Origin: Rhodoferax sp.
GTDB lineage: Bacteria; Pseudomonadota; Gammaproteobacteria; Burkholderiales; Burkholderiaceae_C
DNA length: 64,000 nt
Assembly: GCF_025354435.1 (NCBI RefSeq)
Contig: NZ_JANXMU010000032.1
Location: 163,526-227,525 of the forward strand
Direction: 5' to 3'
The translations under genes were made by a program, and so were the position numbers. The notes below the pieces were generated by a model. That model was not told where the DNA came from and ran no database searches. It saw only the letters and a list, made by a program, of their open reading frames with translations. This document shows positions 1 to 64,000 of the stretch, in pieces; the first letter of the stretch is position 1, and each line of letters begins with the position of its first letter.

Positions 1-84
1 TTCGACCGCCTCAAAACCCTGGGCCATGGCCTGCGCCATGACGACATAGCGCAACTCGGCTTGGGTTTGGATGATGCTGCATAA
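1..84 (+). other. left-edge fragment, possible gene tail, strand uncertain
   Basis: An open frame runs in from the left edge and ends at TAA 82-84 on the plus strand (last residues GLGLDDAA). A minus-strand frame across the same bases is also open and has higher GC3, but it shows no clear start near 84. Too little is present to choose a strand or name a product. Confidence 0.2.
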
Positions 85-87
85 ATT

Positions 88-155
88 TATAAAAAATAAG
101 GCTCTAGCGTAGATAGCACCTACGCTAGTAGCTACATATTTTGTAGCAGATACAT
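88..155. repeat. dispersed palindromic element, copy 1
   Basis: Arms CTAGCGTA (104-111) and TACGCTAG (121-128) form a perfect 8-bp inverted repeat. It is flanked by an A/T-rich left edge and by a right extension TAGCTAC...TTTGTAGCAGAT. This is the fullest copy of the family that recurs through the window. Here it lies upstream of the chemoreceptor gene. Confidence 0.75.
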
Positions 156-228
156 TTATTGACAGTTTGCTGTAAGCCGGGTCCGATAGAAGCCTATCTG
201 TGCCCCCTATAACAAGCGAGACAAGCGC

Positions 229-1746
229 ATGATTTTCCAAACCGTGTTTTCACCCGGCCTGTGGCTGATGCGGCGCTTGCGCCTGGGCGGCAAGATTTTT
301 CTGCTGGCGGCGGTACTGCTGGTCACGCCGGTAACAGTGCTGCTGCAGTTCGCCCTGGGTAACACCGGCGGCGTGGGCATGGCCTGGCTCAGCGGCCTGT
401 GCGTGCTGCTGTCCATCTACCTGCTGCTGGCCTTCTACGCCAGCTTCACCCAGGACCTGGCCCAGGTGCGCCAGGCCATGGACCAGGTGGTCAAAGGCGA
501 TTTACGCCTGCGTCTGGTGCAGCGCGGTACGGATGAACTGGCGGCACTGGCTGCAGCTACCCAGCAGATCGGGGCCACGGTATCGGCCATGGTGGCCAAC
601 GTGCGCAGCAACGCGGCCTTTGTGGCGCATTCGGGCAAAAGCCTGGCCAGCGGCAACCGCGCCCTATCGGACCGCACCGAGCAGCAAGCCGCCAACCTGG
701 AGCAAACCGCCGCCAGCGTAGAACAACTCTCCAGCACCGTACAAGACACCGCACAAACCGCCAGCCAGGCCAACGCCCAGGCCGCCCGCGTGCGCGATGC
801 CGCCAACCTGGGTGCTACCACGATGGCCGAAGCCATTGCCTCGGTGGAAGCCATCCAGGGCAGCGCCAAGCGCATGGACGAAATCGTTGGCGTGATCGAC
901 GGCCTGGCCTTCCAGACCAACATCCTGGCGCTGAACGCCGCGGTAGAAGCCGCCCGCGCAGGCGAATCGGGCCGCGGCTTTGCCGTGGTGGCCAGCGAAG
1001 TGCGCTCCCTGGCACAGCGCTCGGCCGAGGCCTCCAAAGAAATCCGCCAGCTTATCGGTGCCTCCAGCACCCAGGTGGGCAGCAGCGTGCAAAAGATCCG
1101 CACCGCGGGCAGCAGCATCACCGCCATCGTCAGCGGCATCCGCGACGTGGCGGCCAACATGGCGCAAATCTCCACCTCCAGCGCCGAGCAAAGCACCGGC
1201 CTGAGCGAAATTACCTCCGCCGTGCGCCAGTTGGATGAGATCACACAGCAAAACGCCCAGATGGTGGAGCACGCCGTGACCCAGGCCTCGACCCTGGAAA
1301 ACCGCGCCTCCACCCTGGTCGAAGCCGTGGCCCTGTTCAAGCTGCAGCAAGGTTCGGCCGAAGAAGCCATCGCCCTGGTAGACCGGGCCCTGGCGCACCG
1401 CCGCCGGGGTGGCTCGCGCGACAGCTTCTTGCGCGACCTGACCCAACCTACCCAGGGCTTTTTTGACCGCGACATGTACGTGTTTGTGTTGGACCGCAGC
1501 GGCAGCTACGTGGCCTTTGGTGGCAACCCGGCCAAGGTTGGCACCCGCGTGCAGGACATTGCCGGTATCGACGGCGCAGGCCTGCTGCACGCCATCTACG
1601 CCCAGGCCGAGCACGAGCCCGGCTGGGTGGAATACGACATCACCAACCCCACCACCGGCCGGGTGCAGACCAAGATGTCGTTTGTGCTGCTGGTGGATGA
1701 TTTGGCGGTGGGCTGCGGGGTCTACAAGAACTTGGTTGTGGCATAG
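229..1746 (+). CDS. methyl-accepting chemotaxis protein with C-terminal Cache-like domain
   Basis: A chemoreceptor that should pass sensory input to CheA/CheW. Two hydrophobic segments near residues 20-65 are separated by only a short loop, so there is almost no periplasmic sensor domain. A HAMP region follows (about 65-115), then a long coiled-coil signalling domain with the highly conserved hairpin tip near residues 220-270 ([19 protein letters not shown]). Unusually, residues from about 415 to the end resemble a single Cache_2 domain ([21 protein letters not shown]), placed after the signalling domain and therefore predicted to be cytoplasmic. The ATG at 229 is chosen because it directly precedes the membrane segment. 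A TTGACA at 159-164 and CCGATA at 183-188 may be promoter parts, but the spacing is imperfect. Confidence 0.93.
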
Positions 1747-1770
1747 CGCGTAGACACCGCAGTCACACGC

Positions 1771-1817
1771 AAAAAGAGCTATCCGTGCTGGTTACACCAG
1801 CACGGATAGCTCTTTTT
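1771..1817. terminator. bidirectional intrinsic terminator, 21-bp perfect palindrome
   Basis: Two 21-base arms (1771-1791 and 1797-1817) are perfectly complementary around the 5-base loop TTACA. The arms begin with AAAAAGAGCTATC and end with GATAGCTCTTTTT, so a T-run follows the hairpin on both strands. It lies between the convergent chemoreceptor and alaS genes and can stop both. The AGAGCTATC edge matches the edge of the dispersed palindromic family. Confidence 0.85.
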
Positions 1818-1880
1818 TTGATAGTAAAAAAGACGGCGACCCAGTTTCTAGCGCAAAGTAAAAAGCAAGCCTTCCAGAAA

Positions 1881-1970
1881 CACCGCAGAACTGGCTTTGC
1901 CAGGCTGCTGGTGTTACCCCCTGCAAGGGGGTTGGCGAAAGATGCGAAGCACTGCCGCCTGGGGGGGGCC
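1881..1970. repeat. GC-rich intergenic repeat family 2, copy A
   Basis: The segment beginning ACCGCAGAACTGGCT and continuing through GGTGTTACCCCCTGCAAGG matches a second segment at 25402-25460 with scattered substitutions. It lies directly after the alaS stop codon on the alaS strand. It holds several small inverted blocks (CCCCCTGCAAGGGGG) but no coding potential. Confidence 0.6.
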
Positions 1971-1973
1971 AAA

Positions 1974-4616
1974 TTACACGCGTTCTGCCACCCAGGCCTG
2001 CACGGAAGCCAGCGCCGCTGGCAGTTTGCCCGGCTCGGTGCCACCGGCCATGGCCATGTCGGGCTTGCCGCCGCCTTTGCCGCCGAGTTGGCTGGCGACG
2101 AAGTTGGCCAGGGCACCGGCTTGGACCTTACCGACGCTGTCCTTGGTCACGCCGACGGCGATCTGCACCTTGTCGCCGTCTACAGCGGCCAGCACGATGA
2201 CGGCAGTTTTCAGCTTGTCTTTGAGCTTGTCCATGGTGTCGCGCAGGGTCTTGGTGTCGGCGCCTTCGAGCTTGGCGGCCAGCAGCTTGATGCCGTTGAT
2301 GTCGATAGCGCTGTTGACCAGCTCATCGCCCTGGCTGGAAGCCAGTTTGCCCTTGAGCTGGGCGACTTCTTTTTCCAGCGCCTTGATGCTGTCCAGGGCC
2401 AGCGTGACGCGGGCTTGCAGCTCGGTGGGCTGGACCTTGAAGCTGCCTGCAGCCTGGGTCACGGTGCGTTCCAGCTCTTGCAGATAGGCCAAAGCGCCTT
2501 CGCCGGTGATGGCTTCGATACGGCGGATACCTGCGGCCACGCCGCCCTCGCCCACCACCTTGAACAGACCGATGTCACCGGTGCGCTGCACGTGGGTGCC
2601 GCCGCAGAGTTCGCGGGTGGTGCCGATATCCAGCACGCGCACGACTTCGCCGTACTTTTCACCAAACAGCATCATCGCGCCGGTCTTTTGGGCCGATTCG
2701 ATATCCATCAGCTCGGCCTTGGTGGCGACATTGGCCAGGATTTCGGCGTTGACTATTTGCTCGATCTGCAGGATTTGCGCGTCGGTCACCGGGGCGTTGT
2801 GGGTGAAGTCGAAGCGGGTACGTTCGGCATTCACCAGGCTGCCCTTTTGGTGCACATGCGTGCCCAGCACTGCGCGCAAGGCGGCGTGCATCAAATGGGT
2901 GACGGAGTGGTTGCGCTGGGTGGCGGCGCGCAAGGCAGTGTTGACCTGGGCGGTGACGGTGTCGCCCACGTTCAGCGTGCCCTGGGCCAGCGTGCCCTGG
3001 TGGCCAAACACGTCGGCCTTGATTTTTTGCGTGTCGCCGACCTCGAAGCGGGCGGTTGCGGACACCAGCTTGCCCTCGTCGCCCACCTGGCCGCCAGACT
3101 CGGCGTAGAACGGCGTGGTGTCCAGCACCACGGTGCCGGTTTGACCTTCTTTTAGGCTTGTAGCGTTGGTACCGTCTACATAGATAGCTACAACTTTCGC
3201 AGCAGACTCCAAAGCGGTGTAGCCCACGAACTGGTTGTCGGCACCGGTGTACTCCAGCGCGCGGTCCATCTTGAACTTGCCTGCGGCGCGGCCCTTGGCT
3301 TTTTGCGCCTCCATGGCGGCGGTGAAACCAGCTTCGTCCACCGACAGGCCGCGCTCGCGGCACACGTCCGCCGACAAGTCGAGCGGGAAGCCGTAGGTGT
3401 CGTGCAGCTTGAAAGCCACGTCGCCGGGCAGCACTTGCACGCCATCGGCCAGCGCGGCATTCAGAATTTCCATGCCCATCGCCAGGGTTTCAAAGAAACG
3501 CTCTTCTTCGACCTTCAGTACTTCGACGATGCGCTCTTGCTGCGCGGCCATGTGCGGGTACGCCGCGCCCATCAGCGCCACCAGGTCGGGCACCAGCTTG
3601 TGGAAGAACGGTTGGGTCTGGCCCAGCAGGTAGCCGTGGCGGACCGCGCGGCGGATGATGCGGCGCTGCACGTAGCCGCGGCCTTCGTTGCCGGGGATTA
3701 CGCCGTCGCTGACGAGGAAGGAGGTGGCGCGGATGTGGTCGGCGATGACGCGCAGGCTCTTGTGGCCCAGATCTTGTTCACCGGTTTCGCGCGATGCGGC
3801 CTTGATCAGTGCGTCAAAAATGTCGATTTCGTAGTTGCTGTGCACGTGCTGCAAGATGGCGGCCAGGCGCTCCAGGCCCATGCCGGTGTCCACGCAGGGG
3901 GCGGGCAGCGGGCTGACCGAGCCATCTTCGGCCATGTTGAACTGCATGAACACGTTGTTCCAGATCTCGATGAAGCGGTCGCCGTCTTCACCGGGGCTGC
4001 CTGGGGGGCCGCCGGGGATGTGGTCGCCGTGGTCGTAGAAGATCTCGCTGCAGGGGCCGCAGGGGCCGGTGTCGGCCATCATCCAGAAGTTGTCGGACTT
4101 GTAGCGGCCGCCCTTGTTGTCACCGATGCGGATTACACGCTCGGGCGGCAGGCCGATTTCTTTGGTCCAGATGTCATAGGCTTCGTCGTCTTCTTCGTAG
4201 ACCGTGGCCAGCAGGCGGTCGGCGGGGAGCTTGTAGACCTGGGTCAGCAGTTCCCAGGCCCAGTTCAGCGACTCGCGCTTGAAGTAGTCGCCAAAGCTCC
4301 AGTTGCCCATCATCTCGAAGAAGGTGTGGTGGCGCGCGGTGTAGCCCACGTTTTCCAAGTCGTTGTGCTTGCCACCGGCGCGCAGGCAGGCCTGGACCGA
4401 CGCGGCGCGCACGTAGGGGCGCTTGTCGGTGCCCAGGAACACGTCCTTGAACTGCACCATGCCGGAGTTGGTGAACATCAGCGTGGGGTCGTTGCCCGGC
4501 ACCAACGAGCTGCTGGCCACCACGGTGTGGCCCTTGGAGGCAAAGAAGTCGAGAAAGGTCTTGCGGATGTCGGCAACGGTAAAAACGGGTGCCAGTGCGG
4601 GTGCGGGGGTGCTCAT
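1974..4616 (-). CDS. alaS: alanyl-tRNA synthetase
   Basis: Attaches alanine to tRNA-Ala and edits mischarged Ser/Gly-tRNA. The 880-residue protein is the usual bacterial length. The class II catalytic core is N-terminal ([18 protein letters not shown] near residue 95). The editing-site zinc motif is split as HSVTH near residue 572 and CGGTH near 673. A C-terminal coiled-coil/C-Ala region follows. An upstream in-frame ATG at 4799 would add 61 residues unlike AlaRS, so the ATG at 4616 ([12 protein letters not shown]) is chosen. Residues about 474-489, between the catalytic and editing regions, are encoded by a stretch resembling the intergenic palindrome family. An inverted repeat upstream could serve autoregulation. 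Confidence 0.97.
3148..3197. repeat. dispersed palindromic element inside alaS
   Basis: The plus-strand bases from TAGGCTTGTAGCG (starting 3153) to ATAGCTAC match the reverse complement of the intergenic copy at 19366-19419. The match is ungapped, about 28 of 39 positions by hand count. The stretch is A/T-richer than the surrounding gene and encodes [16 protein letters not shown] without breaking the frame. Confidence 0.55.
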
Positions 4617-4664
4617 AAGCGTGGAGTCTCGTAGAAAATCGTTACGCCAGCCGGGGCCGTGGCG

Positions 4665-4714
4665 CTGGTAAAAGGCAGGGGCTGGGCCCCAACCAAAGGG
4701 CGGAATTTTACCAG
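4665..4714. promoter_or_regulatory. inverted repeat in the alaS upstream region
   Basis: CTGGTAAAA (4665-4673) and TTTTACCAG (4706-4714) are perfect 9-bp complementary arms. They enclose a GC-rich 32-base loop that contains GGGGCTGGGCCCC. The repeat lies 49-98 bases upstream of the alaS ATG. E. coli AlaRS represses its own gene by binding a palindrome near the promoter, so an operator or leader hairpin is a reasonable inference. Confidence 0.4.
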
Positions 4715-4752
4715 CCGGGTGCCTCCAGCTCCGGCGCACGCCGGCTCCGCCG

Positions 4753-4795
4753 AATGCTATGCAAATAAGAGCTACTAGCGTATACAGACCATGCA
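4753..4795. repeat. dispersed palindromic element, partial copy upstream of alaS
   Basis: AATAAGAGCTACTAGCGTATAC carries the AGCTAC edge and the TAGCGTA core of the family, split here over consecutive bases. The distal arm is degraded. It lies between alaS and tRNA-Gly. Confidence 0.5.
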
Positions 4796-4864
4796 CCAAC
4801 GGCCTTTTTGGCTTAAATTTTCAACGGCACGCCCGCAAGCCAGCACCACCCCACGCGGGGCTCC

Positions 4865-4870
4865 TATAAT
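4865..4870 (+). promoter_or_regulatory. probable -10 box of the tRNA-Gly promoter
   Basis: A perfect TATAAT lies 24 bases before the first tRNA base. It is preceded by a GC-rich palindrome (CCCCACGCGGGG). No good -35 box is visible 16-18 bases upstream. Confidence 0.5.
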
Positions 4871-4894
4871 CCAGTGACTTCAACGTGATGTTAA

Positions 4895-4968
4895 GCGGGT
4901 GTAGTTCAATGGTAGAACGCTAGCTTCCCAAGCTCGATACGAGGGTTCGATCCCCTTCACCCGCTCCA
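4895..4968 (+). tRNA. glyU: tRNA-Gly (anticodon CCC)
   Basis: A 74-base cloverleaf with encoded CCA. The acceptor stem GCGGGTG pairs with CACCCGC. The D arm is GTTCAATGGTAGAAC and the T loop TTCGATC. The 7-base anticodon loop TTCCCAA gives CCC, which reads GGG. In the anticodon stem CTAGC/GCTCG the second pair is a T-C mismatch, where a fully paired stem would be expected. The gene is otherwise canonical. Confidence 0.95.
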
Positions 4969-5032
4969 AGTCCCTCCTTGCATCTCTGGCCCCGCGCCAA
5001 TGCCTGCGCAGCCTCTCTCGGGAGTTCGCAGC

Positions 5033-6181
5033 ATGTTTTTCACCCCCGCCCCCTGTATGTTGTTAACCGCTGCTCTGGCCCTGGTGGCCTGTGGCGGTGG
5101 TGGAAGTAGCGCAGCCACTCCGCCAGCAGCCGTGGTGGCCCCCACCATCACCACGCTGAACAGCAGTCTGTCCAGCCCCTGGGGCATGGCGGTGTTGCCA
5201 TCGGGTGAATTGCTGGTCACCCAGAAGAGCGGTAGCCTGCTGCGGCTCAGTGCCAATGGTGCCAGTAGCACGCCCATCAGCGGCATCTTGCCCGTGAACG
5301 ACAGCGGCCAGGGCGGCTTGCTGGGCCTGGCACTGGACCCAGACTTTGCCACTGCGCCGTGGGTCTATTGGGCATATTCAGAGCCTGGCAGCGGCAGCGA
5401 GGCCGGGTTGACCGGCACCGCCGTGGCGCGGGGTCGGCTGGTAGGCAATGCGCTGCTGGACGTGGCCGTGCTGTTTCGCCAGCAGCCCAAAACCACGGGT
5501 TCGGGCCACTTCGGGTCGCGGCTGGTGTTTGCCCGCGACAAAACCCTGTTCATCACGCTGGGCGAGCGGCAAAAGTTCAGCCCGGCCCAAGACCTGGCGC
5601 AGACCCTGGGCAAGGTGGTGCGCATCGCCCGCGATGGCAGCATCCCTGCGGACAACCCGGCGCTGGGGGCCAGCGCCCTGCCCGGCATCTGGAGCCTGGG
5701 GCACCGCAATCCGCAGGGTGCCGCCCTGCACCCGGATACCGGCGAGCTGTGGGTCAGCGAGCACGGGCCCCAAGGCGGTGACGAGATCAACATTGCCCGC
5801 GCCGGGGCCAACTACGGCTGGCCGGTCAAAAGCTATGGCTGCAACTACGGCGACCCGGTGGGCGATGCCTGCCGCATTGGTGGCGGCGTGCACGCCCCGG
5901 CATTTGTGGAGCCGTTAACCTATTGGGTGCCCACATCGGTGGCCCCGGCAGGGCTCATGTTCTACACCGGCAATCTGATACCGCAGTGGAAGGGGAATTT
6001 ATTCTCGGGTTCATTGGCGGGCCAGGCGCTGTGGCGCATGGCCATTGGCCCCAACGCCGTACTGACCCGCGAAGCACTCCTCACAGACCGCAAAGAACGC
6101 TTTCGCGACGTGGCACAGGCCCAGGACGGGTCCATTTTGCTGCTGACCGACAGCGGAAAACTACTGCGGCTGGCCCCTTAA
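5033..6181 (+). CDS. PQQ-dependent aldose sugar dehydrogenase-like lipoprotein
   Basis: Resembles the soluble aldose sugar dehydrogenase (YliI/Asd) family, beta-propeller enzymes that oxidise sugars in the periplasm with PQQ. The start MFFTPAPC at 5033 is followed by a lipoprotein signal ending LVAC (Cys 20) and a Gly-rich linker, so the protein should be anchored to a membrane. Family signatures are visible: SSPWGMAVLPSGELLVTQKSG, GGLLGLALDPDF, GHRNPQG, SEHGPQGGDEINI and NYGWPVKSYG. An earlier in-frame ATG exists at 5000. It follows tRNA-Gly and precedes another predicted lipoprotein gene on the same strand. No PQQ synthesis genes are in the window. Confidence 0.88.
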   Translation: MFFTPAPCMLLTAALALVACGGGGSSAATPPAAVVAPTITTLNSSLSSPWGMAVLPSGELLVTQKSGSLLRLSANGASSTPISGILPVNDSGQGGLLGLALDPDFATAPWVYWAYSEPGSGSEAGLTGTAVARGRLVGNALLDVAVLFRQQPKTTGSGHFGSRLVFARDKTLFITLGERQKFSPAQDLAQTLGKVVRIARDGSIPADNPALGASALPGIWSLGHRNPQGAALHPDTGELWVSEHGPQGGDEINIARAGANYGWPVKSYGCNYGDPVGDACRIGGGVHAPAFVEPLTYWVPTSVAPAGLMFYTGNLIPQWKGNLFSGSLAGQALWRMAIGPNAVLTREALLTDRKERFRDVAQAQDGSILLLTDSGKLLRLAP

Positions 6182-6311
6182 CCCCCTGCAGTGCTCTCGT
6201 AAAGACCCTACCCGCGGCGACACAAGTTACCCGTAGAAACCACGTCTGTCACGTAAAGTTCATTCGGCCTGGGTATGCTAGCAAAGTGACTTCACCCACA
6301 AGGACTTTGCG

Positions 6312-8681
6312 TTGAAAACTCTGCCCCACTCCCTCTACTTCAAAACGCGCCACTCTGCATGGGCCCTGTGGGGTGGCATGGCGCTCAGCGCCCTGGTGCT
6401 AGCTGGCTGTGCTGGCGACGGCGATAGCAACGGTGTCAACATCCAGGGCGTTGCCGCCACCGGTGCGGCCATGGCCAACGCCAGCGTGGTCGCCAAATGC
6501 ACAGCGGGAACGGCATCGGGCAAAACAGCGGTCAACGGCAGCTATGCGCTGTTTGTGCCCAACGGTGCTTTCCCGTGTGCCATCGAAGTGTCGGATGGCA
6601 GCCGCAAGCTGCATTCGGTGGCGAACAGCAGCACACTCAGTGCGGTAGCCCATGCCACACCACTGACCGAGCAACTGGTGGGTCAACTGTCTGCCGACAC
6701 GGCGGCATTTTTTGACGGCTACAGCGCCACTACCGCGGCCAGCCTGAGCCCCAGCACTCTCAAGGCAGCGCAGGATGCCGTGTTTGCGTCGCTGGCCGCC
6801 AATGGGCTGGCGGTGCCCAGCAGCCTGACCAATCTGCTGGAGGGCGCTCTGGTCGCCAAAACGAGTGCCCAAGCGGGCAACGACTACGACCAATTTCTGG
6901 ACACCGTGGCCGCCAAGCCGGTCAACGTGAAAATGATTGCGCTGAACGATTTCCACGGCAACATCGAACCCACGTCAGAAACCAATGGCGGCTCGGTGGT
7001 ACTGCCCAATGGCGGCTCGGGTCAGCGGGTGGCGGTGGGCGGAGCCGCCTACCTGGCCACCGTGGTGAAGAACCTGAAGGCCAAGAACCCCAACAACATC
7101 ATGGTGGGCGCGGGCGACATGGTGGGTGCATCCCCATTTGCCTCCAGCATCACCCACGACGAAGCCAGCATCGACGTGCTGAACCAGATCGGGCTGGAAG
7201 TGACATCGGTGGGCAACCACGAGTTTGACCACGGCATCGCCGAGCTCAAGCGCCAACAAAACGGCGGCTGCTACCCGGCATCGGGCAGCGTGGGTGTGGT
7301 GGGCAAAGACACCTGCCTGATCGACGGCAAGTTCCCCGGAGCCAAGTTCAAATACCTGACGGCCAACGTGGTGGACACCGCCACCGGCAAGCCCATCTTG
7401 GCGGCCACTTACATCAAGCGCTTTGGTACCGTCAGCGTGGGATTCATTGGTCTGACGCTACAAGGCACATCGGCCCTGGTGGGCTCCACCGGCGTGGCCG
7501 GGCTGCGGTTTGACGAAGAATCGGCCACCATCAACCAGTACGCAGCCCAGCTCAAGGCCAACGGCATCACTGCCGTGGTGGTGCTGATCCACCAGGGTGG
7601 CCAAACCACCGCCACCACGGTCAACGACAAGACCTGCCCCGGCCTGAGCGGCGATATTCTGCCCATCATGGACAAGCTGAGCAGCAATGTGGACGTGGTG
7701 GTCAGCGGCCACACCCACCAGGAATATGTGTGCAACTACGCCGCCAAAGCCGCGGGTAAAAACATTTTGCTCACCTCCACCGGCTTTTACGGCGGTGCCG
7801 TGAGCGAAATCGACCTGACCCTGCAGCCCAGCAAGGGCATGGTGGCCTCGGTGGCCAACACGGTGCCGGTGATCCGTGCTGCCGGCAGCTACACGGTGGC
7901 GACCTCGAACAACACGGTCATCCCGACCGGGTTCACCGCCGTGGCCCGTGACACGGCCATCGACGCGCTGGTCACCAAGTACGTGGCCATCTCCAAGATT
8001 GCCGGTTCGCAAGCCGTGGGCAGCATCACTGCCAGCATTACCCGCGCTTTCTTGCCCAATAGCACCACCCGCGACGAAACCACCGAAGGTGCCATGGGCG
8101 ACCTGCTGGCCGACACCTATCTGGCCGGTGTGCCCGGCGGCGCAGACTTTGCGCTGATGAACCCGGGCAGCGTGCGAGCCGATCTGGTCTATACCGGCAC
8201 CGGTACCGTCACCTTCAGCGACCTGGCCACCATCGAACCCTTTGGCAACACGCTGGTGACGCTGAACCTGACCGGCGCGCAGATCGTGCGGCTGCTAGAG
8301 CAGCAATGGGAATCGCCCAACCACACCGCCAAAACCAACACCGCCACCGGTGCGGTAGGCCGCTTGCTGCTGCCGTCGCAGGGGCTGACCTATACCTACG
8401 ACAACAACCAGCCCGCCGGTGCCGCCTCGGGCCAGGGCAACCGCATCGTGGCGGGCACCCTCAAGCTCCGTGGCGTGGCGATCGACCCGGCCAAGACCTA
8501 CAAGATCGCGACCAACAGCTTCCTGGGCACTGGCACCGGTGGTGACAACTTCACGGTGATGGCCACCCAGGGCAGCAACATCCTGGACACCAAAGTGTTG
8601 GACCTGGATGCCTTCATTGCCTACATGGGAGCCCACTCGCCCGTAAGCCCGCCTGCCGCACGGATTACCCGGCTTAACTAG
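6312..8681 (+). CDS. bifunctional metallophosphatase/5'-nucleotidase lipoprotein
   Basis: A UshA-type periplasmic nucleotidase. The start is TTG at 6312 with AAGGA eight bases upstream. A lipobox LAGC follows the signal segment. Residues about 38-200 form an extra N-terminal region: first a carboxypeptidase-regulatory-like fold (VNIQGVAATGAAMANASVVAKC), then a helical linker. The dimetal catalytic domain begins near residue 207 (NDFHGN) and contains GAGDMVG, GNHEFDHG (about 300) and SGHTHQEY (about 464). The C-terminal nucleotide-binding domain has MNPGSVRADL and TGAQIVRLLEQQW. The 789 residues exceed the roughly 550 of E. coli UshA because of the N-terminal addition. Confidence 0.9.
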   Translation: MKTLPHSLYFKTRHSAWALWGGMALSALVLAGCAGDGDSNGVNIQGVAATGAAMANASVVAKCTAGTASGKTAVNGSYALFVPNGAFPCAIEVSDGSRKLHSVANSSTLSAVAHATPLTEQLVGQLSADTAAFFDGYSATTAASLSPSTLKAAQDAVFASLAANGLAVPSSLTNLLEGALVAKTSAQAGNDYDQFLDTVAAKPVNVKMIALNDFHGNIEPTSETNGGSVVLPNGGSGQRVAVGGAAYLATVVKNLKAKNPNNIMVGAGDMVGASPFASSITHDEASIDVLNQIGLEVTSVGNHEFDHGIAELKRQQNGGCYPASGSVGVVGKDTCLIDGKFPGAKFKYLTANVVDTATGKPILAATYIKRFGTVSVGFIGLTLQGTSALVGSTGVAGLRFDEESATINQYAAQLKANGITAVVVLIHQGGQTTATTVNDKTCPGLSGDILPIMDKLSSNVDVVVSGHTHQEYVCNYAAKAAGKNILLTSTGFYGGAVSEIDLTLQPSKGMVASVANTVPVIRAAGSYTVATSNNTVIPTGFTAVARDTAIDALVTKYVAISKIAGSQAVGSITASITRAFLPNSTTRDETTEGAMGDLLADTYLAGVPGGADFALMNPGSVRADLVYTGTGTVTFSDLATIEPFGNTLVTLNLTGAQIVRLLEQQWESPNHTAKTNTATGAVGRLLLPSQGLTYTYDNNQPAGAASGQGNRIVAGTLKLRGVAIDPAKTYKIATNSFLGTGTGGDNFTVMATQGSNILDTKVLDLDAFIAYMGAHSPVSPPAARITRLN

Positions 8682-8694
8682 CAGGCCCTGCGGA

Positions 8695-9186
8695 ATGCCC
8701 CGTCAAAAGCTTCTTGTGTGCGCCCTGCTGTGGGCCCTGCCCTGCCACGCCCTGTGGGCCCACGCTCTGACCGAAAAAGAGCGCCAAACCGTGGCCGACG
8801 GGGCCCAGCAAGCGCAAACCAGTTGCTACAAAACCATCTACCGCGACACCAACGCCTACAGCCAGTGCATGCGTGACCTGGTGGAGCCGGAAAAGCGCAG
8901 CTCCTACAAACGCCTGGGCGCGGAGTACTTTGCCTATGTGGGCGCAATGGCCTATGTACGGGTGAGCCAAGCGGGTGCCGAGCAGGCGGCGGTCGAGTTC
9001 TTGCAAAAATACCGCAGCACCCAAAAACGCTTGGGCGTGGAAGACGAGGCCTTGTGCGCCACCGTGCCGGGCAACTGCACGGTGCGCATCGCGCAAAGCA
9101 AGGCGATGGAGGCCGCACCGCCCAAGGCACCGGCCATGGGTGTGCAATGCCTGGGCGGCGTGTGCCGCATTGCGCCCAAAGAATAA
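8695..9186 (+). CDS. secreted protein of unknown function
   Basis: A 163-residue protein with a clear Sec signal (LLVCALLWALPCHALWAHA). The mature part is helical and charged, with five Cys residues (SCYKTIY, QCMRDL, LCATVPGNC, QCLGGVC region) that could form disulfides in the periplasm. No family is recognised. It starts 13 bases after the nucleotidase gene, so the two are probably cotranscribed. Codon use is typical of the neighbours, which supports a real gene. Confidence 0.7.
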   Translation: MPRQKLLVCALLWALPCHALWAHALTEKERQTVADGAQQAQTSCYKTIYRDTNAYSQCMRDLVEPEKRSSYKRLGAEYFAYVGAMAYVRVSQAGAEQAAVEFLQKYRSTQKRLGVEDEALCATVPGNCTVRIAQSKAMEAAPPKAPAMGVQCLGGVCRIAPKE

Positions 9187-9192
9187 GCGCCA

Positions 9193-9259
9193 TGCTCTTG
9201 TTATAAAAAGCATAGCGCTATGTGTAGGCAGTACCTACGCTAGATGGCAATTTAATGCC
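9193..9259. repeat. dispersed palindromic element between convergent genes
   Basis: AAAAAGCATAGCGCTATG is followed by TGTAGGCAGTACCTACGC and TAGATGGCAATTTA. Here the core is split into two short palindromes. The copy fills the gap between the unknown secreted-protein gene and the convergent scoB gene and may help end transcription. Confidence 0.65.
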
Positions 9260-9898
9260 TTAAATCAGCTTGACGCCGGTTTGGGCTTGCAGGTCTTCCA
9301 GGGTGACGCCGGGGGCCATTTCCACCACTTTCAGGCCAGCGGGAGTGACGTCCATCACGGCCAGGTCGGTGATGATGCGGTCCACCACGCCCACGCCGGT
9401 CAGCGGCAAGGTGCAGTTGGGCAGAATTTTCAGGTCGGTGGTGCCATCGCGCTTCTTGGCAACGTGCTCCATCAGCACGATGACGCGCTTCACACCCGCC
9501 ACCAGGTCCATCGCGCCGCCCATGCCCTTAACCATCTTGCCGGGAATCATCCAGTTGGCCAGGTCGCCTTTTTCGCTGACCTGCATGGCTCCCAGAATGC
9601 TCAGGTTGACCTTGCCGCCACGGATCATGGCAAAGCTGTCGTGGCTGCCAAAAATGGACGAGCCAGGCAGCGTGGTCACGGTTTGCTTGCCCGCGTTGAT
9701 CAGGTCGGCATCGACCTGGTCTTCGGTAGGGAACGGGCCGATGCCGAGCATGCCGTTTTCGCTTTGCAGCCACACCTCTTTGTCGGCGGGCACATGGTTG
9801 GCCACCAGCGTGGGGATGCCGATGCCCAGGTTCACATAAAAGCCGTCTTCCAGCTCCAGGGCCGCGCGGGCCGCCATTTGGTCTTGGTTCCAGGCCAT
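9260..9898 (-). CDS. scoB: 3-oxoacid CoA-transferase subunit B
   Basis: The beta subunit of a class I CoA-transferase (SCOT/ScoAB type). It moves CoA from succinyl-CoA to a 3-oxoacid such as acetoacetate, so the cell can use ketone bodies or PHB breakdown products. The catalytic glutamate lies in [10 protein letters not shown] near residue 47. The 212 residues are the family's usual length. The start is ATG 9898, one base after the scoA stop, so translation is probably coupled. The exact 3-oxoacid (acetoacetate or 3-oxoadipate) cannot be settled from sequence alone. Confidence 0.93.
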
Positions 9899-9899
9899 A

Positions 9900-10736
9900 T
9901 CAGGCTCCTTTCACGGGTTGGGTTGGGGATGCGGCCGACACGTCCACCTTGGGGACGGCCAACTCTTCGGTGCTAACTGCAGCAGCCAGTGCAATCACCG
10001 CCTGGGCTTCCACCTTGGCGGCAATCGGATCCACTGCAGCCGAGGCCGACAGGGTGCGCTTTTCAATCCGCTTTTCGGGGTTGGCATTGAGCACGATGCG
10101 GTGCACGTAAATGCCGGGCAGGTGCACCTGGTCGGGCACCATGCTGCCGGTCTCCACGATTTCTTCCACTTCCACAATACAGATCTTGCCCGCCATGGCG
10201 ACGGCAGGGTTGAAGTTGCGGGCCGTCAGGCGGAACTGCAGGTTGCCGGACTTGTCGGCGCGGAAGGCTTTGACCAGCGACACCTCGGGCACCAAAGAGC
10301 GCTCCATCACATAGGTTTGGCCGTCGAATTCGCGCAGTTCCTTGCCCTCGGCCACCAGGGTGCCGACACCGGTTTTGGTGAAAAAGGCCGGAATGCCCGC
10401 GCCACCGGCGCGCAGCTTTTCGGCCAGCGTGCCCTGGGGGGTGAATTCGAGTTGCAGTTCACCCGCCAGGTACTGGCGCTCGAATTCTTTGTTTTCACCG
10501 ACGTAGCTGGAGATCATTTTCTTGATCTGCCGCGTCTCCAGCAGCTTGCCCAGGCCAAAGCCGTCGACACCTGCATTGTTGGAGATCACCGTCAGGTCTT
10601 TCACGCCGGAATCGCGCAGTGCGTCGATCAGCGCTTCAGGGATGCCGCACAGGCCGAAACCGCCCACGGCCATGAGTTGGCCGTCTTGCACAACGCCTTC
10701 GAGTGCCTCGGCGGCAGAGGGGAAAATTTTGTTCAC
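9900..10736 (-). CDS. scoA: 3-oxoacid CoA-transferase subunit A
   Basis: The alpha subunit partner of scoB, which lies one base downstream. The CoA-binding glycine-rich segment is [16 protein letters not shown] near residue 25. The core through [12 protein letters not shown] matches the family. A tail of about 40 residues, rich in Ala and Val, extends beyond the usual end near residue 235. The start is ATG 10736. The gene is transcribed away from a PAS-LuxR regulator, and the 77-base gap between them holds nested palindromes, which suggests direct control. Confidence 0.93.
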
Positions 10737-10770
10737 ACAGTTCTCCGGTTAAAAGATCAAGCGCAACGAT

Positions 10771-10800
10771 ACTACCTATTCAGCTACGTAGTTTTTCGTA
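10771..10800. promoter_or_regulatory. nested palindromes between scoA and the LuxR regulator gene
   Basis: ACTAC (10771-10775) pairs with GTAGT (10788-10792). CTACGTAG (10784-10791) is a perfect 8-bp palindrome, and TACG (10785-10788) pairs with CGTA (10797-10800). All lie within 30 bases between the two divergent start codons. This is a candidate operator for the adjacent LuxR-type protein; that link is inferred from position only. Confidence 0.45.
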
Positions 10801-10813
10801 AAGGGTTTTTCCG

Positions 10814-11380
10814 ATGGCAACCGCAACCGGGGTGGATTACGCACTGGCGTTTGCATTGGCGCCGGTGGGCCTGGTGGTGTCGCGCAACCGCGCCATTGTG
10901 GACTGCAACCAGCACCTGTGCGAGATGTTTGGGGCCGACCGCGACCAGCTCATCGGCCAGTCTTTCCAGGTGCTGTACCCCACCGCCGTGGAGTTTGAGC
11001 GCACGGGGGCCCGCATCGCGCTGACCATGGATGCCAAGGGCCATTACGCCGATGACCGCATCATGCAGCGCGTGGGCGGGCGGCTCCAGGGCGAGGCTTT
11101 CTGGTGCCACGTGATGGGCCGCGCCTTTGACCGCAACGCGCCACACGCCGCCGGGGTGTGGAGCTTTGAAGACCTGTCTTCGCGCCGCCCGGTGCAGGCC
11201 GCCTTGACCCCGCGCGAGCGCGAGGTGGCCGCCCACGTGATGACCGGCCTGACCTCGAAAGAAATCGCCAAACTGCTGGGCATCAGCCACCGCACGGTGG
11301 AAATCTACCGGGCGGGGCTGATGCGCAAGTACAAAGCCTCTACCACCGCCGATTTGGCGCAGCGCTTGCTGGGTGGGTAG
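10814..11380 (+). CDS. PAS domain LuxR-family transcriptional regulator
   Basis: A 188-residue two-domain regulator. Residues about 8-120 form a PAS-like sensor (APVGLVVSRNRAIVDCNQHLCEMFG, QLIGQSFQVLYP). Residues about 128-188 form a LuxR/GerE helix-turn-helix (LTPREREVAAHVMTGLTSK, LGISHRTVEIYRAGLMRKY). There is no receiver domain or aspartate, so it is probably ligand- or partner-controlled rather than a phosphorylated response regulator. It is divergent from scoAB, its likely target. Confidence 0.9.
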   Translation: MATATGVDYALAFALAPVGLVVSRNRAIVDCNQHLCEMFGADRDQLIGQSFQVLYPTAVEFERTGARIALTMDAKGHYADDRIMQRVGGRLQGEAFWCHVMGRAFDRNAPHAAGVWSFEDLSSRRPVQAALTPREREVAAHVMTGLTSKEIAKLLGISHRTVEIYRAGLMRKYKASTTADLAQRLLGG

Positions 11381-11384
11381 ATTT

Positions 11385-11450
11385 AAGAAAAATCGGCCTC
11401 TAGCGTATATTCCACCTGTGCAAGCAGCTATACAATACATAGCAAATCAA
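11385..11450. repeat. dispersed palindromic element downstream of the LuxR gene
   Basis: AAATCGGCCTCTAGCGTATA is followed by ACCTGTGCAAGCAGCTATAC and an ATAGCAAAT tail. The left core is intact and the right core is diverged. The copy lies between the PAS-LuxR gene and the HNH gene and ends 15 bases before the HNH start. Confidence 0.7.
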
Positions 11451-11464
11451 TCTCTGAGATTTTT

Positions 11465-11725
11465 ATGAGCAGCCTGGGCCTGACGCGCGACAAGATCTAT
11501 AAAACCGTGGCCCGCCAGCTGCATGGCGTGGTGCCCTGCTGGGTGTGCGGTGAACACGTGCTGCCCGCCGCGGCCACGCTAGAGCACATCCAGCCCCTGA
11601 GCGAGGGCGGCAACAGCCACGTGAAGAACCTGGCCATCAGCCACGATGTGTGCAACAACCAGCGCCATGCCACGGGCGTGGTGCCGGTATCGACCGCGCT
11701 GCCCGGAAAGGTGCAGCGGGGCTAG
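11465..11725 (+). CDS. small HNH-fold protein
   Basis: An 86-residue protein with a compact HNH nuclease-like motif: CWVCG (first zinc pair), LEHIQPLSEGGNSHVKNLA (His-Glu and Asn), then HDVCNNQR. It lacks any extra DNA-recognition domain and is not next to restriction or phage genes, so its role is unknown. The stop overlaps the end of the convergent diguanylate cyclase gene by four bases. Confidence 0.75.
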   Translation: MSSLGLTRDKIYKTVARQLHGVVPCWVCGEHVLPAAATLEHIQPLSEGGNSHVKNLAISHDVCNNQRHATGVVPVSTALPGKVQRG

Positions 11726-12711
11726 CGTACGCCGCCAAACACCCCGCGCGCCACGGATTTGCGGCCCAGCTTGACTTGTTCCATGGCGGCATCGGCGGCC
11801 TGGATGATCTGGTCTACGCTGCCGTTGCCGCCCAGCCGCAGCTGGATGCCAATGCTGGCCGTGCAGCGCACATGCAGCGCACCCACCGGGTAATCGCGCT
11901 CCAGCATGTCCCAGATTTTGTCGGCCACGGCGTTCACGTGGTGGGCCGCAGAGGGCTCCTTGCCGCCCAAGTCTTCCAGCAGCACCACGAATTCATCGCC
12001 ACGCACCCGGGCCACGGTGTCGTTTTGCCGGATGGCGGCCATCAGCCGCACCGACACTTCTACCAGCACCTGGTCGCCCACCGTGCGGCCATGCACGCTG
12101 TTAACGGCTTTGAAGTTGTCCAGATCAACGTACAGCACCGCAAAGTAAGTGCGCTGCCGACCACTGTTGAGCTGTGCCCGCCAAATCCGGTCGCGCAGCA
12201 GCCGCCAGTTGGGCAGGCCGGTCAGGGCATCGTTGAACGCCATGGACTGGATCAGTTCGGCCGACACCTGCTGGCGCGTGGTGTCGCGCACTACCCGCGC
12301 CACGCCGGTCCGCCGCCCCTTGGCATCCACCAGGGCCACCAGGGCGATGGATACCGGCACCAGGTTGCCATTCTGGTGCAGGCGCACGGTATCCAGGGTC
12401 TGCACGGCGGTGCCCAAAGCCTCCAGCAGTGCGTCTTCCTCCCATTGGCGGTCGGGGGGGATGAGGCGCTGCAGCGTCTGCCCCAGCATTTGCTGGGCGG
12501 TGTAGCCAAACATGGCCTCGGCTTTGGGGCTCCAGCTGCGCACCGTACCGTCTGGGGCTTCAAAGCTGATGGCATCTGTGGAGGCCAGAAGCAGCGCATC
12601 CAGACGCTGCTGCAGGTGGCCGATGCGTCTGCGGTAGACGGCGTACAGGCCGCCCCCCACCAGCAAGGCGGTCAACAAAACCAGGGCTATGACAGAAGGC
12701 TGCAACTGCAT
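11722..12711 (-). CDS. PAS-GGDEF diguanylate cyclase-like protein
   Basis: Residues 8-25 form one membrane helix. Residues about 35-150 form a PAS domain with PAC tail (STDAISFEAPDGTVRSWSPK, GVARVVRDTTRQQ). Residues about 165-325 form a GGDEF domain that would make cyclic di-GMP. The signature reads RGDEF near residue 236 instead of GGDEF: the first glycine is arginine while the catalytic DEF is kept. Activity is therefore uncertain. No RxxD inhibitory site is evident in the usual place (the residues before the motif read DTVARV). Confidence 0.88.
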   Translation of the reverse strand: MQLQPSVIALVLLTALLVGGGLYAVYRRRIGHLQQRLDALLLASTDAISFEAPDGTVRSWSPKAEAMFGYTAQQMLGQTLQRLIPPDRQWEEDALLEALGTAVQTLDTVRLHQNGNLVPVSIALVALVDAKGRRTGVARVVRDTTRQQVSAELIQSMAFNDALTGLPNWRLLRDRIWRAQLNSGRQRTYFAVLYVDLDNFKAVNSVHGRTVGDQVLVEVSVRLMAAIRQNDTVARVRGDEFVVLLEDLGGKEPSAAHHVNAVADKIWDMLERDYPVGALHVRCTASIGIQLRLGGNGSVDQIIQAADAAMEQVKLGRKSVARGVFGGVR

Positions 12712-12785
12712 GGAACCATCTTAGTGCCGATGCCGCCGTTTTGCCTACCGGCAGGGAATTACACCCAGTGCGGTTCACAGGCATC

Positions 12786-12832
12786 CCCGAATGGGTGCGC
12801 GGGGTGCCGAATCGACACCGAATAGGTGCACG
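12786..12832. promoter_or_regulatory. operator-like cluster upstream of the GntR gene
   Basis: Two 16-base direct repeats of the form CCGAATRGGTGCRCGG lie at 12786-12801 and 12817-12832, start to start 31 bases (about three helical turns). Between them is a 17-base near-perfect palindrome, GGTGCCGAATCGACACC (12802-12818). The cluster ends 39 bases before the GntR start. Binding by that GntR protein is the simplest inference. Confidence 0.5.
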
Positions 12833-12870
12833 GATCTTGTATATCAGTTGGCACAGTTTCTGCGTAATCC

Positions 12871-13683
12871 GTGGCAATGACCACCGCCGCCGACATCAGT
12901 ACCCGCATCATCGAAGCCGTGATGGCGCAAAAACTCGCCCCCGGTGCGCGCCTGGGCGAGCAGCCGCTGGCCATGCTGTTCGACTGCAGCCGCACCATCG
13001 TGCGCGAGGCACTCACCCGGCTGGCCGCACGCGGCATCGTCACAGTCAGCGCGCGCCGCGGCTGGTACGTGATTGAGCCCTCGCAAGACGAAGCCCGCGA
13101 GGCATTTGAGGCCCGCCGGGTGATCGAAACCGGCCTGATCCGTAGCCTGCAAGGTATTGAAAAGCCCGCCCTGAAGCGTCTCAAACAACACCTGAAGGAA
13201 GAGCAGGCGGCCATCAAGGGCAATGACGTGGGCACGCGCAGCTTCCTGCTGGGCGACTTCCATGTGTGCCTGGCCGAATGCCTGGGCAACAGCCTGCTGG
13301 CCGACACGCTGCGCGACTTCACCGCCCGCACCACGCTGATCGCCATGCTCTACCAGTACTCGCACAACGCCGAACAGTCCTGCGAAGACCACGTGCAGAT
13401 CGTCGCCGCCCTGGAAAAAGGCGACACCGCCCTGGCCGAAAAGCTCATGGCCGCCCACATTGGCACGGTGCAGCAGGCGCTGAGATTGCCGGTGGCCACC
13501 GACCCGCTGGCCCAACTGCGCGATGCCCTGGCCCCGGTAGGTGCCTCGGCCAAGGCAGCATCTGCGGCACAAGACTTGCGTACAAGATCCCGAAAAGCCA
13601 AGCCCTTATTGGGCACTGACACGGGCGCTGGCATTGAATCGCCCCCCGACGACCCATCCACTTACCTAGGAGCCCTGCTATGA
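12871..13683 (+). CDS. GntR-family (FCD/FadR-type) transcriptional regulator
   Basis: An N-terminal winged helix (about residues 8-75, GEQPLAMLFDCSRTIVREAL with ARRGWYV) is followed by an all-helical FCD ligand-binding domain to about residue 220. A loose tail of about 45 residues follows. The FCD metal-site residues appear as D..H in LGDFHVCL and H in EDHVQI and AAHIGTV. The start is GTG 12871, or ATG 12877. The stop overlaps the start of the substrate-binding protein gene as ATGA, so this regulator is the first gene of the transporter operon and probably controls it. Confidence 0.92.
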   Translation: MAMTTAADISTRIIEAVMAQKLAPGARLGEQPLAMLFDCSRTIVREALTRLAARGIVTVSARRGWYVIEPSQDEAREAFEARRVIETGLIRSLQGIEKPALKRLKQHLKEEQAAIKGNDVGTRSFLLGDFHVCLAECLGNSLLADTLRDFTARTTLIAMLYQYSHNAEQSCEDHVQIVAALEKGDTALAEKLMAAHIGTVQQALRLPVATDPLAQLRDALAPVGASAKAASAAQDLRTRSRKAKPLLGTDTGAGIESPPDDPSTYLGALL

Positions 13684-14483
13684 CACTCTCGTCCACACCG
13701 ACCCGCCGCCACTTCCAATCTGGCCTGGCCGCCATCGCCCTGCTCGCCAGCCTGGGTGCCCACGCCCAGACTGCCTTGGACGACGTGCTGAAGGCCAAAA
13801 AGATCACCATCGCCATCCTCACCGACTTCCCTCCCTACGGCTTTGTCGGTACCGACCTGAAGCCCCAGGGCCTGGACATCGACATGGCCAACTACATCGC
13901 CACCAAGCTCGGCGTGGCGGTAGAACTGGCCCCCGTGACCAGCGCCAACCGCGTGGCCTACCTGCAGTCCAAAAAGGCCGACCTGGTGATCTCGTCGATA
14001 GGCAAAAACGCCGAACGCGAAAAAGTCATCGACTTCACTGTTGCCTACTCGCCCTTCTTCCAGGCGGTGTTTGCCGCCAAGACCATGAGCATCAAAAGCT
14101 TTGCCGATCTGGCAGGCAAGTCGGTGGGCGTGACCCGCGGCGCGATCGAAGACCAGGAGCTGACCAAGCTGGCCCCGTCGGGCACCGACATCAAGCGCTT
14201 TGAAGACAACAACGTCACCGTCTCGTCCTTCGTCTCCGGCCAGGTGCAGGTGATTGCCACCGGCGCGTCGGTGGCGGGCAACCTGATGGCCAAGAACCCG
14301 CAATTGGGTGCCGAATACAAGCTGCTGCTGAAAGATTCGCCCAACTTCATCGGCGTGGCCAAGGGCGAAGACGCACTGCGCGCCAAGGTCAACGAAATCA
14401 TCATCGCCGCCAAAAAATCCGGCGATATCGACAAGATGGCCGTCCGCTGGCTGGGCCGCCCCGCTGGCAATTTGCCTGAATAA
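13680..14483 (+). CDS. amino-acid ABC transporter substrate-binding protein
   Basis: A family 3 periplasmic solute-binding protein. A twin-arginine-like TRRHFQSGLA precedes a hydrophobic stretch and AHAQ cleavage region. The mature fold begins KKITIAILTDFPPYGFVGTD, and GLDIDMANYIATKLG is the typical ligand-lobe motif. The hinge region carries LAGKSVGVTRGAIEDQEL. The substrate is probably a polar amino acid, but it cannot be named. It is coupled by ATGA to the upstream regulator and followed by two permeases and an ATPase. Confidence 0.92.
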   Translation: MTLSSTPTRRHFQSGLAAIALLASLGAHAQTALDDVLKAKKITIAILTDFPPYGFVGTDLKPQGLDIDMANYIATKLGVAVELAPVTSANRVAYLQSKKADLVISSIGKNAEREKVIDFTVAYSPFFQAVFAAKTMSIKSFADLAGKSVGVTRGAIEDQELTKLAPSGTDIKRFEDNNVTVSSFVSGQVQVIATGASVAGNLMAKNPQLGAEYKLLLKDSPNFIGVAKGEDALRAKVNEIIIAAKKSGDIDKMAVRWLGRPAGNLPE

Positions 14484-14508
14484 ACCCACCGCCCACCGGA
14501 GCTGAGCC

Positions 14509-15180
14509 ATGCGCATCGCATTCGACTTCTACGCCGTACTGGAGCAGTGGCCGCTGCTGGCCAAGGGCATTGTCTGGACGCTGGGCCTGACGCTGATCGC
14601 CACGGTGATCGGCGCGGTGCTGGGTATCTCCTGCGCCTGGGTGCGCAGCCAGAATACGCGGGCTCCGCTGTGGCTGCAGGCGCTGGTGGGCGCGTGTGTG
14701 GAGCTGATCCGCAACACGCCGTTCATCGTGCAACTGTTCTTCATCTTCTTCGGCCTGCCCGCACTGGGCTTCAAGCTGTCGCCCGAGGTGGCCTCCATCC
14801 TGGCCATGGTGATCAACCTGGGGGCCTATGCCACCGAGATCATCCGCGCCGGCATCGATGCCACGCCCAAGGGCCAGATCGAAGCCGCCTCCAGCCTGGC
14901 GCTGAGCCAGATGCAGATCTTCACCCGGGTGGTGCTGCCGCCCGCCTTGAAGAAGGTCTGGCCCGCGCTGGTCAGCCAGATCATCATCGTCATGCTGGGC
15001 TCGGCGGTGTGCGGGCAAATCTCTACCGAAGAGCTGAGCTACGCCGCCAACCTGATCCAAAGCTGCAATTTCCGCGCGTTCGAGGCCTTCATCATCGCCA
15101 CCGGCATTTACCTGGCGCTGTCGATGTCGGTGCGCAAGCTGCTGAACTGGCTGGGTCCGCGTTTTGTCTACGGTCGCTAA
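14509..15180 (+). CDS. amino-acid ABC transporter permease, first subunit
   Basis: A HisMQ/GlnP-type inner-membrane permease of 223 residues with about five membrane segments. The EAA loop that contacts the ATPase is visible near residues 120-145 (GIDATPKGQIEAASSLALS). The ELIRNTPFIVQLFFIFF segment is diagnostic for polar amino-acid permeases. A strong GGAG precedes the ATG at 14509. This gene is intact, unlike the next two. Confidence 0.93.
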   Translation: MRIAFDFYAVLEQWPLLAKGIVWTLGLTLIATVIGAVLGISCAWVRSQNTRAPLWLQALVGACVELIRNTPFIVQLFFIFFGLPALGFKLSPEVASILAMVINLGAYATEIIRAGIDATPKGQIEAASSLALSQMQIFTRVVLPPALKKVWPALVSQIIIVMLGSAVCGQISTEELSYAANLIQSCNFRAFEAFIIATGIYLALSMSVRKLLNWLGPRFVYGR

Positions 15181-15191
15181 GGACGCACACC

Positions 15192-15845
15192 ATGGTTGAT
15201 TTCGCCATTTGGGATATTTTTCGCAACCTGCTGCTGGCGGCACGCTGGACGATAGGCTTGTCGCTGATGGCATTCATCGGCGGCGGCATCGTCGGCGTAC
15301 TGCTGCTGGTGGCTCGTCTGAGCCAGGTGCGCGGCACCGAGACGTTTGTGGTCGCCTACGTGCAGGTGTTCCAGGGCACGCCGCTGCTGATGCAGTTATT
15401 TTTGGCGTACTTTGGCATTGCGCTATTCGGCATCAACACCAGCGCCTGGGTGGCGGCGGCTGCCGCGCTCACGCTGTACACCAGCGCGTTTTTGACCGAG
15501 ATCTGGCGCGGCTGCGTGGCCTCCATCCCCAAGGGGCAGTGGGAGGCCTCGGAAAGCCTGGCGCTGAACTTCGGTGAGCGGCTGCGCTACGTGGTGCTGC
15601 CCCAGGCCGTCAAGATCGCCATCGCGCCCACCGTAGTCTTCCTAGTGTAGGTAATCAAGGGCACGGCGCTGGCCTCGGTGATCGGTTTCATCGAGCTCAC
15701 CAAGGCCGGCACCATGATCGCCAACGCAACTTTCAAGCCCTTCGTGGTCTATAGCTGCGTTGCTTTGATGTACTTCGCCCTGTGTTTCCCGGTCAGTTTT
15801 TACGCCAAATTGTTAGAGAGGAAGATGCATGCAGCCCGCCGCTAA
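15192..15845 (+). pseudogene. amino-acid ABC transporter permease, second subunit, with in-frame TAG
   Basis: A second HisMQ/GlnP-type permease. Residues 1-152 are intact (VFQGTPLLMQLFLAYFG, EAA loop WRGCVASIPKGQWEASESL). A single TAG at 15648-15650 falls exactly where the family has glutamine (VFLV-stop-VIKGTALASVIGF). The frame then continues perfectly to TAA 15843-15845, giving the normal length of 217 residues. CAG to TAG is one transition. The 3' end overlaps the ATPase start by 17 bases. It is either a nonsense mutant losing the last 65 residues, or is read through by an amber-suppressing tRNA. Confidence 0.85.
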
Positions 15846-16605
15846 ACCCACTATGTCGCCCAGTACAGCACCCGCGATCGTCGAGATCAAAGGCCTGCGC
15901 AAGTCCTTCGGTACGAACGAGGTGCTCAAAGGCATCGACCTGCAGGTGCAGGCCGGTGAGGTCATTGCCATCATCGGCAAAAACGGCTCGGGCAAGAGCA
16001 CGCTGCTGCGCTGCATCAACGGGCTGGAAGTGTTCCAGAGCGGCAGCCTCACGGTGGACAGCAAGCCACTGCTGCACGACAACGCCTTGGCCATGCGGGC
16101 GCTGCGCCAGCGCGTGGGCATGATTTTTCAGGGTTTCGACCTGTTCCCGCACCTGACGGTAGGCAAGAACGTGATGCTGGCCCCGCGCCTGGTCAAGCAG
16201 CAAGCCGACGATGCAGGCACGGCCCAGGCCAAGAAACTGCTGGCCCGCGTGGGTCTGGCCGAAAAATTTGATGCCTGGCCCGACCAGCTCTCGGGCGGGC
16301 AGTAGCAGCGGGTGGCGATTGCCCGCGCGCTAGCCATGGAGCCGGCCGTGCTGCTATGCGACGAAATCACCTCGGCACTCGACCCGGAACTGGTCGGCGA
16401 AGTGCTGCGCGTGGTGGAGGGCCTGGCCGACGAGGGCATGACCTTGCTGATGGTGACGCACGAAATGAGCTTTGCCCGCAAGGTGAGCAACCGTGTGATC
16501 TTTATGCATCAGGGCCGCGTGCACGAGATGGGCCCGCCGAACGAGCTGTTTGGCAACCCGCAAACGCCGGAACTCAAGCAATTCTTGTCTTCACTGACCG
16601 ATTAA
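15829..16605 (+). pseudogene. amino-acid ABC transporter ATPase with in-frame TAG in the signature motif
   Basis: A GlnQ/HisP-type ATPase. Walker A is GKNGSGKST near residue 50, the Q-loop is [13 protein letters not shown], Walker B is [14 protein letters not shown] and the switch His is in VTHEM. The ABC signature reads [18 protein letters not shown]: the TAG at 16303-16305 replaces the middle glutamine of the usual QQQ. Downstream sequence is intact to a normal stop at 16605, 258 residues in total. Termination here would leave a 158-residue fragment without Walker B. Again one C-to-T change accounts for it. Confidence 0.87.
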
Positions 16606-16614
16606 GCGATTGCT

Positions 16615-16672
16615 CTTTTATTGATAGCTACTAGCGTAGGCGCTGCCTGCACTAGTAGCTATTTTTACTTAA
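16615..16672. terminator. dispersed palindromic element acting as operon terminator
   Basis: ATAGCTACTAG (16624-16634) and CTAGTAGCTAT (16652-16662) are perfect 11-bp arms, followed by TTTT on the plus strand. The inner part is CGTAGGCGCTGCCTGCA. The element sits directly after the ATPase stop. It is a copy of the dispersed family, and its fold and T-run suit rho-independent termination. Confidence 0.75.
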
Positions 16673-16678
16673 AAATGC

Positions 16679-16888
16679 TTAGGCGTATTCGCGCTGAGGT
16701 TCGCGCTTGACTTCCAGTTTTGCGTCGTCTTCCTTCTGGATTTGCAGCATCGCGGCTTCCAGCTTGCGGTAAGTGGCCACAAACAAATCCTGGCAGGTGA
16801 CACGGTGGCCGGTGGAGCTGCGGTCGGCTTCGGTAGAGATCAAGGCCGCGACGATGGTAGCGGTGGGTTGCATAAGTTCGATTCTCAT
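16679..16888 (-). CDS. small protein of unknown function
   Basis: A 69-residue protein, MRIELMQPTATIV at the start, then a soluble, helical, highly charged C-terminal half (KEDDAKLEVKREPQREYA). The ATG at 16888 is preceded by GAAAGGATC at good spacing, which supports translation. A start five codons earlier is possible but lacks such a site. No family is recognised. It stands alone, convergent with the transporter operon. Confidence 0.55.
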   Translation of the reverse strand: MRIELMQPTATIVAALISTEADRSSTGHRVTCQDLFVATYRKLEAAMLQIQKEDDAKLEVKREPQREYA

Positions 16889-17021
16889 GGCGGATCCTTT
16901 CAAAATTAATAATTACATTTAACGCACAAGCCATTTCAATCCTATTTGGGGCGCATGGCAATCGGGTACACACTAGGGTGGCGGCCATCCGCCGTTTCTT
17001 TACCTCTGCGACACACCGAAA

Positions 17022-18422
17022 TTGCTACACGATATCTTCACCCGGCAGTGGATTACGCTGCACAGTGCGCTGGTCTTGCTCGGCCTAGGCATCTACATCA
17101 CCGGCTCCCACACACTCAAGCAGCGCCGCCACCCATCGGCCGCCATCGCCTGGACGATTTCCCTGGTGCTGCTGCCGTACATCGCCCTACCGTTGTACCT
17201 GGTGTTTGGCCGCCGCAAGCTGGCCAGCACCCGCCGGGTGCTGAAACCGGTGACCCACACCAGCCCGCAACCAGCTACGGCCCAGGAGCATCTGGCCACC
17301 GCCCTGGGCCTGGGTGCGGCCGCCACATTCGAATCACTGGCAATCCACCAGAACGGCCATGAGGCCCGGCACAGCCTGCAAAAGCTGATTGCCGAAGCCC
17401 GGCACACATTGGACATCTGCACCTTTATTTTGGGACGGGATGTGCTGGGTGATGCCATCACGGCGCAGCTGCTGCAGCGTACCCGCCAGGGCCTGAAAAT
17501 TCGCCTGCTACTGGACGGCATCGGCATCTATCTCGGCGGCCACCCGAACCTGAAACGCCTGCGCGCTGCAGGCATCCAGGTGACCTTGTTCGTACCGCCC
17601 TTCCGCTCGCCCCTGCGGGGCCGTACCAATCTGCGCAACCACCGCAAAATGGCCGTGGCCGACGGCATCTGGCTCTGGTGCGGCGGCCGCAACCTGGCCG
17701 CCGAATACTTTGAAGGCGACACGGTGTCGGTGTTGAAAAAGCCGGTCTGGATCGACCTGAGTTTTGACCTGCAAGGCGACTTGGCTCGGCACGCCCAGCA
17801 GCGATTCGAGCAGGATTGGACCTTTGCCACCACCGGCAAAGCCGCCATCGCCCCACCTTGGGTCGCGCCCGACAGCCCCACCGCGGGCCAGCGCGCCCGG
17901 CTGGTGCCCAGCGGCCCGGACCAGGCCGACGACACCTTCTACACCCTGCTGGTGTCGGGCTGCTTCACCGCGCAGACCCGCATCCTGGCCGTTACGCCTT
18001 ACTTTGTGCCCGACCAAAGCCTGCTGATGGCCCTGACCCTGGCGGCACGGCGCGGTGTGGCGGTAAATCTGGTGCTACCGCGCCAGTCCAACCACCGCCT
18101 GGCCGACATCGCCCGCCATGCCGCCCTGCGCGAGCTGGTGACTGCCGGAGCCCACATCTGGCTGCTGCCCACCATGGTCCACGCCAAAGCAGTGCTGATC
18201 GACCATGACCTGGCGTTGGTGGGCTCGGCCAACCTGGATGAGCGCAGCCTGTTCTTGAACTACGAGCTGATGGTGGCCTTCTACGACCGGCCGGTGGTGC
18301 AGCAATTTGCCGACTGGATCGGGCAACTCCAAAGCCGCGCCCTGCCCTACCAACCCAAGCCGCCCAGCCTGCGGCGGGAGCTGGTCGAGGGCTTGGTGCG
18401 GTGGGTGGCTTTTCAGCTGTGA
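17022..18422 (+). CDS. cls: cardiolipin synthase (phospholipase D superfamily)
   Basis: Joins two phosphatidylglycerols to make cardiolipin at the inner membrane. Two N-terminal membrane helices (ALVLLGLGIYITG, ISLVLLPYIALPLYLVFG) precede two PLD catalytic motifs: HRKMAVAD near residue 207 and HAKAVLID near 387, followed by GSANLDERS. The 466 residues match the ClsA type. The start is TTG 17022; no ATG gives the full membrane segment. It is not obviously in an operon. Confidence 0.88.
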   Translation: MLHDIFTRQWITLHSALVLLGLGIYITGSHTLKQRRHPSAAIAWTISLVLLPYIALPLYLVFGRRKLASTRRVLKPVTHTSPQPATAQEHLATALGLGAAATFESLAIHQNGHEARHSLQKLIAEARHTLDICTFILGRDVLGDAITAQLLQRTRQGLKIRLLLDGIGIYLGGHPNLKRLRAAGIQVTLFVPPFRSPLRGRTNLRNHRKMAVADGIWLWCGGRNLAAEYFEGDTVSVLKKPVWIDLSFDLQGDLARHAQQRFEQDWTFATTGKAAIAPPWVAPDSPTAGQRARLVPSGPDQADDTFYTLLVSGCFTAQTRILAVTPYFVPDQSLLMALTLAARRGVAVNLVLPRQSNHRLADIARHAALRELVTAGAHIWLLPTMVHAKAVLIDHDLALVGSANLDERSLFLNYELMVAFYDRPVVQQFADWIGQLQSRALPYQPKPPSLRRELVEGLVRWVAFQL

Positions 18423-18478
18423 TCCAAAATGTGCTAGGGCTGCAAGAGACTTGTCAACTGCTTAAATAACAAGCAGCG

Positions 18479-18518
18479 CAAGGTTTACCCTTATAGATCA
18501 AGGGTTTACCCTCTCTAT
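18479..18518. repeat. two imperfect 20-base tandem repeats with nearby DnaA-box-like sites
   Basis: CAAGGTTTACCCTTATAGAT (18479-18498) is followed at once by CAAGGGTTTACCCTCTCTAT (18499-18518). About 20-35 bases further right are TTATCCCCA and TTATCCAGT, one or more changes away from the DnaA box TTATNCACA. No replication gene is nearby. Meaning unknown. Confidence 0.45.
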
Positions 18519-18583
18519 TCTGGCCAATTACAGAGTTATCCCCAAAGTTATCCAGTGCAACCGGGGAGAACTTTTACAGCCAG

Positions 18584-19318
18584 TTACAGGCGTTGGCGCA
18601 GTGCTTCGTACAGGCACACGCCACTGGCCACCGATACGTTCAAGCTCTCTACCGCGCCGTGCATGGGAATGCCGACCAGCTCGTCGCAGGTCTTGCGGGT
18701 GAGTTGGCGCATGCCGTCGCCTTCGTTGCCCAGCACCAGCGCCACCGGGACCTTCAGGTCCACCTGGTACAGGGTTTTGGGAGCGTTGTCGCTGGTGCCT
18801 ATGCACCAGATGCTTCGTTCTTTGAGTTCACCCAGGGTGCGCGCCAGGTTGGTGACCATGAAGTACGGCACCGTCTCGGCCGCGCCGCTGGCCACTTTGG
18901 CTACCGTAGCGTTGATGCCTGCGGCATGGTCCTTGGGGGCAATCACCGCGTGGGCACCGGCACCGTCGGCCACGCGCAGGCAGGCACCCAGGTTGTGCGG
19001 GTCGGTCACGCCATCGAGTACCAGCAGCAGTGCGGGTTCGGTCAAGCTGTCGAGCAGATCGTCGAGCGAATGCACTTGCGGAATGTGCTCCACCCGCGCC
19101 GCCACGCCCTGGTGGCCATGGCTGCCGCACAGCTTGGCCAGGCGCATGCTGTCGCCCTCGATCAGGCGGGCACCGGCCTCGTTGGCTTTTTCCAGGAACT
19201 GGCGCATACGCGCATCGCGCCGGGTGGGCTCGTAATAGATTTCGATGATGGATTGCGGCGCGGTTTTCAGGCGCACGCCCACGGCATGGAAGCCGAAGAG
19301 AACTTTAGGGGAAGACAT
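18584..19318 (-). CDS. rlmB: 23S rRNA 2'-O-methyltransferase G2251
   Basis: A SpoU-type trefoil-knot methyltransferase that modifies G2251 in the ribosomal P-loop. An N-terminal substrate-binding domain ([15 protein letters not shown]) leads to the three SPOUT motifs: [29 protein letters not shown] and [18 protein letters not shown]. The 244 residues are the family's normal length. The start is ATG 19318. Confidence 0.95.
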
Positions 19319-19365
19319 GGGGAGATTATCGACGCTGGCGCGCCCCCTGCGTCACACTATTCTTT

Positions 19366-19419
19366 TGATAGCTCTTGGTGTAGGCAGTACATGCGCTAGA
19401 AGCCTATTTCTTATAAATT
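19366..19419. repeat. dispersed palindromic element between ybbA and rlmB
   Basis: GATAGCTCTTGGTGTAGGC then AGTACATGCGCTAGAAGCC and TATTTCTTATAAATTT. This copy is asymmetric, but its reverse complement aligns with the alaS internal copy. It sits between the rlmB start and the ybbA stop. Confidence 0.65.
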
Positions 19420-20106
19420 TCAGGCGTGGGCGATCTGGCCTGCTTCGATGGTGATGCGGCGTTCGCACTGGGCGGCAATGCCACGGTCGTGGGTCACCAA
19501 CACCAAAGTTGTGCCCTGTTCGCGGTTCAGCTCGAACATCAACTCCATCACCTTTTCGCCGGTGGCAAAGTCCAGGCTGCCGGTGGGCTCGTCGGCCAGC
19601 AGCACAGCGGGCTGAACCACGAAGGCCCGCGCCAGAGCCACACGCTGCTGCTCGCCGCCGCTGAGCAGCTTGGGGTAGTGGCCCAGGCGTGCCCCCAGGC
19701 CCACGCGCTCTAGCATCTCTGTGGCGGCTTTGCGGGCATCCTTGCGGGCGGCCAGCTCCAGCGGCAGCATCACGTTCTCCAGCGCGGTCAGGTTGCCCAT
19801 CAGCTGGAAGCTCTGGAACACAAAGCCCATCTTTTGCGCCCGTACTGCGGCACGCTGGTCTTCGGTCAAAGCAAAAATATCCTGCCCGGCCACGCGCACC
19901 GTGCCCTGGGTGGGCGTGTCCAGCCCGGCAATGATGGACAGCAGCGTGCTTTTGCCCGAACCCGACGCGCCAACGATGGCCACAGTCTCCCTGGGCGCGA
20001 GTGAGAAATCGATATCGCGCAAAATAGCCAGAGACCCGGTGGAATCCGTGACGGATTTGGAGATGTGTTCAACCGCAATGACGGCACCGGTGGACAGAGT
20101 TGGCAT
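19420..20106 (-). CDS. ybbA: LolD/YbbA-type ABC transporter ATPase
   Basis: A MacB/LolD-class ATPase: Walker A GASGSGKSTLL, Q-loop FVFQSFQLM, signature LSGGEQQRVALARAF, Walker B VLLADEPTGSLD and switch His LVTHDRG. In E. coli the ybbA gene is divergent from tesA, and the same arrangement is seen here, so YbbA is preferred over LolD. The start MPTLSTG at 20106 leaves a 15-base gap to tesA; an ATG at 20136 would overlap it. The partner permease (YbbP type) is not in the window. Confidence 0.88.
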   Translation of the reverse strand: MPTLSTGAVIAVEHISKSVTDSTGSLAILRDIDFSLAPRETVAIVGASGSGKSTLLSIIAGLDTPTQGTVRVAGQDIFALTEDQRAAVRAQKMGFVFQSFQLMGNLTALENVMLPLELAARKDARKAATEMLERVGLGARLGHYPKLLSGGEQQRVALARAFVVQPAVLLADEPTGSLDFATGEKVMELMFELNREQGTTLVLVTHDRGIAAQCERRITIEAGQIAHA

Positions 20107-20121
20107 GAAAGGCTTTGAGTT

Positions 20122-20745
20122 TTGAAACGTAGACACTTTATCGCGCTAGCGACCCTGGTCCTGGCCGTAGGGGCATCGGCCGCCCAAACACCCTCCATTT
20201 TGGTGGTGGGCGACAGCCTGAGCGCCGAATACGGCCTGGCCCGCGGCACCGGCTGGGTGGCCTTATTAGAAAAACGCCTGGCCGACGAAAAAATCACCGC
20301 CACGGTGCATAACGCCAGCATCAGCGGCGATACCACGCCCGGTGGCCGCGCGCGCCTGCCCGCCCTGCTGACCAGCGTGAAGCCCAGCGTGGTGGTGATT
20401 GAGTTGGGCGGCAACGATGCCTTGCGCGGCCTGCCCTTGCAGGGCACCGAAGACAATTTGCGCACCATGACCGAAGCAGCCCAAAAAGCCGGGGCCAAGG
20501 TGCTGCTGGTGGGCATGCAGGTGCCGCCCAATTACGGACGCGACTATGCCGACCGCTTCAGTGGCCTGTTTGCCAAGGTTGCCAAGGGGGAGAAAGCCGC
20601 GCTGGTGCCGTTTCTGCTGAAAGGCGTTGCGGATGTGCCGGATGCGGTAAACCTGTTCCAGCCGGACCGCATCCACCCCAAGGCGGAAGCGCATCCTACG
20701 TTGCTGAACAACGTGTGGCCGGAGCTGAAGAAGCTGTTGAAGTAA
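20122..20745 (+). CDS. tesA: arylesterase/lysophospholipase (SGNH hydrolase)
   Basis: A TesA-like periplasmic esterase. A signal segment (FIALATLVLAVGASAAQ) precedes the SGNH blocks: GDSLSAEYGL with the nucleophile Ser, the Gly in ISGDTTPGG, GGNDALRG, and DRIHP with the catalytic Asp and His. The mature size of about 185 residues fits the family. The start is TTG at 20122. With ybbA starting 15 bases away, the two promoters must overlap the opposite genes. Confidence 0.9.
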   Translation: MKRRHFIALATLVLAVGASAAQTPSILVVGDSLSAEYGLARGTGWVALLEKRLADEKITATVHNASISGDTTPGGRARLPALLTSVKPSVVVIELGGNDALRGLPLQGTEDNLRTMTEAAQKAGAKVLLVGMQVPPNYGRDYADRFSGLFAKVAKGEKAALVPFLLKGVADVPDAVNLFQPDRIHPKAEAHPTLLNNVWPELKKLLK

Positions 20746-20760
20746 TCAGGATCCCGGTGA

Positions 20761-20931
20761 TCAGGATTCGGTAGGTGCCTCGGGCGGTTGGCCGTCTACA
20801 GGGGTGCTGCCATCCTCGGGCGCATGCTCGTCGTGCTTGCGTTCGCTTTTGGATTTGAGCTTATCCTCTTTCTTCTTCTTCTTGGCCAGCTCTTTTTGGC
20901 GCTTTTCGTATCCGTAATTAGGTGTTGCCAA
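20761..20931 (-). CDS. small lysine-rich conserved protein
   Basis: A 56-residue protein starting at TTG 20931 (MATPNYGYEKRQKELAK) with a purine-rich AAAGAAGAAG ribosome site. The first half carries a run of lysines and is strongly basic; the second half is acidic and Pro-rich. A similar short protein opening MATPNYGYEKRQ occurs widely in Burkholderiales as a hypothetical, from memory. It lies between tesA and metC and is transcribed with neither in an obvious way. Confidence 0.7.
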   Translation of the reverse strand: MATPNYGYEKRQKELAKKKKKEDKLKSKSERKHDEHAPEDGSTPVDGQPPEAPTES

Positions 20932-20963
20932 GGTCTTCTTCTTTCAAATAATGAAGAGACACT

Positions 20964-22172
20964 TTAACAGCTTGCAACCATCTGTTGAAGCGCTTGCGCC
21001 AAGTCGGCTTGCAGATCCACCACCGACTCCAATCCCACCGCAAAGCGCACCAAGGTACCTTGCGCAATGCCCGATGGCCACTTCTTGCGCATGCTGGCCA
21101 GCTCGTACGGCACTACCAGGCTCATGGGGCCGCCCCAGCTGTAGCCGATCTTGAAAAGCTGCAGGGCATCGCAAAACGCATCGACCTGCGCCACCGTGTA
21201 CTTGGCATCCAGCACCACACTGAACAAGCCTGCCGCCGCATCCGTACGGCACAGCGTGCGCCAGTGGGCGTGCCCCGGCGAGTCAGGCAAAGCCGGGTGC
21301 AGCACCTGCGCAAATGCGGGTTGTTGCATACACCACTGCGCCAACGTACGGGTGGCGGCATCGTGCGCGTGGTAGCGCAGCGCCATGCTGGACAGGGAGC
21401 GTAGAACCAGCTCTGCATCATTGGCCCCCACGGCCAGCCCGAGGTGCATGTGGGTGCGCTGGATCTTGCGGTGCAAGGCCGGGTCGCGGGTGATGACGCT
21501 GCCCATCAGCACGTCACCGCCGCCACTGGGGTATTTGGTCAGGGCGTGGGCCGAAATATCTACGCCTAACGCCGGGCTGGTGCCGGGCAGCAGATCGAAC
21601 GGGTTAAAGGCCAGGCCTGCGCCCCAGGTATTGTCGAGTGCGCAGACCACACCGCGGTCGTGGCAGATGCGCACCAGGGCGGGCAAATCAGGGAACTCCA
21701 GCGTGACCGAACCGGCGGCTTCAACCCAGACCAGCCGCGTGGTATCGGTGATTTTGGCGGCCAGATCGGCCGGATCCATCGCGTCGTACACCTGGGTGGT
21801 GATACCCCAGCGCGCCAACTGCCCATCGGCAAACGATTTGTTGGGGCCATAGACGTTGTCGGGCACCAGCATGCTGTCGCCGGTCTTGAGCAGGGCCAGG
21901 GCCACATTGGCAATCGCCGAGAGCCCGCTGGGCACCAGAACGCAGTATTTTCCGCCCTCTATGGTGCACAGGCGCTCTTCCAGCTGGTAGGTGGTGGGCG
22001 TGCCGTGCAGGCCGTAGGTATAAGCGGATTTGTCCTTCCAGTCGCGTTCGCGCATGGCGGCAACGCTAGGGAAAATGACGGTAGAGGCTTTGAACACCCC
22101 CGGCTGCGGGGCCGCAAAATCAGCCGGTGGTTGGTACGGGTGATGGATGAGTTGGGTGGTCAGGTCAGGCAA
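20964..22172 (-). CDS. metC: cystathionine beta-lyase (PLP-dependent)
   Basis: A Cys/Met metabolism PLP enzyme that splits cystathionine to homocysteine, pyruvate and ammonia. Visible signatures are YGLHGTPTTYQLEERLC, VLVPSGLSAIANVALAL, DNTWGAGL and the PLP lysine in SAHALTKYPSGGGDVLMG near residue 208. The 402 residues are typical. Within this family MetC, MetB and MdeA are close; the SAHALTKYPSGG and GYSWGG motifs favour MetC. Confidence 0.9.
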   Translation of the reverse strand: MPDLTTQLIHHPYQPPADFAAPQPGVFKASTVIFPSVAAMRERDWKDKSAYTYGLHGTPTTYQLEERLCTIEGGKYCVLVPSGLSAIANVALALLKTGDSMLVPDNVYGPNKSFADGQLARWGITTQVYDAMDPADLAAKITDTTRLVWVEAAGSVTLEFPDLPALVRICHDRGVVCALDNTWGAGLAFNPFDLLPGTSPALGVDISAHALTKYPSGGGDVLMGSVITRDPALHRKIQRTHMHLGLAVGANDAELVLRSLSSMALRYHAHDAATRTLAQWCMQQPAFAQVLHPALPDSPGHAHWRTLCRTDAAAGLFSVVLDAKYTVAQVDAFCDALQLFKIGYSWGGPMSLVVPYELASMRKKWPSGIAQGTLVRFAVGLESVVDLQADLAQALQQMVASC

Positions 22173-22195
22173 GCTACATCTCCGTCAAACGTGCA

Positions 22196-22720
22196 TCAAA
22201 GCTTCCACTTTTCCATCAATTGTTCTGGGCGCAAGGCATCGTAGCCTTCGAAAGGCTGGTGGATCCACGGGTTGGTAGGCAAAAACTCCACCGAGTAGTC
22301 GGGGGTGAATACCGATACTGCCTTGGTCCAGACCACGGCGCTGCGCAGCTCGGTGATGGGCGGGTAGTTGGTTTTGAGCTGCTCAATCACCGAACGCAGG
22401 GTGTGGCCGGTATCGGCCAGATCGTCCACCAGCAGCACTTTGCCGGCAATCTCTCCCTTGGGCGTGGTGATGAAACGGGCGATGTCCAGCGTGCCCTGCT
22501 GCTTGCCGGCATCTGCGCGGTAAGAGCTGGTGGACATGATGGCCAGCGGCTTGTCGAAGATGCGCGACAGCACGTCGCCAGGGCGCAAACCACCACGCGC
22601 CAGGCACAGGATGGTGTCGAACTGCCAACCTGACTGGTGCACTTTGAGCGCCAGTTTTTCGATCAGGTTGTGGTACTCGTCATAACTCACGTACAGGTGC
22701 TTACCGTCTTCTGTCAACAT
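22196..22720 (-). CDS. purine phosphoribosyltransferase
   Basis: A type I phosphoribosyltransferase with the PRPP loop [14 protein letters not shown] and an N-terminal ARGGLRPGDVLS. Probably a hypoxanthine/xanthine salvage enzyme, given that it follows purA. The start MLTEDGKHLYVSYDEY at 22720 has GGAGTAG upstream; an earlier ATG at 22759 would run into the repeat. It is about 174 residues long. Exact base preference cannot be read from sequence. Confidence 0.85.
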   Translation of the reverse strand: MLTEDGKHLYVSYDEYHNLIEKLALKVHQSGWQFDTILCLARGGLRPGDVLSRIFDKPLAIMSTSSYRADAGKQQGTLDIARFITTPKGEIAGKVLLVDDLADTGHTLRSVIEQLKTNYPPITELRSAVVWTKAVSVFTPDYSVEFLPTNPWIHQPFEGYDALRPEQLMEKWKL

Positions 22721-22738
22721 GGGAACTACTCCTGAAAC

Positions 22739-22795
22739 TATAGCTACTCGCATAGGCACTAATTGCGGTGAGTGCCTATTTTTTATAAATTTAAC
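22739..22795. terminator. dispersed palindromic element between purA and the phosphoribosyltransferase gene
   Basis: ATAGGCACT (22752-22760) and AGTGCCTAT (22771-22779) are perfect 9-bp arms with TTTTTT on the plus-strand side. TAGCTACTCG precedes them. The copy fills the purA to phosphoribosyltransferase gap. The T-run is on the strand opposite to the flanking genes, so its strength as a terminator for purA is doubtful. Confidence 0.55.
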
Positions 22796-25307
<2,512 letters not shown>

Positions 25308-25400
25308 GGAGTTTTGGGAGGCTGTTAAAAAAGAGATTTTACCGGGCTGAAACACTGGGTTTCAAAACCATGACAGGTTTTGACCAACATCGCCCCGAAA

Positions 25401-25475
25401 TACCGCAGAACCGGCTCCGCAGGAGCGCCGGTATTACCCTCTTTAAAAGGGTTAGTGCTGCCAAATGCAATGGGC
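25401..25475. repeat. GC-rich intergenic repeat family 2, copy B
   Basis: TACCGCAGAACCGGCTCCGC and GGTATTACCCTCTTTAAAAG reproduce the order of blocks in the copy after alaS, with scattered changes and a decayed distal part. It lies between DUF2065 and hisZ and interrupts an otherwise tight gene series. Confidence 0.6.
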
Positions 25476-25492
25476 AACCCTAAGGATGTTCG

Positions 25493-25687
25493 TCAGCTCA
25501 CCAGCCAGAGGAGCAATAGGCCGGCGACGATGCTACACAAGCCAAAAAAGCGCAGTTGGCCATCTTGCAAGGCTAACATTTGCTGGAACACGCGCCGCCA
25601 GCCGCCCGGCGACAGAAGTGGCAACAGCCCTTCTATCACCAGCACCAGAGCCAGCGCAGCCCAAAGGCTATTGCCTGCGTCTTCCAA
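25493..25687 (-). CDS. DUF2065 small membrane protein
   Basis: 64 residues with two hydrophobic helices (LWAALALVLVIEGLLPLL and GLCSIVAGLLLLWLV), matching the DUF2065/YjeT family found beside hflC and purA. The start is TTG 25687, two bases after the hflC stop. It probably acts with the HflKC membrane complex, though no activity is known. Confidence 0.88.
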   Translation of the reverse strand: MEDAGNSLWAALALVLVIEGLLPLLSPGGWRRVFQQMLALQDGQLRFFGLCSIVAGLLLLWLVS

Positions 25688-25689
25688 GA

Positions 25690-26601
25690 TTACTTCTTAG
25701 CCGGTGCGGCAACCGTATTACCGGTGCTGCCGCTGCCACGCATGGCTTTGAAGAAGTCAGAAGATGGGTCGAGCACCATCACATCGCTCTTCTTGCTGAA
25801 GCTGGATTTGTAGGCATCCAGGCTGCGGTAGAACTGCGCAAAACTCGCATCCTTGCCAAACGAATCGGCGTACAGGCGGGAAGCCTCGGCATCACCCTCG
25901 CCCTTGATTTTTTGCGCATCGCGGTAGGCGTTGGCAATCGTCACTTCGCGTTGCTTGTCGGCATCAGCTCGGATTTTTTCGCCTTCGGCTGCGCCCGTGG
26001 AGCGCAACTCGTTGGCCACGCGCTTGCGTTCGGCTTCCATGCGGCGGTATACCGATTCGGTGATGGCCTCCACGTAGTCCACGCGGGTGATGCGCACGTC
26101 CACCACATCCACGCCCCAGGGTTTGGCACCCTGCACGGCTTCCAGCACTTCACGTTTCACATCGGCCATTAAAACTTCGCGCTTGAGCGACAGCAGGTCT
26201 TTCACCGTGTGCTTGTTGACTTCCTCTTGGAAGGCATTGCGAACCACGCGGTTGAGCTGGTTGGCACCGGCGTTTTCATCCAGACCCACGTTACGAATGT
26301 AGTCCGACGGAGCTGTGATGCGCCAGCGTACATACCAGTCGATCACCACACGTTGCTTTTCTGCCGTCAACACGGGCTCGGCATCGGTGCTGTCCAGCGT
26401 CAGCAGGCGTTTGTCGAGGTAGCTGACGTTTTGGAACGGCGGCGGCAGCTTGAAGTTCAAGCCCGGCTCGGTGATCACGTCCTTGATCTGGCCCAACGCA
26501 TAGACCACACCAAACTGGCGCTGGTCCACCACAAACAACATTGAGCTCAGCAGTGCCAGCACCACTAGCAAGGAAGATCCAATAAAACCAATTCTGTTCA
26601 A
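25690..26601 (-). CDS. hflC: protease modulator HflC
   Basis: A SPFH/prohibitin-type membrane protein that forms a cage with HflK around the FtsH protease. One N-terminal membrane helix (FIGSSLLVVLALLSSMLFVV) precedes the SPFH domain (DQRQFGVVYALGQI, GLNFKLPPPFQNVSYLDKR), then a long coiled coil. The 303 residues are typical. It follows hflK by nine bases. Confidence 0.95.
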   Translation of the reverse strand: MNRIGFIGSSLLVVLALLSSMLFVVDQRQFGVVYALGQIKDVITEPGLNFKLPPPFQNVSYLDKRLLTLDSTDAEPVLTAEKQRVVIDWYVRWRITAPSDYIRNVGLDENAGANQLNRVVRNAFQEEVNKHTVKDLLSLKREVLMADVKREVLEAVQGAKPWGVDVVDVRITRVDYVEAITESVYRRMEAERKRVANELRSTGAAEGEKIRADADKQREVTIANAYRDAQKIKGEGDAEASRLYADSFGKDASFAQFYRSLDAYKSSFSKKSDVMVLDPSSDFFKAMRGSGSTGNTVAAPAKK

Positions 26602-26610
26602 AACATTCTC

Positions 26611-28008
26611 CTAGCGTACGTCGCGGTCGCGCGAGCGCGAAATATCGCGCGAACGGGCATCGTTAGACAAAGAAATAGGTGCAGCAGGTACCACCGGTAC
26701 GGCGGTAGTTGCGTCAGCAGGGACCGTTGCAGTCGCCCCCGTCTGGCCCGACATCTGCATGATTTTGTCGAGTGGCAAATACAGCAGGTTAGAACCTTGG
26801 CGCGAGTCCACCAGCACCTTGGTCACGTTGCCGTAAACCTGCTGCATGGTGTCCAGGTACATCCGGTCGCGGGTGACCTGCGGAGCTTTTTGGTATTCGG
26901 TCAGTACCGAGCGGAATCGCTGTGCGTCACCATCGGCCTGGGCCACGATGCGGGCCTTGTAGGCTTCGGATTCTTCTTTCAGGCGCGAAGCGGAGCCCAC
27001 GGCACGGGGCACCACGTCATTGGCGTAGGCTTGCGCGTCATTTTTGGCGCGCTCACGCTCTTGGCCAGCTTTGAGCACATCGTCAAACGCAGCTTGCACC
27101 TGTTCAGGTGGACGCACACCGCTTTGCTGCATATTGATGCCGACCACTTCGATACCGACGTTGTAGCGGTCCAGAATGGTTTGCATCAAGGTGCGCACGC
27201 GGGGGCCGATCTGGTCGCGCTCATCGGCCAGTGCCGAGTCCATCTTCATCTTGCCGACCACTTCGCGCACTGCGGTTTCGGCCGCTTGCACGACCGCACC
27301 GGTGGGGTCCTTGCTTTCAAACAAGAAAGCGCGGGCATTGCTCAAGCGGTATTGCACGGCAAATTTGATCTCGACGATGTTTTCATCTTCGGTCAGCATG
27401 GCCGATTCGCGCAGGCCGGTGGCCTTAATGATGGAGTCACGCCCCACATCGACGGAGCGGATCTGCGTCACAAACACCAGTTCGTGGCGCTGAATCGGGT
27501 ACGGCAGGCGCCAGTTAAAACCGGCACCCACGGTCGATTTGTACTTGCCAAACTGGGTAATCACCGCCTGCTGGCCTTCTTGCACGATGAAGAAGCCTGT
27601 GCCCAGCCAGATCAACACCACCACGGCAGCGATCAGGCCTACGCCGATACCGGCGCTCTTCAAGTCGGGTTGAAAGCCGCCACCAGAGCCGCCATTGCCA
27701 CCGCCGTTGTTGCTGTTATTCGGACGTTGACCGCCCTTGGCACCGCCAAACAGGCCACCCAGTTTGCGGTTGAAATCACGCCACAGCTCGTCCAGATCGG
27801 GTGGACCCTGGTTCGGACCCTGGCCTTTGTTGGGCGTATTTTTAGCAGGTTCATCCGGTTTGGGTGCACCGTCGGCTTCTGACTTGTCGTCGCCACGGCC
27901 CCAGCGGGGATCGTTCAGATTGAACATGCCCCGGATGCGGCCCGGCAAAGCGGCCAGGTTAAAAGTCCGTAAGTTGAGATTCATTCGCGCAAGTCTCTTG
28001 GTTGTCAT
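26611..28008 (-). CDS. hflK: protease modulator HflK
   Basis: The partner of HflC. A Gly/Asn-rich cytoplasmic N-terminus (DPRWGRGDD, then an N/G-rich stretch) is followed by a membrane helix near residues 125-150 and the SPFH domain (FIVQEGQQAVITQFGKY). The C-terminal tail is rich in Ala, Thr and Arg. The ATG at 28008 overlaps the hflX stop as ATGA, which favours translational coupling; ATG 27984 is an alternative start. Confidence 0.94.
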   Translation of the reverse strand: MTTKRLARMNLNLRTFNLAALPGRIRGMFNLNDPRWGRGDDKSEADGAPKPDEPAKNTPNKGQGPNQGPPDLDELWRDFNRKLGGLFGGAKGGQRPNNSNNGGGNGGSGGGFQPDLKSAGIGVGLIAAVVVLIWLGTGFFIVQEGQQAVITQFGKYKSTVGAGFNWRLPYPIQRHELVFVTQIRSVDVGRDSIIKATGLRESAMLTEDENIVEIKFAVQYRLSNARAFLFESKDPTGAVVQAAETAVREVVGKMKMDSALADERDQIGPRVRTLMQTILDRYNVGIEVVGINMQQSGVRPPEQVQAAFDDVLKAGQERERAKNDAQAYANDVVPRAVGSASRLKEESEAYKARIVAQADGDAQRFRSVLTEYQKAPQVTRDRMYLDTMQQVYGNVTKVLVDSRQGSNLLYLPLDKIMQMSGQTGATATVPADATTAVPVVPAAPISLSNDARSRDISRSRDRDVR

Positions 28009-29198
28009 TCGTCTATTGTGCCCAATCGGGCAGCATCCTCATTCCATTCAGGGTATTGGGTTGCTGCATCCGCGATAGGTATTTTGGCGATCGCCAGCTC
28101 CGCCAGCTTCAGACGCAGCGCGGGCAACCCCTCGCCGCTCTGGGCACTTAAAAATATCCGAGGGACCGGCTGACCGTCCACCTCAAACATGTCTTGCAGT
28201 TGGAGCGGCCAACGGGCTTTATCAAGTGCATCCAGCTTGTTAAACACCAGCAACTGGGGCACATCGGCTGCACCAATCTCGCGCAGCACCAGGGCGACCT
28301 CGGCCATCTGCTCGGGAAAATTCGGGTTGGACGCGTCCACCACGTGCAGCGACAGATCGGCATCGGCGGCCTCTTGCAGCGTGGCGCGGAAGGCATCCAC
28401 CAAACCGTGCGGCAGATCGCGGATGAAACCCACGGTGTCCGACAACGATACCGAACGCCCGGCCTCGCCCAGATAGAGCTGGCGGGTGGTGGTATCCAAC
28501 GTGGCAAACAACTGGTCGGCGGTGTAGGTACGGGCCTTCACCAAGGCATTGAATAGCGTGGACTTGCCCGCGTTGGTGTAGCCCACCAGCGAAATGGTGA
28601 ACGCCTCGCGGCGGGCACGTTGGCGGCGCTGGGTGCTGCGCTGCTTCACCACTTTGGCCAACCGCTCTTTGGTGCGTTTGATGGATTCACCCAGCATGCG
28701 GCGATCCAGCTCGATTTGTTTTTCGCCGGGGCCACCGCGCATGCCGATACCGCCGCTTTGCCGTTCCAGATGCGACCAGCGGCGCACCAACCGGGTGCTC
28801 AGGTACTGCAGCCGCGCCAGCTCAACCTGCAATTTGCCTTCGTGGCTGCGGGCGCGCTGGGCGAAGATGGTCAGGATCAGCATGGTCCGGTCGTTAACCG
28901 GCAATTCGCAATGGCGTTCCAGGTTGCGCTGCTGGGCGGGGCTGAGGCTTTGGTCGAACAAAATCTCGGTCGCGCCGTGCATTTGCGCCAACAGTTTGAT
29001 TTCGTCGGCCTTGCCGCTTCCGACAAACAGGGCCGCATCGGGTGCCTGGCGCTTGCAGGTGATGCGGGCCACGACGCGCATGCCAGCGGTATCCGCCAGC
29101 AAGCCTAGCTCTTCGAGCTCTTTGTCAAAATGGGGAGTGCCTAGATCAACGCCGACCAGAACGGCCAACGGCATGTCAGGAGTATCAGCAGAACTCAA
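28005..29198 (-). CDS. hflX: ribosome-associated GTPase HflX
   Basis: A GTPase that splits stalled ribosomes after stress. The N-terminal HflX domain (ARITCKRQAPDAALFVGSGK, LFDQSLSPAQQRNLE) is followed by the diagnostic GGIGMRGGPGEKQIELDRR and the G domain: GYTNAGKSTLFNAL (G1), DTVGFIRDLPHGLV (G3), FNKLD (G4). The start is TTG 29198. It sits between hfq and hflK, the standard order. Confidence 0.95.
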   Translation of the reverse strand: MSSADTPDMPLAVLVGVDLGTPHFDKELEELGLLADTAGMRVVARITCKRQAPDAALFVGSGKADEIKLLAQMHGATEILFDQSLSPAQQRNLERHCELPVNDRTMLILTIFAQRARSHEGKLQVELARLQYLSTRLVRRWSHLERQSGGIGMRGGPGEKQIELDRRMLGESIKRTKERLAKVVKQRSTQRRQRARREAFTISLVGYTNAGKSTLFNALVKARTYTADQLFATLDTTTRQLYLGEAGRSVSLSDTVGFIRDLPHGLVDAFRATLQEAADADLSLHVVDASNPNFPEQMAEVALVLREIGAADVPQLLVFNKLDALDKARWPLQLQDMFEVDGQPVPRIFLSAQSGEGLPALRLKLAELAIAKIPIADAATQYPEWNEDAARLGTIDE

Positions 29199-29281
29199 AT
29201 CGGGATGTAGGTAAGGAAAAGAGGCTGTGGTGGGCCGGACACCGAAACAGGCACCCAGCCACCAAGAGGATGAACCGCGGA

Positions 29282-29536
29282 TTAAGCCGCTGGCTCTGCT
29301 GCCGTCGTGTCGTCTGCAGCCGAGAAATTGACTGCGCGACCGGGGACGATGGTAGAGATAGCGTGCTTGTAGACCATTTGGGTCACGGTATTGCGCAACA
29401 GCACAACGTACTGGTCAAAAGACTCAATCTGGCCTTGGAGCTTGATGCCGTTGACGAGGTAAATCGACACGGGTACATGCTCACGGCGCAAGGTATTGAG
29501 AAATGGGTCTTGAAGAAGCTGCCCTTTATTGCTCAC
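29282..29536 (-). CDS. hfq: RNA chaperone Hfq
   Basis: A hexameric Sm-like protein that pairs small RNAs with mRNAs. The Sm1 block ([20 protein letters not shown]) and Sm2 block ([12 protein letters not shown]) are both intact. A short Ala-rich acidic tail follows, as in other betaproteobacteria. The start is GTG 29536. 84 residues. Confidence 0.97.
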
Positions 29537-29654
29537 GATATTCTCCGTGTTGTGAAGATGTTAAAGAAGATATGGACCTTACCACAGGGTTACCCGCAAG
29601 CGCCCCAAAATAAGGGAAGCCCCCATTGAATTGCGGAGACTTGGCTGTGCTGTA

Positions 29655-30995
29655 TCAGTCGTCTTTGTCGGAATAGGGATTGGCCGCCGACTTCATCTGG
29701 ATACGCAGCGGTGTGCCCGTCAGGTTAAAAGCCTTGCGGAAGCGCCCTTCCAGGAAGCGCTTGTACGCCTCGGTCACATGCTCCAGCGAATTGCCGTGGA
29801 TGATGATGATGGGCGGGTTCATGCCGCCCTGGTGGGCGTAGCGCAGTTTGGGGCGGAACATACCGGCGCGCTGCGGGCTCTGGAAAGCCGTGGCCTCCAG
29901 CAGCAAACGCGTCAACACTGGGGTGGACATCTTGCACATGGCCGCTTGGTGGGCTTGCAGAATCGAGGTCCACAGCGGGCCCAGGCCCTGGCGCTTGATG
30001 GCCGAAATAAAGTGCATGGAAGCAAACTTCAAGAAAGCCAAGCGCGTCTCGATGGAGCGCATCACCAACTGGCGCTGGTAGGCATCGATTGCATCCCATT
30101 TGTTGATCGCCAGCACCACCGAGCGGCCGCTTTCCAGGATGTAGCCCGCAATGTGGGCATCTTGGTCGGTCACGCCTTGGGTGGCGTCAATCAGCAGCAG
30201 CACCACGTGGCAAGTCTCAATGGCCTGCAGGGTCTTGACCACCGAGAATTTCTCAATGGCTTCAAAAACTTTGCCCTTGCGGCGCAAACCGGCGGTATCG
30301 ATCAGCTCAAACTTGTGGCCGTTGCGCTCGAAGGGCACGCTGATGGCATCGCGGGTGGTACCAGGCATATCGAACGCAACCAGGCGCTCTTCGCCCAGCC
30401 AAGTATTGATCAGGGTGGACTTGCCCACATTGGGGCGGCCGGCCACGGCCAGTTTGGTCACGCCAATGTCTTCGGCTTCGACCTCTTCGTCCGGGTCGGC
30501 CAGGTTCAAGGGGGCCAGCGCCAGATCGACCAAGTCGCGGATACCTTGCCCGTGCGCGGCCGAAATCGGGTACACCGCGCCCAGACCCAGTTCGTAGAAC
30601 TCGATCAACTGGTGGCCTTCGGTCATGCCCTCGGCCTTGTTGGCCGTCAAAATGCAGGGCTTGCCCAGGCGGCGCAGGTACTTGGCGATGTCGTAATCTT
30701 GCGCAGACAGGCCACCCCGGGCATCGACCACAAAAATCACCACATCGGCTTCGGCCACGGCCTGGCGGGTCTGCTTGGCCATCTCTTTGTAGATGCCGCT
30801 GTCCGCATCGGGCTCGAAGCCGCCGGTATCGATGACGATGTATTCGTGCTTGCCCTGGCGGCCATTGCCGTAGTGGCGGTCGCGGGTCAAACCGGCGAAG
30901 TCCGCCACGATCGCATCACGCGTCTTGGTCAGGCGGTTAAAAAGGGTGGATTTGCCCACATTGGGGCGACCGACTAAGGCCAAAACTGGTTTCAT
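29655..30995 (-). CDS. der: ribosome assembly GTPase Der
   Basis: A double-GTPase needed for 50S maturation. The first G domain starts at residue 3 ([18 protein letters not shown]) and the second near 180 ([20 protein letters not shown]). Each has its own DTGG/DTAG switch and NKAE/NKWD base-recognition motif. A C-terminal KH-like domain follows. 446 residues. It lies between bamB and hfq. Confidence 0.97.
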
Positions 30996-31025
30996 AGGAT
31001 GGCGCAGATCGGCTGACGCAAATAG

Positions 31026-32162
31026 TTATTCAGGCTGGAAGCCAAAAACACCGCCGTTGTGGGTCACCACAACAACCGTGTTGCCCGCAAGCACGGGATC
31101 GGCCGCGATGGCAGAGCCGTCGGTGGACACACGGGTCAACGCTGACCCGTCTTCGCGGGACAGGAAATGTACCAGACCCGTGCCATCGCCCACCACCACC
31201 GAGCGGCCCACGGCCAACGGTGCCGACAAAGTACGGTAGCGCAGACGCTCCGACGACCACAGACGCTCGCCGTCCGCACGGCTCCAGGCCAGCACATTGC
31301 CATCGTTTTCGGTGCCAAAGACCGCAGTGTCGTTGCCACCCACGCCTTCGGAGGCCAACGCGGGCTTAGTCCACAGCAATCGGCCCGTCAGTGCATCTAC
31401 GCAGCCTACCGCCGACTGGAACGCGCGGGCGCAAACCACATTGCCGACGCGGCTGACGCTGCCGACCAAATCCACTAGGCGCTCGACTTCGTTGGTGCCA
31501 CGCGGCGCGGCAATAGCGGCTTCCCAGCGGGTGCTGCCATTGGCCGGGTTCATGCCGACCAAGCGGCCCGACATCCCTGCCACCAGGCTATCGCCGACCG
31601 CCAGCAAGACGCTGGACTGGCCCAGCACCAGGGCCTCGCCCGTACGCTGCTGGTTCCATAATTTGCGACCGGTCTGGCCATCAAAAGCGACCACCGAACG
31701 GTCTGCCGCCAGCAAAAACACGCGCCCCCCGGCTACCAGCGGTGCGGTATAGGTTTGTGCGCCCAGGCGCTGGCGCCATAGCACGCGGCCGGCTTCCAGT
31801 GCGACGACTTCATTCTCGCGGGTGACGACGGCGGTGACTTTGCCGTCGCTGCCTACGCCTGCTGACAGGGGTGCCCCCACCGAGGCACGCCACAATTCGC
31901 GACCAGTCGCGCCATCCAGCGCCAGTACCGTGCCGTTGTTGCTGGCCACGGCCACCGTGCTGCCGCTGACACCTACCGTCAGCGGGAAACTGACATCGCC
32001 CAACTTGGCGTTCCAGGCCTGGCGCACGCCTAGCAAGGCCACGTTAGCAGGCAGATCGACCGGTTTAGGCTTGTCTGGCGTACTGGAACATGCAGCCAAA
32101 GCCGCTACCAAAAAACTAGCTACTGATGCACGCAGAACATGCGCTGGAAGCACTTTTTTCAT
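31026..32162 (-). CDS. bamB: outer membrane assembly lipoprotein BamB
   Basis: A beta-propeller lipoprotein of the Bam complex that inserts outer membrane proteins. Lipobox LAAC follows the signal (SVASFLVAALAACSSTP). Repeated blades carry the WxA/GRELW-type motif (GATGRELWRASVG, GQTGRKLWNQQRTG, DALTGRLLWTKP). 378 residues. The start overlaps the yfgM stop by one base (TAATG), so the two are coupled. Confidence 0.94.
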   Translation of the reverse strand: MKKVLPAHVLRASVASFLVAALAACSSTPDKPKPVDLPANVALLGVRQAWNAKLGDVSFPLTVGVSGSTVAVASNNGTVLALDGATGRELWRASVGAPLSAGVGSDGKVTAVVTRENEVVALEAGRVLWRQRLGAQTYTAPLVAGGRVFLLAADRSVVAFDGQTGRKLWNQQRTGEALVLGQSSVLLAVGDSLVAGMSGRLVGMNPANGSTRWEAAIAAPRGTNEVERLVDLVGSVSRVGNVVCARAFQSAVGCVDALTGRLLWTKPALASEGVGGNDTAVFGTENDGNVLAWSRADGERLWSSERLRYRTLSAPLAVGRSVVVGDGTGLVHFLSREDGSALTRVSTDGSAIAADPVLAGNTVVVVTHNGGVFGFQPE

Positions 32163-32860
32163 TATTTTTTGATTTCTACAGTGACGGGACTGGCGGCGCT
32201 AACCACAGGAGCAGCAGGACGGGGATCGATCCCCAGGCTGTTAAGTTTGATTTCGACGATGCGGCGGTAGTCGTCCAGCGCGTCCAGGCCGGTGTAGGCG
32301 GCTTTGTACTGGGCAATCGCCTCGGCTTTGTTGCCTTGCAGGGCGAACACGTCGCCTTTGCGGTCGGCCACCAGGGGCTCGAATTCTTTGGGGAAACTAC
32401 CCGACAACTGCTTCATCGCTTCGTCATACGACTTGGATTCGAGCAGCACGCTGGCCAGACGCAGGCGCGCCACAGGCTGGTAGCCGTCTTCGGACGACTG
32501 TTCGGCCACCCAGGTCAGGGCTGCTTTGCTGGCATCCACATTGCCTTTGTCAAACAGGGTTTTGGCGGCGAGCAGACCGGCTTGCTGGGCAAAGGTGGTG
32601 CGGCCGAACTTGTCCTTCATGTCGGCGAAGGCGCGCTCAATTTTGGCGGTATCCCCGGCCTTGGCGGCGCGGTCTACCTCGTCATACAGGGCGGCGGCCT
32701 GGGCGGATTGGCTGCGCTGCCAGTATTGATAGCCGTTCCAGCCCGCAAAACCGGCCAGCACCACGATGAGTGACCAGGTGATGAGGTTGCCAAAGCGGTT
32801 CCAGAAAGCTTTGAGTTCGTCAAGCTGTTCTTGTTCTTCAAGGTCGAGGTGGTTTGCCAT
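32162..32860 (-). CDS. yfgM: YfgM-like membrane-anchored TPR protein
   Basis: A 232-residue protein with a cytoplasmic N-terminus (DLEEQEQLDELKAFWNRFGN), one membrane helix (LITWSLIVVLAGFAGWNGYQ) and a periplasmic TPR-like helical domain. In E. coli YfgM links SecYEG with periplasmic chaperones. The hisS-yfgM-bamB-der order matches E. coli. Confidence 0.92.
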   Translation of the reverse strand: MANHLDLEEQEQLDELKAFWNRFGNLITWSLIVVLAGFAGWNGYQYWQRSQSAQAAALYDEVDRAAKAGDTAKIERAFADMKDKFGRTTFAQQAGLLAAKTLFDKGNVDASKAALTWVAEQSSEDGYQPVARLRLASVLLESKSYDEAMKQLSGSFPKEFEPLVADRKGDVFALQGNKAEAIAQYKAAYTGLDALDDYRRIVEIKLNSLGIDPRPAAPVVSAASPVTVEIKK

Positions 32861-32878
32861 AGGGTTCTGTAGTCGAAT

Positions 32879-34171
32879 TTACGATTGTAGGGTGGTGGCC
32901 CAAGCGGCCACGTCGGCCTCACTGCCAAGACGCTGGGTGGTTTGTACACCGCTGCCGTCGCGCAGGGATTTCACCAGCACCAGGTTTTGTGCCAGTTCGT
33001 CGGCGCCAAAAATCAACGCGTACCGGGCCCCGCTGCTGTCGGCCTTTTTGAGTTGCGACTTCATGCTGCCCATGCCCTCTGAGGCACCGGCGTGCATCTG
33101 CACCTGCACACCGGCACGGCGCAAGGTTTGGATGGTTTGCATGGCTACGGCCAAGGCAGCAGCATCGGGCACCACGGCGTAGGCATCGGCCACCAGCGCG
33201 GGCAGCTCCGCGCCCTGCTCCTTGATGAGTTCCAGCACGCGCTCGATGCCCATGCCCCAGCCGACCGCCGGGGTCGGTTTGCCACCCAACAGCTCGAACA
33301 GGCCGTCGTAGCGCCCTCCTCCGCACAGCGTGCCCTGGGCACCCAGCTCGTCGGTGATGAACTCGAACACGGTGTGGCTGTAGTAGTCCAGGCCACGCAC
33401 CAAGCGCGGGTTGATGGTCCACTGCACGCCGCAGGCGGTGAGCAGGCTTTGCACGGTGTCCAGGTGCTTGCGCGAGGCATCGCCCAGATAGCTAAGCAGC
33501 TGCGGTGCGTCTTGCACCATGGCTTGCATGGCGGGGTTCTTGGTGTCCAGAATGCGCAGCGGATTGGTCAGCAGGCGGCGCTGGGCATCGGCATCCAGCA
33601 GCTCGCGGTGCTGCTCAAAGTACGTGATCAAGGCGGCGCGGTGGGCCTGGCGCTCGGCGGGTACGCCCAGGCTGTTGAGCTCGACCCGCACATTGCGCAG
33701 GCCCAGACCGGCCAGCAGCTCGTGGGCCAGCAGCATCAGCTCGGCATCGACCTCGGGCCCGGCAAAGCCCAGGGCTTCGGCACCCAGCTGGTAAAACTGG
33801 CGGTAGCGGCCACGCTGGGGCCGCTCGTGGCGGAACATCGGACCCATGTAGTACAGGCGCTTGCCACCGTCGTAGGTAAGGTTGTGCTGGATGGCAGCGC
33901 GCACCACGCCGGGGGTGTTCTCGGGGCGCAGGGTGAGCTGCTCCCCGTTCAGTCGGTCTTCGAAGGAGTACATCTCCTTTTCGACAATGTCGGTGGTTTC
34001 GCCGGTGCCGCGCACAAACAAAGCAGTGGGTTCGACGATGGGCGTGCGGACCATGCGGTAGGCCGAGCGCGCCATCTGCGTGCGGACCTTGTCCTCCAGC
34101 CATTCCCAACGTGCAGAGTCGGGCGGCAGTATGTCGTTCATGCCTTTAACGGCACTGATTTTGTCAGCCAT
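32879..34171 (-). CDS. hisS: histidyl-tRNA synthetase
   Basis: A class II synthetase. [20 protein letters not shown] opens the core. Motif 2 lies in [21 protein letters not shown]; the histidine-specific [15 protein letters not shown] and motif 3 GGGRYDGL...[10 protein letters not shown] follow. The anticodon-binding domain is C-terminal. The start MADKISAVK at 34171 is chosen; an ATG three codons upstream is possible. About 430 residues. Confidence 0.96.
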
Positions 34172-34185
34172 ACATCCCATTCACT

Positions 34186-34250
34186 ATTATTTTTATAGCT
34201 ATAAGCGCATATGAAATATACGCCAGAGGCCGATTTAATACTTAATTTCC
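34186..34250. repeat. dispersed palindromic element between ispG and hisS
   Basis: ATTTTTATAGCTATAAGCGC then ATATGAAATATACGCCAGAGG and CCGATTTAATACTTAATTT. The core arms are diverged (AAGCGCATAT/ATATACGCCA), but the edges AGCTAT and GGCCGATTT are clear. It interrupts the operon series between the ispG stop and the hisS start. Confidence 0.6.
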
Positions 34251-34252
34251 AC

Positions 34253-35530
34253 CTAGGCCAGCGCAGGGCTGCCAAAGCGTTTGGCGATGTAGTTTTCTAC
34301 GATCACCTGGAATTCCTGGGCGATTTTGTCGCCCCGCAAAATGACGCTTTTCTCGCCGTCGATATAGACCGGCGCAGCGGGCGCCTCACCGGTGCCAGGC
34401 AGGCTGATACCGATGTCGGCATGCTTGCTCTCGCCGGGGCCGTTGACGATGCAGCCCATCACCGCGACCTTCATGGCCTCGACGCCGGGGTACTGCTCGC
34501 GCCAGACGGGCATCTGCGCGCGCAGAAAGTCGTCGATCTGCTTGGTCAGCTCCTGGAAGGTGGTGCTGGTGGTACGGCCACAGCCGGGGCAGGCGGTGAC
34601 ACTAGGCACAAAGCTGCGCAGGCCCAGCGACTGCAGAATTTCAGAAGCTACCACCACCTCTTGCGTGCGGGCCTCGCCGGGCTGGGGCGTGAGCGAGACT
34701 CGGATGGTGTCGCCAATGCCTTCTTGCAGCAGCACCGCCAGCGCGGCGCTGGAGGCCACCGTGCCCTTGGTGCCCATGCCTGCTTCGGTCAGACCCAGGT
34801 GCAGGGCGTAGCGGCAGCGTTGGGCCAGGGCGCGGTAGACCGAAATCAGGTCCTGCACACCGCTGACCTTGCACGACAAAATGATTTGCTCGGGCGGCAG
34901 GCCCATGGATTCGGCCAGCCGGGCGGATTCGATGGCCGAGGTGATCAGCGCCTGGTACATCACCGGCTTGGCATCCCAGGGCACCGCACGGCGGCTGTTT
35001 TCGTCCATCAGATTGGCCAGCAGTTGCTGGTCCAGGCTGCCCCAGTTCACGCCAATGCGCACGGCTTTTTTCCAGCGCACGGCGGCTTCGATCATCTGGC
35101 CGAACTGGCGGTCGCGCTTGTCGCCCTTGCCCACGTTACCGGGGTTGATGCGGTATTTGGACAAGGCTTCGGCGCAGGCCGGGAAGTCGGTCAGCAGGCG
35201 GTGGCCGTTGTAGTGGAAGTCGCCGACCAGGGGCACGTCGATGCCCATGCGGTCGAGCTGTTCACGGATATAGGGCACAGCCTGGGCGGCTTCGGGGGTG
35301 TTGACGGTGATGCGCACCATCTCCGAGCCCGCCAGCGCCAGCTCTTTGACCTGGATGGCAGTGCCGATGGCATCCACCGTATCGGTATTGGTCATGGACT
35401 GCACCCGCACCGGCGCATCGCCACCCACGGTCACATCTCGGTCGCCCCAGCGCACATGGGCCTGATAGGTGTTGCGCACGCGGGGTGCAGCAGCGTCGAT
35501 CGGGGTAGAAAAGTCCAGATCTGAGTGCAT
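34253..35530 (-). CDS. ispG: 4-hydroxy-3-methylbut-2-enyl diphosphate synthase
   Basis: The iron-sulfur enzyme that converts MEcPP to HMBPP in the MEP isoprenoid pathway. The TIM barrel begins [13 protein letters not shown]. The 4Fe-4S cysteines are in CPGCGRTT and GCIVNGPGE. The ATG at 35530 overlaps the rodZ stop as TGATG; a GTG one codon earlier is also possible. About 425 residues, the usual length for this large-insert proteobacterial form. Confidence 0.96.
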
Positions 35531-36381
35531 CACTTCACCTCGAAACGGGCGACACGGTCTTTGGGGAAAGCCGCCATGTCATAAGGCTGGCCGCGCACCT
35601 GCAACTGCACGGCATCCACACGGCCCACCACCACGGCCATGGGGAAGGGGCCGGTCACTTCCACGGTGTCACCGGCCTTGAGGGTGCGGCCCACGCCGAC
35701 CACGCCTTTGGCATCGGTCACCTTGACCCAGGACTCGGCCTGGGCGGTCAGCACCACGGCCTGGGTTGCAGACGCAGCAACCACTGCCGCAGGCGCAATC
35801 ACCGGCTCCACCGGCAAACTGACGGGCACGGGTTCCGATGCGTCGGCCATCGGCACGGGGACCACTGGGGTTTCCGTCGCCTCGGCACCGGGAGCCAACA
35901 CGGTCGCTACGTCTTTGGGGGCATCGGAGGATTTGGGCCACAGCACCACCGCCACCGCGGCGACGAGCAAGGCGGCTACCACCAATACCGATGGGTTCAG
36001 CATTTGCCCGCGAAGCGATATACGCGGGCCCGATTCCGTGGGGCGGTACGGCGTGTTGATGGACGGAGCCTCGGCACCCAAACGGGACACGCCGGTGGCC
36101 GGAAAGTGCGCCAGCACCGGAGCGGGGTCGATTTTGAGGGTGCGGCAAATGCTGGCGGCCAGCGCCCGCGCAAAAGTCAGGTCGGGCAGCAGGTCGATGC
36201 GCCCTGCTTCCAGCGCTTCCAGCTTGTTCACCGGCACCTTCAACGACACGGCCAAGGCGGCAACGTGCAGGCCGGTGGCTTCGCGCGCCTTGCGCAGCAA
36301 ATTGCCAGCCTCTACAGCGGAAGCAGCGGTATCCGGCACCGGGTTCAACGCAATTCCATCTTGCCCCACTGGCTCACTCAT
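35530..36381 (-). CDS. rodZ: RodZ-like helix-turn-helix membrane protein
   Basis: An N-terminal HTH_25 domain ([32 protein letters not shown]) is followed by a membrane helix ([18 protein letters not shown]), an Ala/Pro/Val-rich linker and a C-terminal DUF4115 domain ([28 protein letters not shown]). RodZ links MreB to the cell-elongation machinery. The start MSEPVGQDG at 36381 overlaps the pilF end by eight bases; ATG 36399 is an alternative. About 283 residues. Confidence 0.88.
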
Positions 36382-37243
36382 CAAATGCCCCTCTGTCATA
36401 AGCGGCCAACTCACGCGATTGGCCAAAACGTTTTTTCAATTGATCCACCAGCTGCAGCATGGCTTCGCGGTTTTCCATGCGGCGCTCGACCTTGATGCCG
36501 AGCCACAGGGACTCGGCGTTGGCCAGCTCGGAATTATTCAAACGGCGGATGTAGAACTGCGCCCGCAACCACTCGCCACGCTGAAACAGCAGGGTCGACA
36601 GGTTGTAGGCAATGATGGGGTTGCCCGCGTCCAACTCGTAAGCGCGGGCCAAGTTGCGCTCGGCCTCGGGTAGCAGGCCGGCGCGCTGCTGGCACAGGCC
36701 CTCGGCCATCCAGGTCTTGGACCGCGCACCGTAAGTGGGGTTGGCCAGCGCTTGCTCGAACATCTGGATCGACTCTGGGTACCGGCCTTGCTGGCACATC
36801 AACCAGCCGTAGTTGTGCAAGGTATTGGGTTCGCGGGGATTGGTGGCCAGGGCGCGGCGAAAGCTATCTTCGGCTAGACGTAAGTCATTCAGCCGCATGT
36901 AGATCAGGCCGCGCAGGTTGTAGGCATCAGAGAAGGACGGGTCGATCACCAATGCCTGCTTCAGCTCGTCCAGGGCCACCGTGGTCTGCCCTTGCTCGAA
37001 ATAGGCCACGGCGAGCTGCATGCGGGTGCGGGCACGCTTGCGGGCCTCAGGCTCGTCTGAATCGGTGAGCAATTCGCCCTGCGCCACCGGCACGGGGGCG
37101 GCTCGGGGTGAGGGCGTGGTCACCGTGCTGCTATTGGAGGTGCTGGTAGTCGTCGTGGTGGTGGTACAGGCCTGGAGGCCGACCAGCAGAGAAAGACCCG
37201 CCAACAACCGAACCAGCACCGCAGTGCACAGGATTTTTTGCAT
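36374..37243 (-). CDS. pilF: type IV pilus biogenesis TPR lipoprotein PilF/PilW
   Basis: An outer-membrane lipoprotein needed to assemble the PilQ secretin. The signal ends LQAC, followed by an odd run of seven threonines. Six or so TPR repeats follow (QLAVAYFEQGQTTVALDELK, AYNLRGLIYMRLNDLRLAE). 289 residues, longer than the P. aeruginosa protein because of the Thr/Ser/Pro linker after the lipobox. It sits between rlmN and rodZ, as in related genomes. Confidence 0.9.
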   Translation of the reverse strand: MQKILCTAVLVRLLAGLSLLVGLQACTTTTTTTSTSNSSTVTTPSPRAAPVPVAQGELLTDSDEPEARKRARTRMQLAVAYFEQGQTTVALDELKQALVIDPSFSDAYNLRGLIYMRLNDLRLAEDSFRRALATNPREPNTLHNYGWLMCQQGRYPESIQMFEQALANPTYGARSKTWMAEGLCQQRAGLLPEAERNLARAYELDAGNPIIAYNLSTLLFQRGEWLRAQFYIRRLNNSELANAESLWLGIKVERRMENREAMLQLVDQLKKRFGQSRELAAYDRGAFDE

Positions 37244-37246
37244 GCC

Positions 37247-38407
37247 TCAAGCCCCCTTAACGTGATGGTTGGATGCGTCTGCCACGGCCGGAACCTGGGC
37301 CATCATCACCACCCGTTGCTGCGCCATGCGCTTGACTACCTGGGTGCGGTCTTTTACATCGCCTGCGAGCTGTCCACAGGCGGCATCGATATCGTCACCC
37401 CGGGTCTTGCGCACCGTGGTGATGATGCCTGCATCGCTGAGCATCTTGGCAAACGCCGTGACCCGGGCCATGGGCGAGCGCAGCAGACCGGATGCCGGAA
37501 AGGGGTTGAAGGGAATCAGGTTGAACTTGCACCACACGCCGGGCTGACGGTACTGTTGCACCAGGGCAATCAGCTGCTGGGCGTGCTCGGGCTGGTCGTT
37601 CACGCCGTCCAGCATGCAGTACTCAAAAGTGATGAAGTCGCGCGGCGCGTGCGCCAGGTAGCGGTTGCAAGACTCCAGCAGCTCGGCCAGCGGGTACTTT
37701 TTGTTAAGCGGCACCAGGTTGTCGCGCAGCGCATCATTGGGTGCGTGCAGCGACACAGCCAGGGCGACCGGGCAATCCAGACCCAGCCGGTCGATCATCG
37801 GCACCACGCCCGAGGTGGACACCGTGACCCGGCGGCGCGACAGGCCATAGCCATGGTCGTCCAGCATGACCTTCAGGGCCGGCACCAGGGCGTTGTAATT
37901 TTGCAAGGGCTCGCCCATGCCCATCATCACCACATTGGAGATGACGCGTTCAGAGGTGTTGAGGTGCTTGCGCAGGAAATGCTCGGCAAACCAGAGCTGC
38001 GCAACGATTTCACCGGTGGTGAGGTTGCGGCTGAAGCCTTGGTGTCCGGTAGAGCAAAAGCGGCAGCCTACGGCACAGCCCGCCTGGGACGATACACACA
38101 GGGTGCCCCGGTCACTTTCGGGAATAAATACGGCTTCAACGGCATTGCCGTCACCCACATCGAACAGCCACTTGATCGTGCCATCGGTGGATGCGTGTTG
38201 GCTGATGAGCGGCAGGCCCTGCACATGCGCGCTGGTGGCCAGCTTGTTGCGCAAGGACTTGGCCAGATCGCTCATCTGCTCGAAATCAGTGGCCCCACGT
38301 TGGTGGATCCAGCGGAACAGCTGGGTGGCGCGGAAGCGCTTTTCACCGAGCCGTTCGCAAAACGCGGCCAAGCCGTCGAGGTCAAAGTCGAGCAGGTTGG
38401 CCGTCAT
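37247..38407 (-). CDS. rlmN: dual-specificity RNA C2-methyladenosine methyltransferase
   Basis: A radical SAM enzyme that methylates A2503 of 23S rRNA and A37 of some tRNAs. The cluster motif is [11 protein letters not shown] near residue 110. [11 protein letters not shown] is the SAM-binding GEP motif. The second catalytic cysteine lies towards the C-terminus ([16 protein letters not shown]). 386 residues. Confidence 0.96.
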
Positions 38408-38422
38408 TGCATAAAGCGCTAA

Positions 38423-38851
38423 TTACTTAGCGGCAAAAACATTCAGGCCGGCGAAGAAGAAAGCGATTTCTTCCTTGGCGGTTTCAGCAGCGTCAGAGCC
38501 GTGCACGGCGTTGGCATCGATGCTGTCAGCGAAGTCGGCGCGGATAGTGCCAGCGTCGGCCTTCTTGGGGTCGGTAGCGCCCATCAGGTCACGGTTCTTC
38601 AGAATGGCGTTTTCGCCTTCCAGAGCCTGGATCATCACGGGGCCGGAGATCATGAACTCGACCAGGTCCTTGAAGAAAGGACGGGCAGCGTGCACAGCGT
38701 AGAACGCTTCAGCCTCAAGGCGCGATAGGTGAGCCATACGTGCAGCAATGACCTTCAAGCCTGCAGCTTCAAAACGGGCGTAAATCTGGCCGATGACGTT
38801 CTTGGCAACGGCGTCGGGCTTGATGATGGAGAGTGTGCGTTCGATAGCCAT
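38423..38851 (-). CDS. ndk: nucleoside diphosphate kinase
   Basis: Transfers phosphate from ATP to nucleoside diphosphates through a phosphohistidine. [18 protein letters not shown] opens the protein and [20 protein letters not shown] carries the catalytic His near residue 117. The ATG at 38851 gives the usual 142 residues; an upstream in-frame ATG at 38905 would add 18 residues outside the family. Confidence 0.97.
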
Positions 38852-38988
38852 AATTTTTCCTAAATTCAGAAATTGGGTTTTATTGAAATTTTGCCAACTA
38901 AGCAAAGCCTGCGAGTTTAACCCGGCAGCATGTCCTCTTTACGAATAGGCCGCCGTGGTGTAGGCGATTGCGATGCTTGGCGAGACAA

Positions 38989-40257
38989 TTAGCGGCTACG
39001 GCCACCGCTGCGGCCACCATTACCTCCGCTACCGCCATTACCACTGCCGCCACGCCGTGGTCCGCCCTGGTTGGGTTCCTTGCGTTGGCGTACCAGGCTG
39101 TCGGCACCGATGTAGCCCAACGAGGTCTTCATCGGGTCGGGCTGGCCGCTCGGGTCTTTGCGCACCGGGCCACGCCCCTTGCCGCCCATCTGGTTGGTCA
39201 TCAGCGGGTTGGGTGCCGCAGGGGCATTGGCACCCGAGGGACGCGGGCCCCGGCCACCGGTGTTGCGGCCACCACGCGTACGGTTTGGCGCTTCACGTTT
39301 ATCCAGGGGATTGGGCGGACGGTGGCTGGGCGCGCGGGCCTGGCGGGGCACTTCGTCGAATTCGCCTGCCGGGGCCTTGTTGGCCGCCCGGACAAGGGCC
39401 TGGATGTCGCGCTCGTCCAGTTCCATCCAGCCACCGCGCTTGAGGCCGCGTGGCAACAGCATGGCACCATAGCGGATACGGATGAGTCGGCTCACGGCGT
39501 GGCCCACGGCTTCCAGCATGCGGCGGACTTCGCGGTTGCGACCTTCGGAGATGGTGACGCGGTACCAGCAATTGGAACCCTCGCCACCCCCTTCTTCGAT
39601 GCTGCCGAACGAGGCCATGCCGTCGTCCAGCTTGACACCGTCGAGCAGGCGTTGTTTTTCTTCCTTGTTCAAAGCGCCCAGCACGCGCACCGCGTATTCC
39701 CGCTCCAGGCCAAAACGCGGGTGCATCAACTGGTTGGCCAGTTCGCCCGAGCTGGTAAACAGCAGTAGGCCTTCGGTATTCAAATCCAACCGCCCCACCG
39801 ACTGCCACTTGCCCTGGTGCAGCTTGGGCAGACGGCGGAACACGGTGGGCCGGTTTTGCGGGTCGTCATTGGTCACCACTTCGCCGACGGGCTTGTGGTA
39901 CGCAATCACGCGGGCTGGTGGCGGCTCGATGCGAAACCGCACCGGCTTGCCGTTGACCTTGACCGAGTCGCCGAACTGCACCCGCTGGCCGATATGGGCG
40001 GGCTCGTTGTTAACCGAAATACGGCCCTCCAGGATAAGCTGCTCCATCTCCAGGCGCGAACCCATACCGGCCTGGGCCAGTACCTTGTGCAGCTTGGGGC
40101 TTTCGGCCTGGGGCAGCAGAACCCGCTTGGCAGGTGTTAGGTCCGGCACCTCTTCGTCGGCATCGAACTGGCCAGACACCACATCCAGAAAGCGGTTGCC
40201 CTCCTCGGCCGTCAAGAGGGGGATGGGCAGCGGCGTAGATTCTTCAGGGATGTTCAT
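38989..40257 (-). CDS. rluB: 23S rRNA pseudouridine synthase RluB
   Basis: An S4 domain ([20 protein letters not shown]) precedes the RsuA-type catalytic domain: [21 protein letters not shown] with the catalytic Asp, and [20 protein letters not shown]. The C-terminal 110 residues are low-complexity (Arg/Gly/Pro/Asn repeats ending [17 protein letters not shown]), probably an RNA-binding tail. It overlaps the end of scpB by 14 bases. Confidence 0.92.
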
Positions 40258-40900
40258 GGGGTATCTCGGTTATCGGGGCATCCACCGTCTCGGCAGGGCC
40301 CTCAGGGGAAATTGGGGAAATCGGAGCAAGCTCCACCAGGGTGGGCTCATCGTTACGGGTCAGTGATGCCAATAACTCGGCGCGCTGCACAGGGTCATCG
40401 GCCACCGGCAGTTGGTCCAGCGACGACAGGCCTAAGTCATCCAGAAATTGCCGGGTCGTGGCAAACAAGGCTGGGCGGCCCACAGTTTCGCGGTGGCCAA
40501 TCACTTCGATCCAGCCTCGATCTTCCAACTGCTTGATGATCATGGCGCTGATGGTGACACCGCGAATTTCCTCCATGTCACCCCGTGTGGCGGGTTGACG
40601 GTAGGCAATGATGGCCAAAGTCTCCAGCGTGGCACGACTGTAGCGCGGGGGTTTTTCAGGATACAGGCGGTCCAGGTACTCGCGCATTTCAGGCCGGCTC
40701 TGGAATCGCCAGCCACTAGCCACCTGCACCAACTCGACACTGCGCTGGGTCCAGTCGTTTTGCAGGTCCAGCAACAGCGCCTTCACGGTATCGGCACCTA
40801 GCGCATCTTCAAACAGCACGCGCATATCGCGTACAGACAAGGGCTGCTGCGCGCAAATTAGCGCAGCTTCGAGGACGCGCTTGGCCTCTGCCGTGTTCAT
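40244..40900 (-). CDS. scpB: chromosome segregation and condensation protein ScpB
   Basis: The kleisin-associated winged-helix subunit of the SMC-ScpAB complex. [20 protein letters not shown] starts the first winged helix; [28 protein letters not shown] is the strongest family signature. The Pro/Glu-rich tail overlaps the rluB start. scpA is not adjacent in the window, though it is often near. 218 residues. Confidence 0.93.
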
Positions 40901-41047
40901 GGTGTATCAATATTCCGGGAAAACGTGCCTAGGACGGCACAAAATCGACAGCGTGGGTTTCAAATTGCAGCCAGCCCTCTGCTCTGTGCAAAGGGTGTCG
41001 CAAAAACCGGCGAGCGTCAGAACTACTGCCTGAGCTTCAAAACGCTT

Positions 41048-42079
41048 TTAGCCATTGTAACTGAGACCCCATGCGGCCAACGCACTGCGCATATCTTCGG
41101 GTAACGGTGCGTGGAACTTTAGTGCCTCTCCGGTGATGGGATGCACGAATGCCAACTGCGTCGCATGCAAAGCTTGCCGTACCAGGCCCGCCGCATTAGT
41201 TCCACCATATACGCCATCACCCACCAAGGGATGCCCGGCAGAAGCCATGTGCACCCGTATCTGGTGGGTGCGACCGGTGTGCAGCGTGCAACGCACAAAG
41301 CAACCCTGGTCGAAGTTATGCAGTAAAGCAATATCGGTCCGGGCAGTTTTACCGCCCTGCACTGCCAGATCCACGACCGCCATGCGCAAACGGTTGCGTG
41401 GGTCACGGCCAATCGGAAGCTCGACGGTGCGGTGGGCGGAACCAGCCCAGGGCTTGTGCGCCAAGGCCAGGTATTGGCGACTAACCTCACGCGCTGCAAT
41501 CAGGGCCACGAGGGCATCCATAGAGGCACGGGTGCGCGCCACCACCATCAAGCCGCTGGTGTCTTTGTCCAGACGGTGGACGATACCCGCCCGAGGCAGC
41601 ATCTGGGCCTGCACATCCCGCGCCAGCAGCCCGTTAAGCAAGGTGCCGCTCCAGTTGCCCGGCGCAGGGTGCACCACCAGCCCGGCGGGCTTGTGAATGA
41701 CCCGCAGGTGCTCGTCTTCAAACACCACGTCGAGCGCCATCGCTTCTGGCTTGAAAGCCTGACTTTGCAAGGTGGGACGTAACTCGATCGTGCCGACCTC
41801 GCCGGCCCGCACCTTGGCCGACGGCTTGGTGGCCGGCCGCCCTTGCAAGGTGACGGCACCCGACTCGATCAGTTGCTGCAAATAGCTGCGCGAGAACTCG
41901 GGCACCAGGTCGACCAGCGCCCGGTCCAACCGCCCGCCGTGCTGGGCCTCGGTGATGGTGAGGGGGCGCAACTCGCTCTCCAAAACAGAATCGAGGCCGG
42001 ATTCCGCGATGTCTGGAGCGTTTTCGGCAAGCTCTTCGCCTGCAGGGTCGGTCGATATAATCAAATCGCTTAGTTTCAA
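41048..42079 (-). CDS. rluD: 23S rRNA pseudouridine synthase RluD
   Basis: Makes pseudouridines 1911, 1915 and 1917 in helix 69. An acidic N-terminal extension of about 40 residues precedes the S4 domain (GRLDRALVDLVPEFSRSYLQ) and the catalytic GIVHRLDKDTSGLMVVART. The start is TTG 42079, only 14 bases from the divergent bamD start, the same pairing as in E. coli and other proteobacteria. Confidence 0.94.
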   Translation of the reverse strand: MKLSDLIISTDPAGEELAENAPDIAESGLDSVLESELRPLTITEAQHGGRLDRALVDLVPEFSRSYLQQLIESGAVTLQGRPATKPSAKVRAGEVGTIELRPTLQSQAFKPEAMALDVVFEDEHLRVIHKPAGLVVHPAPGNWSGTLLNGLLARDVQAQMLPRAGIVHRLDKDTSGLMVVARTRASMDALVALIAAREVSRQYLALAHKPWAGSAHRTVELPIGRDPRNRLRMAVVDLAVQGGKTARTDIALLHNFDQGCFVRCTLHTGRTHQIRVHMASAGHPLVGDGVYGGTNAAGLVRQALHATQLAFVHPITGEALKFHAPLPEDMRSALAAWGLSYNG

Positions 42080-42093
42080 GAAAGTAGCCTGAG

Positions 42094-42900
42094 ATGTTTC
42101 GTTCTAGATTATCGGTGTTCCCTAGCCTCTTGACAGTTGGTCTTGTGGCAGTCTTATCCGCCTGCGCTACGGTGGAAGCAGACAAAACCGTTGGCTGGAG
42201 CCCTAATAAAATTTATTCGGAGGCCAAGGACGAGATGAATTCCGGGGCTTACGACAAGGCCGTAAGCCTGTTTGAGAAGCTCGAAGGCCGTGCTGCAGGT
42301 ACGCCACTGGCCCAACAAGCGCAGCTGGAAAAAGCCTACGCCTATTACAAAACCGGCGACAAAGCCCAGGCGCTGGCAACACTCGACCGCTTTATCAAGC
42401 TCCATCCAGCCAGTTCTGCGCTGGATTACGCGCTGTACCTCAAAGGCATCATCAACTTCAACGAGGACTTGGGTTTGTTTTCGTTCCTGAGCCGACAAGA
42501 CCTGTCTGAACGCGACCAAAAAGCTGCCAAGGAGTCGTTTGAGTCCTTCAAAGAGTTGAGCACACGCTTCCCAGACTCGCGCTACACGCCGGATGCGCGC
42601 CAGCGCATGGTCTACATCGTGAACTCTTTGGGCCAGTACGAGGTGCACGTAGCGCGCTACTACTACAGCCGTGGCGCCTATGTGGCTGCCATCAACCGCG
42701 CCCAGGCCACACTAGCCGACTACAGCAATGTGCCCGCAGTCGAAGAGGCTTTGTACATCATGGTGAAGTCTTACGATGCCTTAGGGATGGCGCAACTGCG
42801 TGACGACACCCAGCGGGTACTAGCCATGAACTACCCCAACAGCCAGTACACCGCCAGTGGCTTCAAGGCTAAGGATTCGCCTTGGTGGAAGGTATGGTAG
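42094..42900 (+). CDS. bamD: outer membrane assembly lipoprotein BamD
   Basis: An essential TPR lipoprotein of the Bam complex. The signal ends LSAC (VGLVAVLSACATVEAD). The TPR helices (AYDKAVSLFEKLEGRAAGTP, QAQLEKAYAYYKTGDKAQAL) and the YALYLKGIINFNEDLG motif match. 268 residues. Its 3' end overlaps the convergent helicase gene by 32 bases, and its promoter must lie inside or across rluD. Confidence 0.95.
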   Translation: MFRSRLSVFPSLLTVGLVAVLSACATVEADKTVGWSPNKIYSEAKDEMNSGAYDKAVSLFEKLEGRAAGTPLAQQAQLEKAYAYYKTGDKAQALATLDRFIKLHPASSALDYALYLKGIINFNEDLGLFSFLSRQDLSERDQKAAKESFESFKELSTRFPDSRYTPDARQRMVYIVNSLGQYEVHVARYYYSRGAYVAAINRAQATLADYSNVPAVEEALYIMVKSYDALGMAQLRDDTQRVLAMNYPNSQYTASGFKAKDSPWWKVW

Positions 42901-44881
42901 TCGAGCAAAGCGCTTCCAGCGCTTCCTGAAATTCGGCTTCGGTTTTCAATGTCCGCATGGGCGGCAGCGCTGCCCGAATGCGTTTGCCATAGCCCATACC
43001 CACCAGCCGGGTGTCGCACACTACCAGCACACCCCGGTCAGACTCATGCCGTATCAGGCGCCCCGCACCCTGTTTTAATGCCACAGCGGCCTCAGGTACA
43101 AAATAATCCATAAACGGGCTACCGCCTTCCGCTTCAATGCGCTGGATGCGTGCCTCGACCACCGGGTCATTTGGCACTGGAAACGGCAACTTGTCGATGA
43201 TGACCAGCTGCAGCATTTCGCCAGGGACATCCACGCCCTCCCAAAATGAGGCCGATGCCACCAGCACGCAACCTGGCAGGCCGTTTGCGCCCCCCTGGCG
43301 CAAACGCTCCATCAAACGACGCTTGGGCCATTGGCCTTGCACCAGTACCTCGATATCTGCGCTACCTGCAAATGCGACTTGCAAACTAGCACCAATGGTC
43401 CGCAAGGCGCGTAGCGACGTGGTCAACACCATCGTGCGCCCACCCAGTTGCCGAGCAGCTACAGCGGCTAATGCTGCAACCTGCGCGCTGTGCGAGGGAT
43501 CGCTAGGTTTGGGCAGATGGCGCGGCACATACAGCGCGGCTTGTGTGGCGTAGTCAAACGGGCTCTCGACTCTTAGACACGTGGCATCCTGCAAGCCACA
43601 GCGCTCGGTAAACCAGGCTAGGCGCGCATCGTCACCCAAAGTTGCAGAGGTGAATACCCACGACTTGGCCATCGCGCCCTCGGAGGGTGCCAACAATCGG
43701 GTTTGCACCGCGTGGGCAATGTCCAGCGGCGACTCGGTCAAGCGCAACTGTTGGCCCACATCCAGCCAGCGCACCGATGCCGGTTCGCACGCTTCGGCAA
43801 ACTGTTGCACGCGTTCAGCTAAACCCACGGCACGGGCATGCAGGCGCACGAAATCGGGGGCCAGCTCGGTCACGGTGTCCAGCGCCGCCATCGCCTGCCG
43901 CAAGGCCGCCACCACGTCGGCCATGGCATCGCTCCACAAGGCCTCAGGCACCCCATCGGGTGCCGTGCCGGACCAGCGCAGTTTGCTGCCCGCGGGCAGC
44001 TTGCCGACCACCAGGCGCAGCTCGCGCACGGCCCACTCCAGCGTCAACACCACCTGTTGCCAGTCCACCAGACCGCGTGCCTGCTGCAAACCCGCCGCCA
44101 GCATGTCGCGAGCAAAGTCCAGCCATTGGCCGGTGCTGAGGTGGGTGCCCAGAAACTGCACCCCGGTTTCATTGAGCTGGTGCGCCTCGTCAAAGATGGC
44201 GATACGTGCCGTAGGCAGCAGTTCGGCCATACCCGACTCACGCACTGCCAAGTCGGCAAAAAACACATGGTGGTTCAGCACCACCACGTCGGCCGCCAGG
44301 GCCTCGCGCCGCGCCAGGTTGACATGGCAAGCACGAAATTGCGGGCATTGCGCGCCCAGACAATTTTCGCGGGTGGAGGTGACCAGCGGCACTAGGGACG
44401 AACGCTCATCCAGATCCGACAGCTCCGCTAGGTCCCCGCTGCGGGTGGCCTGCGCCCATTGCTCGATATCGGCCAAGGTTTGCAACACGGGCCGCTCGAA
44501 AGCATGCTGGTCCGAGCGGGCTTGGCCCAGGCGGTGCAGGCACAAATAACTGCCCCGCCCTTTCAGCAAAGCAGTGCGCAGCGGCAAACCCAGGGCTTTC
44601 AACAAACTCGGCAAGTCACGGCCAAAAAGCTGGTCTTGCAGGGTTTTGGTGGCGGTAGATAGCAGCACTCGCTCGCCGCTGAGCAGCGCCGGGACCAGGT
44701 AGGCAAAGGTTTTGCCCACCCCGGTGCCCGCCTCGACCACCAGTACACCGCCCTCTTCTATGGTGCGGCCAATCGCCAACGCCATGTCCAGTTGCCCTTG
44801 CCGGGGTTGGAAGTGTGCGGCCGTTCGAGCCAGCGCGCCCTGCGGCGCAAACGCCTCGCGCACCTGGCTTTGCAGACCCAT
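42869..44881 (-). CDS. DinG/YoaA-type ATP-dependent helicase
   Basis: A superfamily 2 XPD-like helicase. Walker A is VEAGTGVGKTFAYLVPAL near residue 50. Four cysteines of a probable Fe-S cluster lie in YLCLHR and NCLGAQCPQFRAC. DEAH-type motif II is IFDEAHQLNE. The C-terminal motor domain has ASASFWEGVDVPGE and QGAGRLIRHESDRG (motif VI). 670 residues. Its start overlaps the upstream gene's stop by one base. Confidence 0.92.
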   Translation of the reverse strand: MGLQSQVREAFAPQGALARTAAHFQPRQGQLDMALAIGRTIEEGGVLVVEAGTGVGKTFAYLVPALLSGERVLLSTATKTLQDQLFGRDLPSLLKALGLPLRTALLKGRGSYLCLHRLGQARSDQHAFERPVLQTLADIEQWAQATRSGDLAELSDLDERSSLVPLVTSTRENCLGAQCPQFRACHVNLARREALAADVVVLNHHVFFADLAVRESGMAELLPTARIAIFDEAHQLNETGVQFLGTHLSTGQWLDFARDMLAAGLQQARGLVDWQQVVLTLEWAVRELRLVVGKLPAGSKLRWSGTAPDGVPEALWSDAMADVVAALRQAMAALDTVTELAPDFVRLHARAVGLAERVQQFAEACEPASVRWLDVGQQLRLTESPLDIAHAVQTRLLAPSEGAMAKSWVFTSATLGDDARLAWFTERCGLQDATCLRVESPFDYATQAALYVPRHLPKPSDPSHSAQVAALAAVAARQLGGRTMVLTTSLRALRTIGASLQVAFAGSADIEVLVQGQWPKRRLMERLRQGGANGLPGCVLVASASFWEGVDVPGEMLQLVIIDKLPFPVPNDPVVEARIQRIEAEGGSPFMDYFVPEAAVALKQGAGRLIRHESDRGVLVVCDTRLVGMGYGKRIRAALPPMRTLKTEAEFQEALEALCSTTIPSTKANP

Positions 44882-45084
44882 CAGGCTGGCTCTTTGGGGT
44901 CTAGGGCCATTTCCAGGCGCGAAATCTTGTCGCGCAGGGCCAGACGGCGCTTTTTCAGGCGCTGCAGCATCAGCTCGTCCAGCGGCTTGTGCTCGACCAG
45001 GTAGTCGATCGTGGCATCCAAATCGGCGTGCTCCATGCGTAGCTCGATCAGTTGGCGTTCAGGGGAATGGAGATTGGCAGTCAA
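44881..45084 (-). CDS. YdcH-like DUF465 small protein
   Basis: A 67-residue coiled coil (ELRMEHADLDATIDYLVEH, LMLQRLKKRRLALRDKISRLE) matching the YdcH/SlyX-like DUF465 family. Its function is unknown. The stop overlaps the helicase start as TGATG, so translation of the two is probably coupled. Confidence 0.88.
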   Translation of the reverse strand: MTANLHSPERQLIELRMEHADLDATIDYLVEHKPLDELMLQRLKKRRLALRDKISRLEMALDPKEPA

Positions 45085-45183
45085 GGCAGTGGTCTAGGTA
45101 AAGAGGCAAGCCACAGGGGATAAACTGGGGTTTGCCATTATGAGCCGCGACTTTTGCGCCAACCACCAGCGAAGCATTGCACC

Positions 45184-45939
45184 ATGACCCCAGGTTTCAA
45201 GATTACGGCTTCAACCTGCCTGCACAAGGGAGACCGCGACTACCAGCAGGACCAACTGGCACTGATCAGCCATGCGCGCGTCAACGGCTGCATTCTGGGC
45301 GTGGTGGCCGACGGTATGGGCGGACGCAGCGGCGGGCGCAAGGCCTCTGACCAAGTGATGATGACGGCCAAGCAACTGTTTGAACGCTTTGACCCCTACA
45401 CCGACGATGCGCCCAGCATGCTCAAACACATCATCGAAGAAGCCCACCTGGTCATCAAGCTCACCGCCATCTCGGCCGAAGAAGAACCCCACAGCACGGC
45501 GGCGCTGTTCGTCATCCAGCCCTCAGGTCAATGCTTCTGGGCCCACACCGGTGACTCGCGGATATACCACTACCACCAAACCCAATTGGTAAGGCGCACG
45601 CTGGACCATTCCTATGTACAAACGCTGGTGGAGCGCGGCGAGATCACACCCGAAGAAGCCAACAGTCACCCCGACTCCAACATCTTGCTGGGCTGCGTGG
45701 GTACCGAGGCCGACCCGCCGGTAGACATCCATACCCTGTCGCAGGTGCGCCCCGGCGATGTCATCATGGCCTGTAGCGACGGCGTGTGGCATTACTTTTC
45801 CGAGAGTGAGCTCGGCGAAGTGCTGTGCAGCATGCCGCCGAAGGAAGCGACCGTGTTGCTGATGGAAACAGCCCGCACCCGGGCACGCGGTACTGGCGAC
45901 AACCTGTCCATGATCGTCATCCACATCGGAGCGCTATAA
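45184..45939 (+). CDS. PP2C-type serine/threonine phosphatase
   Basis: A metal-dependent phosphatase with the PPM metal-binding motifs: GDRDYQQDQLA, VADGMGGRSGG, FWAHTGDSRIY, MACSDGVWHY and GTGDNLSMIVI. There is no added sensor domain. The ATG at 45184 (MTPGFKITAS) is preferred over ATG 45154, which would add ten unrelated residues. No kinase partner is adjacent. It is convergent with the terC-like gene, only two bases apart. Confidence 0.92.
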   Translation: MTPGFKITASTCLHKGDRDYQQDQLALISHARVNGCILGVVADGMGGRSGGRKASDQVMMTAKQLFERFDPYTDDAPSMLKHIIEEAHLVIKLTAISAEEEPHSTAALFVIQPSGQCFWAHTGDSRIYHYHQTQLVRRTLDHSYVQTLVERGEITPEEANSHPDSNILLGCVGTEADPPVDIHTLSQVRPGDVIMACSDGVWHYFSESELGEVLCSMPPKEATVLLMETARTRARGTGDNLSMIVIHIGAL

Positions 45940-45941
45940 GT

Positions 45942-47096
45942 TCAATGCGCAACGCAACGCGTGGCAGAAAATGCCCCGCCGTTGAGCGTCATCGCGATCG
46001 GACTTATGTCGCTCAATGCCGTGGGCGGCACGAAACCCAACGCAGTACGCGATGCACGGCTATCACCCCAGTCAACTTGGTTATTGGAAACGATGCCTGT
46101 TGCGCTGTTCAACCGGGAACCCATGATCAGCATGCCGCTGCCTTGGCGGTAGTACACCACCGCTCCCTCAGGCGTGTTGCAGTCATAGCGACGCAGTTCA
46201 TCCGATCCGGTGTACAGCGGTAATTCAGCGTATGCCAAGCCCAATAAGGCGGCACCCGCCAGAACGCCTCCGACCATTTGTAGGCTACGCCGGGTCCAGT
46301 GCAGTCTGTTTTTGGGCAATCCCGCTGGCGGGCTTGAGATGGTGATTTGGGCCACCTTTGCAACACGCGGTACCGGGATCACGACCGCCTTCTGAGGACG
46401 TAACACAGCCAGCGCTTGCTTTCGCCCTGAAATAATGCGGCTTTCGGCAAAAACAAAAGCGGCCGTCAATAACGGCACCACATCCGCCAGCAATGGTGCC
46501 TGCGCCAAGACCCACCCAGACACTGCGGGGTCGCCCACGGCGATATCCCCGGCAAACCAGCCCATCACCACTCCACCGGCCAGCACCCACTGCGGATAAC
46601 GGCCAAGCAGGGCCATGACAAACATGCTGCCGTACATCAGCAGGGGCACGCTCAGCATCAACCCTATCGCCAACACCCCCATACTGCCCTGCGATACGGC
46701 CACCAGCCCGACTACGTTGTCGATGCCCATTACCAGATCGGCGAGCAGGATGACACCGATGACCGGCCAGAATCCTGCAGCCTTCAGGCGTGGGTCCAAA
46801 GACTCCTCGACAGCTTCGTCCACTACCAAAAGTTTGATCGCAATACCGACCAGCGCCATACCCCCGACCAGCTTCACATAGGGCACAACCAATAACAACC
46901 CAGCCATGGTGCCCAGCAGCAGACGCAAAACAATGGCGCACACCGTGCCAAACAGCAAGGCCTGTCGCCGCTGGGGAGCGGGTAAAAACTGACACGCCAT
47001 GGCAATCACCACCGCGTTGTCGCCACTCAGCAACAGATCGACGAAGGCGCTCTTCAGCGCCAGATCGGCGTAGTGAAAAAAACTCTCCGGGTTCAT
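45942..47096 (-). CDS. TerC-family membrane protein fused to a periplasmic C-terminal domain
   Basis: Residues 1-225 are a YjbE/TerC integral membrane protein with about seven helices. The two acidic metal-site segments are FVDLLLSGDNAVVIAMAC and LLADLVMGIDNVVGLVAV, and members of this family export manganese. Residues about 226-280 form a basic cytoplasmic linker. An added membrane helix follows (VGGVLAGAALLGLAYAELPL), then an outside domain of about 100 residues with one Cys at each end (YDCNTPEGAVVYY ... ATRCVAH). The ordinary family length is about 220-240. The extra domain is not recognised with confidence. It is the last gene of the uppP-hflK2-hflC2 run. Confidence 0.82.
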   Translation of the reverse strand: MNPESFFHYADLALKSAFVDLLLSGDNAVVIAMACQFLPAPQRRQALLFGTVCAIVLRLLLGTMAGLLLVVPYVKLVGGMALVGIAIKLLVVDEAVEESLDPRLKAAGFWPVIGVILLADLVMGIDNVVGLVAVSQGSMGVLAIGLMLSVPLLMYGSMFVMALLGRYPQWVLAGGVVMGWFAGDIAVGDPAVSGWVLAQAPLLADVVPLLTAAFVFAESRIISGRKQALAVLRPQKAVVIPVPRVAKVAQITISSPPAGLPKNRLHWTRRSLQMVGGVLAGAALLGLAYAELPLYTGSDELRRYDCNTPEGAVVYYRQGSGMLIMGSRLNSATGIVSNNQVDWGDSRASRTALGFVPPTALSDISPIAMTLNGGAFSATRCVAH

Positions 47097-47114
47097 GGCT
47101 AGTGCAATACGCCT

Positions 47115-48011
47115 CTACTTTCCAGCTGTAGTCGGCAGGCCAGGGCCGAATTTCAGGTTGCGAAGGAACTCGGTATCTGGCGACAGCACGATGGTCGGAC
47201 CCGCGTCGGCCAGGGCCTGACGGTAAGTCTGCAAGGACCGGTACAGCCGGTAAAACGGAGGGTCTTTCTGGAACGCACTGGCCAATATGTCGCTGGCTTG
47301 CGCATCGGCCTCGCCACGGATAATTTTGGACTGCTGCTGCGCCTCAGACAAAATCACCGTGCGCTCCCGGTCGGCCTTGGCCTGGATTTCCTGCGCCCAT
47401 TCAAACCCCTGGGCGCGCAGTTCTTTGGCTTCGCGCTGGCGCTCGGACTTCATGCGGTTGTAGATCGCCTGGCTGGTCTCCAGCGGCAGGTCGGCACGGT
47501 GAAAGCGCACTTCCGACACTTCAATCCCCAAGGAGAGGGCTTTTTCCTGCACCTCTTTCTGGATATGTTCCACGATGCGGGTGCGCTCTTCGGACAACAA
47601 CGAGCGCAACATCACCTGCCCCAATTCCTTGCGCAAGGATGAACTCACCAGTTGCGTCAACTGCGGATTCGCCTGTTCCAGCGTGCGCAGCGACTGGTAG
47701 AAGCGCAGCGGGTCGTCGATGCGGTAGCGGGTGTAGGTTTGCACCTCCAGCCGCTTTTGGTCACCCAAAATCACCTGCTCGGCCGGTGGCTCCAGCGTCA
47801 GCAGACGCTTATCGTAGGTCACCACCGAATCCATCAGCGGCAGCTTGAAACCCAGGCCTGGGGTGGACACCACAGCAATCGGCTTGCCCACCCGCACCAT
47901 CAAGGCCTGCTGCGTCTCGCTGATCGAATAAGTAGAGGCCGAGACCAGCCACAGCAAAAGCAAAGTAGCCAGCACCAGTACCGTACGGGTTCGGGACAAC
48001 CGGGCACTCAC
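47115..48011 (-). CDS. second HflC-like SPFH protein
   Basis: A paralogue of HflC, clearly different from the copy at 25690-26601. One membrane helix (VLVLATLLLLWLVSASTYSI) precedes the SPFH domain (ETQQALMVRVGKPIAVVSTP) and a coiled coil (RQREAKELRAQGFEWAQEI). The GTG start at 48011 overlaps the hflK2 stop as GTGA. An upstream ATG in the frame would translate the hflK2 end and is rejected. 298 residues. Confidence 0.87.
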   Translation of the reverse strand: MSARLSRTRTVLVLATLLLLWLVSASTYSISETQQALMVRVGKPIAVVSTPGLGFKLPLMDSVVTYDKRLLTLEPPAEQVILGDQKRLEVQTYTRYRIDDPLRFYQSLRTLEQANPQLTQLVSSSLRKELGQVMLRSLLSEERTRIVEHIQKEVQEKALSLGIEVSEVRFHRADLPLETSQAIYNRMKSERQREAKELRAQGFEWAQEIQAKADRERTVILSEAQQQSKIIRGEADAQASDILASAFQKDPPFYRLYRSLQTYRQALADAGPTIVLSPDTEFLRNLKFGPGLPTTAGK

Positions 48012-49030
48012 TTGGCCACCTCCGCCGCTCGGAGCTTGTCTTTCTCGGCCAAGGGCATATAGGGCACCACGCCTGACACGCCTTTGCCCGAGGTGTCGAT
48101 GATGACCTTGCTGGCCTTCTTCAGCACCTCGTCCACACTCTCCAGATACAGGCGCCACGCCGTCACATCTTTGGCCTTGGCATAGCTTTGGTACACCGAT
48201 AAAAAGCTTTGCGCCTCGCCGTGGGCCAGGTTCACCACCTGGCTTTTGTAGGCCTCGGCTTCTTGCTGGATATGCGATGCCTCACCGCGCGCGTGCGGAA
48301 TTATGTCGTTGGAATACGCATCGGCCTCGTTGCGGGCCCGCTCTTGGTCGGCACGGGCGCGCTGCACGTCGTTGAATTCGTCAATTACTGCGGCAGGTGG
48401 GTCTACCCGCTGCAACTGCACCTGGGTGATCAAAATGCCCGAGTTTTGCTTGTCCAGCAGGTTTTGCAGCAGTTCGCGCGTCTGGTCGCCGATTTGCTGG
48501 CGCTTGTCAGACATGGCCGCCTGGATGGGTGTGCGGCCAATGATCTCGCGCAGCGCGCTCTCGGCCACGATCTTCACCGCTGCCTCGGGGTTGTTGACGC
48601 GGAACAAAAACTGCCCGGCATCCTTGATGCGCCAGAACACCGCGCACTCGGCTTCCACGATATTTTCGTCCCCGGTCAGCATCTGGCGCACATGGGAATC
48701 CTCGCCCTCCTTGGCCGCAGTGCTATCGCCCAGCTGCAGCTGGTTCACTTGCGTGACCTTGGGCAGCAAAATTATCTCTACAGGGTAAGGCCAGTGGTAA
48801 TGCAAACCTGGGCCGGTGGTCTCGGTATATTTACCGAAACGCAGCACCACGCCCTGCTCGTCTGGCTGCACCTTGTAAATACCAGCATTGACCCAGCCAA
48901 CCAAGACCAAGCCGCCCAGCAAGAACAGGCCCTTGTCGCGCAATCCGAACAGGTGCAGGTAGTACCTAACCCACTGCAACCAGGCATAGGGCTTGGTTTT
49001 GGGCGGTGGCGCAGCGTCTTCAGCCGACAA
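48008..49030 (-). CDS. second HflK-like SPFH protein
   Basis: A paralogue of HflK without the long Gly/Asn-rich N-terminus of the main copy. A short charged start, a membrane helix (GLFLLGGLVLVGWVNAGIYK), an SPFH domain (VQPDEQGVVLRFGKYTETTG) and a coiled coil with GDENIVEAECAVFWRIKD. The start is uncertain: TTG 49030 overlaps the uppP end; ATG 49087 would overlap it more. About 340 residues. Confidence 0.85.
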   Translation of the reverse strand: MSAEDAAPPPKTKPYAWLQWVRYYLHLFGLRDKGLFLLGGLVLVGWVNAGIYKVQPDEQGVVLRFGKYTETTGPGLHYHWPYPVEIILLPKVTQVNQLQLGDSTAAKEGEDSHVRQMLTGDENIVEAECAVFWRIKDAGQFLFRVNNPEAAVKIVAESALREIIGRTPIQAAMSDKRQQIGDQTRELLQNLLDKQNSGILITQVQLQRVDPPAAVIDEFNDVQRARADQERARNEADAYSNDIIPHARGEASHIQQEAEAYKSQVVNLAHGEAQSFLSVYQSYAKAKDVTAWRLYLESVDEVLKKASKVIIDTSGKGVSGVVPYMPLAEKDKLRAAEVAK

Positions 49031-49868
49031 AAAACACGACCATGGACGCAAGCAGGCAATAGATACCAAAAAGATACCAACGCTCATGCGCCAGCCAGCT
49101 GGAAAGCCAGCGCAAAGCCAGCAAGCCCGACACAAAGCTCATCGCCATACCCAACAGGCTGGGCACCAGCAGGTGCAGCACGCTGGCACCGGCACCACTG
49201 GCCAGAGGCATCTTTAAAAAGCGATAGCCTTCCTTCACGATCACGGCTGGGGTCAGCACCACGGCCAGTGCAAAGCTGAACGCTTCTGCCCGCACCCGCG
49301 CCACTCCCAGAGCGAGGCCGGTTGAAATGGTGGCACCCGAACGCGACAGACCACGAAACGGCAGGCAAATGCCCTGCACCGCCCCCACCACGCCCGCACT
49401 GCGCACGGTCAGTGGGCCACCGGTGTCGCCTTTGCGCGTGTTGCCAAAAGCCGAGTACAAAATTAACAACCCGGTAACGGCCAACCCAGCGGCCATGATC
49501 TGCGGATTGCCAAACAGGTGTTCGATCTCAAAGGCCGGGTTGTTCGCGGCATACAGGTGTTTGATGATTTGCAATAGCGTCAGACCGACGATGCCGGTCA
49601 ACACGGTGGCCACCACCAGATGGAGGCCGTTGGTCCGCAAGGCCCGGGCCGATGCGAAGTAGGTACTGCGCCAGGTGCGCCAAAAGTACACGATCACCGC
49701 GAACATCGTGCCCGTGTGCAGCATCACCAGCAAGAGCGTCATTTCGGGAGAGGTGGGGTCCAGACCCATCAACTTCTCCGCCATGATGACGTGGGCCGAG
49801 CTGGACACCGGAAGCAGTTCGCAGATACCTTGCACAAACGCAAGGACCAGCACATTCAATAAGGTCAT
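49020..49868 (-). CDS. uppP: undecaprenyl-diphosphatase (BacA family)
   Basis: An integral membrane phosphatase that recycles the C55 lipid carrier of cell-wall synthesis. The conserved blocks are slightly atypical: GICELLPVSSSAHV instead of the common G-x-x-E-F-LPVSSSGH, and FRGLSRSGATISTGLALG. The catalytic Glu, Ser/His and Arg positions are kept. The ATG at 49868 gives 282 residues; an upstream ATG at 49973 adds 35 non-membrane residues. First gene of the hflK2-hflC2-terC operon. Confidence 0.88.
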   Translation of the reverse strand: MTLLNVLVLAFVQGICELLPVSSSAHVIMAEKLMGLDPTSPEMTLLLVMLHTGTMFAVIVYFWRTWRSTYFASARALRTNGLHLVVATVLTGIVGLTLLQIIKHLYAANNPAFEIEHLFGNPQIMAAGLAVTGLLILYSAFGNTRKGDTGGPLTVRSAGVVGAVQGICLPFRGLSRSGATISTGLALGVARVRAEAFSFALAVVLTPAVIVKEGYRFLKMPLASGAGASVLHLLVPSLLGMAMSFVSGLLALRWLSSWLAHERWYLFGIYCLLASMVVFFVG

Positions 49869-50007
49869 GGGGGTGGGTGGCAGAGAAATACTACGGCAGA
49901 CGCAGCGAACGAGACCCTGGCAGAGTCCCTGGAATTTTCCGAATTCTAGAGGTGGTTTTCGTCTGTAAAGCAATCTTTACTGCGGCCATGTCAGCGCATA
50001 CAGGCGA

Positions 50008-50044
50008 AAAAAAGCACCTAGCTGCTGGCGCTAAGTGCTTTGAT
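50008..50044 (-). terminator. intrinsic terminator of tRNA-Val
   Basis: AAAGCAC (50011-50017) and GTGCTTT (50035-50041) form a hairpin. On the minus strand it is followed by seven T residues, directly downstream of the tRNA. The inner sequence CTAGCTGCTGGCGCTA resembles the core of the dispersed palindromic family. Confidence 0.7.
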
Positions 50045-50050
50045 TTGATT

Positions 50051-50125
50051 TGGTGGGCGATGCAAGTTTCGAACTTGCGACCCCTGCAGTGTGAATGCAG
50101 TGCTCTACCCCTGAGCTAATCGCCC
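50051..50125 (-). tRNA. valT: tRNA-Val (anticodon CAC)
   Basis: A 75-base cloverleaf with encoded CCA (TGG at 50051-50053 on the plus strand). The acceptor GGGCGAT pairs with ATCGCCC. The anticodon stem CTGCA/TGCAG closes the loop TTCACAC, giving CAC, which reads GTG. The T arm has TTCGAAA. All stems are fully paired. Confidence 0.96.
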
Positions 50126-50175
50126 TGATATTCGTTAGATTACGACTTGTTAATCGCTATCAGGTTAGCTTCGAA

Positions 50176-50889
50176 TTATACAACATCTTTTTCAAGGATT
50201 CGCCAAACCGTCTTGCCGCCGCTCGATTTATCGAGTTGTTTCAGCAAGTCCTGGTGGGCAGTGGCTTCTTCTTCGCTGATGTGCAGCACGGGCAGCACAA
50301 AGCCGCTCAGGTCCATCTGCGGCACAGTGGCGACGGTGGTGTCTTCATCGCCCACATCAATCAGCAGCGCATCTTGGCCGCGCGTGAGGTTGATGTAGAC
50401 CTGCGACAGCAGCTCGGCATCCAGCAAAGCGCCGTGCACGTCGCGGCCCGAACGGTCCACTTCCAGCCGGTCGCACAGGGCATCGAGCGAATTGCGCTTG
50501 CCCGGGTAGAGCTCCTTGGCCATGGCCAAGGTGTCGATCACGCCGCTGACAAAATGCTTCAGCGGCGGCTTGCCCAAGCGCTCCAGCTCTTTGTTAAGAA
50601 AGCCAACGTCGAACGCCGCGTTGTGGATGACCAGCTCGGCATCCTGGCAGTAGGCCAAAAACGCGTCCACGATCTCGGCGAACTTGGGCTTGTCGCGCAA
50701 GAATTCGGTGGTGATGCCGTGCACCCGCAGCGCGTCTTCGTGGCTGTCGCGCTCGGGGTTGATGTAGTGGTGGAAATGGTGGCCGGTGAGCTTGCGGTTG
50801 AGCAGCTCGACGCAGCCAATTTCCAGCACGCGGTCGCCGCCCGCCGCCGACAGGCCGGTGGTTTCGGTATCCAGAATGATTTGGCGCAT
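50176..50889 (-). CDS. dnaQ: DNA polymerase III epsilon subunit
   Basis: The 3'-5' proofreading exonuclease. The catalytic acids sit in ILDTETTGL (Asp 7, Glu 9), VIHNAAFDVGFL and HGALLDAELLSQVY. The C-terminal tail that binds the alpha subunit is present. 237 residues. It lies upstream of tRNA-Val on the same strand and is separated from fdx by a repeat. Confidence 0.95.
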   Translation of the reverse strand: MRQIILDTETTGLSAAGGDRVLEIGCVELLNRKLTGHHFHHYINPERDSHEDALRVHGITTEFLRDKPKFAEIVDAFLAYCQDAELVIHNAAFDVGFLNKELERLGKPPLKHFVSGVIDTLAMAKELYPGKRNSLDALCDRLEVDRSGRDVHGALLDAELLSQVYINLTRGQDALLIDVGDEDTTVATVPQMDLSGFVLPVLHISEEEATAHQDLLKQLDKSSGGKTVWRILEKDVV

Positions 50890-50892
50890 AAC

Positions 50893-50947
50893 TATCTTTT
50901 TAATAGCTGCTAGTGCAGGCAGTACCTGCGCTAGCGGCCGTTTTTAT
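50893..50947. repeat. dispersed palindromic element between dnaQ and fdx
   Basis: CTAGTGCAGG and CCTGCGCTAG form arms with one mismatch around CAGTA. AATAGCTG precedes and CGGCCGTTTTTA follows. The T-run on the plus side is opposite to the flanking genes. It separates the isc operon from dnaQ and takes the place where iscX is found in some genomes. Confidence 0.7.
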
Positions 50948-51285
50948 CAATGAAGTTCTTTGGCGTGGTTCACTGTGTATTTGGGGATTTCCACGGTCAC
51001 GTTTTGCTGGCTCAGGAACGCCTGGCAGCCCAAACGCGACTGCGGCTCCAGGCCCCAGGCGCGGTCCAACAGGTCTTCTTCATTTTCGTCGAGCTCGCCC
51101 AGTGACTGGAAGCCCTCGCGCACAATAACGTGGCAGGTAGTGCAGGCACAACTCATGTCGCAGGCGTGCTCGATGTTGATGTGGTTGTCCAGCATGGCTT
51201 CGCAGATCGAGGTGCCCGCGGGCGCGCTGATCTCGGCACCTTGCGGGCAGTATTCGGGGTGGGGCAGGATTTTGATGATGGGCAT
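50947..51285 (-). CDS. fdx: ISC-system 2Fe-2S ferredoxin
   Basis: An adrenodoxin-type ferredoxin that supplies electrons for iron-sulfur assembly. The cluster cysteines are in HACDMSCACTTCHV and a final Cys in RLGCQAF. 112 residues. It follows hscA by one base and is the last gene of the operon. Confidence 0.96.
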   Translation of the reverse strand: MPIIKILPHPEYCPQGAEISAPAGTSICEAMLDNHINIEHACDMSCACTTCHVIVREGFQSLGELDENEEDLLDRAWGLEPQSRLGCQAFLSQQNVTVEIPKYTVNHAKELH

Positions 51286-51286
51286 G

Positions 51287-53143
51287 TCAGAGGGTCTCGA
51301 TGTTCTTGCCGGACAGGGCGTGCTGGATACCCCGGTTCATGCGGGCAGCGGCGAAGGCTTCGGTGCCGTCGGCCAGTTTTTTGGTGGCGGCTTCGACCAG
51401 CTTGGCATCGGTGAGCAGCTTGGCTTGGACCAGTTCGGCTCGCAGCGCCTCCACTAAGGCCCGCTCGGCATCCGACAGCAAATCGCCGTCGGCCGCCAGC
51501 GCGCTTTGGGTGGCCAGCAGCATGCGGTCGGCATCCACGCGGGCCTCGACTAGGGCACGAGCCTGCATGTCTTGGGCGGCAGTATGGAAGCTGTCTTGCA
51601 GCATCTGGGCGATCTGCTCGTCGCTCAGGCCGTAGCTGGGCTTGACGGTGATGTGTGCTTCCACGCCGCTGCCCTGCTCTTTCGCGGCCACGCTGAGCAG
51701 GCCGTCGGCATCCACCGTGAATGTGACGCGGATGCGCGCTGCGCCTGCGGCCATAGGCGGAATGCCGCGCAGCTCGAAGCGGGCCAGGCTGCGGCAGTCG
51801 GCCACCAGATCGCGCTCGCCCTGCACCACGTGCAAGGCCAGGGCCGTCTGGCCGTCCTGGTAGGTGGTGAAATCCTGCGCCATCGCGGTGGGAATGGTCT
51901 GGTTGCGCGGCACGATGCGCTCGACCAAGCCGCCCATGGTCTCAATGCCCAGCGACAGCGGAATTACGTCCAGCAGCAGCAAGTCCCCTGCCCCGCTGTT
52001 GCCCGCCAACTGGTTGGCCTGGATGGCAGCCCCCAGAGCGACGACTTCGTCCGGGTTCAGGTTGGTGAGCGGCGCACGGCTAAAGAAGTCGGCCACGGCG
52101 CGCTGGATCTGCGGCATGCGGGTGGAGCCGCCGACCATCACCGTGCCCTGCACTTCGTCCACGGTCAACTTAGCATCGCGCAGCGCCTTCCGCACGGCGG
52201 CCATGGTCCGGGCGGTGAGGTGAGCGGTAGCTGCTTCAAAGTCGGATTTTTTAACGTCAAATCCAATGCTAGCACTGGACAGATTTGCACGAATAGCTAC
52301 TAAATTCGTAGCAGACAGGGCTTCCTTGCAGGCGCGGGCTGCGGCATTCAAAGCCACTTTGTCGGATGCAGTGACCGCCTGCTGGCCAGTTTGGGCCAAC
52401 ACCCAGTCGGCCAGTGCGCGGTCGTAGTCGTCGCCGCCCAGGGCCGCGTCGCCGCCGGTGGCAATCACCTCGAACACGCCCTGGCTCAGGCGCAGGATGC
52501 TGATGTCGAAGGTTCCGCCGCCCAGGTCGTACACCGCATAAATACCTTCACTGCCGTTGTCCAGCCCGTAGGCGATGGCCGCGGCCGTGGGCTCGTTGAT
52601 CAGGCGCAGCACATTCAAACCGGCGAGTTGCGCCGCGTCCTTCGTGGCCTGGCGCTGGGCATCGTCGAAGTAGGCAGGCACGGTGATGACCGCGCCGTAC
52701 ACGTCGTCCAGAAAGCTGTCTTCGGCCCGGAAACGCAGGGTCGCCAGGATCTCGGCACTGACCTCCACTGGAGACTTTTCGCCATGCGCGGTCTGCAGGC
52801 CGACCATGCCGGGCTTGTCAATGAACACGTAGGGCAGCTTTTCGCGCTGGGCGATGTCGGCTAGGCCGCGGCCCATGAAACGCTTGACGGAGGCAATGGT
52901 GTTTTCGGGGTCGCTGGCCTGGGCGGCCAAGGCGTCATGGCCGATCTGGCGTTTGTCGCCCGCCAGGTAGCGCACCACGCTGGGCAGAATCACGCGGCCC
53001 TGGTCGTCGGGCAGACAGACGGCTTCGCCGCTAAGCACGGTGGCGACCAGCGAGTGGGTGGTGCCGAGGTCGATGCCGACGGCATGGCGACGCTGGTGCG
53101 GGTCGGGCGACTGGCCGGGTTCGGAAATTTGAAGAAGCGCCAT
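51287..53143 (-). CDS. hscA: Fe-S assembly Hsp70 chaperone HscA
   Basis: A specialised Hsp70 that, with HscB, releases clusters from IscU. The ATPase domain has [27 protein letters not shown] and [14 protein letters not shown]. The substrate-binding domain starts near [18 protein letters not shown]. 618 residues. Residues about 279-302 ([20 protein letters not shown]) are encoded by an A/T-rich stretch related to the intergenic palindrome family. They replace a region that is variable in HscA, so function is probably kept. Confidence 0.96.
52245..52317. repeat. dispersed palindromic element inside hscA
   Basis: On the plus strand, AAATCCAATGCTAGC is followed by AATAGCTACTAAATTCGTAGC and AGACA. 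The right part matches copy 1 (AGTAGCTACATATTTTGTAGC) at about 20 of 26 ungapped positions. The reading frame is open throughout. Base use is markedly A/T-richer than the rest of hscA. Confidence 0.55.
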
Positions 53144-53169
53144 GGAATTTTTCAGTTAATCGCGAATTG

Positions 53170-53682
53170 TCACAGGGAGTCGATGGCATCGTCCACGTCG
53201 CGGGCAAAGCGCTCGATGAACATCAGGGCGCGGACCTGCTGGGCGGCGGCGGCGTAGTCATGGACGACGTCCAGCAGCCGAGCGCATTGGGCTAGGCCAT
53301 CACGGCGCGCTTGCAGCACTTCGGTGTTCAAAGCCTCCAGTGCGGCGGCGCTGCTGGCATCGTCCAGAGCCTCGCGCCACTCCATCTGCTGCACCAAGAA
53401 TGCGGTGGGCATGGCGGTGTTGTTTTCGGCTTGGATGGGCGCGCCATGGAGCTCGCACAGGTAGGCTGCGCGCTTGAGCGGGTCTTTCAGCCGCGCCCAG
53501 GCTTCGTTGATGCGCACTGACCACTGCATGGCCACGCGCTGCACCGCGCCGGCCTGGGCAGCAAAGCGGTCCGGGTGCGCTTCGCGTTGCAAGGCCTGCC
53601 AGCGGGTCTGCATGGCGGCGTGGTCCTGCGTGAACTGCACGGGGATTTCAAACAGCTCGAAGTCGTTGGATTGGAGGTTCAT
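53170..53682 (-). CDS. hscB: Fe-S assembly J-domain co-chaperone HscB
   Basis: Stimulates the HscA ATPase and delivers IscU. The J domain begins DFELFEIPVQFTQDHAAM, and the HPD motif is in REAHPDRFAAQ near residue 34. A C-terminal three-helix IscU-binding domain follows. The ATG at 53682 gives 170 residues; an upstream start would add a long unrelated N-terminus. Confidence 0.94.
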   Translation of the reverse strand: MNLQSNDFELFEIPVQFTQDHAAMQTRWQALQREAHPDRFAAQAGAVQRVAMQWSVRINEAWARLKDPLKRAAYLCELHGAPIQAENNTAMPTAFLVQQMEWREALDDASSAAALEALNTEVLQARRDGLAQCARLLDVVHDYAAAAQQVRALMFIERFARDVDDAIDSL

Positions 53683-53753
53683 ACATGCCAAGAAAAAACC
53701 GCCGGGGCTAGCAGGCTGCTCAGCTCGGGCGGTTAGTGTTCGGAGCGCTGCCG

Positions 53754-54077
53754 TTAGATTCGGAAGCTCTCTCCGCAGCCACATTTATCGCGCTCGTTGG
53801 GGTTTTCGAACTTAAAGCCTTCGTTCAGGCCTTCGCGCACAAAGTCGAGCTGCGTACCGTCGATGTAGACCAGGCTTTTCGGATCGACCAGCACCTTCAC
53901 GCCGTGGCCTTCGAAGATCACGTCTTCGGGGGCGAACTCGTCTACGTACTCCAGCTTGTAGGCCAGGCCCGAGCAACCCGTGGTTTTGACGCCCAGGCGA
54001 ACGCCCACACCCTTGCCACGTTTGGCCAAGTAGCGGGTGACGTGCCGGGCAGCGGCCTCAGTCAGCGTGACAGCCAT
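53754..54077 (-). CDS. iscA: iron-sulfur cluster assembly protein IscA
   Basis: An A-type carrier with the three conserved cysteines: [12 protein letters not shown] and CGCGESF at the end. 107 residues. The gap to iscU is two bases. Confidence 0.96.
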
Positions 54078-54079
54078 GT

Positions 54080-54484
54080 TCAGTGGACCTGGGCAGCCGC
54101 CGCAGCGTGTTTTTGCTTGTAGTCATTGACCGCAGCCTTGATGGCATCTTCGGCCAGGATGGAGCAGTGGATCTTGACCGGGGGCAACGCCAACTCTTCG
54201 GCGATCTGGCTGTTTTTCAGCGCAGCCGCTTCGTCCAGGGTTTTGCCCTTGACCCATTCGGTAACCAGCGAGCTGGACGCGATAGCCGAGCCGCAACCGT
54301 AGGTCTTGAAACGTGCATCTTCGATCACGCCGGTGACGGGGTTGACCTTGATCTGCAACTTCATCACGTCGCCGCAAGCCGGTGCGCCGACCATGCCGGT
54401 ACCTACGCTGTCGTCGCCTTTTTCAAACGAGCCGACGTTGCGGGGGTTTTCATAGTGGTCAACCACTTTTTCAGAATAAGCCAT
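54080..54484 (-). CDS. iscU: iron-sulfur cluster scaffold IscU
   Basis: The scaffold on which clusters are built. Conserved cysteines lie in [21 protein letters not shown] and [15 protein letters not shown], with the HscA-recognition LPPVK beside the last. 134 residues. Confidence 0.97.
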
Positions 54485-54508
54485 GGTGTTTTACCTCTTC
54501 AATTCAAA

Positions 54509-55726
54509 TCAATGTGCGGACCATTGGATGGTGCTGATATCGATACCATCTTGGTACATTTCCCACAAAGGGCTCAGGTCGCGCAGCTTGGCCACGTTGA
54601 CCTTGATGGTATCGACCGCGTAGTCGATGTCGGCTTCGGTGGTCCAGCGGCCAATAGTCATGCGCAGGCTGCTGTGGGCCAGCTCATCGCTGCGGCCCAG
54701 GGCGCGCAACACGTAACTGGGTTCCAGGCTCGCGGATGTGCACGCCGAACCGCTGGAAACCGCCAAGCCCTTGATGCCCATGATCAGCGACTCGCCTTCG
54801 ACGTAGTTGAAACTCATGTTCAGGTTGTGCGGCACGCGTTGCGTTTCATGGCCGTTAATGAACACCTGTTCCACATCTTTCAAACCGGCCAACATGCGGT
54901 CGTGCAATGCTTGGATACGGACGTTTTCCACTGCCATTTCTTCCTTGGCGATGCGGTAAGCCTCGCCCATGCCGACGATCTGGTGCGTGGGCAAGGTGCC
55001 AGAGCGCATGCCGCGCTCGTGGCCACCGCCGTGCATTTGCGCTTCCAGGCGGATGCGTGGCTTGCGGCGCACGAACAGCGCGCCTATGCCTTTAGGGCCG
55101 TAGGTTTTGTGCGAGGTCAGGCTCATCAGATCGACGGGCATTTTCGACAAATCGAATTCGACGCGACCCGTGGCTTGCGCGGCATCCGAGTGGAAGATCA
55201 CCCCCTTTTCGCGGCAGATGGCACCGATGGCGGCGATGTCCTGGATCACGCCGATTTCGTTGTTCACGAACATCACGCTGGCCAGGATGGTGTCGGGGCG
55301 GATGGCCGCCTTGAAGGCGTCCAAATCGACCAAGCCATCGGCCTGCACGTCCAGGTAGGTGACTTCAAAACCTTGGCGCTCCAGTTCGCGGCAGGTATCA
55401 AGCACGGCTTTGTGCTCGGTCTTGACTGTGATGATGTGCTTACCCTTGGTTTTGTAGAAATGCGCTGCGCCCTTGAGTGCCAGGTTGTTGGATTCGGTGG
55501 CACCCGAAGTCCAGACGATTTCACGCGGATCGGCACCGATCAAGGCAGCCACCTGTTCGCGGGCTTTTTCCACGGCGGCTTCGGCCTCCCAGCCCCATGC
55601 ATGGCTGCGCGACGCGGGGTTGCCGAAGTGTTCGCGCAACCAGGGAATCATGGCATCCACCACCCGCTCATCGCAAGGGTTGGTGGCGCTGTAATCCATG
55701 TAAATGGGGAAGTGTGGGGTATCCAT
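54509..55726 (-). CDS. iscS: cysteine desulfurase IscS
   Basis: A PLP enzyme that takes sulfur from cysteine for IscU and tRNA thiolation. [19 protein letters not shown] opens the fold, [18 protein letters not shown] contains the PLP lysine, and [17 protein letters not shown] carries the active-site cysteine. 405 residues. Confidence 0.97.
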
Positions 55727-55785
55727 TGGCTAGCTCTCAAAAACTTTTGGTGATGGCTGGCTTTTAAAAAAGCGCTGTTAAAAAA

Positions 55786-56322
55786 TCAGGATTTGGCAAA
55801 GACATTGCCGAGGGCGAACACCGAATTCGGTCCGGTGATGCGCATGGGCTTAACCACCGGCATGCTGGAAATAGCACGCTTGACCATGGGCTTGCTTTCG
55901 ATCTGCACGCCCTTGGCAAGTTGCTCGTCCACCAGCTTTTGCAAGCTCACGGAGTCCAGAAATTCGACCATGCGGGTGTTCAGCGAGGCCCATAGGTCGT
56001 GCGTCATGCAACGGCCAGCTTCGCCCAGACAGTTTTCCTTACCGCCACACTGGGTCGCGTCCATCGGCTCATCTACCGACACAATGATGTCGGCCACGGT
56101 GATGTCGGTGGCTTTACGGCCCAGGGTGTAGCCGCCGCCGGGTCCGCGGGTGGACTCGACCAGCTCATGGCGGCGCAGTTTGCCGAACAGTTGCTCTAGG
56201 TACGAGAGAGAAATTTGTTGCCGTTGGCTGATGGCCGCGAGCGTGACGGGGCCGTTATTCTGGCGCAGGGCCAGATCAATCATGGCAGTGACCGCAAAAC
56301 GGCCTTTAGTGGTGAGACGCAT
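55786..56322 (-). CDS. iscR: Fe-S cluster regulator IscR
   Basis: An Rrf2-family repressor that senses cluster supply with a 2Fe-2S cluster. The winged helix is N-terminal (MRLTTKGRFAVTAMIDLAL). Ligand cysteines are at 92, 98 and 105, with His 108 (CGGKENC, GRCMTH). The spacing after the second cysteine is one residue longer than in E. coli. 178 residues. First gene of the isc operon, with a leader of about 180 bases. Confidence 0.96.
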   Translation of the reverse strand: MRLTTKGRFAVTAMIDLALRQNNGPVTLAAISQRQQISLSYLEQLFGKLRRHELVESTRGPGGGYTLGRKATDITVADIIVSVDEPMDATQCGGKENCLGEAGRCMTHDLWASLNTRMVEFLDSVSLQKLVDEQLAKGVQIESKPMVKRAISSMPVVKPMRITGPNSVFALGNVFAKS

Positions 56323-56350
56323 CGCAAGCTCCTGTTTTAGTGGGCCTTGG

Positions 56351-56371
56351 GGCGCACGGTTGCCGTGCGCC
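56351..56371 (-). promoter_or_regulatory. perfect hairpin in the iscR leader
   Basis: GGCGCACGG (56351-56359) and CCGTGCGCC (56363-56371) form a 9-bp GC-rich stem with a 3-base loop. The hairpin ends 29 bases before the iscR ATG. There is no T-run, so it is not an ordinary terminator. It may stabilise or modulate translation of the leader. Next to it, TGTAGGCAGTAC is identical to a block of the dispersed palindromic family. Confidence 0.5.
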
Positions 56372-56499
56372 TCTTGTAGGCAGTACTGGGGTTACACATG
56401 GAACTAAAACCGGGTTTAGACAGTCTTACCTCCGCTTCCTCCAGCGTGCTTCCGTGTGTAAATCACGGTAGCCACCCTCAACTTCTGGTTTTTCTTTAT

Positions 56500-56548
56500 T
56501 GACAATAGTCATTATAGCAGAGAAACCTATCGAATTCGTCGGGTAACT
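56500..56548 (-). promoter_or_regulatory. probable iscR promoter with possible IscR site
   Basis: Read on the minus strand, a perfect TATAAT (56511-56516) has only a weak -35 (ACGAAT, 56534-56539). GTCGGGTA (56538-56545, plus strand) resembles the right half of a type 1 IscR site. A TGAC-AATA-GTCA palindrome (56500-56511) overlaps the -10 box. Autoregulation by IscR is expected from the family; the exact site is inferred. Confidence 0.5.
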
Positions 56549-56575
56549 ATACCGTCCAGTCTTATTTTAGAACGA

Positions 56576-58684
<2,109 letters not shown>

Positions 58685-58736
58685 GGGCAAAGATTCCAGA
58701 GCGACGGAAAACCCAACACTGTATAGGAATACAGGC

Positions 58737-59402
58737 TTACTTGCGCGGCTGCAGGGTTAAACCAATCAAACGCGACACCACGGCGGCCAAATAGATAACC
58801 CCGGTAAACATCTCCAGGCTGGCCAGTGAGCGCGCATGCGGGGTGATGGGAATCACATCGCCAATGCCGGTGCTGGACAGCAGCGCAAAGCTCAAAAACA
58901 TCAGCTCCGTCCAGGTGCGCGGCTGGTCGGCGTTCACCGCGGCGGCAAAGCAGCCAGGTTGCAGCGCCTGGGCCAGCACAAACAGATAGGTAAACGCCCA
59001 AGCCAGCAGGGTAAAGGTAGCACCTGCCGCAAACAGCTCGTCGGTGGTAGCGCGCTGGTCTTCCAGCATGTACCGGATGAGGCTGAACGCGGCGTAAAAG
59101 TAAAACATCGCCTCCAGCCCGGCCGACCAAGGCAGCAGCTGCGGCATGCCGTACAGAGCTTGCAGCGCCAGCAACACAATCGACGGCAGCGCAATGCACA
59201 CGCTGACCCAGGCCAGGCCCGGCGTGCTGCGCACCATGCGGGTGGTGACGGCCAGCACCACAATGCCAAACGCGCCAAAACCAATGCGGCCCGCGTCGGT
59301 GTTTTCAATAAACGGGTACAGCACCAGCCCCAGCAACTGCACCAGCAGCAAAATGGCAGACGGGTGGCGGCGGGTAGTGGCATAAAGGCGAAGGTAGCGC
59401 AT
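58737..59402 (-). CDS. ion channel-like membrane protein
   Basis: About 221 residues from [10 protein letters not shown], with five or six hydrophobic segments. The last two flank a pore-like loop, [26 protein letters not shown], which resembles the potassium channel filter T-V-G-Y-G-D but reads TGIGD. It therefore fits the two-TM ion-channel (Ion_trans_2) group, with uncertain selectivity. An ATG 16 codons upstream is possible. It lies between uvrB and the repeat before tyrB. Confidence 0.75.
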
Positions 59403-59446
59403 GGGGCAGATTCTCCCGCACCGCACCAGCCGCATGAAAATACATG

Positions 59447-59505
59447 CCAAATCGGTCTCTAGCGTATATACAACCTACGCCAGTAGCTATTAAAACAATA
59501 GTATC
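59447..59505. repeat. dispersed palindromic element upstream of tyrB
   Basis: AAATCGGTCTCTAGCGTATA then ACAACCTACGCCAGTAGCTA and TTAAAACAATAGTATC. Arms TAGCGTA and TACGCCA are nearly complementary. It fills the divergent gap between the channel gene and tyrB, about 100 bases before the tyrB start. Confidence 0.7.
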
Positions 59506-59606
59506 CGACACAATGTCATACAGGGCCGACTGCCACGGCAGCTAAAATTCGAAACTGCCCGTAAACGCGGGCAAGCCGCTATTGACAACCCCCAAAGGAT
59601 TTTTCC

Positions 59607-60803
59607 ATGTCACTGTTTACCGCCGTCGAAATGGCACCGCGCGACCCGATTCTGGGCCTGAACGAGCAATTCAATGCCGACTCCAACCCCAACAAGGTCA
59701 ACCTGGGCGTGGGCGTGTACTTCGACGACAACGGCAAACTGCCCCTGCTGGCCTGCGTGCAAACCGTAGAAAAGCAAATGACCGACGCGCCCAAGCCCCG
59801 TGGCTACCTGCCGATCGACGGCGTGGCGGCCTACGACTCGGCCGTTAAAGGCCTGGTGTTTGGTGCCGAATCCGAACCCGTCACCTCTGGCCGTGCCGTC
59901 ACCGTGCAAGGCATTGGTGGCACCGGCGGCCTGAAGATTGGTGCCGACTTTTTAAAGAAGCTCAGCCCCAACGCCAAGGTCATGATCAGCGACCCCAGCT
60001 GGGAAAACCACCGCGCCCTGTTCCAGAACGCCGGTTTCGAGGTCGAAAGCTATACCTACTACGACGCGGCCGCCCGTGGCGTGAACTTCGACGGTATGCT
60101 GGCCTCGCTGAACGCCGCCGTGGCAGGCACCATCGTGGTCCTGCACGCCTGCTGCCACAACCCCACGGGTTACGACATCACCGCCGCCCAGTGGGACCAG
60201 GTGGTCGAAGTGGTCAAGGCCCGCAAGCTGACTCCCTTCCTGGACATGGCCTACCAGGGCTTTGGCTACGGCATCGAGCAAGACGGCGCGGTCATCGGCA
60301 AGTTTGTGGCCGCTGGCCTAAGCTTCTTCGTGTCCACCTCGTTCAGCAAGAGCTTCAGCCTGTACGGCGAACGCGTGGGCGCTTTGACAGTGCTGTGCGA
60401 ATCCAAAGAAGAAGCCGGCCGCGTGCTGAGCCAGCTCAAGGTTTGCATCCGCACCAACTACAGCAACCCGCAAATTCACGGCGCTACTGTCGTGGCCACG
60501 GTGCTCAACACCCCTGAGCTGCGCGCCCAGTGGGAAGGCGAGCTGGGCGAAATGCGCGTGCGCATCAAGGCCATGCGCCAAAAGCTGGTCGATGGCCTGA
60601 AGGCTGCCGGTGTCCAGCAAGACATGTCGTTCATCACGAAGCAGATCGGCATGTTCAGCTACTCCGGCCTGAGCAAAGACCAGATGGTGCGCCTGCGCGA
60701 AGAATTCGGCGTGTACGGCACGGATACCGGCCGCATGTGCGTAGCCGCGCTGAACAGCAAGAACATCGACTACGTCTGCGCGTCGATTGCCAAGGTGGTC
60801 TAA
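59607..60803 (+). CDS. tyrB: aromatic amino acid aminotransferase
   Basis: A class I PLP aminotransferase that makes tyrosine, phenylalanine or aspartate from the 2-oxo acids. FTAVEMAPRDPILGLNEQFN opens the protein, HACCHNPTGYDIT is the substrate-phosphate region, and the PLP lysine is in STSFSKSFSLYGERVGAL near residue 246. 398 residues. AAAGGA precedes the ATG. Adjacent to uvrB in many Burkholderiales. AspC versus TyrB preference cannot be settled from sequence. Confidence 0.94.
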   Translation: MSLFTAVEMAPRDPILGLNEQFNADSNPNKVNLGVGVYFDDNGKLPLLACVQTVEKQMTDAPKPRGYLPIDGVAAYDSAVKGLVFGAESEPVTSGRAVTVQGIGGTGGLKIGADFLKKLSPNAKVMISDPSWENHRALFQNAGFEVESYTYYDAAARGVNFDGMLASLNAAVAGTIVVLHACCHNPTGYDITAAQWDQVVEVVKARKLTPFLDMAYQGFGYGIEQDGAVIGKFVAAGLSFFVSTSFSKSFSLYGERVGALTVLCESKEEAGRVLSQLKVCIRTNYSNPQIHGATVVATVLNTPELRAQWEGELGEMRVRIKAMRQKLVDGLKAAGVQQDMSFITKQIGMFSYSGLSKDQMVRLREEFGVYGTDTGRMCVAALNSKNIDYVCASIAKVV

Positions 60804-60845
60804 AACCGCCCTGCTGATCGGGAGCGCAATTGCTCCCAAATAAAT

Positions 60846-60887
60846 AGCTGCTAGCGCATGTTCTACCTGCGCTAGCAGCTTTTTTTA
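60846..60887 (+). terminator. dispersed palindromic element as tyrB terminator
   Basis: AGCTGCTAGCGC (60846-60857) and GCGCTAGCAGCT (60869-60880) are perfect 12-bp arms followed by seven T residues. This is the best-preserved stem of the dispersed family and a strong rho-independent terminator after tyrB. A second small hairpin (GGGAGC/GCTCCC, 60820-60837) precedes it. Confidence 0.85.
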
Positions 60888-60970
60888 TGCCTGAAATACA
60901 GCATGAATGCCGCCGTGGTTGAACAGCTGTAGTTCCGCCCGTGCGTGCTGCACCGCAGCATCGAACTTTG

Positions 60971-61000
60971 TTGACAGCCCAAACTAAGCCCTTCTAAAAT
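60971..61000 (+). promoter_or_regulatory. sigma-70-like promoter of the sugar ABC operon
   Basis: A perfect TTGACA (60971-60976) and TAAAAT (60995-61000) with an 18-base spacer, 43 bases before the ATPase start. Confidence 0.75.
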
Positions 61001-61001
61001 A

Positions 61002-61022
61002 GTCTTTCATAATACCAAAGAC
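61002..61022. promoter_or_regulatory. operator-like inverted repeat at the transcription start
   Basis: GTCTTT (61002-61007) and AAAGAC (61017-61022) are perfect arms around a 9-base spacer. They begin two bases after the -10 box, so a bound protein would block initiation. The regulator is not in the window. Confidence 0.55.
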
Positions 61023-61043
61023 ACTTTGGACAGGAGACAAGAC

Positions 61044-62126
61044 GTGGCAGGCATTCAACTGAACCGGGTCAGCAAGCACTACGGCAACGTGGTAGTGATG
61101 AGCGACCTTTCGCTGGACATCGCGCAGGACGAATTTCTGGTGTTCCTCGGCCCCTCGGGCTGCGGCAAATCCACCCTGCTGCGCATGATGGCGGGGCTGG
61201 AGCCGGTGACCAGCGGCAGCATCACCATCAACGGCAAGGACGTAACCGACCTGCCCCCGGGCCAGCGCGGCGTGGCCATGGTGTTCCAGCACTACGCCCT
61301 GTACCCGCACATGACGGTATACGACAACGTGGCTTTCGGCATGCGCAACATCGGCCTGGCCGAAGCTGAAATCAGCACCCGCATCACCGATGCCGCCCGC
61401 ATGCTGGAGCTGGACGCCCTGCTGCAGCGCAAGCCCGGCCAGCTCTCGGGCGGGCAGCGCCAGCGGGTGGCGATTGGCCGGTCCATCGTCAAGAACCCCA
61501 GCGCGTTCTTGTTTGACGAACCGCTGTCCAACCTGGATGCATCCCTGCGCACCCGCACCCGGGTCGAGCTGGCGCGACTGCACCAGCGCCTGCAATCGAC
61601 CATGGTCTTCGTCACCCACGACCAGGTCGAGGCCATGACGCTGGCCACCCGCATCGTGGTGATGAACAAAGGCTGCATCGAGCAGATCGGCGCACCCATG
61701 GACATCTACCGCCGCCCGGCCACGCGCTTTGTGGCGGGCTTTATCGGCCAGCCCGCGATGAACTTTTTAGACACCGAACGCGCGGCCCCGCAAGACGGGC
61801 GGCTGAGCCTGCGGATCGCCCACGGCAGCGTCTTCCAGACTGCTCTGCGGGACGCGGATGTGCCTGCGGGCCAACTGACGCTGGGCATCCGCGCCGAATC
61901 CATCACGCTGGACCCGCAAGGTGAACTGCCGGGCCGCGTGGACGTGGTGGAGCGCCTGGGCGACCGCACCCTGGTGCACGTGGGCCTGGCCGATGGCAGC
62001 AACGTGGTGGCCGAGGCGCACCGCGACAGCGGCGTGGCCCCCGGTGAAGCGGTAGCGCTGCGCATCGACAGCGCGCGCCTGCATGTGTTTGACGCGGCGG
62101 GCCTGGCCCACCATGCACCGCAGTAA
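61044..62126 (+). CDS. sugar ABC transporter ATPase (MalK/UgpC type)
   Basis: Powers uptake of a sugar or glycerol-phosphate-like solute. Walker A is GPSGCGKSTLLRMM, the signature LSGGQRQRVAIGRSI lies near residue 135, and Walker B is FLFDEPLSNLDASLR with switch His in VTHDQ. A C-terminal TOBE-type regulatory domain follows (LTLGIRAESITLDPQGEL). The GTG at 61044 is chosen because AGGAGA lies seven bases upstream; a TTG at 61026 would place that site inside the gene. 360 residues. Confidence 0.93.
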   Translation: MAGIQLNRVSKHYGNVVVMSDLSLDIAQDEFLVFLGPSGCGKSTLLRMMAGLEPVTSGSITINGKDVTDLPPGQRGVAMVFQHYALYPHMTVYDNVAFGMRNIGLAEAEISTRITDAARMLELDALLQRKPGQLSGGQRQRVAIGRSIVKNPSAFLFDEPLSNLDASLRTRTRVELARLHQRLQSTMVFVTHDQVEAMTLATRIVVMNKGCIEQIGAPMDIYRRPATRFVAGFIGQPAMNFLDTERAAPQDGRLSLRIAHGSVFQTALRDADVPAGQLTLGIRAESITLDPQGELPGRVDVVERLGDRTLVHVGLADGSNVVAEAHRDSGVAPGEAVALRIDSARLHVFDAAGLAHHAPQ

Positions 62127-62133
62127 GGCCGCC

Positions 62134-63030
62134 ATGGCACGCAAACAACCCAAACACTGGCTGAACGGCCTGTTCGTTCTGCCCTATCTGGTGGTCTACG
62201 TTCTGCTGCTGGTCCTGCCGCTGGTGCTGGGCTGGTGGCTCAGCCTGCGCGACGTGGACATGCTGGCCGACACCAGCGACTTCATCGGCCTGAAGAACTA
62301 CGCCGACCTGCTGCACGACGACATCTTTATAGGCGCGGTGCGCAACACCTTCTACTTTGTCGGCATGACCACGCCGGTGTTCGTCGCCCTGGGGCTGGCG
62401 CTGGCACTGGCCTTGAACCGCCCTGGGCGCACCGGGGCGGTGCTGCGGGCCATCTTTTTTGGCTCGTCGGTGCTATCGGTCACCATCGTCACCCTGGTCT
62501 GGCGGCTGGTGCTGATGCCCGACAAGGGCTTGCTATCCAACCTGATGCTGGGCGTAGGGCTGCAACCGCTGGCCCCGCTGGTCACCGAATCGCTCGCCCT
62601 GCCGTCGGTGGCGCTGGTCACCGTGTGGTGGATTATTGGCCTGCCGATGATGCTGTTTCTGGCCGCGCTGCAGCAGATTCCGCAAGAGATGTACGAGGCC
62701 GCCGCGCTCGACAACGCAGGCCGCTGGCGCACCTTTGTGTCCATCACCCTGCCATCCATCAAGCGCACGGTGGCGCTGGTGGCGGTTATCGAGGTGATTC
62801 AGCAGTTCCAGCTGTTTGGCCAGTCGTACCTGATGACCCAGGGCGGGCCGAACAACAGCTCGCGGCCGATCGTGCAGTTCATTTACGAGACCGGCTTTAC
62901 CCAGTGGGCGCTGGGCTATTCGGCCGCCTCGGCCCAGGTGCTGTTTGGCTTGATGCTGATCGGCGTGAGCATACAAGCCTGGCTGGGCCGCCAGCGCGCT
63001 ACTGAAGATGCACGGGGAGAAAAATCATGA
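62134..63030 (+). CDS. sugar ABC transporter permease (MalF type)
   Basis: A carbohydrate-type (CUT1) inner-membrane permease with six membrane helices. The EAA loop is QQIPQEMYEAAALDNAGRWR near residue 190. The ATG at 62134 has AAGG just upstream; an earlier ATG at 62113 overlaps the ATPase gene end. The stop overlaps the next gene as ATGA. 298 residues. Confidence 0.93.
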   Translation: MARKQPKHWLNGLFVLPYLVVYVLLLVLPLVLGWWLSLRDVDMLADTSDFIGLKNYADLLHDDIFIGAVRNTFYFVGMTTPVFVALGLALALALNRPGRTGAVLRAIFFGSSVLSVTIVTLVWRLVLMPDKGLLSNLMLGVGLQPLAPLVTESLALPSVALVTVWWIIGLPMMLFLAALQQIPQEMYEAAALDNAGRWRTFVSITLPSIKRTVALVAVIEVIQQFQLFGQSYLMTQGGPNNSSRPIVQFIYETGFTQWALGYSAASAQVLFGLMLIGVSIQAWLGRQRATEDARGEKS

Positions 63031-63863
63031 GCCGTATGTTGAAAAGTGGCTGGGGCGACAAGTTGATTCTGGCCGCAGCCATCGCCCTGGCCTGCGTCTG
63101 GGTGGCCCCGCTGTTCTGGATCTTCATGCTGTCGTTCAAGCCCAACGCAGCGCTGATGGCGCGTACCGACGTGCTGTTTGCACCGCCGTTCACGCTGAAG
63201 AACTACACCGACATCCTGGGCACCTCGCAGGTGTTCCGCTGGCTGCTCAATAGCGCCATCGTCTCGCTGGGGCAAACCTTTTTGACCCTGGTGATTGCCT
63301 CGCTGGCGGGCTACGGCTTTGCGCGCACCAGCTTCCCCGGGCGGCGCTGGTTGTTTGCCTGTGTGCTGGCCGGGCTGGCCGTGCCCGAGCAGGCCATTCT
63401 GGTGCCGCTGCACCGCCTGTTTGCCGACCTGGACATGCACAACACTTATAGCGCGCTGATCCTGCCCAAGCTGGCCGCACCGTTTGGCGTGTTCCTGATG
63501 GCGCAGTATTTCCGGGGCATCCCGGTGGAGCTTGAAGAAGCCGCGCTGCTGGACAACGCCTCGCGCCTGAAGATCTTCTGGCGCATCATCCTGCCGCTGT
63601 CGGTACCGGCGCAGGCCACGCTGGGCATCTTCACCTTCCTGAATGCCTGGAACGACTACCTTTGGCCGCTGGTGTCGGCCTCCAAGTCCGAGATGTACAC
63701 CATCACCCTGGGGCTAGCCTCCAGCCAGTCGAACTTTGCCCAAAGCGAGGGCATTGGCTACCTGATGTCGCAGGCCGTATTTGCCGGGCTGCCGCTGTTC
63801 ATCCTGTACCTGTTCTTCCAAAAGTACATCGTCACTGCCGTGGCGGGCACGGCGGTGCGCTAA
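63027..63863 (+). CDS. sugar ABC transporter permease (MalG type)
   Basis: The second CUT1 permease, with an EAA loop GIPVELEEAALLDNASRLK and six membrane helices (FLNAWNDYLWPLVSA near the end is typical). 278 residues, normal length. Its stop TAA (61-63 in 63861-63863) lies in the bases that look like the target duplication of the adjacent insertion element, so the original stop and downstream gene order may have been altered. No substrate-binding protein gene is seen. Confidence 0.92.
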   Translation: MSRMLKSGWGDKLILAAAIALACVWVAPLFWIFMLSFKPNAALMARTDVLFAPPFTLKNYTDILGTSQVFRWLLNSAIVSLGQTFLTLVIASLAGYGFARTSFPGRRWLFACVLAGLAVPEQAILVPLHRLFADLDMHNTYSALILPKLAAPFGVFLMAQYFRGIPVELEEAALLDNASRLKIFWRIILPLSVPAQATLGIFTFLNAWNDYLWPLVSASKSEMYTITLGLASSQSNFAQSEGIGYLMSQAVFAGLPLFILYLFFQKYIVTAVAGTAVR

Positions 63864-64000
63864 GGCAACGCTGAATAAGTCCCGACCTGGCGCGTGACTT
63901 GCATTGGTATTGTCATCCCTCACAAGGCGACAAAGATGAAGCAACACACCCTGGCCCTGGCCGCCGACCAAGAAGCGGGATTCGCCCAGCACCGCAAACC
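63864..64000 (+). mobile_element. IS5-like insertion sequence, left end (cut by window edge)
   Basis: A terminal sequence beginning GGCAACGCTGAATAAGTCCC lies right after CTAA (63860-63863), a typical IS5-family 4-base target. A 72-base leader leads to a transposase start. Only the left end is inside the window, so the right inverted repeat and the second target copy cannot be seen. Confidence 0.75.
63936..64000 (+). CDS. IS5-family transposase, N-terminal fragment
   Basis: The first 21 codons (MKQHTLALAADQEAGFAQHR) match the usual opening of IS5-group transposases, MKQ-TLA-AADQ. A ribosome site AAGGCGACAAAG precedes the ATG at 63936. The rest lies beyond the window edge. Confidence 0.8.
   Translation, partial: MKQHTLALAADQEAGFAQHRK

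Follow-up and report, generated by a model that had tools for sequence, protein, structure and literature searches.

The closest counterpart of the locus described here is the bacterial nonsense pseudogene. The two are alike in carrying single-base premature stops in genes that remain recognisable, in being confined to one lineage, in belonging to a multi-copy family, and in showing missense changes at conserved sites; nothing essential differs, and two stops in overlapping partner genes are neater than usual. In-frame TAG at glutamine positions is also a feature of crAss-like phages, which, in the available text of two reports, use genetic code 15, read TAG as glutamine, and have suppressor tRNAs (PMC9523058, PMC10879173). 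A further point of comparison comes from Belinky et al. 2021 (PMC7918605): the available text of that study argues that short-lived in-frame stops showing dN/dS below 1 are widespread in bacteria, and its large-scale part rests on same-position stops in two or more species. A CAG/TAG exchange inside a low-dN/dS gene is common to those cases, as that text presents them, and to the present one.

The operon itself is of a familiar type. In Comamonadaceae, ABC importers for polar amino acids that are accompanied by a GntR regulator have the same gene order and the same components—SBP_bac_3, two BPD_transp_1, and ABC_tran—and homologous operons are found in Rhodoferax, Variovorax, and kin (best 80 of 569 loci). 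Among the papers listed on Rhodoferax with pseudogenes, no title or abstract opening dealt with the importer operon.

The locus departs from three of these systems in specific ways. Unlike other Comamonadaceae importer operons, it has two broken genes among the four that encode the transporter. Unlike in the code 15 phages, release factor RF1 is open, a suppressor tRNA was not found, TAG serves normally to end genes, and other stops interrupt genes as well. Unlike the large-scale cases in the available text of PMC7918605, the TAG codons are not common to any relative compared. We assign a probability of roughly 0.83 to the reading that a dispensable polar amino-acid ABC importer was recently lost and that both TAG codons are ordinary C-to-T nonsense mutations.

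Operon organisation and predicted truncated products

The window—the whole stretch of DNA analysed, 64,000 nucleotides—belongs to a Rhodoferax genome of 4.66 Mb, an 89-contig draft rated 100% complete with 0.8% contamination; Rhodoferax and kin were the nearest genomes for comparison. The operon runs in the order regulator, binding protein, permease 1, permease 2, and ATPase, all on the + strand:

12871..13683, + strand: GntR/FCD-family regulator gene; open, with PF00392 and PF07729; S163Y at a near-invariant site
13680..14483, + strand: periplasmic amino-acid-binding protein (SBP_bac_3); open, with PF00497; L107I
14509..15180, + strand: permease 1; open, with PF00528 and with TIGR01726 over its cut-off; Y63C at an invariant site
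15192..15845, + strand: permease 2; 217 codons plus TAA, with an in-frame TAG; 152 of 217 aa precede the stop
15648..15650, + strand: premature TAG, codon 153 of permease 2; Gln in all 95 others at 60% identity or more
15829..16605, + strand: ATPase; 258 codons plus TAA, with an in-frame TAG directly after LSGGQ
16303..16305, + strand: premature TAG, codon 159 of the ATPase; Gln in all 95 others at 60% identity or more

The combination of SBP_bac_3, two BPD_transp_1, and ABC_tran domains in one operon identifies a polar amino-acid ABC importer. As to its substrate, among the matches listed none of the seven pieces exceeded the cut-off of an NCBIfam equivalog. The regulator shares 93% identity with that of congener G007, and the ATPase and permease 2 genes overlap by 17 bases. 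Both TAG codons lie where the original prediction had placed them, and its statement that both genes run on without a frameshift to a normal stop is borne out: apart from the TAG codons, the two frames are open throughout.

Each stop removes a needed part of its product, as in a nonsense pseudogene. The N-terminal piece of permease 2 covers positions 9–115 of the 184 in PF00528, and the corresponding piece of the ATPase covers positions 1–113 of the 137 in PF00005. The truncated permease would lack the final membrane segments; the shortened ATPase would end directly after LSGGQ, before the DEITSALD and VTHE stretches. We take LSGGQ to be the signature, DEITSALD the Walker B/D-loop, and VTHE the H-loop; a permease without its last membrane segments and an ATPase ending after LSGGQ would both be expected not to work. 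Because the ATPase gene overlaps permease 2, its translation may be reduced by the permease stop as well. In an importer already killed by one stop, another would cost next to nothing, and the two losses would then not be independent surprises.

Conservation and constraint across homologous operons

Among loci of at least 60% identity, glutamine occupies the permease 2 site in 95 of 96 (91 CAG and 4 CAA) and the ATPase site in 95 of 96 (89 CAG and 6 CAA), the exception in each case being the genome under study. A recount without its own locus gave glutamine in 94/94 and 95/95, representing 90 distinct permease and 91 distinct ATPase sequences; four genomes are present twice in this set, hence the smaller numbers of distinct sequences. 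The original prediction had described both sites as glutamine in these families. That description holds for orthologues (95/95 other loci per site) and fails for the superfamily as a whole, in which remoter paralogues vary: the permease site is Q in 102 and I in 100 of 225 matches, and the ATPase site is Q in 139 and R in 31 of 192 matches.

Within the genus, all six ATPase orthologues (90–97% identity) are without the stop, and the same six congeners have glutamine at the permease 2 site; a seventh same-genus genome (71% complete) yielded only a 58% ATPase relative. Neither TAG was found outside this genome among the loci compared, so neither is shared by two or more species. The stops are therefore absent from close orthologues (6/6 same-genus; glutamine in 95/95 loci per site), the pattern of a nonsense pseudogene.

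Stops were also noted in other ATPase-related loci. Locus L127 has one near the start of its ATPase match, and a stop is flagged in three listed matches of 49–59% identity from other genomes (G029, G008, and G003).

The two stops had been presented as occurring with no other damage, a claim that does not survive comparison at columns at least 97% conserved over 62–79 loci, with five genomes compared. Near-invariant residues are replaced in all five operon genes: Y63C in permease 1 (Y in 76/76 other loci), G149V in permease 2 (G in 79/79), S52N and N104D in the ATPase (each conserved in 79/79), L107I in the binding protein (L in 77/77), and S163Y in the regulator (S in 61/62). These six replacements and both stops are found in this genome alone among the five compared; three further differences at conserved columns are common to the genus. 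Changes at near-invariant sites in the congeners comprise L132M (G007, G002, and G004) and A180S (G003) in permease 1 and R18Q in permease 2 of G004 only, with none in permease 2 of G007, G002, or G003 and none in any congener ATPase. The related claim that the other transporter parts and the regulator are intact thus stands for their open reading frames but not for their residues, since L107I, Y63C, and S163Y fall at near-invariant sites.

Substitution counts give a more graded picture. Polarised substitutions over the operon are 10 nonsynonymous to 52 synonymous here versus 5 to 68 in two congeners (P = 0.10), a weak excess. Nonpolarised counts look stronger (34.3 to 90.7 here versus 8.5 to 120.5 in G007 and G002) but contain the stem branch and are therefore not relied on. 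Pairwise dN/dS of permease 2 and the ATPase is low, at 0.038–0.094, which indicates that most of the divergence accumulated under constraint and hence that the loss is recent or that some function has been kept.

Mutational routes and broken genes elsewhere in the genome

Two mutations of exactly the same type had been considered surprising, but the premise is weak. Of the transitions that can create a stop, CAG-to-TAG is the most frequent in each gene, with 7 of 17 such routes for permease 2 and 13 of 18 for the ATPase; the joint chance of two CAG-to-TAG changes is 0.30 if only transitions are considered and 0.026 if all single-base routes are treated as equal (7/60 and 13/58). Other in-frame stops are also present in the genome. 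When 40–50 stops per genome, a number extrapolated from the sample, were placed at random, a pair fell within 655 bp in 20–28% of trials.

Across four domain families, 10 of 360 domain matches in this genome contain a mid-gene stop (6 TAG, 3 TAA, and 1 TGA), the congener count being 1 of 441 (Fisher P = 0.0034); with the two window genes excluded, the counts are 8 of 358 versus 1 of 441 (P = 0.013). Thirteen matches had been flagged, and three were dropped on reading the frame: two terminators (C67 and C29) and a terminator after a frameshift (C3). The single congener match with a stop, in G007, is a rearranged fragment. The control counts for PF00990 and PF07690 come from both G007 and G002, those for PF00005 and PF00528 from G007 alone, and the PF00005 counts rest on the best 150 scored candidates. 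For GGDEF matches, stops occur in 3 of 57 here versus 1 of 124 in two congeners. By these counts of domain matches the in-frame stop load seems higher here than in the single-contig congeners, and part of the excess could reflect assembly quality, the genome being a draft of 89 contigs and the two main controls single contigs.

A coding-potential scan covered 1.264 Mb of this genome, where it listed 41 candidates, and 0.94 Mb from four congeners, where it listed 27. Judged by eye and not blind, 11 of the 41 were mid-gene, versus 0 of the 27, with C8:71274 unresolved besides; the remaining candidates looked like gene ends before a following gene or wrong-strand ORFs, and C33:6781 comes from the first scan only. 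The residue in homologues varied at C81:8326, C64:18713, and C30:98892, and neither C81:107401 nor C8:71274 had a homologue in the DNA compared. An enrichment of TAG beyond mutation was considered and rejected: the 17 distinct mid-gene stops collected comprise 10 TAG, 6 TAA, and 1 TGA, near the 62% TAG expected if transitions alone make stops at this codon usage (10/16 tested, P = 1.0).

Genes with close relatives in the congeners gave a different view. The comparison took in 125 congener ORFs, antisense ones among them, that had close matches here (identity of 75% or more, 80% coverage). Stops were flagged in 21 and a frameshift in none; sorting by eye left just the two window genes as truly broken, the others being in the wrong strand or frame or having the stop before the true start. 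In the reverse comparison 11 of 174 ORFs were flagged, also sorted by eye. With only the two window genes broken in this close-match set, losses seem to affect chiefly those genes that have no close orthologue in the congener stretches sampled.

Individual interrupted genes span several families. An in-frame TAA at contig position 7672 interrupts the gene of an ABC ATPase that was assigned from its sequence to the oligopeptide/phosphonate type (G000:C13:7546-7998; L184, L044). The nearest homologue has glutamine there, in which case a C-to-T change like those in the importer would have produced TAA instead of TAG, although most remoter homologues have threonine (95/182 matches). Two further ABC ATPase genes are frameshifted (G000:C45:53540-54064, L046 and L283; C53:4891-5354, L047), the C45 gene also having an in-frame TAA, and a second ABC permease gene, adjoining its ATPase, carries an in-frame TAA (L284; G000:C8:172635-173144). 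Three GGDEF-domain genes have one in-frame TAG each (G000:C33:6781, C30:98892, and C15:25369; L176, L226, and L229). An in-frame TAG is likewise present in a gene named from its sequence as TonB-dependent-receptor-like (G000:C74:15297, L168) and in one similarly named RND-type efflux-pump-like (G000:C8:150164, L203). MFS transporter genes (L276, L277, L278, and L280) are broken by TGA (C79), TAG (C51), TAA (C27), and a frameshift (C3). The flag on C61 in this genome is a stop before the true start.

Sequencing or assembly error, with one or both TAG codons as wrong base calls, would be in keeping with a genome in 89 contigs whose stop excess was measured against single-contig genomes. We nevertheless regard it as unlikely. 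Only two of the 125 close-match ORFs were judged by eye to be broken and none shows a frameshift, which gives no sign of errors across conserved genes; missense changes at invariant sites are found in the operon too; and the C45 gene combines a frameshift with a stop, as real decay would give.

Readthrough, decoding, and the meaning of the probable loss

Low-level functional readthrough, in which a near-cognate tRNA-Gln occasionally reads both UAG codons and leaves a little working importer, could draw on the low pairwise dN/dS, on the frames that stay open past the stops, and on the argument, in the available text of PMC7918605, that in-frame stops with dN/dS below 1 are widespread in bacteria. 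The same text bases its large-scale part on stops shared by species, and neither TAG is present in any of the six congener orthologues. With a UAG in each of two partners that depend on one another, a low readthrough rate would be squared, and invariant residues of the operon have been lost as well. Deliberate low-level readthrough, one of the readings offered in the original prediction, therefore found no positive evidence, and we hold low-level functional readthrough to be improbable. More doubtful again is the proposal that the single tRNA-Gln (UUG) weakly reads UAG and that the two stops form a paired dimmer on importer output, not a loss. If readthrough were true, paired stops would be tuning a transporter in a free-living bacterium; no evidence points there.

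The decoding apparatus was surveyed over the whole genome. An Rfam tRNA search, with ARAGORN run on all 45 matches, revealed no tRNA with a CTA anticodon among them, so the check proposed for such a tRNA came back negative. The only tRNA-Gln seen has a TTG anticodon and is identical in sequence in G002 and G007. tRNA-Ile(gat) and tRNA-Ala(tgc), which usually lie within rRNA operons, were not found among the 45 matches; the assembly is thus probably gapped, with the rRNA operons probably unassembled. RF1 is open and scores 497 bits, over the family cut-off, with both PAT and GGQ present, which we take to serve as RF1 motifs.

Use of the codon is likewise conventional. In the sampled part of this genome TAG terminates 145 of 756 clear genes, and the congener share is likewise 19% (105 of 549), which agrees with the earlier view of TAG as an ordinary terminator and argues against full reassignment. 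A second stop lies within three codons in 3% of TAG-ended genes versus 8–9% for other stops, so that tandem back-up stops are not in excess. At least one in-frame TAG, in a GGDEF domain, stands in place of an acidic residue, not glutamine (D or E in 30/30 other matches). A recoding restricted to TAG and to glutamine was considered and set aside, given this acidic site and the mid-gene TAA and TGA codons also found.

Strain-wide amber suppression, whether by the glutamine suppressor tRNA originally suggested or by altered termination that makes UAG read as glutamine, would account for two TAG-for-Gln sites in one operon and for further in-frame TAGs elsewhere, and a suppressor tRNA might sit in an unassembled stretch, but it is barely credible against 45 tRNA matches without a CTA anticodon, a tRNA-Gln (ttg) identical to that of two congeners, an open RF1 with its PAT and GGQ motifs, TAG codons that end clear genes without excess back-up stops, and TAA and TGA stops that interrupt other genes too.

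Of the four readings in the original prediction, the one with the most support is recent double-nonsense loss, there called a very recent double loss. Six further ATPase relatives at E ≤ 1e-60 are encoded in this genome; such remaining same-family ATPases could serve importers covering the function, which would explain why this one was dispensable. In the simplest account, a redundant importer was recently inactivated in a lineage that carries more broken genes than is usual.

The finding matters little beyond providing a clean example of a redundant transporter likely dying by two common base changes. It also carries a warning: Paired CAG-to-TAG stops in a G+C-rich genome are expectable from mutation alone.
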